Of a stretch of 34,266 bases of DNA, positions 1 through 34,266 are shown piece after piece. A program made the position numbers and the translations under genes. Every line of letters begins with the position of its first letter. The first letter of the stretch is position 1. The stretch is from Nitrososphaerales archaeon (lineage in GTDB: Archaea > Thermoproteota > Nitrososphaeria > Nitrososphaerales > Gagatemarchaeaceae). The notes under the pieces were generated by a model. That model was given only the letters and a program-made list of their open reading frames with translations, had not been told where the DNA came from and made no database searches. The stretch is from the NCBI GenBank assembly GCA_030038395.1, contig JASHOZ010000029.1, positions 1 through 34,266 on the forward strand, given 5' to 3'.

Positions 1-1
1 G

Positions 2-187
2 GAGGCGAAGTCGATGGCGAGGAGGCTGGCGAGGGAGGAGGCGCTCTTCGTAGGGACGTCCACAGGAGCCAACGTGGTGGCGGCGCTGAAGGTCGCAGAG
101 GAACTCGGTCCCCACGCGACTGTCGTCACGATACTGGTGGATTCGGGTCTGCGCTACATGAGCACCGACCTGTTCCGAGGGCACTGA
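2..187 (+). CDS. Cysteine synthase-like PLP enzyme, C-terminal fragment
   Basis: Only the last 61 codons are inside the window; the 5' part lies upstream. The peptide contains LFVGTSTGAN followed by an alanine-rich helix and ends with TVLVDSG-type residues and YMSTDLF. This is the usual C-terminal signature of the cysteine synthase / cystathionine beta-synthase family, fold-type II PLP enzymes that make cysteine from O-acetyl- or O-phosphoserine. The catalytic lysine would lie outside the window, so activity and exact substrate cannot be judged. The stop is TGA, and about 90 bp without a gene separate it from the next gene on the opposite strand. Family assignment is fairly safe; the particular enzyme is not. 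Confidence 0.75.
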   Translation, partial: EAKSMARRLAREEALFVGTSTGANVVAALKVAEELGPHATVVTILVDSGLRYMSTDLFRGH

Positions 188-276
188 CCGTCGGCGCAGC
201 GGCTGGAAGAGGCAGCCCGGGCCAGGGCGCTGATGCGAAAGCGTATGCGTGGGCCCCCCAGGTCAGGGTAGCGACG

Positions 277-747
277 CTATGCAGGGCTCGCTCGCTTGGG
301 CCGAGCTAGGTCGTTGTGCATTTCCTTCGCCAGCAGGACCCACATGGCAGAGTCCTCGGCCCGGAGCTTCTCGCCGAGCTTTGCAACCTCCGTCTCCGAA
401 GGGCGTCTGCCGTAGTTGAGCTGGAGCCCGGTAAAGTCGAGCCGCGATCTCCCCTTCCCCTCGGCAACTATCTCGTACCAAAACTGGGAATGCTTGTTGG
501 GGCCCCCGATGTGGGTATTGGTCCAAGCTAGGAGCCCGGGGTTGAGGCGGACCAGCCGCACCTTCGTCACGTCCCCATCATCCCCTGTCACCGTGTCGTT
601 GAGGATGATGGTGTCCTCGTTGAGGCGGGTGATCCCCCTTGTCCCCTTCTTCCCCATCCTTCCCCAGTCGTCGGGCTTGTAGTCCGTGCACCAGGAGAAG
701 GCTTCGGCTGCCGGCACGTCGAAGCGCTGACTGAAGGAGTAATTCAC
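277..747 (-). CDS. SRPBCC (START/Bet v1-like) protein
   Basis: A 156-residue protein that opens with the pattern Phe-x-x-x-Phe-Asp-Val-Pro-Ala-x-x-Ala-Phe. This is typical of the first strand and helix of SRPBCC / polyketide cyclase-like proteins, which bind hydrophobic ligands in a deep cavity. The rest has the expected beta-strand rhythm, a WYEIV strand near residue 90 and a long C-terminal helix ending in a basic tail. No catalytic residues identify a reaction. The next gene in the same direction (starting at 1283) ends 38 bp upstream, so the two may be co-transcribed. Assignment to the superfamily is likely; the ligand is unknown. Confidence 0.65.
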   Translation of the reverse strand: MNYSFSQRFDVPAAEAFSWCTDYKPDDWGRMGKKGTRGITRLNEDTIILNDTVTGDDGDVTKVRLVRLNPGLLAWTNTHIGGPNKHSQFWYEIVAEGKGRSRLDFTGLQLNYGRRPSETEVAKLGEKLRAEDSAMWVLLAKEMHNDLARPKRASPA

Positions 748-785
748 CGAATAGGGTCGCGCACGTTCGGCCCTTCTGTCGGCCG

Positions 786-1283
786 TCAGTTCTTCGCCCC
801 CTCAGGCAGGCGAGTCTGTGTCGTAACCCAGTTCGGCTCCCATGTCATTCCATCGTCAGTAGAGAAGGCCTGCTCGAAACGCGGACTTCCTGTGGAGAGG
901 TCGGTCCAGAGATATCTCACCATCGCCTTCTTCCCTTCATACACGTCCCTGTCCAAGAACTCTCCTCTGCCGTCGACGAACCTCCCCTTCTGCGGGGTGC
1001 CAAACGCCGGGTTCCTGCTGCTCGCATAGTAGATGCACCACTCGCGTGTCTGAGGGTTGTAGAGCCGTACCGTCAGCCCCTCTACCCTGCTCCCGTCGGA
1101 AGGATTCACAACGCTGAGCTCGTCGAGTTGCCCTCGACCGCCCCAGATGCTGACGCACCTGGAAGCGCCTTCGAACTCGGCCCACTCGCTGGAGCCGGTA
1201 AGGGGGCGGAGGAGGCGCTTCAGATGGAAGGACCAGCTCCCCAAGATTGGGTCGAAGTCTCGGCTGCCGTCCCGCTCGGGCAT
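786..1283 (-). CDS. DUF1579-like hypothetical protein
   Basis: A 165-residue soluble protein. Near the N-terminus it has FDPILGSWSFHLKR, then EWAEFEG, GGRGQLDE and a strand resembling LTVRLYNPQTREW. These recall the DUF1579 / lipocalin-like family, where an FDxLxGxW motif starts a beta-barrel and a strand of the type RLFDPxTxxW follows. Members are of unknown function and are often found in small-molecule or detoxification contexts. No signal peptide or membrane segment is visible. It lies just upstream of the SRPBCC gene in the same direction, consistent with a two-gene unit. The family call rests on motif memory only. Confidence 0.55.
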   Translation of the reverse strand: MPERDGSRDFDPILGSWSFHLKRLLRPLTGSSEWAEFEGASRCVSIWGGRGQLDELSVVNPSDGSRVEGLTVRLYNPQTREWCIYYASSRNPAFGTPQKGRFVDGRGEFLDRDVYEGKKAMVRYLWTDLSTGSPRFEQAFSTDDGMTWEPNWVTTQTRLPEGAKN

Positions 1284-1384
1284 GCGGGCGCTTTCGTTCT
1301 CCCCCGATTTAAGAGTCGCTCACGGGGGAAGCTGATGCATCCTGTAGGCGCGCGCCGATGTCTCTGTTGCGACGGGGCGTGCTC

Positions 1385-2335
1385 TCACGGGAAGACGTCG
1401 AGGGAGATGGACGCCCCTACCACCCAGTTGGGCTGGTCTACCAGCTCGTGTATGCGCAAGTCGGCACACACGCTGGCCAAGATGTACGCGTCCTGGCGCT
1501 TCAGCCCCCACTCCCCCTCAAGGTAGTCAAGCAAGTTCCTCACGGAAGACTTCGCGGCCTCCATGAGGTCCGGACCTATCCCGGTTGCCACGTAGAACCC
1601 CTTCTTGGGAGCGGGCTCTCCGGGAGCGAAGTACCTTGGCAGGGTTAGTCCTGTCTTCTTCAAGAGTTGGAACCTGAAACGCGCACGCCCTGCGCACTCT
1701 ATCGCGGTCAGGCAGACCTCCCCGTCTCCCATCGCAGCGTGGACGTCGCCCGTGGAGAACAGGGCGCCTTTGACCCAGACCGGCAGCTCGAGCTTGCTTC
1801 CGGCTGTGAGGTGCCTGATGTCCATGTTCCCGCCGTGGCGTCCAGGGGGCGTGACGTCGAACGAACCGCGCTCAGGGGGCGCCACCCCCATGACGCCGCA
1901 GAAGGGCCTGATCGGGACCTTGATCCCCTTTTCGAAGTGGGCGAACTCAGGGTCGGTAAGACTCCACTTGTAGAGGTAAGGTTCCTTGAACTCCCCGAGG
2001 AGGCCGAGACCCGGGGCTATGCACGACCAGCCGAAGGCGTCGTTCTTGACCTCGAGTACCTCTGCCACGAGTGTGTCACCGGGCTCTGCTCCGTTCACGT
2101 AGACCGGGCCCGCCAGCGGATAGAGCTTGGAGGCGTCCAGAGAGACTAGGCCCTGTGAGGTCGAGTCTTCGGTGAGCTGCCACGAACTCACGTCGTTGAT
2201 GTCGAATGAGACTTCGTCACCCGGGTCAATCCTGACCGCGGGTTCGTGGCCCACGCTCCACCTGTAGTGGTACGTTTCCCGCCCTATGGAGCGCACGGCC
2301 GGCAACCCGTTCACGCGGGGGCGCTGTTGAGCCAT
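1385..2335 (-). CDS. Acetamidase/formamidase family protein
   Basis: A 316-residue protein close to the usual length of the FmdA/AmdA family, which hydrolyses short amides such as formamide or acetamide to ammonia and the acid. Family landmarks in order are YPLAGPVYVNGAEPGD around residue 75, a GNMDIRHLTAGSKLELPV stretch in the middle, then GALFSTGDVHAAMGDGEV, which holds the conserved Asp and His residues of the metal/active site. The start ATG at 2335 is directly preceded by an A/T-rich tetranucleotide; a clear TATA box at the expected distance is not seen. It could supply ammonia from small amides, but substrate is inferred from family only. Confidence 0.85.
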   Translation of the reverse strand: MAQQRPRVNGLPAVRSIGRETYHYRWSVGHEPAVRIDPGDEVSFDINDVSSWQLTEDSTSQGLVSLDASKLYPLAGPVYVNGAEPGDTLVAEVLEVKNDAFGWSCIAPGLGLLGEFKEPYLYKWSLTDPEFAHFEKGIKVPIRPFCGVMGVAPPERGSFDVTPPGRHGGNMDIRHLTAGSKLELPVWVKGALFSTGDVHAAMGDGEVCLTAIECAGRARFRFQLLKKTGLTLPRYFAPGEPAPKKGFYVATGIGPDLMEAAKSSVRNLLDYLEGEWGLKRQDAYILASVCADLRIHELVDQPNWVVGASISLDVFP

Positions 2336-2478
2336 TAATCTCTTACAGTCTGCGAAGTGAGCCGCTTGCGCACAGAACTGCCCAACTCACTCGGGGCACA
2401 GGCGCGAGTCGCGGGCGAACAGTAACTTGTACAGGACTGTCTCAGTGGGACTTCGCCGAAGCGGGTTCGAAGAGTGGA

Positions 2479-2919
2479 CTACGTCGGCCTGGCCAAACTT
2501 GACAGGTGCGATGCCCTAACGTAGCCGGAGGCAGCACGAAGCTGGTCATCGTCCGCGGTGACCAGCCGCAGCGAGAGCAGCCTCGCAAGCGTAAGGTACG
2601 AGGCGTCGTAGAACGTGATGTCTCGCCTCCGAGCAAGTGACATCGTCTGCTCTGCCATAATCTCCGTTAGGTTGTGAAGCTTGGGAGCGATTTCGACCAG
2701 TGCCTTGGCCAGACTGCCTGCCGTACGGGCAGGGACGTTCGGATTCCTCCATATGGAGTTAGCGACCTCGAACTGAAGGTGGGAAGGAGCCTCGAGCTGG
2801 ACCTCGTCGTTAACCCACGCCGTCCTGAGCCGCTCCGACTCCTCCTCGAAGTCCTCGCCGCGGTTGAACCACTTTGCTACGACGCTGGCATCGACGACAT
2901 AGGAGTCAACCAAATCCAC
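2479..2919 (-). CDS. vapC: VapC-type PIN-domain toxin (pair 1)
   Basis: A 146-residue PIN-domain protein. The four acidic active-site positions expected of a VapC ribonuclease are visible: D10 in VVDASVVAKW, E51 in QFEVAN, D105 in FYDASY and D123 in TADD. VapC toxins cleave RNA (often tRNA or rRNA) with Mg2+ and are held inactive by the VapB partner. The gene overlaps the 3' end of the upstream antitoxin gene by 14 bp, the usual arrangement for translational coupling. Both share one promoter upstream of 3127. The reading frame is intact, so the toxin may be functional. The RNA target cannot be inferred. Confidence 0.85.
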   Translation of the reverse strand: MDLVDSYVVDASVVAKWFNRGEDFEEESERLRTAWVNDEVQLEAPSHLQFEVANSIWRNPNVPARTAGSLAKALVEIAPKLHNLTEIMAEQTMSLARRRDITFYDASYLTLARLLSLRLVTADDDQLRAASGYVRASHLSSLARPT

Positions 2920-3127
2920 GAGCCTCCTTGACTGCCTTCAAGGAGTCAAACCCAGGTTTGACGTCCGCCAAGAGGCTTTTCAGCTCCTCGCCCGCCTTCC
3001 TCTTCCTATCTGCCTCGAGCTTGGTCTTAATCGTCTTTCGCAGCTCTTCGCTCCAGTTTGTATTGCTTCTTTTCATCCTCTCCTTCAACTCCTTCGGCAC
3101 TCTGAGCGTCACCAAGGCCTCTGCCAT
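2906..3127 (-). CDS. vapB: VapB-type antitoxin (pair 1)
   Basis: A 73-residue protein beginning with a short strand-like segment VTLRVPKEL and a following helix containing NWSEELRKTI, as in archaeal VapB antitoxins with a ribbon-helix-helix-type DNA-binding N-terminus. The rest is a charged helical tail expected to wrap the PIN toxin. It precedes and overlaps the vapC gene by 14 bp. A dyad-rich segment lies immediately upstream of its ATG, which fits autoregulation by the VapBC complex. Class assignment is based on context and N-terminal pattern. Confidence 0.8.
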   Translation of the reverse strand: MAEALVTLRVPKELKERMKRSNTNWSEELRKTIKTKLEADRKRKAGEELKSLLADVKPGFDSLKAVKEARGFG

Positions 3128-3128
3128 C

Positions 3129-3158
3129 GTATATACGACGTCTATACATCCTATTAAG
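3129..3158 (-). promoter_or_regulatory. Promoter and candidate operator of vapBC pair 1
   Basis: Directly upstream of the vapB ATG lie GTATA (3129-3133) and its inverse TATAC (3143-3147). The palindromes GTATATAC (3129-3136) and GACGTC (3137-3142) are nested in between. A TATA-like element (CTTAATAG on the minus strand, 3151-3158) sits 24-31 bp before the start codon. The dyads lie between TATA box and start, where a bound VapBC complex would block transcription. The element sequence is seen; operator function is inferred. Confidence 0.5.
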
Positions 3159-3304
3159 GTTGCTCTGCAGTCGAGGTTGGCGATCCCCCGAGTGGCCCGA
3201 AGGTGTTCGCGTCTGTTAGCGCGATGGGTTGCGCAGGTGCTAGAGGGGCTCGGCGGTACGCGTTTAACTTCTTAAGCGAATCCTGGAGCCAGAGGAACAC
3301 GTAG

Positions 3305-3889
3305 ATGCAATACGTCTTCATAGTCCGGCATGGAGAGACGAAGGCTAACGAGAGAGGGATAGAGGCAGGCCCACTGCCGTACCCGCTCGCCAAAAGGGGT
3401 GTAAAGGAGGTTGAATTCATAGCCAGGGCCCTGGCCGACGCAGATGTAAGGGGCGTCTTCAGTAGTCCGGTTCTCCGCGCAGTTCAGACCGCGGAAATCC
3501 TTGCCCGGCCTCACAAGCTCAAAGTGAAGACGCTGGAGGGACTGACCGAAGCGAGAGTAAAGCCGCAGTTCGTCGGCAAGAAGGGGAGGCATCACATCCT
3601 GGAAGACCCTGGCGCGTACAACGAGACCAACCGTGACCTTCTCGCGCGGGCTTACAGGGCACTCGAAGTCATCAAGCGCAAGTCGAAAGGGAGTGCGATT
3701 CTTGTGTCTCATGGCGACGTCATCACCGCGCTCTTGGAAGACATCGTAGAGCGGAAGGTGGGTCCGGAGCGATACTATGTACTGCACCCTGACCCGGCCT
3801 CGCTGAGCATCGTCAAGCTCGAGCGCAAGCCTTCTCTGGTGCTTTACAATTATCATAGGAGAATGTTCTCCGAATACGAGGAGAAGTGA
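3305..3889 (+). CDS. Histidine phosphatase (phosphoglycerate mutase-like)
   Basis: A 194-residue protein with the defining RHGE motif at residues 8-11; H9 would be the phospho-accepting histidine. A later SHGD motif supplies the second catalytic histidine, and SSPVLRAVQTAEILA is the classic second signature helix of the family. This histidine phosphatase superfamily includes cofactor-dependent phosphoglycerate mutases, SixA and alpha-ribazole phosphatase CobC. Nothing near it points to one of these. It stands alone on the plus strand, with a TATA-like TTCTTAAG about 30 bp before ATG. Fold and chemistry are secure; substrate is unknown. Confidence 0.85.
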   Translation: MQYVFIVRHGETKANERGIEAGPLPYPLAKRGVKEVEFIARALADADVRGVFSSPVLRAVQTAEILARPHKLKVKTLEGLTEARVKPQFVGKKGRHHILEDPGAYNETNRDLLARAYRALEVIKRKSKGSAILVSHGDVITALLEDIVERKVGPERYYVLHPDPASLSIVKLERKPSLVLYNYHRRMFSEYEEK

Positions 3890-4130
3890 CGACTGGCTCC
3901 TGCACGCGGGCCAACGAAGCTAAAGCCCCCTGAGCTCGCCGGAAGTTGGGCGACGCGACAACCTAGGTCGCCGTGACCTGGTCCCATCGTCCTTTGAATT
4001 CCGTGGGGACTGTTTGCGCCTCGTCGGAGTCAGTCGGCGCAGGAAGTTCTGATCGCAAGACCATTGTGTTGGGCCAGCGGACCCGATGAGTTCCAAGCGC
4101 GAGCGAGTTCCGGGGTGGGCTCGTGAAGCC

Positions 4131-4598
4131 CTACAGGTCGAGCGAAAAGAAGAGGGCGATGTCGCGGGACGTCTTAGGAGCGTTTGTGTAGTACCTGTCG
4201 TTGTAGCCGCACATACGGAAGCCCGTGCGCAAATAGAAGTCGATACCTTCTCTGATGTATGGCTGAGTTTCAACGATTATCGACCTCAGCCCTTGTCTCC
4301 TGGCCCGCTGGGCAAGCGCGCGCACTAGCTTAGCGCCAATTCCCCTCCTCTGATGGTCCTTGTGTACGGCGAGCTCGACAAGGTAACCGGTCTTGTTCCA
4401 CTTCGTGAGCCACATGAGCGCTGTACCGACGACCTCCCGACTGTCCTTCGAGGCGCCCCAGTCTTCAGCGACAAGCAGAACGGCTTCGGGATTCTCAAGC
4501 TCTTTCAGATGGTCGATGTTCACCTTCCAGTGCTGGCCGACTACGCCCTCCAGCTCTGGCACGTCACGAAGACTCGCGGCCCTTATTCGGACTGCCAA
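4131..4598 (-). CDS. GNAT-family N-acetyltransferase
   Basis: The acetyl-CoA binding motif A is clear: VELAVHKDHQRRGIGAKLV, with the Q/R-x-x-G-x-G/A loop as RRGIGAK. A strand resembling SIIVETQPY and FYLRTGF follow, the latter corresponding to the FYxxxGF motif of the GNAT fold. I placed the start at TTG 4598, which gives 155 residues beginning MAVRIRAASLRDV, the normal N-terminus. An upstream ATG at 4703 would add 35 residues that look non-coding. GNAT enzymes acetylate amines such as protein N-termini, polyamines or small molecules; the substrate here cannot be told. It is isolated, with no partner gene in the same direction close by. Confidence 0.8.
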   Translation of the reverse strand: MAVRIRAASLRDVPELEGVVGQHWKVNIDHLKELENPEAVLLVAEDWGASKDSREVVGTALMWLTKWNKTGYLVELAVHKDHQRRGIGAKLVRALAQRARRQGLRSIIVETQPYIREGIDFYLRTGFRMCGYNDRYYTNAPKTSRDIALFFSLDL

Positions 4599-4907
4599 GG
4601 CGCCGAGTGGTTCGTTCCGCCAGATTGATATCGTTAGTGATGAGTCTGGGAGTGAACGGGCCCTGTGGGGCGCAGCGAGCCTGTCGCTAGAACCCGGGAC
4701 CAAATACGAGTTCGGTTGGCGCTGAGTGGCTTACACGGCCAGAGCCCACCCCCGAGTTCTTCACTACACGCAGCATTGAATCTGCATGACAGTTCGACTC
4801 GCCGGAAACGAGGCAAGAGAGATTCCGCATTAGCTAGGAGCGAGAACGCCCTGCTGCTAGGTCAAATGCAGCCATTAATCTAGCAGCTGTTGGGATGAAC
4901 CATCAGC
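4599..4907. other. Gap between the GNAT and ABM genes
   Basis: About 310 bp without a convincing gene if the GNAT start is TTG 4598. It holds the promoter regions of the two divergent genes. The visible element is a TATA-like CATTAATC (4873-4880) about 30 bp before the ABM start. Short reading frames here have no recognisable sequence pattern. Confidence 0.5.
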
Positions 4908-5219
4908 ATGGAGCCGAGCACTGAACGACACCAAGAACTCTACATAGTGGCGCGCTTCCATGCTCTGAAAGAGCAGGAGGACGCTGTCGCCTCAGCGTTG
5001 CGTTCAGAGGTCCTCGCCGCTCGGAGAGACTTCGGTTGCTTGTCGCACGAAGCCTACCGTTCCACTACCGACCCGCGGTTGTTCTTCATACAGTCCCACT
5101 GGATTGACGAAGCAGCCTTTGAAGCCCACGTTGGGTCCCAGCACACATTGCAGTTTGCCGAGTTAATCCAAGCGATGATTGACCACGCGCTAGAGCCCGT
5201 TCGTTTGCGACCGATCTAG
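4908..5219 (+). CDS. Antibiotic biosynthesis monooxygenase (ABM) domain protein
   Basis: A 103-residue single-domain protein. It has the ABM/YgiN pattern: an initial strand YIVARFHA, a helix, then DFGCLSHEAYRS, a strand FFIQSHW, and DEAAFEAHVGSQH before the last helix. Such small dimeric alpha/beta barrels include quinol monooxygenases, heme-degrading enzymes and many members without known substrate. The conserved DEAAFEAHxxSxH helix is the strongest evidence. A TATA-like box at 4873-4880 gives a leaderless or near-leaderless transcript starting close to the ATG. No neighbours in the same direction suggest a pathway. Confidence 0.8.
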   Translation: MEPSTERHQELYIVARFHALKEQEDAVASALRSEVLAARRDFGCLSHEAYRSTTDPRLFFIQSHWIDEAAFEAHVGSQHTLQFAELIQAMIDHALEPVRLRPI

Positions 5220-5264
5220 GCAGTTCACCGAAGAGAAGCGGGAGGGATAAACGACCTAAGAGGG

Positions 5265-5282
5265 TGCGGGCCCGGTGGGATT
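5265..5282 (-). repeat. Displaced copy of tRNA-Arg 3' end (candidate att site)
   Basis: These 18 bases, TGCGGGCCCGGTGGGATT, are identical to 6052-6069, which covers the 3' T-arm and acceptor stem of the tRNA-Arg gene plus two flanking bases. Similarity continues weakly for five more bases (two mismatches) and then stops. No rest of a tRNA is found beside it. This is the arrangement left by site-specific integration into a tRNA 3' end. The repeat is seen; the integration history is inferred. Confidence 0.65.
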
Positions 5283-5325
5283 TGGACGACTACTCTCGGC
5301 TGTATGCCTATTTGTCCGCCAGCCC

Positions 5326-5745
5326 TCAGTCGCCTATCCAGAGCGTCTCTGGGAGGCCCTTAAAGTGGGGGTCGCCTGTGACGACAAGGGCGTCGCTGGT
5401 CCTCGCTGTGGCCAGTACTATCGCATCACCGAGGCCGGGGGTCTCCAGACCCTCTTCGCGTGCTCTCTGGACGAGTTGCAGGAAGGCCTTCGCCGACTCC
5501 TCCGCAATAGGAATGTCAATTTCAACCACGCGTGTCGATTCTGCAATCGTCGTAAGCCACCTCCGAATGACGCCAAGTCCCTCACCTTCTCTCAGGTACT
5601 TCCTGGCCAGCTCCGCGAGGACCAAGCTGGGTGTAAAGACCTCGTCTGACCGCTCGATGCTGTCCCTGGCCCTCTTCCCGCCCATGCTTCCTTTGAACAG
5701 CTCCATCCAGGCCCAAGAATCGACTACGCTATTCGAGGCGGTCAT
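5326..5745 (-). CDS. vapC: VapC-type PIN-domain toxin (pair 2)
   Basis: A PIN-domain protein of 139 residues counted from the ATG at 5745, which begins MTASNSVVDSWAWMELF. An upstream start at 5772 would add nine residues unlike the family. The four acidic PIN positions are present: D9, E45 in LAELARKY, D107 in GLGDAIV and D125 in VTGDPHF. It differs clearly from the other VapC in this window, so the two pairs are not recent duplicates. Its start overlaps the end of the antitoxin gene by 17 bp. It lies inside the tRNA-bounded segment at 5265-6069. Ribonuclease function follows from the family. Confidence 0.85.
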   Translation of the reverse strand: MTASNSVVDSWAWMELFKGSMGGKRARDSIERSDEVFTPSLVLAELARKYLREGEGLGVIRRWLTTIAESTRVVEIDIPIAEESAKAFLQLVQRAREEGLETPGLGDAIVLATARTSDALVVTGDPHFKGLPETLWIGD

Positions 5746-5929
5746 CCTCCGTGAACCTCCTCCCCTTCGCACCGTCGGTTCCGAAAGCAGCCTCTATCAT
5801 GTCCGTTCTCTTACGTTTGACCAGCAGCTCGATGGTCTCATCCATGCTCCTCGTGTGGAGGCTCCGCTGGAGGGCCGCCAGTTTCCTTACCGTCTCCCTG
5901 GACACTTTGACTGTCGTGGCGTCTTTCAT
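5729..5929 (-). CDS. vapB: VapB-type antitoxin (pair 2)
   Basis: A 66-residue protein starting MKDATTVKVSRETVRKLAAL, the strand-helix opening common in archaeal VapB/RHH antitoxins. A second helix (SMDETIELLVKRK) follows, then an acidic C-terminal tail that would contact the toxin. It overlaps vapC by 17 bp and is preceded by a perfect 16-bp palindrome and a TATA box, so the pair is probably autoregulated. It belongs to a different antitoxin subfamily from the one at 2906-3127. Confidence 0.8.
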   Translation of the reverse strand: MKDATTVKVSRETVRKLAALQRSLHTRSMDETIELLVKRKRTDMIEAAFGTDGAKGRRFTEDDRLE

Positions 5930-5939
5930 GCTGTCAATT

Positions 5940-5966
5940 CGTATACTAGTATACGTGTATATAAGA
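5940..5966 (-). promoter_or_regulatory. vapBC pair 2 promoter with perfect 16-bp palindrome
   Basis: CGTATACTAGTATACG at 5940-5955 is a perfect palindrome starting 11 bp before the vapB ATG. A TATA box (CTTATATAC on the minus strand, about 5957-5965) lies roughly 30 bp before the ATG, so the transcript should be leaderless. The palindrome falls over the transcription start region. It would suit repression by the VapBC complex. It shares GTATA/TATAC arms with the region upstream of pair 1. Confidence 0.65.
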
Positions 5967-6053
5967 CCAGTGGTCGTCCGTCTTCACCGTCGTCGTCAAA
6001 CCCCCCCGGGGACGCAAATTGTGTTCTCGCGTCCTAATCTGAGTTGGGTTCTG

Positions 6054-6129
6054 CGGGCCCGGTGGGATTCGAACCCATGGTCTTCAGCTCCGAAGGCTGA
6101 CGCCTTAATCCGTGCTAGGCTACGGGCCC
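6054..6129 (-). tRNA. tRNA-Arg, anticodon TCG
   Basis: A full cloverleaf can be drawn on the minus strand: acceptor GGGCCCG/CGGGCCC, D stem GCCT/AGGC with GG in the loop, anticodon stem TCAGC/GCTGA with loop CTTCGGA (anticodon TCG, reading CGA codons), T loop TTCGAAT, discriminator G. The first T-stem pair is an A-C mismatch. No intron and no encoded CCA. A TATA-like CTTAATTAG at 6151-6159 lies 22-30 bp upstream and overlaps the mtnA stop codon. Its 3' end is duplicated at 5265-5282. Confidence 0.93.
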
Positions 6130-6131
6130 GA

Positions 6132-6146
6132 GCAAGCAGGGCTTGC
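6132..6146 (-). other. Short inverted repeat between mtnA and tRNA-Arg
   Basis: GCAAGC (6132-6137) and GCTTGC (6141-6146) form a 6-bp stem with a three-base loop, placed between the mtnA stop codon and the 5' end of the tRNA. It could end or process the mtnA transcript, or play no role. No T-run follows. Confidence 0.35.
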
Positions 6147-6154
6147 ATTCCTAA

Positions 6155-7195
6155 TTAAGACATGACGCTGGCGATGTTCTTCACGAGAGGCCTTTCTATC
6201 AGGCCCCTCTCCGTCACTATCGCCGTCACGAGGTCTGGGGGAGTCATGTCGAAGGCTGGGTTCCCCACAGGGACCCCTTTGGGGGCCACCCTTCGCCCGC
6301 GAATCCTCACCACCTCGTCGAACCCTCTCTCTTCGATGGTCACTTCCGTGTGAGACCGCCCCAGGTCGAAGGTGGATCGGGGAGCAGCGGGGTAGAAGGG
6401 GATCCGATGCCTCTCGGCGAGAACCGCTTCCTGGTACGTCCCGATCTTGTTGAACACGTAGCCATCCTTAGTGATCCTGTCCGCCCCCACGAAGACCTTG
6501 TCGACCCTCCCCTTGCTCATCATGTACCCCACCGCAGTGTCCGGGATCACCCTGCAGTCTATCCCATCGGTCAGCAGCTCGAAGGCGGTCAGCCTTGCGC
6601 CCTGAAGCACTGGCCTCGTCTCGGGGACAAGCACCTTCACCATCTTCCCCTGCTCCACGGCCGCCCTCACGGCCCCGAGCGCCGTGCCATACCCGACGGT
6701 AGCCAGCGCCCCTGCGTTGCACTGCGTCAGTATCGTGTCTCCGTCGTCAATGAGCCCGGCCCCCGCCTCGCCGAGCCTGCGGTTGTTCTGCACGTCTTCA
6801 TCCTCCATCTTCCGCGCCTCCGCCACCGCCAGGCGCCTCGCTTCGTCCATCGTGCCGGCGGAGGCTGCCACGCTCATTACGCGGTCGATCCCCCAGAACA
6901 GGTTGACGGCAGTCGGACGCGTCGACCTCAGCAGGGCCGCCGCCCGCTCGAGCTCCCTCCTGAGCTCGCGTGCGTCGTGGGCCGAACTCCTTTCGGCTGC
7001 CAGCGCCAGTCCCATCGCTGCCGCCACTCCGATGGCAGGCGCCCCGCGGACGACAAGCGTCCTGATCGCCTCCGCGACTTCCTCAGGGCTGGAGAGGCGG
7101 ACGCGCCTCAGCCTCCCGGGGAGCTCGGTCTGGTCTATCATCGACACCGCGCCGTCCTCCCAGGTCACGGTCCGCTCGGTGAAGAAGCCCGTCAT
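6155..7195 (-). CDS. mtnA: S-methyl-5-thioribose-1-phosphate isomerase (MtnA/eIF2B-like)
   Basis: A 346-residue protein with all MtnA landmarks: VVRGAPAIGVAAAMG (about residues 48-62), TQCNAGALATVGYGTALG with the catalytic Cys159, PETRPVLQGARLTAFEL, and VFVGADRITKDG with the catalytic Asp239. The enzyme isomerises the aldose 5-methylthioribose-1-phosphate to the ketose in methionine salvage. In archaea, relatives also act on ribose-1,5-bisphosphate in nucleotide breakdown. The Cys/Asp pair and the motif order favour MtnA. The start ATG at 7195 is about 90 bp from the divergent endonuclease gene, so the two share a promoter region. No other methionine-salvage gene is in view. Confidence 0.9.
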   Translation of the reverse strand: MTGFFTERTVTWEDGAVSMIDQTELPGRLRRVRLSSPEEVAEAIRTLVVRGAPAIGVAAAMGLALAAERSSAHDARELRRELERAAALLRSTRPTAVNLFWGIDRVMSVAASAGTMDEARRLAVAEARKMEDEDVQNNRRLGEAGAGLIDDGDTILTQCNAGALATVGYGTALGAVRAAVEQGKMVKVLVPETRPVLQGARLTAFELLTDGIDCRVIPDTAVGYMMSKGRVDKVFVGADRITKDGYVFNKIGTYQEAVLAERHRIPFYPAAPRSTFDLGRSHTEVTIEERGFDEVVRIRGRRVAPKGVPVGNPAFDMTPPDLVTAIVTERGLIERPLVKNIASVMS

Positions 7196-7283
7196 CTCTC
7201 GGTCGTCAGGGGGGAGGTCGCTAAAGCGTTTCCGGAGGGGCGGCGTTGAACCTTCAAATAACGAGCGCGAAACGAGCGCCCAG

Positions 7284-7841
7284 TTGGCCGGGTTGACCGA
7301 AGAGCAGCGTCCTGAGGAGCAGTTCCAGCCGCTCGACGCGCTCTATGACGACGGCGTCGCAGTCGTGACGGACAAGGGGAGGTTCGACGCGCTTGAGGGC
7401 CTCGGCTACGGCACGAAGGAGGGCAAGTCGATATCGCTTCGCGACTTCGAGGCACTTTACCTCCTCTACGTGGGGAAGCTGGTGCTGAAGGACAGGTCGG
7501 GGGAGAAGTTCACGTTCGAGAAGCTCGCCGAGCTCACGCAGAAGAGGGCTAGGGACTCGTGGACGAAGTTCATGATCTACAGGGACCTTAGGAGCAGGGG
7601 GTACGTGGTGAGGGAGGGGTTCGGGTTCGGCACCGACCTCAGGGTCTACGAGAGGGGGGACTACCAGAAGAAGCCGGCGCAGTACGTCGTCTTCGCCCTC
7701 GACGAGGGGATTGAGAAGGGGATGGCAGACCTGCAGAAGTCCGTGAAGGAGATGGCAAGGATGGGGAAGGAGGCGATAATCGCTGTCATAGAGCGCCGGG
7801 GCGAGGTCATCTACTACAAGGTAAGCAAGGCGAGGTTCTGA
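7284..7841 (+). CDS. tRNA-splicing endonuclease subunit, EndA family, catalytic His absent
   Basis: A protein of about 185 residues from TTG 7284, chosen because a TATA-like TTCAAATAA lies about 27 bp upstream and no ATG exists at the N-terminus. The EndA fold is visible: an N-terminal domain ending LRDFEALYLLYVGKL, then IYRDLRSRGYVVREGFGFGTDLRVY and a C-terminal IIAVIERRGEVIYYKV. EndA cuts introns from pre-tRNA using a Tyr-His-Lys triad. Here Tyr122 and Lys162 fit, but the usual His-Ser-x-Tyr segment reads Pro-Ala-Gln-Tyr, so the histidine is missing. It may be the structural subunit of a heterotetrameric enzyme with a catalytic partner encoded elsewhere. It is followed four bases later by ubiA and then rfcL. 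Confidence 0.8.
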   Translation: MAGLTEEQRPEEQFQPLDALYDDGVAVVTDKGRFDALEGLGYGTKEGKSISLRDFEALYLLYVGKLVLKDRSGEKFTFEKLAELTQKRARDSWTKFMIYRDLRSRGYVVREGFGFGTDLRVYERGDYQKKPAQYVVFALDEGIEKGMADLQKSVKEMARMGKEAIIAVIERRGEVIYYKVSKARF

Positions 7842-7845
7842 CAGC

Positions 7846-8691
7846 TTGGGGGCGAGAGCGGCGTTCAGCCTCCTGCGTCCCGCCAACTGCGCCATGATCG
7901 GGTTCGCCGTCCTGGTCGGGATTTTCGTGTCGAAGCCGCCCGCGGTGCATCCGCTGCAGGCTGTCCTCGGGTTCATGACGGGGTTCTTTGTCTGCGCCTA
8001 CTCCATGTCGGTGAACGACATCTACGACGTCGAGGTCGACAGGGTGAACGAGCCGAGGAGGCCCATCCCGAGCGGAGGCGTGACCGTCCGAGGCGCAGTC
8101 AGGATATCGATCGTGGTCCTTGTCGTGGGCATCGCCTCGGCTGTCCTCACTTTGATTCCTGCTGCTGTGGCGGTGGCCGCTGCGTACGCCTTCCTCTCGT
8201 GGCTCTACAACGCCAGGGCCAAGCAGACAGGGCTGCCAGGGAACCTCATAGTGGCCTCGTCGCTCGCGATCCCCTTCGTCTACGGCGGGGTGGTGTCAGG
8301 GGGAGACTTCACCGGTTCCCTCCTGCTGATGATGGCAATGACCGCCCTCTTCTCCGGGGTGGGGAGGGAGGTCGTGAAGGCGATGGCTGACGTGGAGGGG
8401 GATGCGAAGCGCGGGGTGAACTCGGTCGCCCGGACCAAGGGCCAAGGCGCGGCGGCTGCCGTTGGCGCCGTCTTCTTCCTCCTCGCCGTCTTCTCCAGCT
8501 GGGTTCCACTGCTGCTCCGGATCGCGAACCCGTTCTACACGCTAGGGGTGGTGGTCCCCGACGCGATCTTCGTGTACCTGGCAGTCGCCATCGTCCGCAG
8601 GCATGACCCCGCAAGCGCCCGCAGGGTGAAGGGGGTCGCGCTGGCAGGGATGGGCGTTGGGCTCCTTGTCTTCGTAGGGGGCGCGCTCTGA
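7846..8691 (+). CDS. UbiA-family prenyltransferase, probably digeranylgeranylglyceryl phosphate synthase
   Basis: A 281-residue polytopic membrane protein with about eight or nine hydrophobic segments. Two Asp-rich motifs mark the UbiA family: NDIYDVEVDRVNEPRRPIPSG (residues 57-77) and DVEGD followed by KRGVNS (182-193). The PIPSG ending and overall length fit archaeal DGGGP synthase, which adds the second geranylgeranyl chain to the glycerol-phosphate ether lipid at the membrane. Other archaeal UbiA enzymes make quinones or heme, so the assignment is likely but not unique. Start is TTG 7846, four bases after the endonuclease stop. The last base of its TGA is the first base of the rfcL ATG, giving a tight three-gene operon. 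Confidence 0.82.
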   Translation: MGARAAFSLLRPANCAMIGFAVLVGIFVSKPPAVHPLQAVLGFMTGFFVCAYSMSVNDIYDVEVDRVNEPRRPIPSGGVTVRGAVRISIVVLVVGIASAVLTLIPAAVAVAAAYAFLSWLYNARAKQTGLPGNLIVASSLAIPFVYGGVVSGGDFTGSLLLMMAMTALFSGVGREVVKAMADVEGDAKRGVNSVARTKGQGAAAAVGAVFFLLAVFSSWVPLLLRIANPFYTLGVVVPDAIFVYLAVAIVRRHDPASARRVKGVALAGMGVGLLVFVGGAL

Positions 8692-9869
8692 TGTGGTCGG
8701 AGAAGCACAGGCCGACGACGCTCGACGTGATGGTAGGCAACAGGGAGGGGAGGGAGAAGCTCGCGAAGTGGCTAAAGTCGTGGAAGCGCGGCGCGAAGGC
8801 GGCGCTCCTCGTAGGCCCGCCGGGGACGGGCAAGACCACTTGCGTCCACCTCACCGCGGCGAGGTTCGGGATGCAACTGGTAGAGCTCAACGCCAGCGAC
8901 ACGCGGACGAAGGAGAAGCTGGGCAGGCGGCTGGGGCAGGTCCTTTCGAGCAGCAATCTCTTCGGGACCAGGAGTCTTGTCTTCCTGGACGAGGTCGACG
9001 GCCTCGCCGGGAGGGCCGACTACGGTGCGGTCGAGTTCATCAAGGATGCTGTGAAGAAGAGCGAGAATCCTGTCGTGATGGCGGCGAACGACCCTGACGC
9101 CGACGAGGTGAGGAAGCTCGCGTCTGTAACGAGCAAGATAGAGTTCGTCAAGCCAGACGCCGGGGAGGTGCAGGCTTTCCTCGCCGCGGTCGCGGGCGCC
9201 GAGGGGCTGGACGCCGACGGAGCCTCTCTGGAGAGGATGGCCAAGCTCGCGAACGGCGACTTGAGGTCGGCGATCAACCTGCTGCAGTCGGGAGGGTCAC
9301 ACGAGAAGGACGAGGAAGTCACCGCGGCACAGGCCCTCAACGCCTTCTTCTCGGCGATGGACGGCAAGGCCGCGCTCGTCGCCCTCCGGTCGTACCCCGG
9401 CCAGCCGAGAGAGAAGATCAGGGACCTCTTCAACGGGATACTGAAGTCACGCATCCACGAAGAGAGGAAAGCAGCCGCGCTGGACGTCCTCTCGAGGGCG
9501 GACGTCCTGATGGGCCGGATAATGCGCGGCCAGGACTGGCGACTACTGAGGTATCTGGACCCGATGCTCGCGTCAGAGCTTTGGACGTCGCTCGGCGACG
9601 GAGGCGTCTCTTACGTCATGGACGGCGTCCCGTGGCTCCTTCAGCTGAGGATATGGAACGACTCGAAGAAGCTGAAGGAGATAGGCGCGCTCGCGGGGAG
9701 GAGGCTGGGCATCAGCCAGCGCGGCTTCCTCGTCGAGGACATGCCTTACTTCTTGCTCCTGGCCCGAGACGCCCCCTTCAGGGAAGGGGTGATCAAGAGC
9801 CTCGACCTCGAAGAGACCTTCGTGCCCTTCCTCGCGAAGGAGGCTACGCGGGCCCGCGCGCCTAGTTGA
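8691..9869 (+). CDS. rfcL: Replication factor C large subunit
   Basis: A 392-residue AAA+ protein. It begins WSEKHRPTTLDVMVGN, the standard RFC-box-I opening, then has Walker A GPPGTGKT (42-49), ELNASD, Walker B LVFLDEVD (96-103), AANDPD sensor region and GDLRSAINLLQ (sensor 2/RFC box VIII). This is the clamp-loader large subunit that, with RfcS, loads PCNA onto primed DNA. The protein is on the short side for the family, and I see no obvious PCNA-binding Q-x-x-L-x-x-F-F box at its end. It overlaps the ubiA stop by one base. It converges with the winged-helix gene at 9862, overlapping by eight bases. Confidence 0.92.
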   Translation: MWSEKHRPTTLDVMVGNREGREKLAKWLKSWKRGAKAALLVGPPGTGKTTCVHLTAARFGMQLVELNASDTRTKEKLGRRLGQVLSSSNLFGTRSLVFLDEVDGLAGRADYGAVEFIKDAVKKSENPVVMAANDPDADEVRKLASVTSKIEFVKPDAGEVQAFLAAVAGAEGLDADGASLERMAKLANGDLRSAINLLQSGGSHEKDEEVTAAQALNAFFSAMDGKAALVALRSYPGQPREKIRDLFNGILKSRIHEERKAAALDVLSRADVLMGRIMRGQDWRLLRYLDPMLASELWTSLGDGGVSYVMDGVPWLLQLRIWNDSKKLKEIGALAGRRLGISQRGFLVEDMPYFLLLARDAPFREGVIKSLDLEETFVPFLAKEATRARAPS

Positions 9870-10101
9870 AGGGCTGTTGCAGGGCTTCTCGGGCGTCGTG
9901 CCATTCTGAGAAGAACTTCGCTATCGCGTTGACGAAGGGGCTCGCCTTGTTGACCGTGAAGATGCGTATCCTGTTGAAGCGCTTCTCCTCCAGGATGCCT
10001 GACCTCGTCAGGAACTCGAGGTGTCGTGCGGCGGACGTGTGGGAGAGCCCAGCCCTCCGCGTAATCTCGGATATGTTCAGCTCGCCGCTCTCGATCATCA
10101 C
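9862..10101 (-). CDS. ArsR-like winged-helix regulator, start uncertain
   Basis: From GTG 10101 or ATG 10098 the protein has 78-79 residues: an HTH reading LNISEITRRAGLSHTSAARHLEFL, then GILEEKRFNRIRIFTV for the wing and a C-terminal amphipathic helix. This is an archaeal ArsR/MarR-type transcription factor. The codons just upstream (EVEDLLSSYGRTKVLSV) match the expected first helix of this family, yet no ATG, GTG or TTG occurs in frame before an upstream stop. So either the first helix is lost, an unusual start is used, or there is a frameshift. It lies right behind orc1/cdc6 in the same direction and is probably co-transcribed with it. Confidence 0.7.
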   Translation of the reverse strand: MMIESGELNISEITRRAGLSHTSAARHLEFLTRSGILEEKRFNRIRIFTVNKASPFVNAIAKFFSEWHDAREALQQPFN

Positions 10102-10141
10102 CGAGAGGACCTTCGTCCTCCCGTAGGACGACAGCAGGTCC

Positions 10142-11314
10142 TCAACTTCTAACGTCGGCGACCATCCCCTTCTCCAGCTCCCCTATCAGCTCCTTCGCAG
10201 ACACGAGCGACAGCCCGATCATCGTCGTCCTCCCACGCACGCCCTTCCCGGAGAGCTTCGTCTCGATGACGCCCTTCCTGGAGAGCTCGTTGACGTCGTT
10301 CCAGACCTGCGTGTGGTGGTTGGCGCTGGTCCCGATCCCCTCGCACAGCGCGCCGTAGCTCTTTTCGACCTCGCCGATGGTCACGTAGGTCGAGTCGCCC
10401 TTCCTCAGCAGCGTGGAGATCGCCATCAGCAGCAGCCGCTGGTGCCGCGAGAGATAGCTCAGCTCCTCCTTGCTGAACCCTGGAGGGAGGGAGGCCTTGG
10501 CAGACCTGATGTGCTCCGGGAGTATCCTTGGAGACTCGGCCATGTCGGCGAGCTTCCCCGCCCTGTAGACGAGGTCGAGCGCGTACCGCGCGTCGCCGTA
10601 GAGGCTCGCGATGTCAGCGGCGAGCTGCATCGAGCCCTCGTCGAGGGCCCCGTCGCTGAACGCCTCGCCCCGCGACGCTATTATGTCGAGGAGCTGGCCG
10701 GCAGAGTAGGGCTCGAGGGACACCTGGTTCCACTGCACCGAGCTGAGGGTGCTGAGGTCGACCGCCTTCATGTAGTCGAGCGTCTTGGAGATGAGCAGGG
10801 AAGAGAACACCTGGCTCCCCTGCGCCGTCTCCCTCAGACGCGTTATAGTGTAGAGCGCGGACGGGTCGGAGATTATCAGCGAATCCACCTCGTCGAACGC
10901 TATGACCAGGTGCATGTGGCTGCTCTTCAGCTCGGCGACGAGGACCGTGAGGAGCTCGTCGAAGCTGTACCCCCTGGAAGGGTAGTTCTGCCCGAGCGTG
11001 CCCAGCGCCCTGACCATCACAGACTGCAGGGACCTGTCTATCCTGCAGTTGACGTGCAGCATCCTGACCAGGTTCCCATACAGCGCCGCCTTCTTCTGAA
11101 GCGACTCCCCGAGCTTCTTTGCCATCATGGTCTTCCCGGTCCCGACGGCGCCGCAGAGCATCACGTTCTGGCTTGCCTTCGAGGCGTTCTGCACCACGCT
11201 CTGGAAGTAGAGCTCGAGCGCCCTGAGCTGCGCGTCGCGATGAGGTATCTGGTGCGGCAGGTACTCTGGGAAGAGGAATGATTCGTCCCTGAAGACCGAG
11301 CGCGTGAGAGCCAA
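10142..11314 (-). CDS. cdc6: Orc1/Cdc6 replication initiator
   Basis: An AAA+ initiator of about 390 residues from TTG 11314: FRDESFLFPEYLPHQIPHRDAQL (typical Orc1/Cdc6 start), Walker A GAVGTGKT (about 55-62), Walker B LVIAFDEVDSL (about 136-146), an arginine-finger region, and a C-terminal winged helix SRHQRLLLMAI through TMIGLS. It binds origin DNA and loads the MCM helicase. The 80-residue extension up to 11554 is rejected because it runs antisense into the dehydrogenase gene and is Arg/Pro/Ala-rich. A TATA-like TTATAA lies at 11346-11351 upstream. Archaeal cdc6 genes often sit beside a replication origin, so the divergent intergenic segment is of interest. Confidence 0.9.
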   Translation of the reverse strand: MALTRSVFRDESFLFPEYLPHQIPHRDAQLRALELYFQSVVQNASKASQNVMLCGAVGTGKTMMAKKLGESLQKKAALYGNLVRMLHVNCRIDRSLQSVMVRALGTLGQNYPSRGYSFDELLTVLVAELKSSHMHLVIAFDEVDSLIISDPSALYTITRLRETAQGSQVFSSLLISKTLDYMKAVDLSTLSSVQWNQVSLEPYSAGQLLDIIASRGEAFSDGALDEGSMQLAADIASLYGDARYALDLVYRAGKLADMAESPRILPEHIRSAKASLPPGFSKEELSYLSRHQRLLLMAISTLLRKGDSTYVTIGEVEKSYGALCEGIGTSANHHTQVWNDVNELSRKGVIETKLSGKGVRGRTTMIGLSLVSAKELIGELEKGMVADVRS

Positions 11315-11445
11315 GAGAAGATTCGCATTTTCGGCGACTTTCGCCTTATAACCTTGATTATGCGCTACGAAGAACAACGGATAGAGGGTCAAGTGAAAGT
11401 GTTCCGCCGGAAGGATAAAAGCGGAGCCGGCCGCGCGTGCAGCGT
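11315..11445. promoter_or_regulatory. Divergent cdc6/dehydrogenase promoter region with dyad
   Basis: This 131-bp gap is more A/T-rich than its surroundings. It carries a TATA-like TTATAA (11346-11351) for cdc6 and GGATAAAA (11413-11420) about 30 bp before the dehydrogenase ATG. A dyad TTCCG-C-CGGAA (11402-11412) resembles in layout the TTCC-nnn-GGAA core of archaeal origin recognition boxes, but only one copy is visible. The promoter role is likely; an origin role is speculative. Confidence 0.4.
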
Positions 11446-12474
11446 ATGAAGGCCGTAAGGTTCCACAGGCACGGCGGGACTGAGGTCCTCCAGTACGAGG
11501 ACGCGCCGGACCCGCAGCCGGACGCCGACGAGGCGCTTGTGAGGGTAAAGGCATGCGCGCTGAACCACCTGGACCTGTGGGGGAGGAACGGGCTCCCGAA
11601 CGTTGCGATACCCCTCCCGCACATCTCCGGGAGCGACATAGCAGGGGTCATCGGGTGGGTCCCACCGGAGGAGAAGGAGTTCAAAGTGGGGGACGAGGTC
11701 ATAGTCAACCCGGGCGTCGGGTGCGGGAGGTGTGACAGGTGCCTGGCGGGACGGGACAACCAGTGCAGGCACTACACGATAGTAGGGTACGGGGTCGACG
11801 GTGGGTATGCCGAGCTAGTGAAGGTGCCGAGGCAGAATCTGATTGCGAAGCCGAGGGGGATGGGGTTCGTGGAGGCTGCCTCCTTCCCCCTGGTCTTCCT
11901 AACGGCCTACCACATGCTGGTCACGAAGGCCGCGGTGACGGCGGGGGAGACCGTGCTGGTGCTCGCGGGGAGTTCAGGGGTCGGGACCGCGGCGATTCAG
12001 GTCGCGAAGCTGCAGGGGGCTGAGGTGATCGCTACTGTGGGGAGCGAGGAGAAGGCCGGGAAGGCGAAGGAGCTCGGAGCCGACCACGTCGTCGACCACT
12101 ACCGGGCGGACGTACTCGAGGAGGTGAAGAGGATAACTGGGAGGAGGGGGGTCGACGTGGTCTTCGAGCACGTCGGGAAGGCCACGTGGGGGTCGAGCGT
12201 CAAGTCGCTCGCGAAGGGGGGGAGGCTCGTCCTCTGCGGGGCCACCACCGGCGCGGAGGTGATCACTGACCTGAGGTACGTCTACAACAGGGAGCTGACC
12301 GTGTATGGGAGCTTCATGGCGGGGAAGGGGGAACTGCTCAGAGTGGTGAGCCTGTTCAAAGCGCAAAGGCTCAGGACGGTCGTCGACTCCGTCTTCCCGC
12401 TTGAGAATGCGGCTGACGCGCAGAAGAGGCTGGAGCTGAGCCAGCACTTCGGTAAGATTGTCCTGACGGTGTAG
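11446..12474 (+). CDS. Zinc-type medium-chain dehydrogenase/quinone reductase
   Basis: A 342-residue MDR-superfamily protein. The N-terminal GroES-like domain carries four structural-zinc cysteines (C93, C96, C99, C107 in GVGCGRCDRCLAGRDNQC). The Rossmann domain has AGSSGVGTAAIQ (174-184), binding NAD(P)H. The catalytic-zinc ligands of alcohol dehydrogenases are not evident: the usual GHE position reads GSD and the first region is CALNHLDLWGRNG. This is the COG0604-like subgroup with structural zinc only, often annotated zinc-binding dehydrogenase or quinone oxidoreductase. Start ATG 11446 is preferred over GTG 11437, since a TATA-like box lies 30 bp upstream. Substrate is unknown. Confidence 0.85.
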   Translation: MKAVRFHRHGGTEVLQYEDAPDPQPDADEALVRVKACALNHLDLWGRNGLPNVAIPLPHISGSDIAGVIGWVPPEEKEFKVGDEVIVNPGVGCGRCDRCLAGRDNQCRHYTIVGYGVDGGYAELVKVPRQNLIAKPRGMGFVEAASFPLVFLTAYHMLVTKAAVTAGETVLVLAGSSGVGTAAIQVAKLQGAEVIATVGSEEKAGKAKELGADHVVDHYRADVLEEVKRITGRRGVDVVFEHVGKATWGSSVKSLAKGGRLVLCGATTGAEVITDLRYVYNRELTVYGSFMAGKGELLRVVSLFKAQRLRTVVDSVFPLENAADAQKRLELSQHFGKIVLTV

Positions 12475-12895
12475 GGACGATCTCGTACGAGTGGGTAATA
12501 GTGGCGGTGGGGGAGAGCGAAGCGCCAACGCTGCAGTACTTTTCGGTGCTGTCCCTGATCGCCTCTTCGACATACCGCTTGTCGAGGCTCTCGCCAACGA
12601 CTACGTACTTGATGCGAATCGACGTCCATGGCTTGGGGAGCCCGAACTCCGGACGCGACCCAGAGACGAGGACCTTGAGTGCGGTGAGGTTCTGACGCCT
12701 CTTCTTCAGGATTGCGACGATGTCCATCCCAGTGCACGCGCCGAGGGCCGTGAGGAGCGCCCTCATCGGGCCTATCCCTCTCATGACCCCCTCGCTCGAG
12801 TCGTAGACCACTGTGTGCCCAGAAGTGTCCGAGCCCAGGAACACGTTGTCCCCCGCCCATGCCACCTCGGCGAGCCACTCGTCCTTACTCGACAT
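12371..12895 (-). CDS. OsmC-family peroxide/thiol protein with odd C-terminal tail
   Basis: An OsmC fold protein with the two expected reactive cysteines: C54 in LTALGACTGMDI and C121 in EKYCSVGASL, followed by the final strand ITHSYEIV. OsmC/Ohr-like proteins reduce organic hydroperoxides. The recognisable domain ends at about residue 141, which coincides with the stop codon of the convergent dehydrogenase. The remaining 34 residues are Ser/Arg/Gln-rich and lie antisense to the last 104 bp of that gene. The tail may be a genuine extension, or the stop was lost. The start ATG overlaps the end of the upstream gene by 11 bp, so the two are translated as a unit. Confidence 0.8.
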   Translation of the reverse strand: MSSKDEWLAEVAWAGDNVFLGSDTSGHTVVYDSSEGVMRGIGPMRALLTALGACTGMDIVAILKKRRQNLTALKVLVSGSRPEFGLPKPWTSIRIKYVVVGESLDKRYVEEAIRDSTEKYCSVGASLSPTATITHSYEIVPTPSGQSYRSAGSAPASSARQPHSQAGRRSRRPS

Positions 12896-13448
12896 CTATG
12901 ACCACCGGCTTCGACTTCGAGGACACGGCCCCCTTTTCGATGAAGCTTCTGCGCCCCCACGCGGCCGAGGCCTTCCCCACGAGCCTGTGCTTCCCCTCGC
13001 CAAGGGCCGAAGCTGGGAACCTGAACGACTTCTCCACGTCGAGCATCCTTCGCTTGGCGTCCTCGACGCTCCTCGGTATCTGCGGCGGGCCTCCGTCCTC
13101 GGGCATTATCATCGCCCATATTCTGTATGGGAGGTCGGGGTCCCGGCTCCAGTAGAAGCTCGCCCTCCTGACGTCTTTGCGCATCCTCGCCAGCGTCTTG
13201 GTGAGGAGGCCGCGCTGCGTCCCCACGGACTCCTTCAGCGTAAGCCGCATTATTTTGTCGAAGTCTTCCCACGCGACAGTCCAGACATCTGGATGGAACG
13301 CCTCCCGGAGCCCTCCGACCACCCTGAAGGCGACGTTCACGTTCACGGTATCCCCTGTCGAGTAGGACTTCTTGTCGGTGATTAGCCTGACGTTGTCGAG
13401 CCTCGTTTCCCCCCACGAGTATTCGCCCCTCCGGTCGGCGAGCGGCAT
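12885..13448 (-). CDS. Hypothetical protein upstream of osmC
   Basis: A 187-residue protein I do not recognise. The first third contains LDNVRLITDKKSYSTGDTVNVNVAF, a pattern often seen in Ig-like or C2-like beta-sandwich strands (residues about 17-43). The middle is helical and basic, and the end has a strand PVVIDVE. No signal peptide or membrane segment is seen, so it is probably cytoplasmic. Its last codons overlap the osmC start by 11 bp, suggesting translational coupling and a shared role, perhaps in redox defence. That role is inferred from position only. Confidence 0.6.
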   Translation of the reverse strand: MPLADRRGEYSWGETRLDNVRLITDKKSYSTGDTVNVNVAFRVVGGLREAFHPDVWTVAWEDFDKIMRLTLKESVGTQRGLLTKTLARMRKDVRRASFYWSRDPDLPYRIWAMIMPEDGGPPQIPRSVEDAKRRMLDVEKSFRFPASALGEGKHRLVGKASAAWGRRSFIEKGAVSSKSKPVVIDVE

Positions 13449-13473
13449 TCTGTCGCAGCGGACGCCGAGGCGG

Positions 13474-14325
13474 TTAAAAGGTTGATTGGGAGTCGCGTCT
13501 CCGCGAGACGGCCTCGACCAGGACCGAGGCGACCGCGTCCTCCTTGAGGGCGATCCGGAACGCGCACTCGTCGGCGCCCTCAGCGATGCACTGGACCTCC
13601 TCCACCTCTGCTTCTAGTCCCAGGACTCCAGTCACGAAGCCGCGAACGTGCGCTCTAAAGAATACGCTGCGGCGCCTCACCCTCCTTCCGGCGTTGGCTT
13701 CGCACTCGAAGAGCTCCTTCGCATGGAGGACGACGTGGAGGTCCACCGACTTACCGGGTTCAAGTTCAACGGCAGCATACCCAAGCGACCCGTATGTTCC
13801 GATCAAAGCTTCAAGGTGGTCCGAGGAGAACTTCTTCCCGAGCTCCTTCAGAACGTAGCGTGCGGCGCTGCGCCCCATCGCCTCCCCCATCTGGTCCACT
13901 ATGACGGCCGCCCCGCTTCCGAAGACCTCCGTGAGGCGGTCGAGCATGTCGTTCAGCGCGTCCGCCTTTATGATGACGGCTCTCCGTCCTCCAAGCTGAA
14001 GCGGGAAGCGCTGGGAGTGGACCACCAGGCCGTCCTCCGACGCAGCCACGCTCACGGCTGTAACTCCTGGGAGTGCAAGGAATCGCTCCCTCATCGCTTT
14101 CACGGTCTGGCCCGTTCCGGTGATGTCGAGGAATAGGCTCCACGAAACCTCCCCGGCCGTGCCAGCGGGGAGCATTGACGCGGAAATGACGTTCGCATGG
14201 ATCTTCGAGAGCGACTTACCTAGATTCGCCATACACTGGCCTGCGGATGTGGTCTGGACCGCTACGTGCGCCAAGCTGCGGCCGGGAGCGTACCGCCAGA
14301 GGTCGAGCTCTCTTGGATATCGCAT
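13474..14325 (-). CDS. ACT-like domain plus V4R domain protein
   Basis: A 283-residue two-domain protein. Residues about 20-105 look like an ACT-type ligand-binding domain, with strands around SLAHVAVQTTSAGQ, EVSWSLFLDIT and LPGVTAVSVAAS. The C-terminal half (about 115-270) has V4R features: an AVIVDQMGEAMGRSAARYVL helix, YGSLGYAAVELEPG, a long strand FRAHVRGFVTGVLG, and the terminal cysteine motif VQCIAEGADECAF. V4R domains bind hydrocarbon-like ligands in regulators and vinyl-reductase partners. The combination suggests a small-molecule sensor. A TATA-like CTTATTTAG (about 14353-14361) is placed 28-36 bp before ATG 14325, and the next gene is a divergent HTH regulator that might be its partner. 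Confidence 0.72.
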   Translation of the reverse strand: MRYPRELDLWRYAPGRSLAHVAVQTTSAGQCMANLGKSLSKIHANVISASMLPAGTAGEVSWSLFLDITGTGQTVKAMRERFLALPGVTAVSVAASEDGLVVHSQRFPLQLGGRRAVIIKADALNDMLDRLTEVFGSGAAVIVDQMGEAMGRSAARYVLKELGKKFSSDHLEALIGTYGSLGYAAVELEPGKSVDLHVVLHAKELFECEANAGRRVRRRSVFFRAHVRGFVTGVLGLEAEVEEVQCIAEGADECAFRIALKEDAVASVLVEAVSRRRDSQSTF

Positions 14326-14477
14326 GGTACTTAGGCCTGAGTGTCGAGGTATATTCTAAATAAGTGTTTTCCTCGAACTGCAGTAGGATGAGAGGAGGGA
14401 ACCCCGGAAGTTTTACCCCTGTCTCTTACCGACAAGGACTTGGAATCAACATGATTTAAATGCGAATAGCACATGCA
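14326..14477. promoter_or_regulatory. Divergent promoter region, ACT-V4R / double-HTH genes
   Basis: A/T-rich for this genome. On the minus strand CTTATTTAGAATA (about 14349-14361) is a TATA-like box for the V4R gene. On the plus strand GATTTAAAT (14453-14461) is one for the HTH gene and argues for its start at ATG 14478 rather than 14460, which would lie inside the TATA box. No long inverted repeat was noticed. Confidence 0.45.
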
Positions 14478-15647
14478 ATGTCGCGGGGGCTAGTGGATAG
14501 AGGGATGACTCCCGGACAGCGGGATCAGGAAGGGGTGAATGCCAGGACGGTGCAGCTGGTCAAGCTGCTGACTGAGATAGGGCCTGACGTTCCGGAGATC
14601 TCTCGAAGGCTGGGTCAATTCAAAGAGTCCGTCAGGTACAGATACAAGGAGAAGATTCTCAACAAGGGGTTCTCCGTCCAGGCAGCCGTCGACCACGAGA
14701 AGCTTGGGTTGCGGAGGATAATTGCCATCGTGGACTTCTCCGACGCCTACCGGCGGTTCTCGCAGTCGATACTGGCCTCAATGAACGAACTCTGCTTTCT
14801 GGTGAGCTTCTCGAGGACGATGCCGGGAGGCTACTACGTAGCGCACTTCAGCGTCCCGCGAGAGTTTGTCGACGAGCTGAAGTTCTTCCTGAACACGATG
14901 AAGGATAAGGGCATGTTCTCGCGGCTGGAGGTCCTCGAATTCGACTGGATCAGGATGGTCCCAATGAAGGCCGAGTTCTATGACTTCGACACCGGGAGAT
15001 GGGACTTCGACTGGACAGCGAAGAGCACGGGCGACTTCCGCTCGGCGCACTACCTGCCCTCGAACCCGACGAGGTTCGACCTCACCGACCTCCTCCTGAT
15101 CAAGGAGCTCCAAATGGACGCGAACAAGTCGCTGAAGGACATCTCCGAGAAGCTCAAGGTGAACTACAAGAAGCTCGCGTGGCACTACACGACTCACGTC
15201 CTGTCGAAGCGACTCATCAACGGGTACAGGGTCAACTGGATGGGAACCAAGTACGATTACACGATAGAGAAAGTCCTTCACAGGCAGCACAGGTACCTCG
15301 CTGGGAGCCTCGTGGTGCGCGGTGTCGACGAGTATGAGGCGATGTCTCTCAGGCAGGTCGTCAACCGGCTTCCGTTTCTTTGGTCCGAGGCGGTCGGGGC
15401 GAACTACTTCTGCGAGTTTTCGTTCCCGGTCGACTTCGTCGTGGAGGGACTGCAGCTTCTCACGCAAGCAATCGGCGAGGTGAAGGAGCGGGCTGAAGTC
15501 TTCACGATAGACCAGTCAGACGCCGCTGGTTTCACCATCTCTTATGGCCGCTATGATCAGACGCGCAAGAGATGGGAGTTCAACCTGGCTGACCTGATTA
15601 GCAGATTCGAGACCCTGATAATGGAGATAAAGAAAGAAACAGCCTAG
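14478..15647 (+). CDS. Two-HTH transcriptional regulator (Lrp/AsnC-like)
   Basis: A protein of about 389 residues made of two similar halves. Each half starts with an HTH and is followed by a mixed alpha/beta domain. The first HTH reads QLVKLLTEIGPDVPEISRRLGQFKESVRYRYK; the second reads LLLIKELQMDANKSLKDISEKLKVNYKKLAWHY. Strands with aromatic residues follow (RIIAIVDFSD; AGSLVVRG), and W-x-F/D repeats mark the end of each half. This resembles the large tandem Lrp-like regulators of Thaumarchaeota. ATG 14478 is preferred because the upstream ATG overlaps the TATA box. Ligand and targets are unknown; the divergent ACT-V4R gene is one candidate. The stop lies inside a hairpin shared with the next gene. 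Confidence 0.72.
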   Translation: MSRGLVDRGMTPGQRDQEGVNARTVQLVKLLTEIGPDVPEISRRLGQFKESVRYRYKEKILNKGFSVQAAVDHEKLGLRRIIAIVDFSDAYRRFSQSILASMNELCFLVSFSRTMPGGYYVAHFSVPREFVDELKFFLNTMKDKGMFSRLEVLEFDWIRMVPMKAEFYDFDTGRWDFDWTAKSTGDFRSAHYLPSNPTRFDLTDLLLIKELQMDANKSLKDISEKLKVNYKKLAWHYTTHVLSKRLINGYRVNWMGTKYDYTIEKVLHRQHRYLAGSLVVRGVDEYEAMSLRQVVNRLPFLWSEAVGANYFCEFSFPVDFVVEGLQLLTQAIGEVKERAEVFTIDQSDAAGFTISYGRYDQTRKRWEFNLADLISRFETLIMEIKKETA

Positions 15648-15660
15648 GGCTGAGCCTAGG
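15643..15660. terminator. Hairpin spanning two convergent stop codons
   Basis: The bases CCTAGG-GC, a TGA loop and GC-CTAGG pair into a stem with one bulged G. The hairpin contains the TAG stop of the HTH gene (15645-15647) and the TAG stop of the opposite-strand microprotein gene (15656-15658). It could serve as a bidirectional end signal. No flanking T-run is present, so termination is inferred. Confidence 0.4.
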
Positions 15661-15778
15661 TTGTTCCCCAGCCCTGGATTATCTCCAGCGGCCCGACCTT
15701 AAGGCCCAGCGACGCAAAAACAACACTTGCGCCAGCGAGAGCCAGCATTCCGTACCGGATCTTCTCGTCAGTAGTCAT
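15656..15778 (-). CDS. 40-residue membrane microprotein
   Basis: From ATG 15778 this encodes 40 residues: a short charged N-terminus (MTTDEKIRYG), one hydrophobic helix of about 17 residues (MLALAGASVVFASLGLKVG), and an amphipathic end IIQGWGTT. Single-pass membrane proteins of this size are usually subunits or regulators of larger complexes. The start is supported by a TATA-like CTTAAATAC (15802-15810) about 27 bp upstream, giving a leaderless transcript. A longer frame starting at 15913 crosses this promoter and was rejected. No homologue can be named from sequence alone. Confidence 0.55.
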   Translation of the reverse strand: MTTDEKIRYGMLALAGASVVFASLGLKVGPLEIIQGWGTT

Positions 15779-15813
15779 GGTCGCTGGCCTACCGGATTCA
15801 GTATTTAAGTGTG

Positions 15814-15836
15814 AGCCTTTACATAATATATAGGCT
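15814..15836. promoter_or_regulatory. A/T-rich inverted repeat upstream of microprotein gene
   Basis: AGCCT (15814-15818) and AGGCT (15832-15836) flank a 13-base A/T segment containing ATAATATATA. It lies just upstream of the TATA box of the microprotein gene. It could be a regulator site or an alternative promoter core. The evidence is only the symmetry and the base composition. Confidence 0.3.
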
Positions 15837-16014
15837 ATAAGACTAGGGATATTCCAAAAAGTCGCCAACTGAGACGAACCAACGACCTCGTAGACGCTTG
15901 TCGAGGTGCTCATGATACTGAATTCCTAAATAGTCTTGTCAGCCCGATTTTGATACGAGCGCTTCCCTCGGGCCTCCGTACGAGAAGCACAAGCACATCC
16001 CCGCGCGGAGGCTT

Positions 16015-16668
16015 TTGGATAGGGTGGTGCTCGGCGGAAGCGATGGCGCGATAGAGGGCGTCGCCATGACCGCTGCCCTGAACGGCGCAGGGCTCGACTT
16101 CAGAACTATAGTAATCGCGGGGTTCGCTTTCGCGGTCGCAGGAGGCATCTCGATGTTCTGCAGCAGCTACCTCGCGAGCAGGTCAGAGGCGGACCTCCTC
16201 AGGGCCGACGTAGAGCGCGAGAGGATGGAGATAGAGACCGAACCCGAGGAGGAGAGGGCCGAGCTCGAGGAGTTGCTAAAGAAGGACGGATACCAGCAGC
16301 AGGAGGTCGACGTGATAATGTCCAGGCTCGCGAAGGACAAGGAGCTCTGGCTCAGGACCCAACTCAGCCACGAGCTGCGGCTGCACATCGAAGACCTCGA
16401 GACCGACCCGCTGTCGAGGGCGGGGGTCGCTGGAGTGGCGTTCTTCGTGCTCGCGATGACCGCGCTGTCGCCTTACGGGCTCGTCTCCAGCCACGTTCAG
16501 GCGCTCTCTCTGTCGATCGGCCTGGCGCTTCTCGCGCTCTTCGTGCTCGCGTCCAGGGCGTTCACGCCCGGCCAGTTCAGCTGGAAGTCAGGGGTCGAGT
16601 CGGCGGCGGTCGGGGGAGCGGCGGCGGGGGTGCTCTACCTCCTCGGGACGCTAATCTCCTCTCTGTAG
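16015..16668 (+). CDS. VIT1/CCC1-family iron/manganese transporter-like protein, start uncertain
   Basis: Family marks: LDRVVLGGSDGAIEGVAMTAAL (first helix region), a second helix AGFAFAVAGGISMFCSSYLASRSEADLLRADVERERMEIE, an acidic metal-binding cytoplasmic helix rich in Glu, SRLAKDKELWLRTQL, and three C-terminal helices. These transporters move Fe2+ or Mn2+ out of the cytosol. The first usable start is TTG 16015, but the codons before it read YEKHKHIPARR, which matches the expected N-terminus. No ATG/GTG/TTG occurs upstream before the stop at 15931. So the true start is unclear. A TATA-like CCTAAATAG at 15925-15933 would place transcription start near 15955. Confidence 0.75.
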   Translation: MDRVVLGGSDGAIEGVAMTAALNGAGLDFRTIVIAGFAFAVAGGISMFCSSYLASRSEADLLRADVERERMEIETEPEEERAELEELLKKDGYQQQEVDVIMSRLAKDKELWLRTQLSHELRLHIEDLETDPLSRAGVAGVAFFVLAMTALSPYGLVSSHVQALSLSIGLALLALFVLASRAFTPGQFSWKSGVESAAVGGAAAGVLYLLGTLISSL

Positions 16669-16710
16669 TCCGCCCGCACATTCATTAATCGGCGCGCCGC
16701 GAGTGGGTAT

Positions 16711-17412
16711 ATGTCGGAAGAAGACGCCGAGGCGGGACAGGTTCAACCAGAAGACGGCCCGGTACTCCAACCTGTCGCTGCAACCCCGAACGAAAGCCGA
16801 AGCCCTTGGAAGGAGCTCGCGCGGAGGCAGAGGCTTCTCGTCGTGTTCGTCGTGCTCGCCTTGGAGCTGGCACTGCTCTTTGCGGCCGCGTCTATTCCGA
16901 TCGCTGCATCATCGCAGCAGGCACTTCAGAATGAAGCGAAGAGCTTGGCGCAGACCACCGACACTATGACTCCGGTGGCGCTCTTCGCCTACATCTTCAC
17001 GCATAACGCTCTGATCGCTTTCTCCGAGATGATACCCATAGTCGGGGGATTCCTCTGGGTCGTCTCCATCTACGCGACCGGGCAAGTAATCCAGGTCGAG
17101 GCCATAATGCAGGGGTCTACAGGCGCGACGTACGGGGTTCTCCTACTTGTTCTCCCCTTCGCTATCGTAGAGCTGTCTGCATACGCGGTGGCGGTCGCTT
17201 CAGGGACTCTGCTCATCGTGTCGCTCAGGCGTCACAGCGTGCGGCAAGAGGTCAAGGTACTGGGAGTGGAGGCGGGTCTGGTCGCCGGACTACTGCTGAC
17301 GGCGGCGGCGATGGAGACCGTCACCATCGCGGACCCCCTCGTGGGACTGCTACTCTGGGTACCGATGGGCCTCGGAGTCGCCGCCGTCGCCTGGGCGTCC
17401 ACATCGAAGTAA
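16711..17412 (+). CDS. SpoIIM-like (DUF95) integral membrane protein
   Basis: A 233-residue protein with a polar N-terminal tail of about 35 residues and roughly five hydrophobic helices. FAYIFTHNALIAFSEMIPIVGGFLWVVSIYATG and VLPFAIVELSAYAVAVASGTLL recall the stage II sporulation protein M family, which is common in archaea where its role is unknown. The PxxxxEl(s)A element is the most telling. A TATA-like TTCATTAATC (16681-16690) lies about 25 bp before ATG 16711, a leaderless layout. It follows the metal-transporter gene in the same direction but seems to have its own promoter. Confidence 0.62.
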   Translation: MSEEDAEAGQVQPEDGPVLQPVAATPNESRSPWKELARRQRLLVVFVVLALELALLFAAASIPIAASSQQALQNEAKSLAQTTDTMTPVALFAYIFTHNALIAFSEMIPIVGGFLWVVSIYATGQVIQVEAIMQGSTGATYGVLLLVLPFAIVELSAYAVAVASGTLLIVSLRRHSVRQEVKVLGVEAGLVAGLLLTAAAMETVTIADPLVGLLLWVPMGLGVAAVAWASTSK

Positions 17413-17473
17413 GTTGAGGCTCGGGTGATGGGAGCCCCGGCAGACATGACGACCGTCGGAGTGAACACAGTTC

Positions 17474-18910
17474 TCAGTAGCGGCCCTTTCGGTTGATGCT
17501 GACGGCGGTCCTCAGCAGGTCGGCCCCACGCTTCGTCAGTTCATAGAAGATGCGTTCGCGCCCTTTGAACCTCGTGACGCCTGTCTCCCTGACGAGCCCC
17601 ATGTCTACAAGCTCTCCAAGGTGCTGGTACACACTCGCTGTCGACAGCTCCTTCCTCTCCGAGAGGAGCTTCCACAACTCGTAGCCGAAGCGTGGCTTCC
17701 CGGCGAGGGACTTCAGGATCAGGACCTTGGTGTCCCCCACCTGCATGCGTGCAACGAGATAGTCTTCGGGCGCGACTACCTGTCTTGCTGCCCTGGCTAT
17801 ACGCGAGATGGCCTTCGTGTCCTTCAGGCCGGCGCCCGTAATCACGCACACCACCGTTTCGTCCGCGTCCACGACTCGTTCGGACTTAGCCAGTCTCAGG
17901 GAGGCGACGACCGAGGCCGCGGCGGGCTCCGCGAATATCCCCTCTGTCCGCGCGAGCAGGCTCGTTGCCGCGATGGTGTCGGACGCGGTCGCCTCAATCC
18001 AGTCTCCCCCCGACGCCCTTACCGCCCTCCTGGCCTCCTCCCAGAGAATAGGCTCCGACTCCGCGAGCTCGGTGGCGAGGTCAGGCTCGTCACTCGAAGC
18101 GTCCCTTCGCCGAGGACTCCCCCGGCCTGCGCTCCCCCCGAACTGGACCCCCACGAGGCGGCAACCTGTTCCGTCGCAGAGTCCGGCGCTCCGCAGCTGC
18201 TCCAGGCCCCTCGAGAACATGCTTAGGTGCCCCCCTGTCCCGACCGGGACGAGGATCACGTCAGGGGACGCCCACTTGAGGTCCTGGACCACCTCGAAGC
18301 AAGTCGTCTTCTCGCCTTCCAGGATGAAGGGATTGCCGGCATTCACTGAGATCGCTCTCCCGCTCCCCTCACTGTCTGCAGCCCTTCTTTGCCTGGTCTC
18401 AATCCTGGCACCGAACGCAATCATCTGATACAGCTTCCCGCGGTCGACGGTAGGCTTCACTGTTATCTCCGAACGTATCCCGGCCTTCGCGCAATAGGCG
18501 GCGAGCGAGGCGCCGAGGTTCCCGGTTGTCGAGCACCGGCACTCCTCGACGCCCCTCTCCTTCGCGAGCGAGACGAGGACGGTGCACCCTCGATCGATGA
18601 ACGACCCGGTCGGGTTCCTGCTCTCGTCCTTGACGAAGAGCTTCGAAAGCCCGAGCTCGCCGCCCAGCCTTACGGCGCTGAGGAGAGGGGTCCCTCCCTC
18701 GCCGAGCGTCACCGGCTCACTCGCCCCGAGAGAGGTAATCAGGGCCTTGAATCTCCATACACCCGGCGGGAGGGCGTCGAAGGAAGAGCTTTCCAGCGAC
18801 CTGACCTTCGCTCCCGTCACGATTACAGGCGAACCGCAGGCGTCGCACGTAGGGTCGAGCGCGTCGCTCTCCAGTTCATGCGAGCATGACACGCACCTGA
18901 AAGAGCGCAT
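17474..18910 (-). CDS. Threonine synthase-like protein lacking the PLP lysine, fused to PadR-like winged helix
   Basis: A 478-residue fusion. Residues 1-30 hold a zinc-ribbon (C6, C9, C23, C26). Residues about 60-375 are the threonine synthase fold: EGGTPLL, KDESRNPTGSF, STTGNLGASLAAY, VPVGTGGHLS, EGIFAEPAAAS and ITGAGLKD. The PLP-binding lysine of the SFKDRG motif is Ile105 (codon ATC at 18596-18598), so the normal Schiff base cannot form. Residues about 388-465 form a winged helix (VLILKSLAGKPRFGYELWKLL, STASVYQHLGELVDMGLV), PadR/ArsR-like. I infer a non-catalytic sensor of a threonine-pathway metabolite or PLP that controls transcription, not an enzyme. Frame and the rest of the domain are intact, arguing against simple decay. 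Confidence 0.82.
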   Translation of the reverse strand: MRSFRCVSCSHELESDALDPTCDACGSPVIVTGAKVRSLESSSFDALPPGVWRFKALITSLGASEPVTLGEGGTPLLSAVRLGGELGLSKLFVKDESRNPTGSFIDRGCTVLVSLAKERGVEECRCSTTGNLGASLAAYCAKAGIRSEITVKPTVDRGKLYQMIAFGARIETRQRRAADSEGSGRAISVNAGNPFILEGEKTTCFEVVQDLKWASPDVILVPVGTGGHLSMFSRGLEQLRSAGLCDGTGCRLVGVQFGGSAGRGSPRRRDASSDEPDLATELAESEPILWEEARRAVRASGGDWIEATASDTIAATSLLARTEGIFAEPAAASVVASLRLAKSERVVDADETVVCVITGAGLKDTKAISRIARAARQVVAPEDYLVARMQVGDTKVLILKSLAGKPRFGYELWKLLSERKELSTASVYQHLGELVDMGLVRETGVTRFKGRERIFYELTKRGADLLRTAVSINRKGRY

Positions 18911-18967
18911 TCGAGTCCCCTCCAGCGAAGCGACATATAGGCTGCGACTTCTATATGCGAGGGACCA

Positions 18968-20521
18968 CTACACGCCCTTCGAGCCCGCGCGGGACGCTGG
19001 GGGCCTTGGACGCGCCCCGTCGTCCCCTTCGACCCAGGCGAACTTCTTCTGGAGGGACTTGCTGTACACCCTGGCCCACTCGAGCCCGACGCTGTCGCAC
19101 CATGACTTGTAGACTCGGGGGTCGATGTAGTTCTTCAGAGACGTGCTCAGGTTGTAGTTCTTCGTCTTCACGAAGAAGTCCAGCTCCTTCTGAAGTTTGG
19201 CCGCTCTCCTCTCGTCCGGTTTCGCGCGCGCTTCCGCGAGCTTCTCCTTCTTCTTCTCCAGCGAAGACTCCCAGGTCTTTGGGGGGGTTCGCTGATGGTT
19301 GCAGAACATGGCCGCGACGAGATTCGCCTCCTTCGCATGGAAGAGCTTGTCTGTGTCGTCCGCGCCGGTCAGGTCCTTCGAGTGAAGCGCTGCCTCAGCC
19401 TTCGCAGTCGCGTGGTACGTCCTGAACACCTTCGCCGACGCGCCGGGAACTATCGACGAGAGGAAATCGTTCACCCTCCCGGAGCTGACGTCGTGGAAGA
19501 TCTCCTCGTGAGGCTTCTTCCCAGCCGTGAATTCGCGAAGATTCCGGAGGACGGCGAGGGGAGGTCTGTCCTTCTTGTTCCAAGGGATGCTGTCTTTCCC
19601 GAGGAATTTGAACTCCACATCGTCGCCGTGCAGCGTGAGGTGCTCCACACGGAGTGTGCTAGCCCCGACCGTGTCTGCCTCGTCCTCGTCCTTCTCGTCC
19701 CCGACCCTCATCCCCAGTGCGTCTATCAGGTGGCAGACTGTCGCGACCTGGCGGCTGCGCTCGTCTTTGGAGTCGAGTTCCTTCCTGATCCTCGCCCTGA
19801 TCCTCTCCAGGTTCCGTCCTACCCTCCGCGCCCTGTCGTACTTTGCCTTGTTCCGCGACTGCTGCAGAGGGGAGCCCTCGTGCAGCCAGACGTACTTCTC
19901 CTTGCCCGTCAGCTTGTCTATCCACCGCGCCATCCACATGGAGTCGTGGTCGTGGATGACCTCTCCCCATTTCCCCGGTGGTGGGACGGCAGACTCGTCC
20001 AGGTTCAGCGTGACATCTTCCTGTGTGACCCTCGGCTTCCACCGGCCCCTAAGCGGGTGTTGCCCCCTCCCCATGAAGAGCCCAGGGGGTTCGACCATCC
20101 AATTCGCAATGTCCACTTCCCGTCCGTCCAACTGCGCCCTGCCATAACGCGACCTCAGTGCTTCTCTCCTCTCCTTTCGCGTCAGCGCCAGTGCCTTCTT
20201 GTCCTCCTTGCTCAGGGTGTCCTTCTGTGCCTTCTCCGTCTCGACAAGGTGGAAGAACTCACCGAAGTCGACGTCAGAGAACCTCGCCCCTTTCGCCCAT
20301 ACCGGGAGTTGGGGCCCGAAGTCCGCCATGAAGTTGTCTCTGAACACCTGATCCTGGATGTACGGAGTGTCCTTCTTCTTCGCAAGGTGATAGGCCATCT
20401 CTTCCGCCAAGGGTGACAGAGGGACACGCCTCCTCGATATGCCGACGCTGAGCCCCTTCGGGACGTACTCGTCAGGAAAATTGACCCCGCCGTGGGAAAG
20501 GGTGGTCCAGTAGGCCGTCAT
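18968..20521 (-). CDS. DNA topoisomerase IB
   Basis: A 517-residue eukaryote-type topoisomerase IB from ATG 20521. The N-terminal DNA-binding part has GGVNFPDEY, WVEPPGLFMGRG-like GDHP-region residues and HDHDSMWMARW. The catalytic core has LIDALGMRVGDEKDEDEADTVGASTLRVEHL (first catalytic Arg), FLGKDS (Lys), FRTYHATAKAE (second Arg and His), and the terminal LKNYIDPRV with the nucleophilic Tyr. A charged helical linker precedes it. The enzyme relaxes supercoils by single-strand nicking. TATA-like CTTAAATACG (20551-20560) lies about 35 bp upstream. Upstream starts to 20644 would overlap this promoter and were rejected. In archaea this gene is a thaumarchaeal marker. Confidence 0.93.
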   Translation of the reverse strand: MTAYWTTLSHGGVNFPDEYVPKGLSVGISRRRVPLSPLAEEMAYHLAKKKDTPYIQDQVFRDNFMADFGPQLPVWAKGARFSDVDFGEFFHLVETEKAQKDTLSKEDKKALALTRKERREALRSRYGRAQLDGREVDIANWMVEPPGLFMGRGQHPLRGRWKPRVTQEDVTLNLDESAVPPPGKWGEVIHDHDSMWMARWIDKLTGKEKYVWLHEGSPLQQSRNKAKYDRARRVGRNLERIRARIRKELDSKDERSRQVATVCHLIDALGMRVGDEKDEDEADTVGASTLRVEHLTLHGDDVEFKFLGKDSIPWNKKDRPPLAVLRNLREFTAGKKPHEEIFHDVSSGRVNDFLSSIVPGASAKVFRTYHATAKAEAALHSKDLTGADDTDKLFHAKEANLVAAMFCNHQRTPPKTWESSLEKKKEKLAEARAKPDERRAAKLQKELDFFVKTKNYNLSTSLKNYIDPRVYKSWCDSVGLEWARVYSKSLQKKFAWVEGDDGARPRPPASRAGSKGV

Positions 20522-20691
20522 GAAGCAGGTGAAACGACTTGGGCCCTGCACGTATTTAAGAGAAATCCGGCTTGCCATTTCAAATTGCGGCAGCGCCTCG
20601 ACGGGAGCCGGGAGGGGGGCCAAGAGGATAAGTGGTCCGGTCATCTGGAGTGTGGTGAGGAGACCTGAAGCAGTCCGCCGCCTACGGAAAG

Positions 20692-21396
20692 GTGCGACGC
20701 CTGGTCAGGCAGAGGTTCCTGTTCCCTCATCAGCAGGTCGAAGCAGTCCTGTTGGTCGGAAGCACGGCCTTCAAGTCGAGCTTCGACGACTGGGACGACT
20801 TCGACCTTCAGATATACACGCGGTTCAGACCGGAGTTGGACAACCGCTACGAGATCCTCCTCGACCGTGGGAAGCACTATCTGGTCAGCGCCTATTACAT
20901 GTCGACTGACCCGTCGAGCTTCCCGGAGCCTAGCGCCCTAGACCAGGCGGACGTGAGAGTCCTCGTCGGGTCGGAGGAGTCTCTCCAGCACATCAGAGTA
21001 GACAGACCGCGCCGGGTCGAGCCGCTGCCGCGCGAAATACGCCGGTTCGACAGTCATCATGAAGTCTTCTTCAACATACTCGTTGACATCTTCTTCATCC
21101 TGAACAGATACGAGGCGCGGGGCAGGCCGTTCGCGACCAAGCCTCGCGTGGCAAGAGACGGACTGAGGACCGTCTGTAGGCACTTTTACCGCTTCTATGG
21201 CGTCGACCGACAGGTTTCTACGCACTCTCAGTGGAGGAGGATCATCAGAGACCTGGCACTTGTCCTCAAGGAGAAGCGATACTCGGAGACATGCATGAAC
21301 AAACAATTCGCGAGAGCGGCGATGGATCTGATGACTACCAGCGAGATGCCGACGGCGACTCGACGGAAGACTTCACGTCCGAGGTCTCGCAGGTGA
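20692..21396 (+). CDS. Nucleotidyltransferase-fold protein (Pol beta superfamily)
   Basis: A 234-residue protein with the nucleotidyltransferase signature LLVGSTAFKSSFDDWDDFDLQIYT: the GS pair at 23-24 and a D-x-D pair at 36 and 38 that would bind Mg2+. Downstream segments are helical and aromatic-rich (NILVDIFFILNRYEARGR; RTVCRHFYRFYG), similar to aminoglycoside-type or streptomycin-type nucleotidyltransferases. Substrate is unknown. Start GTG 20692 is the first usual codon; the frame remains open for 11 codons before it. The last 20 residues are Arg/Ser/Thr-rich and may be loosely structured. It is divergent from the topoisomerase gene. Confidence 0.65.
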   Translation: MRRLVRQRFLFPHQQVEAVLLVGSTAFKSSFDDWDDFDLQIYTRFRPELDNRYEILLDRGKHYLVSAYYMSTDPSSFPEPSALDQADVRVLVGSEESLQHIRVDRPRRVEPLPREIRRFDSHHEVFFNILVDIFFILNRYEARGRPFATKPRVARDGLRTVCRHFYRFYGVDRQVSTHSQWRRIIRDLALVLKEKRYSETCMNKQFARAAMDLMTTSEMPTATRRKTSRPRSRR

Positions 21397-21588
21397 CGAA
21401 AGCGTCGCGCCGAACCTCGTCGGTCCGTCGCGTCAGTTTGGCAGAGGGCCAACGCGCGAAGATCTGCTCGCTGCCTAGGACGGCTGGGAGGGAGTCCGCG
21501 AGGAAGGAGAGAACGGCCGGAGAGAGCGCTCGCGACCCGGTCCCTGGCGATGGATTAATACACGGGAAGAAGGACCGGGCGGCCCCTC

Positions 21589-22311
21589 TTGTGGCTCGAG
21601 CTTGAAAGGACGAAGAAGCCCTCAGTGAAGGATCCCGTGCTGGTGGTGGCGGTCTCAACCTCGATGGCACAGTACAAGGCGATGTACTCGCAGGGACGCG
21701 AATTGGGGAGCTACATGCTCAGGAGGATGAAACTCGAGCGGATAGCGGTGGTTCACTCGTCGGCCTTCCCACCCGAGGTGATAATCAGAGAAGGCGGAGT
21801 GGCCTCGCTTCCAGAGTGCTGCCTCTACGAAGGACGAGGAGGGAGGGACGTCCTCCTCTTCACAGGCGACGCCAGCCCGATGGACGGGCAGTACGAATTC
21901 GCCGAGAGCCTGCTTGACTACGCGGAGGGGCTCGGCGTGAGGGAGCTATACTCGGTCGGAGCCAGGTGGACTGAGAACCCGCTCCCGCCCGAGGCTGATC
22001 CCGAGCCAAACGGGTTCGCGACCGACGGAACGGGAGTCGCAAGGCTGAAGCAGCACAAGGTCAAGGTCCTCGGCGAGGAACCCGCACCATTCTTCGCATC
22101 GATGGTGGTCGGCATGGCCAGCGCGCACGGGATGAGAGGGTACAAGCTCTCGGTGGACCATGGGGAACCTGTCCCGCACTCCAGGTCTGTCGCGCGACTC
22201 CTCCAGCTCATTTCCGCGATGGCTGGCCTGAGGATTCCTCTCGAAGCCGTCAGACAGGAGCGCCCGCGAGCAAAGGAGGGACGCGAAGGCGATCCGTCCA
22301 TCTACAGATAG
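21589..22311 (+). CDS. PAC2-family protein (proteasome assembly chaperone-like)
   Basis: A 240-residue protein of the PAC2 / COG2047 family: an N-terminal strand DPVLVVAVSTSMAQ, a helix, then LLFTGDASPMDGQYEFAESLLDYAEGLGVRELYSVGA, the best conserved part. In eukaryotes the family chaperones proteasome assembly; archaeal members are suspected to do likewise, but this is not firmly shown. Start TTG 21589 is placed about 35 bp after a TATA-like GGATTAATA (21552-21560). No proteasome subunit is in the window. It is followed in the same direction by a putative metallopeptidase, 40 bp away. Confidence 0.78.
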   Translation: MWLELERTKKPSVKDPVLVVAVSTSMAQYKAMYSQGRELGSYMLRRMKLERIAVVHSSAFPPEVIIREGGVASLPECCLYEGRGGRDVLLFTGDASPMDGQYEFAESLLDYAEGLGVRELYSVGARWTENPLPPEADPEPNGFATDGTGVARLKQHKVKVLGEEPAPFFASMVVGMASAHGMRGYKLSVDHGEPVPHSRSVARLLQLISAMAGLRIPLEAVRQERPRAKEGREGDPSIYR

Positions 22312-22350
22312 ATAGGTCCGTCGACCCGCGCCCTCTGGATACCTTTATCC

Positions 22351-23130
22351 ATGTGTGCAACCCATTCCCCATCCGACTTGCACTCACCCCGAGCGGACCG
22401 GTCACTCGATGAGTCTCTGGACTGGGCTATGACGAGGATGCGCGAAAGAGGATTCGCCATCAGGTCGAAGGTCGCACTCACTGTAGACTCGAAGCTCAGC
22501 ATCATGGGATACGCGAAGAGAGAGGGCGACGCTCACAGGATAGTAATCTCCGAGTGGGCCCTTGACTCGGAGATGCTGGGAGGGCTGATTCTGCACGAAC
22601 TCGCCCACATCTATTTCACCGAGATGAACGCCCACTCGCATGATGCAGAACTCCTAGACCGCGTCCTCGACAGCTTCAAAGAGAAGGAAGGGCTGCGGGC
22701 GAAAGAGACGGAGCTTCTGATAGACTCGTACAACCACCTCCAGAACATACTTGTAGACGACGCGGTCTTCGCGGTGATGGACGAGCGGGAGCTCGAGATG
22801 GCGAAGAGGTTCTTCGGGGAGTGGGTATCAGAGAAGCCGTCTGGCGACCCTATAGTCGACGCCGCCCTGATGACCAGAAACGCGTTCGCAGTCGCATCGC
22901 TCAGGCGGAGGAACCTGTACGAGAGGAGCGGTGAGATCCACTCCAGGAACGGCGAGTTCCTGTCGGCGATGGGCGAGCAGTCGCGCGAAGAATTCGAGTG
23001 GCTCGAAGGTTTCCTCGAGAACTCCAGGCAGGACTGGGACAGAGAGCGCCTGCGGTCCGAGCTCGAGGGGTACTTCGAGAGGGTGCTCGGGGTGATGCGC
23101 TCCTCGTCGCGGCTCGTCGACCTCAGGTGA
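22351..23130 (+). CDS. HExxH putative metallopeptidase (DUF5781-like)
   Basis: A 259-residue protein with LHELAHIYFTEMNAHSHDAE: H82, E83 and H86 form an HExxH zinc site, with H95 or H97 or a following Glu as possible third ligand. The rest is mostly helical with long charged segments; no membrane helix or signal is visible, so it is probably cytoplasmic. It recalls an uncharacterised archaeal family with the same motif. The TATA-like CTTTATCC (22340-22347) is only a few bases before ATG 22351, so the real start may be TTG 22378. It overlaps the next gene by four bases (GTGA). Confidence 0.65.
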   Translation: MCATHSPSDLHSPRADRSLDESLDWAMTRMRERGFAIRSKVALTVDSKLSIMGYAKREGDAHRIVISEWALDSEMLGGLILHELAHIYFTEMNAHSHDAELLDRVLDSFKEKEGLRAKETELLIDSYNHLQNILVDDAVFAVMDERELEMAKRFFGEWVSEKPSGDPIVDAALMTRNAFAVASLRRRNLYERSGEIHSRNGEFLSAMGEQSREEFEWLEGFLENSRQDWDRERLRSELEGYFERVLGVMRSSSRLVDLR

Positions 23131-23636
23131 CTCGGTTGCAGCCTGCGCCGCGGAGGGTTTCGAGTGGAAAGGCCGTAGTGGTCGCCGCGCTGCTCGGCGC
23201 CGTCGTCTTCGGCGGATACCTGGGATACCTGGCCTGGGCGAACGACAGCTTCCCATCCCAGCAGCAGCCGTTCGCCAACTATGCCGAGGTCTCCTCCGTT
23301 GTGTTCAACGGGTCGGAATACGCGATCACGGTGACCTGGCTGACTCCCAGTTACATCCCCGAGTATGTCCAAATCACGTCGAGCGTCTCAGATGCCGCGA
23401 ACTCTCCGGTATGCGGGCTCAACCTGACATCGACATCCTCCGGCGAGATGATCTTCCTCCCCTTCGGGTTCGACGGCCCCTCCGAGGCCCCGACCAGTGT
23501 AACGCTCTGGATGGCCGTCAAGCCCCCCGTCGGCTCGGAGTTCACAATCCAGCAGACGATCGACAACTACACAGCGAGGGTGGGAGACATTTTTCCAGTC
23601 CAGCTCTCCTGCAACGAACCCGCCTCTGTGATGTAG
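23127..23636 (+). CDS. Exported single-anchor protein of unknown function
   Basis: A 169-residue protein starting at GTG 23127 within a GTGA overlap with the upstream stop. Residues about 14-34 (AVVVAALLGAVVFGGYLGYLAW) form a membrane anchor or signal helix after an Arg-rich start. The remainder is Ser/Thr/Asn-rich with beta-strand rhythm and N-x-S/T sequons (NGSE, NLTS, NYT) and two cysteines, typical of an extracytoplasmic archaeal domain. No family is recognised. The overlap suggests co-expression with the HExxH protein. Confidence 0.6.
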   Translation: MTRLQPAPRRVSSGKAVVVAALLGAVVFGGYLGYLAWANDSFPSQQQPFANYAEVSSVVFNGSEYAITVTWLTPSYIPEYVQITSSVSDAANSPVCGLNLTSTSSGEMIFLPFGFDGPSEAPTSVTLWMAVKPPVGSEFTIQQTIDNYTARVGDIFPVQLSCNEPASVM

Positions 23637-23651
23637 CGCGAGGCGACGGCG

Positions 23652-24020
23652 TCAGGACGCCACTCCGTACTTCTCTGCAGTTTGCGCCTGGATGGCGCGT
23701 ATTTCAGCGACCTGGCGCTGGACCCTTGTCGTGAAGAAGTAGTCGCGCATGCCGACAGCAAACCAGGCGATCGTCAGGGAGAGAACGACTGCCTCTGTTG
23801 CCATAAGGGGAGGGCTCGTGAGGTCTACCGTCTGGCTCTTCACGCCGAGCACGAAGGGGAGCACGACGAGCTGGGAGAAGTACGACACGGCAAGGACTCC
23901 GGCCACGAACACCGTTATGAGTGACAGAGACTTGATCATCCTCGCGGTCCTCTCGACCCTCTGGACGAACTCCTCATGGAGCTCGATGCTGGACACCATC
24001 GCATCCTTGTCGTCGGCCAT
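23652..24020 (-). CDS. Small two-helix membrane protein
   Basis: A 122-residue protein: an N-terminal charged helix (HEEFVQRVERTARM), two hydrophobic segments (LITVFVAGVLAVSYFSQLVVLPFVLGV and MATEAVVLSLTIAWFAVGM), then a basic amphipathic C-terminal helix. Function unknown. A TATA-like GTTATATGC (24042-24050) lies about 25 bp before ATG 24020, a leaderless layout. It converges on the exported-protein gene with a 15-bp gap. Confidence 0.6.
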   Translation of the reverse strand: MADDKDAMVSSIELHEEFVQRVERTARMIKSLSLITVFVAGVLAVSYFSQLVVLPFVLGVKSQTVDLTSPPLMATEAVVLSLTIAWFAVGMRDYFFTTRVQRQVAEIRAIQAQTAEKYGVAS

Positions 24021-24070
24021 GTGACGATGGACTCCTACTCTGCATATAACGGGGACTCACAACTTGTAAG

Positions 24071-24325
24071 TCAGGAGAGGAGCCTTGGGAGGACCCTGTC
24101 GAGCTCGCGGAGCCCATCCATCCCATCCTGAGTCAGGTGGTAGGTGTCACGACCATCTTCGGACTCCTTCCTCACGAGCCCCCCGGCCACCATCGGCGAA
24201 ATATAGTCCGTCAGCCTGTCGAAGGGGACGTTCGCGACCCGCGCGAGTCTGGAAGGGCCCTGAGGGCCCGGGGCGAGGGCTCTGAGGATCTCCCAGCAGA
24301 TGACCACCTTCGACCTGTTCCTCAA
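24071..24325 (-). CDS. Winged-helix regulator (HTH_45-like)
   Basis: An 84-residue single-domain DNA-binding protein from TTG 24325. Helices WEILRALAPGPQGPSRLARVANVPFDRLTDYISPMVAGGLV and a wing KESEDGRDTYHLTQDGM fit the small archaeal winged-helix family seen in many Thaumarchaeota and crenarchaea. A TATA-like GTTATTATC (24349-24357) lies 28 bp upstream, and a perfect 10-bp palindrome is placed right behind it. It is divergent from the three-gene ATPase cassette starting at 24429, so it may control that cassette and itself. Confidence 0.7.
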   Translation of the reverse strand: MRNRSKVVICWEILRALAPGPQGPSRLARVANVPFDRLTDYISPMVAGGLVRKESEDGRDTYHLTQDGMDGLRELDRVLPRLLS

Positions 24326-24348
24326 CCAGCCATGCCTTGTCCCGCCAC

Positions 24349-24405
24349 GATAATAACGAGTGCACTCACAACATGTGCGCTCGGATTGTGCGTCAGCGCC
24401 TTAAG
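24349..24405. promoter_or_regulatory. Divergent promoter with 10-bp palindrome before the ATPase cassette
   Basis: GAGTGCACTC (24358-24367) is a perfect palindrome lying between the TATA-like box of the winged-helix gene (24349-24357, minus strand) and that of the cassette (CCTTAAGC, about 24399-24406, plus strand). Its position is suited to a shared operator. Binding by the adjacent winged-helix protein is inferred. Confidence 0.45.
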
Positions 24406-24428
24406 CGGGCTACGCCCAATCGCGTCCG

Positions 24429-25649
24429 ATGAACAGTCGCGAGGCGGGGTGGATTGGTTACGCCAAGGGAGGGAACGGGAAGGTAGGCATAGCCGACCTG
24501 GGAGACAGGATACTGTTCCTGGGCAGAGGGGCAGGGGAGCTCGCCAGTCTCTTCTGTTTCGCGAACGCGGAGGCGGGCGCCAAGACGCTCGTCCTGGACC
24601 TAGACGACTCGGTCTCGGCCGAAGTGCATGGATACTTCCAAGTCGTCGACTACAGGTCGCTCCTCTATGACGCGTTCAAAATAGAGGGCGAGGACGCGTT
24701 CCACGCACAGCTGATTTCGGCGGCCTACGCCGCCGCGCTCGGGCTCTCGACCGAAGACGAGGCCGTGCTGAGCTCAGCACTTCACGCCATGTCCGCCCAA
24801 GAGGACATGGCGACGCCCTCGTCCCTGTTCAACTCTCTAGGGGGCGTGGAAGGGTTCAGGGGATTCTACGTGGACAGGCTCAGAGGTAGAATCGGGGCGC
24901 TCAGGATGATGGAGGCCACGCGGGACCGCGTGCTTGCGACGCTTCTGGAGGGTGGCTGCATCGTAAGGTTCGGGGTCGCACCTTATCCTCTCGCAGCCGA
25001 GCTAGCCACCGCGCTCGTGATCGCCAAGCTGCTCGCGCTCCTGCGGTCCTCGAGCGCGTCCCCCGACGCGCTATTGGTGACCGGGGCGCACAGGCTCTTC
25101 AGAAGCGCCGACCGCATGCGGCCCACCACCAGGCTGCTGACCCACCTCTTGGATGCGCGTCTGAGTCTGGCCTTGGCGTCGCCACTCCCCGCGCTCGTCG
25201 ACGAGGCGCTTTCCGCGTCTATGGTCGTCCGTGTCTATTCGAGCGAGGCGTGGAACTCGGTCCGGAGGGCGGGAGACGCCGCCCCCGCGTCGAGGTCGTA
25301 CGTCATCTGCGACGACAGGTCCTCCACGTCAAACGCGTTCTTCCCAAGATTCGTCAGGGCGACGCCCCGCGCCCGAGATGAGGGCCTCCTGTCAGCTGCG
25401 ACCACAATCCCTCGGCTCACAAGTGCGATACTAGGCGAGGTCGCTAGATTCTCCACCCCTACGAGGCAGTCCATGGTCGCGTACCTGTCTCCCCAGTTCT
25501 TGCCAACGGACGTGGCGGCAGAAATCGACAGGCTCCTGGCCGAGGGATTTCTGGTCGAGGAGCTGCGCGGGTCTGAGAGCGGCTCCCGCGTCTTCGCGTA
25601 TGCGCTGACCGGGAAGGGGAGGCATCTCGCAGAGGAGCTGGGTGCGTGA
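24429..25649 (+). CDS. Degenerate HerA/VirB4-like ATPase with C-terminal winged helix
   Basis: A 406-residue protein. After strand RILFLGRG comes AGELAS (32-40), placed like a P-loop but without the Lys-Ser/Thr pair. Next is KTLVLDLDDS, a helical region, GGCIVRFG, and PDALLVTGAHRLF (212-224) in the place of a Walker B. This order resembles HerA/FtsK/VirB4 ATPases, but both nucleotide motifs are eroded, so it is probably inactive as an ATPase. Residues about 345-405 form a winged helix (YLSPQFLPTDVAAEIDRLLAEGFLVEEL, YALTGKGRHL). The start has a TATA-like box 27 bp upstream. Its TGA overlaps the next ATG by one base. The HerA likeness is my reading, not a search result. Confidence 0.5.
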   Translation: MNSREAGWIGYAKGGNGKVGIADLGDRILFLGRGAGELASLFCFANAEAGAKTLVLDLDDSVSAEVHGYFQVVDYRSLLYDAFKIEGEDAFHAQLISAAYAAALGLSTEDEAVLSSALHAMSAQEDMATPSSLFNSLGGVEGFRGFYVDRLRGRIGALRMMEATRDRVLATLLEGGCIVRFGVAPYPLAAELATALVIAKLLALLRSSSASPDALLVTGAHRLFRSADRMRPTTRLLTHLLDARLSLALASPLPALVDEALSASMVVRVYSSEAWNSVRRAGDAAPASRSYVICDDRSSTSNAFFPRFVRATPRARDEGLLSAATTIPRLTSAILGEVARFSTPTRQSMVAYLSPQFLPTDVAAEIDRLLAEGFLVEELRGSESGSRVFAYALTGKGRHLAEELGA

Positions 25650-26656
25650 TGGAGCACCTGCCTACCGGGTGTGGCGCCGTCGACTCCCTCACCGACGGCG
25701 GCCTGGCGGCCGGGACGGTCACGCAGATATTCGGAGAGAAGGCGCTCGGAAAGAGCATAATCTCCTTCCAGGCCGCCTCCGCGACCGCATCCTCCGGCGG
25801 GAGCGCCGTCATACTCGACACGGAACAGTCGTACTGCAGCTACCTGATCCCGTATTGGAAGGACAGGATGGCGAAGCGGTTCGGGAAGGACTTCCGCCTC
25901 GCGGAGCTCAGCCCTGAAAGGGCGCCACGGGTCTCGCCAAAGAGGAAGCCTGTCACCAAAGGCCAGATTATCACCGCGGTCGATGCCGCGCTCGCACCCC
26001 TGGGCATAACGTACACCGACCTGCACCTGGGGGCGGTCGCGGACCTGCTGTCCCCCGACCTGCGGCTCGAGGGACTCCCCAAGGAGCCTTCTGTGGCCGT
26101 TCTCCAGGCTCCTGACGTTGTAGAGCTACTCAATCTGCACGGCATCGACGCGACGAAGGAGGTGTCCAGCGGCGGGAGGGTCGAGCTCAGGCTCCGCCAG
26201 ACGCCGGCATACAACTCCCCTCTGCGGCAGATCGTGCAGGAGACTGGGGCCAGGCTCGTCGTCTACGACTCCGTCTCTGCCCCGTTCAAGTCGTCATTTC
26301 CTAGCACCCAGGACCTCCCCGCGCGAAGCTCCGGGCTGGCGATGATGCTGTCGCACGCGCAGAGGCTCTGCATCGAGTTCGGGATAGCCGTCTTGCTGAT
26401 CAGCCACACCTCGATCGACCCCATCAACCCCTGGGACAGGACCCCGTACGGTGGCGTCATCCTCGGGCATGACTCGAAATTCTCCCTCGAACTGACGAAG
26501 GCCACCGCGTCCAGGAACAAGGAAGGCGGCCCGGAGGCCGTCAACCCCGAACTGAAGGCTTCAAGCACCAGGGCGTTCTGGGCCGCGCGCCACCCCGCGA
26601 TGGAAGAGTACACGAGGTTCGCCTATGCGCGAATCGACGAAGGGGGGTTCCACTGA
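25649..26656 (+). CDS. RadA/RecA-superfamily ATPase with large insertion
   Basis: A 335-residue protein that begins LPTGCGAVDSLTDGGLAAGTVTQIFGE like RadA or KaiC. It has an intact Walker A GEKALGKS (29-36), a strand AVILDTEQSY (53-62) with the usual Glu, Walker B LVVYDS (203-208), and a RadA-like end LLISHTS...YGGVILGHDSKFSLEL. Residues about 80-190 are an insertion absent from RadA. The protein lacks the N-terminal helix-hairpin-helix DNA-binding domain of archaeal RadA. It is therefore a paralogue, not the recombinase itself. It is joined by one-base stop/start overlaps to both neighbours, implying a stoichiometric complex. Confidence 0.72.
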   Translation: MEHLPTGCGAVDSLTDGGLAAGTVTQIFGEKALGKSIISFQAASATASSGGSAVILDTEQSYCSYLIPYWKDRMAKRFGKDFRLAELSPERAPRVSPKRKPVTKGQIITAVDAALAPLGITYTDLHLGAVADLLSPDLRLEGLPKEPSVAVLQAPDVVELLNLHGIDATKEVSSGGRVELRLRQTPAYNSPLRQIVQETGARLVVYDSVSAPFKSSFPSTQDLPARSSGLAMMLSHAQRLCIEFGIAVLLISHTSIDPINPWDRTPYGGVILGHDSKFSLELTKATASRNKEGGPEAVNPELKASSTRAFWAARHPAMEEYTRFAYARIDEGGFH

Positions 26657-27693
26657 TGGGGTGGGGACTGAGATTCCTTGGCGCGGCGATCGCGCTGGTG
26701 GCGTTGGGAGCGGGGGCGTGGCCGATCACCGTCCTGGCGCTCGGCTGCGTCGCCCTGTCGTTCAGGCGGGCCAAGACGAAGCCGTACGCACCTAAGCAGG
26801 GGGACATCTTGGCGAAGGCTGGCGCGCCTTGGGGGAGGTACCTTACCGGTGCGGCCCTCCTGGTCGTCGCGCTGGGGACGATCCGCTCCGTCCCCCCGCT
26901 CGTGACCGTGGCCATCGCAGGACTCGTGGCGTGCGTCATCCTGTGGCCCTCCATCCGGGCGGCCCCCATCACGAGACTGGTGAGGCCCGCAGGCGAGTCC
27001 ATTCTGCTGCGCAGCAAGCTGTTCCCATGGAAATGGTATGCCGTCGCTGAGGTAAAGCTGGAGCCAGGGAACCAGGTGAGGGCGCTCTCGGCATTGGAAG
27101 GTCAGGTCATCCTGCTCGGCGGTGGAACGACGTCGTCGCTGCATCAGGTGGGCGTCGTCGCACTCGGGCACGGGAGCGCCGAGAGGAAGGTCATCGAGAG
27201 GCTCCGGGAGGAGTCTAAGAGGCTCGGACCGAGGGGCGGTCATCTCGTACCGCTCGATGGGCTCGAGGCGGCGGAGCGGCTTTCGGTGGGACTGAAGAAG
27301 GTGGACATAGGGGGGCGCGACATTCAGGCCGTTTCGGCGTTTCCCTTCGACCTGCTCGCGCTGCGGGTCGAACGCGGGCGGGTGGTCTCCGAGCGCGCCT
27401 TTACGCTGTCAGGGAGGTCTGCCCCCTCGCTTCCGCCTCCGGGAGAGCGGCCCCGGCGGGAGCCGCTGTTCTGGGAGCTGGCGCAGGCGATCGAAGACAA
27501 GCACGGATGGCCGGAGCCGGACGAGCTCGCTGCCTTCGTATCTTCGCTCGAGGCAACGCGGGGCGAACCTGCGGGCGACAGGTTCCGGTCGGGCGGACGC
27601 GACCCTGAAGGAATCGCGCTGGAGGCGGCGGGAGGGGCGAAGGCCAAGCTCACGCGGCCGCAGCTCCGTGCGCTCGCTTCCATCTACGCGTAG
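26656..27693 (+). CDS. Membrane-anchored protein of the ATPase cassette
   Basis: A 345-residue protein. Four hydrophobic stretches lie in the first 100 residues (about 5-36 and 62-100, each wide enough for two short helices), followed by a soluble domain. That domain starts RPAGESILLRSKLFPWKWYAVAEVKLEP and has strands GQVILLGGG and HQVGVVALGHG, then a charged, proline-rich linker and a last helix LTRPQLRALASIYA. No known family is recognised. It would hold the two ATPase-like proteins encoded upstream at the membrane. The ATG shares a base with the preceding TGA. The 3' end overlaps the convergent DUF1294 gene by 10 bp. Confidence 0.6.
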   Translation: MGWGLRFLGAAIALVALGAGAWPITVLALGCVALSFRRAKTKPYAPKQGDILAKAGAPWGRYLTGAALLVVALGTIRSVPPLVTVAIAGLVACVILWPSIRAAPITRLVRPAGESILLRSKLFPWKWYAVAEVKLEPGNQVRALSALEGQVILLGGGTTSSLHQVGVVALGHGSAERKVIERLREESKRLGPRGGHLVPLDGLEAAERLSVGLKKVDIGGRDIQAVSAFPFDLLALRVERGRVVSERAFTLSGRSAPSLPPPGERPRREPLFWELAQAIEDKHGWPEPDELAAFVSSLEATRGEPAGDRFRSGGRDPEGIALEAAGGAKAKLTRPQLRALASIYA

Positions 27694-27986
27694 AGGAAGT
27701 AGAGCAAAGCACACCAGAGGACTGAGGACAGAGCCACGGCCGGCCAGAACGACGCCTTCGACGTCTTGTGGCGGAAGACGCCCCCTCCGACCGCGATCCC
27801 GACGAAACCTCCGAGGAGCGCAACCGTGCGGAGCGACCTCTCGCTGACTCGGCGGCGTCCCACGAAGCCGCGCCGGCTGGCCGCCATCAGTTTGTCCACC
27901 CCCATGAGGGCGAACCCGACCGCGCACCAGACGCCCAGCCAGGCCGCCACGCGCCCGAGCGTCAGTATCTGCAGATAGCCGAGCAT
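27684..27986 (-). CDS. DUF1294 membrane protein
   Basis: A 100-residue protein with hydrophobic segments near both ends and in the middle. The DUF1294 signature is present: WCAVGFALMGVDKLMA, then RVSERSLRTVALLGGFVGIAVGGGVFRHKTSKASF, where D-K and FRHKTxKxSF are the conserved parts. Function of the family is unknown; members are short integral membrane proteins in bacteria and archaea. Its stop lies within the convergent gene of the ATPase cassette (10-bp overlap). Confidence 0.8.
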   Translation of the reverse strand: MLGYLQILTLGRVAAWLGVWCAVGFALMGVDKLMAASRRGFVGRRRVSERSLRTVALLGGFVGIAVGGGVFRHKTSKASFWPAVALSSVLWCALLYFLYA

Positions 27987-28035
27987 GGCAGCATGGGCTG
28001 CTGAATTGGAGGGATAATAGGAGTCGCAGCGGCCT

Positions 28036-29709
28036 CTAGGCGCCCGTTATCGGCTGGATGGGGAGCGGTTCGCCCTGCTCTCCCGCCGAGCATCCGCAGC
28101 CGGCCACATGGCCGCCGCGCCTGAGCGTCCCCCTGTAGAGCCCGTCCTCGAGCTTCTTGTGGTTCTTCGCCTCCCACTCCTCTATCGGCATCCCGTACTT
28201 CTGCTGGATTCTGTCCCTGTACCACTCCGGTATAACGTTGAAGGAGCAGAAGGGTATGATCCTGAGGTCGGGCGTCAGGTAGTGGATGTCGCACCTCTGG
28301 AGGCGCTCCTCGTCCTGGTTGTACTTGTCCTGGAAGTGCATCATGCCGAGGAACATGCTCTTGAGGTGGAACTGGCCGATCGATGAGTAGTCGTGCTTGA
28401 CGAGGGCGTCAGTCAGCAGCTTTGCGAAGCTGAGGCTCTTGGGCTGCTTCTCCTTGTCTACGAATGAAGAGATCCTTGTCAGGACCTTCGCGGCCACCAC
28501 GTAGCGGTTCGCTCCCGAGTAGATTTCCTCCGACTTCTCCTCCAGGTACTCGATCATGCCGGGGATATCGACGAACTCCGGCAGAGGGACCAGTCGCCTC
28601 CTGTCCGCGTCATTGAACACATAGGTCCCCGCTCCGCACGCGAAGTGTATCGAAAGCTCGTACTGCTCCTTCTTTGTGAACGCCTCTATGAAGCCTGTCA
28701 CCGGGGAGCACGAGGGGACTGGGAACCAGCCGTCCTTCGGAATCTCGCCGTTAGTCTGTTCCTCGATCCTCTCGATGCAGTCCGGAATCGTGATGCGGTA
28801 CTTCGCCCTCTCGGTCTTCGTAAGCCTCCCAGTCAGCGAGACGGGCTGGAAGTTGACTGCGTGGACGGTGTCGATGTTGCGCTGCCCGAAGCGGATTATG
28901 CTCCCCAGCTCATGGTCGTTTATCGACTTTATGACCGTCGGGACCAGCACGACGCCGATCCCCTGCCTGCGGCACGCGTCGATCGCGTATGGCGCCTCCC
29001 AGTGGTTCTTCGGGTTCGTCTTCGGCGTGGTGCCGTCGAAGCTCATGTAGAGGTTCGACACCCCCGCGTCCTTCAGCCTCTTCGCGAGAGCCGGTTCGAG
29101 CGCCAGGTTGATGCCGTTCGTGTTGAGCTGGATGTGGTCGACCCCCTCCTCCTTCAGTATCCTTATGATGGTCGGGAGGTCTTCCCTGATCGTCGGCTCC
29201 CCTCCTGTGATCTGGACCGAGTTCCCTGCGACGGGCCTCTCCGCCTTCAGTGAGCGGCCCATCTCACGGATCTGGTCGAGCGTCGGCTCGTAGACGTAGG
29301 CGCCCTCGAGCCCCTTCTTGACGTAGAAGAAGCAGTACCAGCACGTCAGGTCGCACCTGTTCGTCACTATGATGTTCGAGAGCCCCGTGTGCGACAGGTG
29401 GTTCGAACACAGGCCGCAGTTCGCGGGACACGAGCAGACGTCGAGCGGTACGTTCGCCGCATGGGTCCCCTTCCCGTCTTTCCAATAGCGCGAGAACTTG
29501 CTGTACATTTCGTAAGAGCCGAAGTAGAGCTCCTCCGTCTCCCCGTGCTCCGGGCAGGTCTTCGTCATCCAGACCTTGTTGTCGCGCTCGAAGACGATCG
29601 CCGGGAGAATGCGGTTGCAGTCCGGGCAGATCGACTGGGTCTGGCGGATGAAGTTCCCCTTGGAACTCTCCTTCTTCAGTTCAAGGCTTACGTCAGCGAT
29701 CTGGGCCAA
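28036..29709 (-). CDS. Tes-like radical SAM enzyme (tetraether lipid synthase family)
   Basis: A 557-residue radical SAM protein. N-terminal Cys pairs (C28, C31, C52) look like a metal-binding ribbon; a second cluster region CSCPANCGLC (92-101) precedes the radical SAM triad C119-x3-C123-x2-C126 in NRCDLTCWYCFFY. ITGGEPT (about 166-172) binds SAM, LNTNG and SFDG follow, and a late GCGCS motif lies near residue 540. Length and cysteine arrangement fit the Tes/GDGT-MAS group, which joins two archaeol tails into the membrane-spanning tetraether lipid. Start is TTG 29709 with TATA CTTATATCC (29742-29750). An 11-bp inverted repeat and a TrmB-type gene lie divergently upstream, suggesting specific control. 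Confidence 0.82.
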   Translation of the reverse strand: MAQIADVSLELKKESSKGNFIRQTQSICPDCNRILPAIVFERDNKVWMTKTCPEHGETEELYFGSYEMYSKFSRYWKDGKGTHAANVPLDVCSCPANCGLCSNHLSHTGLSNIIVTNRCDLTCWYCFFYVKKGLEGAYVYEPTLDQIREMGRSLKAERPVAGNSVQITGGEPTIREDLPTIIRILKEEGVDHIQLNTNGINLALEPALAKRLKDAGVSNLYMSFDGTTPKTNPKNHWEAPYAIDACRRQGIGVVLVPTVIKSINDHELGSIIRFGQRNIDTVHAVNFQPVSLTGRLTKTERAKYRITIPDCIERIEEQTNGEIPKDGWFPVPSCSPVTGFIEAFTKKEQYELSIHFACGAGTYVFNDADRRRLVPLPEFVDIPGMIEYLEEKSEEIYSGANRYVVAAKVLTRISSFVDKEKQPKSLSFAKLLTDALVKHDYSSIGQFHLKSMFLGMMHFQDKYNQDEERLQRCDIHYLTPDLRIIPFCSFNVIPEWYRDRIQQKYGMPIEEWEAKNHKKLEDGLYRGTLRRGGHVAGCGCSAGEQGEPLPIQPITGA

Positions 29710-29741
29710 GCAGAAGCTCTTTGGTGGCCTTGTCCGGGTCA

Positions 29742-29785
29742 GGATATAAGCGTTTTAACTTTTCAGATGGTGAAAAGTTAAGATA
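29742..29785. promoter_or_regulatory. Tes / TrmB divergent promoter with 11-bp inverted repeat
   Basis: TTAACTTTTCA (29755-29765) and TGAAAAGTTAA (29771-29781) are perfect inverse copies separated by GATGG. The repeat abuts the upstream side of the Tes TATA box (minus strand, 29742-29750) and overlaps a TATA-like GTTAAGATA for the regulator gene (29777-29785). This suits a TrmB dimer that represses its own gene while acting upstream of the Tes promoter. Symmetry is seen; the binding protein is inferred. Confidence 0.72.
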
Positions 29786-29818
29786 CAAGGCACTCCGACC
29801 GCCCAGACGGAGACTTGG

Positions 29819-30583
29819 GTGACCCTCAGCGAACGAGCGAGCGGGGCGCTGCTTGAGCTGGGCCTGACGGGGAGCGAGGTCAAGGCGTACGTCGCCCTCC
29901 TAAGGGGAGGGACGATGACGGCAAGCGACGTCAGCAGGACCGCCAGGATCCCGTACTCGAAGGTCTACGACGCACTGGAATCGCTCCACCGCAAAGGGTG
30001 GATAGAGGAGCAGAAGTCGCGTCCCATAGTCTACACCGCGAAGCCCCCAGACACCGCGCTGGAGGAGATGAAGTCGAAGCAGGAGACGGCACGGCAGGAG
30101 AGGGAGCAGGTGGCCCTAGAGGAGTTGATGAACGTGTATGTCAGCAGGGGGGAGCAGGAGAAGCCGGACATATGGATAATGAGGGGGACGAACGAGATAC
30201 TCTCAAGGGTCAAGAACCTCCTCCTCAACTGCAGAGGGGAACTCCTTATCGCGTTGCCTCCGCAGCTCGTCCCCTTCGCGTCGAGGATCGAGCCGCTCCT
30301 CGCGGCGCTTAAGGAGAAGGGGGTGAGGACCATGGTGCTGACCTCGCCGGACATCCAAAGGGAGGACTCGGAGCGCCTCTCGCGGCTCGCCGAGGTGAGG
30401 ACGCGGAGGACGATGTACGGAGGGGGACTGGTGTCCGACGCGAGAGAGGTGGTCCTCCTCCTCGGAGGGGGGGAACAGGGGAGCCTCCCGCTGGCCATCT
30501 GGGCTTCGCACCACGGGTTGGCGAGCTTCGCGAAGGACTACTTCGAGTTCCTCTGGAGTTCGCAGGAGACGACCGCGAGTTGA
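29819..30583 (+). CDS. TrmB-family transcriptional regulator
   Basis: A 254-residue regulator. The N-terminal winged helix reads LGLTGSEVKAYVALLRGGTMTASDVSRTARIPYSKVYDALESLHRKGWIEE, the standard TrmB pattern. A coiled helix with Glu/Gln/Arg follows (75-105), then a phospholipase D-like effector domain with IWIMRGTNEILSRV, GELLIALPP and GVRTMVLTSP. TrmB proteins sense sugars or other small molecules. Placement opposite a Tes-like gene with a perfect dyad between suggests control of membrane-lipid synthesis. Start GTG 29819 fits a short leader after TATA 29777-29785. It overlaps the following gene by four bases (TTGA). Confidence 0.85.
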   Translation: MTLSERASGALLELGLTGSEVKAYVALLRGGTMTASDVSRTARIPYSKVYDALESLHRKGWIEEQKSRPIVYTAKPPDTALEEMKSKQETARQEREQVALEELMNVYVSRGEQEKPDIWIMRGTNEILSRVKNLLLNCRGELLIALPPQLVPFASRIEPLLAALKEKGVRTMVLTSPDIQREDSERLSRLAEVRTRRTMYGGGLVSDAREVVLLLGGGEQGSLPLAIWASHHGLASFAKDYFEFLWSSQETTAS

Positions 30584-30957
30584 CGGAAGTCGGCGACAGA
30601 CGGCGCGCGGTCGCGTCCGACGAGGAGGTCATCGCGAGGCTGGGGAGCGAGGCGGGGCTCTCGGGTGAGGAGGCCGCCTACTACCTGAAGCTGCTCAGGG
30701 AGGGGTCGGCGCCGGCCTCGTCTAGAAGGGCCGTCCACGAAAGGCTGTCAGGCAAAGGGATGGCCATACTGTCTGGGGATGGGAGGAGCATCATCCCGGT
30801 GCATCCTCGGCTGGGACTGGCGAACCAGTACCGAGTCTGGCGGGAGGGGATGATACGGGAGATGAACGACAGGCGGATGAGGATGGACAGGCTGATACTC
30901 GAACTCGTCCCTGCCTATGAAGCCGCAATGGAGAAAAGGACGGCGCAGCGGGAGTGA
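30580..30957 (+). CDS. Short TrmB-like half protein
   Basis: A 125-residue protein from TTG 30580 within a TTGA overlap. Residues about 15-85 resemble a degenerate TrmB winged helix (GLSGEEAAYYLKLLREGSAPASSRRAVHERL), and SIIPVHPRLGLANQYRVW recalls the linker after the HTH in TrmB-type proteins. It then ends in a basic helix. It lacks an effector domain. It may heterodimerise with the full-length regulator or modulate its binding. The close coupling suggests equal expression. Confidence 0.55.
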   Translation: MTEVGDRRRAVASDEEVIARLGSEAGLSGEEAAYYLKLLREGSAPASSRRAVHERLSGKGMAILSGDGRSIIPVHPRLGLANQYRVWREGMIREMNDRRMRMDRLILELVPAYEAAMEKRTAQRE

Positions 30958-30964
30958 TGACGGA

Positions 30965-31384
30965 TTGGACCAGTGCGAACACGAGATAGTCTTCGCGGGG
31001 ATGGTCAACGTAAACAGGGACAACTACCTGCAGGGCGTGGTCGACGTGTGGCGATGCAGGAAGTGCAGGAGGACGTACTGCGACGACAAGAGATACGGAG
31101 AGCCCCTGAAGGCGAGCGTGGGGTTCGAGTCCATCCCGGACGATGAGAAGTGGGGGATATTGACATGCACAACCGAAAGAGAGGTGCTGATGAACAGCCT
31201 GGGAGTGAAGCCTGGGAAGAAGCTAGCCCACGCATGCAAGGGCGGCGCGACCTTCGAGTTCACCGTCGGTCCTGACTACACTCTCACGCCAGATACGGCG
31301 ATGCCCATCCACAGGGTCTACCTGATCCAGGACTACATGAACAAGAACATCGAGGCTGGCTACTACAGGCTGACGATGAAGTAG
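30965..31384 (+). CDS. Hypothetical Cys-containing protein
   Basis: A 139-residue protein taken from TTG 30965, eight bases after the preceding stop; an upstream ATG at 30917 would overlap that gene by 41 bases. Cysteines and a histidine near the start (CEH, then WRCRKCRRTYC) look like a small zinc site at residues about 4-37. Later parts are mixed alpha/beta with TCTTEREVLMNSLGVKPGKKL and a C-terminal IQDYMNKNIEAGYYRL helix. No family is recognised. It belongs to the tight run behind the TrmB gene. Confidence 0.6.
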   Translation: MDQCEHEIVFAGMVNVNRDNYLQGVVDVWRCRKCRRTYCDDKRYGEPLKASVGFESIPDDEKWGILTCTTEREVLMNSLGVKPGKKLAHACKGGATFEFTVGPDYTLTPDTAMPIHRVYLIQDYMNKNIEAGYYRLTMK

Positions 31385-31385
31385 A

Positions 31386-31754
31386 TTGACCAGGCTCCCC
31401 ATGGCGGCCGCCTGTTCTGGAGCGATCGCGGGCCTCATCGCAGTCGTCGCGTCCCTCGGCGGAGCCGTGCCACTCCGGGGCGGCTGGAGCGCGATCGCGC
31501 TAGTACTTGCCGTGCTCCTGGCGCTTGACTCTCTTGTGGCTTTCTTGGGGCCGAGGCGAGTGTTCTACTCGACGGCGGTGCTGTCGGCCGCGCTCGCGGC
31601 CTTCGAAGCCGGAGGAGCGACTGAGGGGGCTGTGGCGCTCGTCGCGGTCGTCGCGTTGTGCGCCCTCGCCGTCGCCCTGTGCTTATTGGCGGCGAAGCGA
31701 GAGGGAAGGATGCCGGAGCAGTCTAATCCGATGAACCTCCCCGTCTTCGGCTAG
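31386..31754 (+). CDS. Small polytopic membrane protein
   Basis: A 122-residue, very hydrophobic protein from TTG 31386, one base after the previous stop. About four helices can be read: AACSGAIAGLIAVVASLGG, WSAIALVLAVLLALDSLVAFLG, YSTAVLSAALAAFEAGG and GAVALVAVVALCALAVALCLLA, then a short polar tail. Function unknown. It is the last gene in the TrmB run and overlaps the convergent DUF309 gene by four bases. Confidence 0.55.
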   Translation: MTRLPMAAACSGAIAGLIAVVASLGGAVPLRGGWSAIALVLAVLLALDSLVAFLGPRRVFYSTAVLSAALAAFEAGGATEGAVALVAVVALCALAVALCLLAAKREGRMPEQSNPMNLPVFG

Positions 31755-32305
31755 AGGGGGAAGGGCTCGAACCGCCCCGAAGAGATTGTCTCCTCGACCC
31801 GGCGTCTGAGCGACTCGACGTCGATGCCGCTATCTGTAGGCGCTCCCGAGTCGAGCCTGCTCTGAGCTCGGCGCAGAATGGCTAGGGCCACGTGGTCTTC
31901 GCCCTTCTGGTGGTGGACGAACGCCGCGCAGACCAAGATGGCACCCTGCAGGAAGGACTTCTTGGCGCCGGAAGATCTCCTCCACTCCTCCTCGAGCGTC
32001 TCGTGACACTCCCAGTACCGTTCGGCATTGAAGTAGTCCCTGGCTTCTCGGAACAGCTGCTCGGGCGGCCTGTATGGAGGGGAGATGCTTAGGTCGTGAA
32101 GCCACTCAACCGGGGCGATGGGCGCTGCTGCGGCGAGGAAGGTCTCTACGTCGTTCCTGCTGGGGGCAAACAGGTCCACCTCCAACGCCCCGTACGAGGT
32201 CCATTTTGGGTTCCTGAGGTCGACACCGGTCGTTCTCGCAATCGTGCGGACTGCCGCGAGGGGAATAGGGTTCGACGACGGGCGAAGCCTAACGAGGAAG
32301 CGCAA
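31751..32305 (-). CDS. DUF309 protein with N-terminal extension
   Basis: A 184-residue protein from TTG 32305. The C-terminal half (about 85-170) carries the DUF309 signature: FREARDYFNAERYWECHETLEEEWR followed by SFLQGAILVCAAFVHHQKG, with the paired His, Glu and Trp residues conserved. The N-terminal 80 residues (VDLRNPKWTSYGALEVDLFAPS) are a separate alpha/beta segment common in archaeal relatives. Function is unknown. A TATA-like CATTAAATG lies around 32335-32343, about 33 bp upstream. Confidence 0.8.
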   Translation of the reverse strand: MRFLVRLRPSSNPIPLAAVRTIARTTGVDLRNPKWTSYGALEVDLFAPSRNDVETFLAAAAPIAPVEWLHDLSISPPYRPPEQLFREARDYFNAERYWECHETLEEEWRRSSGAKKSFLQGAILVCAAFVHHQKGEDHVALAILRRAQSRLDSGAPTDSGIDVESLRRRVEETISSGRFEPFPL

Positions 32306-32533
32306 TATAGGATGTTTTGCCTCCGAAGCCGGACCATTTAATGTTCAGAGGGACCTTGACGTGGAGCCCTCGACCGACGCGCCGTTCTGAGCACCTTGGA
32401 GTACCGATGCGGTGGCACCAGGAGCTGGCGCTGTGAGGTTGAGAGTTCCCCGAGTGCTCCCTCCTGCCTTGGTCGGCGTCGGTGTAGGGCGACTTCAGCC
32501 GGCGACGCTAGGGCGGTCAAACGGCGGCTCGCG

Positions 32534-32995
32534 TCAGCACTGATAGTCGAACGGGTCGGCGAAGGTCGTACTCACGTTGCCCGTAGGGAGGCTAAGCGTT
32601 ACACACTCCGCGCTTTCCGCTCCTTCGGCGGTCGCGTTGATTTGGTAGGTCTTACCGAGGTAGCGGGTCGTTATTACGAAGGCGTCTCCGGTCGTCCCAA
32701 GCTCAATCTTGCCGTCTGAGCCTGTGTCGTTCGTCCAAGCACGAAGAGAGCGGATGGGCTCGCACTTGCCCGTCGTGGAGTTGTAGGCAAGTCCTTCGAG
32801 AAGCTGAGCGTAGACTGAAAGCTGCTGATTGGGGATAGGTGCGCCACTGCTGTTACTGACGGTCAGGTACATTGGGGCCGAGAGGGTTGGGACGCACATG
32901 ACGGAGTCCGTGGAATTTGAGACGGCTACGTATTCGATCCCCGCGGTGCAGACAATCGCGGCGACCAGCAGGGAGGCTGCAACCCACCTTCTCAT
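32534..32995 (-). CDS. Exported beta-sandwich-like protein
   Basis: A 153-residue protein with an N-terminal signal or anchor (MRRWVAASLLVAAIVCTAGIEYVAV). The rest is Thr/Ser/Asn-rich with many N-x-S/T sequons (NSS, NST, NDT, NAT, NVS). GAPIPNQQLSVYAQLLEG and GSDGKIELGTTGDAFVITTRYLGK look like a carboxypeptidase-regulatory or Ig-like fold. Four or five cysteines outside the signal may form disulfides. Probably cell-surface. No family is named. Confidence 0.6.
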   Translation of the reverse strand: MRRWVAASLLVAAIVCTAGIEYVAVSNSTDSVMCVPTLSAPMYLTVSNSSGAPIPNQQLSVYAQLLEGLAYNSTTGKCEPIRSLRAWTNDTGSDGKIELGTTGDAFVITTRYLGKTYQINATAEGAESAECVTLSLPTGNVSTTFADPFDYQC

Positions 32996-33396
32996 GCCAC
33001 CAGGTCTTCGTCGCCATCAGATTTACGTCTACGCTCCAGAACAGCGCGACCGTCTCGGCGCGCAAGGAAAGCTGACCCAGAGAAGACGGATGTCCGCCCT
33101 CACTGGGGCCCGTCTCCTTGCCTTGCCTAGTGGGACCACAGACGACTGAACGCAAACGGGCCGGGTTCGAGGAGCTACCGCACAGCGTCGGATTGTTTCA
33201 TGCGGCCGCGGCCCGAAAGGGCTAAGGCTCCATCGCCCGTCCTGTCCAACGTGGGTAATGACCGCAAAGAACTGTCTGAACCGCTGTGAAGACGATTTTG
33301 AGTAGGGAACCCACAACACTGTGCCGGCGCACGAGGGTGCCTCTCTAGGAATCAGTTTATACCCGTGAACCGTGAGAGGGATACTGGGGAAGGACA
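32996..33396. other. 401-bp gap without a gene
   Basis: No convincing coding frame is seen. It holds a small hairpin GCCC-GAAA-GGGC (33211-33222) with a GNRA-type loop and the promoter of the next gene (TTTATA, 33356-33361). A GGGTTCGA at 33163-33170 resembles a tRNA T loop but no cloverleaf can be drawn. A non-coding RNA is possible but not supported further. Confidence 0.4.
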
Positions 33397-33858
33397 ATGG
33401 TAGAGCTCGACCTCACCTGTAACCTGGAGGGTTTCCGGCGGTTCCTAATCAACAGCACCTGCAGGAGCTACATCCCAGAGTCATACTTCCGAGACCCCGA
33501 AGTCTTCCCGGAGAAGGAAGGCGACCAGGGGTCCATCTACGTCGAGGCGGTCGACAAGGTCGACCTCAAGAGCATCAGGGACATCAAGTTCATCAACGCA
33601 CGCGACGTTCTCGGAATCATCTACACGTCCAAGAGCGGGAACACGCGGCTGAAGTGGAGGCAACTGCGAGGGCGAATCGGAAGGATATCGGGCGAGGCGT
33701 CAGGCAACTCGCTAGGGAACCTGGTGATGGCTCGCGTGCTGTCCCCCGACGACGTCGAGGCGATCGTGGGCGACCAGCAGGGAGTGCGACCAGCCGAGCA
33801 GTTGGACCCCACCCCCGAAGAGGCATCCGAGCCCCAACCAGACCTGACACAGGAGTAG
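33397..33858 (+). CDS. Hypothetical protein with acidic tail
   Basis: A 153-residue cytoplasmic protein I do not recognise. Residues 1-110 form a mixed alpha/beta domain (MVELDLTCNLEGFRRFLINSTC at the start; FINARDVLGIIYTSKSG in the middle). The last 30 residues are Glu/Pro/Gln-rich and acidic, likely disordered. The promoter core AGTTTATACCC (33354-33364) is repeated exactly before the next gene, suggesting coordinated expression. Confidence 0.55.
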   Translation: MVELDLTCNLEGFRRFLINSTCRSYIPESYFRDPEVFPEKEGDQGSIYVEAVDKVDLKSIRDIKFINARDVLGIIYTSKSGNTRLKWRQLRGRIGRISGEASGNSLGNLVMARVLSPDDVEAIVGDQQGVRPAEQLDPTPEEASEPQPDLTQE

Positions 33859-33898
33859 AGCTGGCCGCGCCCGAGGCGGGGCGACAGCACTTCCGCTG

Positions 33899-33909
33899 AG
33901 TTTATACCC
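33899..33909 (+). promoter_or_regulatory. Promoter core identical to that of the preceding gene
   Basis: AGTTTATACCC occurs here and at 33354-33364, each upstream of a plus-strand gene. TTTATA serves as TATA box; the distance to the start is about 30 bp here and 38 bp for the earlier gene. Confidence 0.5.
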
Positions 33910-33932
33910 AATCGGGGCGGGCATCGGCCAGC

Positions 33933-34266
33933 ATGAGCAGGGTAAGGGTAAGCAGAATCAGCGGAGTCACCGACCCTCTGACCGGGCTCCCCTCGAAACA
34001 GATCGAGCTCGTCGAAGTGCGAGACGCGCGGAGGCCGGACATCTTCCCGGCGGGGGACGAAGGGCGGGTGATCCAAGGGATGGTCAACCAGCTGCAGTCT
34101 ATGGGACTCATGCCCCAGGTCCGCGAGTTTGGGCTCTCGAAGATCACTATGACGCTCACAGAGTCAGAGTACGACATGCTGGGCATCCGGCTCGACGTGA
34201 ACGAGATCTACGAGCTCGAGATAAGGAACGGCTCGCTCACGCTGAGAAAGATGACCGAGGGCACGT
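33933..34266 (+). CDS. Conserved hypothetical protein, 3' end outside window
   Basis: At least 111 residues from ATG 33933; the gene runs off the end. It starts MSRVRVSRISGVTDPLTG and contains QIELVEVRDARRPD, then ITMTLTESEYDMLGIRLDVNEIYELEI, with alternating strands and helices and no membrane segment. It reminds me of arcadin-1-like proteins, small cytoskeleton-associated proteins of some TACK archaea, but I hold that idea weakly. A TATA box sits about 30 bp upstream. Confidence 0.55.
   Translation, partial: MSRVRVSRISGVTDPLTGLPSKQIELVEVRDARRPDIFPAGDEGRVIQGMVNQLQSMGLMPQVREFGLSKITMTLTESEYDMLGIRLDVNEIYELEIRNGSLTLRKMTEGT

Follow-up and report, generated by a model that had tools for sequence, protein, structure and literature searches.

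A threonine synthase-like protein without the PLP lysine, fused to a winged helix, as a proposed PLP-sensing vitamin B6 regulator in Archaea

Results

An intact fused gene in the window

The window, that is, the whole stretch of 34,266 bp analyzed here, belongs to a genome (G000) assembled into 1.49 Mb and 69 contigs with 91% completeness, whose closest named relatives in a scan of named genomes were Nitrososphaerales and Thaumarchaeota assemblies. On the reverse strand, at 17474..18910, we found an open reading frame (ORF) for a protein of 478 amino acids, which starts with ATG and contains no internal stops. It resembles threonine synthase, lacks the PLP lysine, and ends in a winged helix, and we propose it to be a PLP-sensing regulator of vitamin B6. 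The gene for a eukaryote-type topoisomerase IB ends 57 bp upstream on the same strand. Only one full-length match to the protein was found in G000, namely the gene itself.

At the N-terminus, a zinc ribbon (18836..18895, reverse strand), also seen in the original prediction, carries Cys 6, 9, 22, and 25, which are kept at 90% or more in a 55-row alignment. The PALP domain, characteristic of fold type II PLP enzymes, covers residues 67–359 (17834..18712, reverse strand) with 187.6 bits against the Pfam cut-off of 35. Residues 103–107 read SFIDR; the codon at 18596..18598 (reverse strand) is ATC, which confirmed that Ile105 replaces the expected Schiff-base lysine. A PadR/ArsR-like winged helix had been predicted at residues 388–465. 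Pfam bore out the PadR part, placing a PadR-type winged helix (PF03551) at residues 398–466 (17513..17719, reverse strand; 41.9 bits, cut-off 27), whereas HTH_5/ArsR reached only 19.6 bits, under its cut-off of 22. The secondary structure of the model showed a further C-terminal helix after the winged helix, extending to about residue 476.

The window protein has the fold type II fold of threonine synthase (EC 4.2.3.1), and its scores were under the cut-offs of the curated threonine synthase models (TIGR00260, 136.2 versus 167.1 bits; NF004170, 239.9 versus 421 bits). Residues 4–467 aligned with positions 2–439 of NF004170, indicating the same architecture over the full length. When 250 genomes of the phylum were scanned with NF004170, six exceeded the cut-off, and the best 20 loci (L207–L226) all showed Arg105 together with the winged helix. 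Because these top loci have Arg at the PLP-lysine position, the NCBIfam equivalog NF004170/PRK05638, named threonine synthase, probably describes the Lys-less family under a wrong name. As had been anticipated, a separate Lys-bearing threonine synthase is encoded in G000 (L040; NF006050, 497.9 bits, cut-off 303).

Four other features of the window were observed. A truncated end of another PALP-family gene lies at the contig start (2–139; 35 bits), and a tRNA-intron endonuclease EndA gene is found at 6684–7841, where the best match covers residues 227–380 of a 385-residue ORF and leaves a long N-terminal stretch uncovered. A RadA/RadB-like ATPase is encoded at 25646–26656, with family matches at residues 2–60 and 194–288, a pattern that would fit a long insertion or a diverged segment between the two; the tetraether lipid synthase Tes (NF045702, 695 bits) is encoded at 28036–29709.

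Conserved loss of Lys105 and Arg196 in the fused family

Residue 105 was read in 20 full-length fused genes, including that of the window, from a first set of 61 genomes (G000 and 60 relatives). It was Ile in 7, Met in 8, Leu in 1, Val in 2, Thr in 2, and Lys in none. Named genomes were then covered by the best 80 of 341 loci, among which fused loci were titled Nitrososphaeria/Thaumarchaeota, Bathyarchaeota, Methanomethylicota, Culexmicrobium, Brockarchaeota, Borrarchaeum, and Baldrarchaeum; we take the last two to be Asgard archaea. Taken together, the sequences gave 141 rows, of which 136 differ from one another; the winged helix is present in 109 rows, and 32 are unfused. Since the residue counts cover the best 30, 80, 30, and 20 loci of successive scans, they describe the best matches and not all members. 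In the fused rows, residue 105 was Arg in 56, Ile in 16, Leu in 11, Met in 10, Val in 9, Lys in 3, Thr in 2, and Phe in 2, while Lys was present in all 32 unfused rows. The expectation that a residue other than Lys is conserved in fused homologues was therefore upheld, both in the close relatives (20/20) and in the wider set (106/109). A damaged gene copy was considered and rejected, as the absence of Lys is conserved across several archaeal phyla.

Lysine had been named as the sole catalytic loss. Its loss was confirmed, but it is not the sole one: the Arg at position 196 of the NPxRxEG motif, which we take to contact the phosphate of the substrate as in Thermus threonine synthase, was found in 32/32 unfused rows and 0/109 fused rows (Ile196 in the window protein), and the glycine loop GNAGN of unfused rows is mostly GxGG(T/H/L) in fused rows. 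Compared with threonine synthase ThrC of Arabidopsis, Mycobacterium, Bacillus, and Thermus, a fold type II PLP enzyme, the window protein thus differs by the absence of the Schiff-base lysine and of Arg196, by the altered glycine loop, and by the added winged helix. Other residues of the PLP pocket are retained in the fused rows: Asn131 in 109/109 and Thr358 in 104/109, which presumably correspond to the threonine synthase residues holding the PLP ring, and Gly224 and Gly226 in 109/109. Lys 94, 159, 201, and 363 are invariant in the 109 fused rows. The same lysines occur in the unfused Lys105 enzymes (32/32, 31/32, 32/32, and 30/32, respectively, the last with two rows gapped), so no lysine is specific to the fused group, and a substitute PLP lysine was rejected.

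A tree was calculated from the 141 rows after duplicate loci on a hand-made list and cores shorter than 230 residues were dropped; a few near-copies of one genome remain. On this tree, obtained by a quick search with SH-aLRT support only and several long branches, the fusion required one change and the Lys/not-Lys state two. By this tree, the fusion arose once, and it is found in Nitrososphaeria, Bathyarchaeia, and other archaea. Three Lys-bearing fused rows (L136, L138, and L139), all from Bathyarchaeota, nest in the Arg105 clade and are also without Arg196. Fused homologues with Lys had been proposed as the sign of a damaged gene; such homologues do exist, namely these 3 of the 109 rows. Their Lys may mean that a sensor has regained a PLP aldimine.

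A palindrome upstream of the regulator gene

Upstream regions of the regulator genes share the consensus GAYATATARGTT-NN-AACYTATATRTC. The window contains a putative 26-bp palindromic operator of this type at 18932..18957 (no strand assigned), which agrees at 20 of 24 consensus positions and is located upstream of the gene, separated from the ATG by 21 bp. Despite this agreement with a degenerate consensus, the site is a poor inverted repeat, with arms complementary at 6/12 positions; the 15 training sites averaged 8.7 of 12, and shuffled ones 3.7. We took 73 loci, 72 of which had enough upstream sequence to score. A score of at least 19/24 was reached by 22/72 loci, corresponding to 22/34 with a hydrophobic residue or Thr at position 105, 0/35 with Arg105, and 0/3 with Lys105, and by 5/1460 random 200-nt stretches, some of which may overlap true sites. 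Upstream scores below 18/24 were obtained for 11/34 hydrophobic/Thr loci. The palindrome was not found at Arg105 loci or fused Lys loci, where 0/35 and 0/3 reached 18/24. The core RGTTNNAACY was likewise seen in 0/35 Arg105 loci; this is a blunt test, which also gave 0/17 in the readable hydrophobic subset. The regulon of the Arg105 clade is thus known from gene neighbourhood alone.

The palindrome is AT-rich and contains a TATA-like sequence. Part of its conservation may therefore reflect the basal promoter, and some promoter content cannot be separated from the palindrome signal. A pair of divergent TATA boxes was considered and is disfavoured, because the palindrome persists where the upstream gene is codirectional (in the window and at pdxS in G000) and was not found in 235 of 243 pdxS-containing genomes under stricter filters, with which weak sites may be lost. 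At the level of sequence, a conserved palindrome, the candidate operator of this PadR-type protein, lies both upstream of the regulator and at its regulon.

Sites at pdxST and at the S component

R1, a sequence-only model of the palindrome, was run over 20 whole genomes, comprising 16 with the regulator gene and 4 congeners without it. A site was found in 16/16 genomes with the gene, mostly by construction, as 15 of the 16 had given training sites; we accordingly set aside the Fisher test of 16/16 versus 0/4 as evidence. No R1 site at E up to 1 was found in the four congeners. R1 marked two places in G000, namely the regulator gene itself and G000:C4:39129-39154, which is 20 bp upstream of the pdxS ATG, with pdxT next (NCBIfam PdxS, 447 bits; PdxT, 184.5 bits). 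Away from the regulator, all five places at E up to 0.02 precede either pdxST (G000, G033, G039, and G042) or the S component with the AIRS-like gene (G031); R1 had not been trained on any of the five. At the four pdxS genes, the site ends about 20–30 bp from the start codon. A weaker match in G042 (C2:413464, E 0.51) is just upstream of the S component of that genome (C2:412714-413430).

Genomes outside the training set also carried the site, at the gene in G072, G076, G088, and G091 and at the S component in G056; a further model site in the class sample is at G088:C12:4650. In G011, G076, G088, and G091, the site occupies the region between the gene and a divergently oriented pdxST. In Borrarchaeum, the gene and pdxST are divergent, and in Baldrarchaeum, pdxST follows the gene; the palindrome upstream of each gene scored 20 or 19/24. 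The class sample consisted of 300 genomes and was searched with stricter filters. A site at E up to 0.02 was found in 23/300 genomes, where about six are expected by chance, and pdxS in 243/300. Site and pdxS occurred together in eight, seven of which have the regulator; the site of the eighth (G203, E 0.014) is of about chance quality. Under the same filters and threshold, no site was found in G061, G064, G071, G093, G094, G097, and G103 among the genomes whose fused gene was read. The sites of G062 and G065 precede ABC-transporter-like ORFs and that of G203 nothing recognisable, and none of these could be linked to B6 genes.

In G012, G015, and G030, a site was seen with an amino-acid permease (PF13520) divergent from the regulator gene. 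Downstream of the site in G101, G107, and G113 is an ORF for a membrane protein, that of G101 matching PF13520; Pfam was applied to one member of each permease group. In three genomes of another family (L194, L197, and L198, about position 1501), a permease-like gene, assigned to PF13520 in L194, follows the palindrome and sits downstream of an ORF resembling cysteinyl-tRNA synthetase by eye. This gene is possibly a B6 permease.

Gene neighbourhood and B6 supply

Synteny was counted in 56 named fused loci, leaving out three duplicate and seven unfused loci of L074–L139. An ECF S component (PF07155) was in the stretch around the gene in 38, an AIRS-like gene in 23, pdxS in 2, and a Lys-bearing ThrC in 7, and 15/56 had no S component, AIRS-like gene, or pdxS. 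Among 19 Nitrososphaeria loci, the S component was found in 11, the AIRS-like gene in 14, pdxS in 1, and ThrC in none, with three loci lacking the S component, AIRS-like gene, and pdxS. Both the S component and the AIRS-like gene are absent from the window. The ThrC-adjoining loci, six titled Bathyarchaeota and one uncultured archaeon, all fall in one 10-row clade (SH-aLRT 98). In three loci, ThiN genes are close to the regulator gene; the product is a ThiD-ThiN protein in L062 and a protein with a ThiN domain in the other two, L055 and L060.

The presence of B6 genes was then compared across genomes. The 21 Nitrososphaeria genomes with the gene contained pdxS in 5 and the S component in 15. 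Two of the 21 had pdxS without the S component (G000 and G011), and four had neither (G012, G014, G015, and G030); in three of these four (G012, G015, and G030), the permease adjoins the gene, and the fourth, G014, has a completeness of 72%. In the Arg105 clade, 20/20 genomes had the S component, and 16/20 had no pdxS above the cut-off (2 of the 16 are less than 90% complete). Ten relatives taken as lacking the gene, among which G029 has fragmentary matches, showed pdxS in none and the S component in two.

The AIRS-like protein belongs to the PurM/ThiL/HypE superfamily and is distantly related to ThiL. Its genes lie by the regulator and S component at, for example, L046:9963-10970, L058:3580-4602, and L093:5352-6359; the two that were scanned were under every NCBIfam cut-off. 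The Phos_pyr_kin family (PdxK/ThiD) exceeded its cut-off in 9/23 genomes and gave a full strong match (>300 bits) in 4. Because few genomes have such a match, we guess by exclusion that the AIRS-like protein is a candidate B6 salvage kinase. A thiamine regulator had been suspected from the ThiN/ThiD neighbours and the AIRS-like partner, and this candidate was set back once the extra sites proved to be at pdxST.

Discussion

Our computation revealed a family in which a threonine synthase-like domain without its Lys and Arg was joined once to a winged helix, together with an operator and a regulon in the clade of the window, the regulon being drawn from comparative genomics. The original prediction of a pseudoenzyme reused as a DNA-binding sensor gained support from the single-origin fusion, the conserved loss of Lys and Arg, the ThrC elsewhere in the genome, and the upstream palindrome. 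It left the ligand among homoserine phosphate, threonine, and PLP; the evidence favours PLP over the other two because the palindrome precedes pdxST and the ECF S component and because Arg196 is lost. We thus consider it likely that this catalytically dead threonine synthase senses PLP and represses both the synthesis and the uptake of vitamin B6.

The proposed mechanism would be as follows. The PALP domain keeps the PLP-pocket residues Asn131 and Thr358 and a glycine loop; without Lys105 and Arg196, it should form no internal aldimine and should be unable to bind O-phosphohomoserine in the manner of the enzyme. The old cofactor site may hold PLP or a different phosphorylated B6 vitamer non-covalently, and this ligand would favour DNA binding, such that the ligand-bound protein, probably a dimer, grips the 26-bp palindrome via its winged helices. 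As the palindrome has TATA-like stretches close to start codons, binding should block TBP and with it transcription. When PLP is plentiful, the regulator gene itself and pdxS-pdxT, for PLP synthesis, would be repressed. In other genomes, repression would apply to the ECF S component, a proposed B6 uptake protein, to the AIRS-like protein, and in places to the amino-acid-type permease. We infer the same role for the Arg105 clade.

Such site placement suits repression in archaea, and the distance of about 20–30 bp to four pdxS start codons, with the TATA-like content, speaks against the main variant of our reading. There, the ligand-free protein would activate pdxST and the uptake genes, with PLP as anti-activator, much as is described for bacterial PdxR (PMC5320631); we give this variant a small but real chance. 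A regulator of the threonine pathway, which would sense threonine or O-phosphohomoserine and control thrC, could be expected from the fold and from an origin in threonine synthase, and a Lys-bearing ThrC is indeed beside the gene in seven of the 56 named loci. However, those seven are confined to the single 10-row clade, the presumed phosphate contact Arg196 is missing from every fused row, and the five strong sites away from the regulator lie by pdxST or the S-component cassette, which makes this explanation improbable.

We judge it similarly improbable that the same B6 genes are controlled through HMP phosphate, a PLP look-alike from thiamine synthesis, thereby linking B6 and thiamine supply. 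The ThiN and ThiD-ThiN proteins close to the gene and the distant relationship of the AIRS-like partner to ThiL would suit such a ligand, but they concern three loci only in the former case, and no thiamine gene follows a strong extra site, all of which are in front of pdxST or the S component. Least credible is an active enzyme merely fused to a DNA-binding domain, working with another PLP lysine or by a lysine-free reaction. The four invariant lysines of the fused rows would be its candidates; since they are equally conserved in the unfused Lys105 enzymes, they provide no new substitute, and Arg196 is lost as well.

Enzyme-derived vitamin regulators are already known. According to PMC5320631, bacterial PdxR controls pdxST, pdxK, and pdxU, apo-PdxR activates pdxST and PLP counteracts this, pdxST adjoins the regulator across a common intergenic region in several bacteria, and MocR regulators are absent from Archaea. 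MocR proteins are described there and in PMC4944035 as carrying a GntR winged helix at the N-terminus, joined to an aminotransferase domain of fold type I. PMC9997740 states that Archaea harbour the PdxS/PdxT pathway only and that B6 transporters are still to be identified in many organisms. Like MocR/PdxR, the protein studied here joins a proposed PLP-binding domain derived from an enzyme to a winged helix, and it shares, judging from sequence only, a B6 regulon with the site before pdxST (G000, G033, G039, and G042) and before the S component (G031 and G056), whose substrate would be a B6 vitamer. Unlike them, it is a fold type II PALP protein with a C-terminal PadR winged helix and has lost the PLP lysine; what is new is this other fold with the lysine lost. 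It is best read as an archaeal counterpart that would parallel bacterial PdxR in function. ThiR, the archaeal thiamine regulator consisting of an HTH and a ThiN domain, is likewise a transcription factor of Archaea that derives from a domain of a biosynthetic enzyme, although the domains are unrelated and the vitamin is different. The open-access papers searched contained no report of the Lys-less fused family.

We also put forward, as a tentative and rather less secure view, a deep archaeal family of dead threonine synthases, spanning Thermoproteota and Asgard archaea, that senses PLP non-covalently and would be the first B6 regulator described in Archaea. Its unrecognised partners would be a B6-specific ECF S component and the AIRS-like protein, the latter as a possible missing B6-vitamer kinase of auxotrophs without pdxST.

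Archaea, where MocR/PdxR is reported absent, gain from these results a candidate regulator of vitamin B6 that was assembled independently on another fold, and a sharp prediction is made, namely PLP binding without a Schiff base. NF004170, probably misnamed, would mislead reconstructions of the threonine pathway. Furthermore, candidates can now be named for two holes in the B6 metabolism of archaea without pdxST, the transporter and the salvage kinase.
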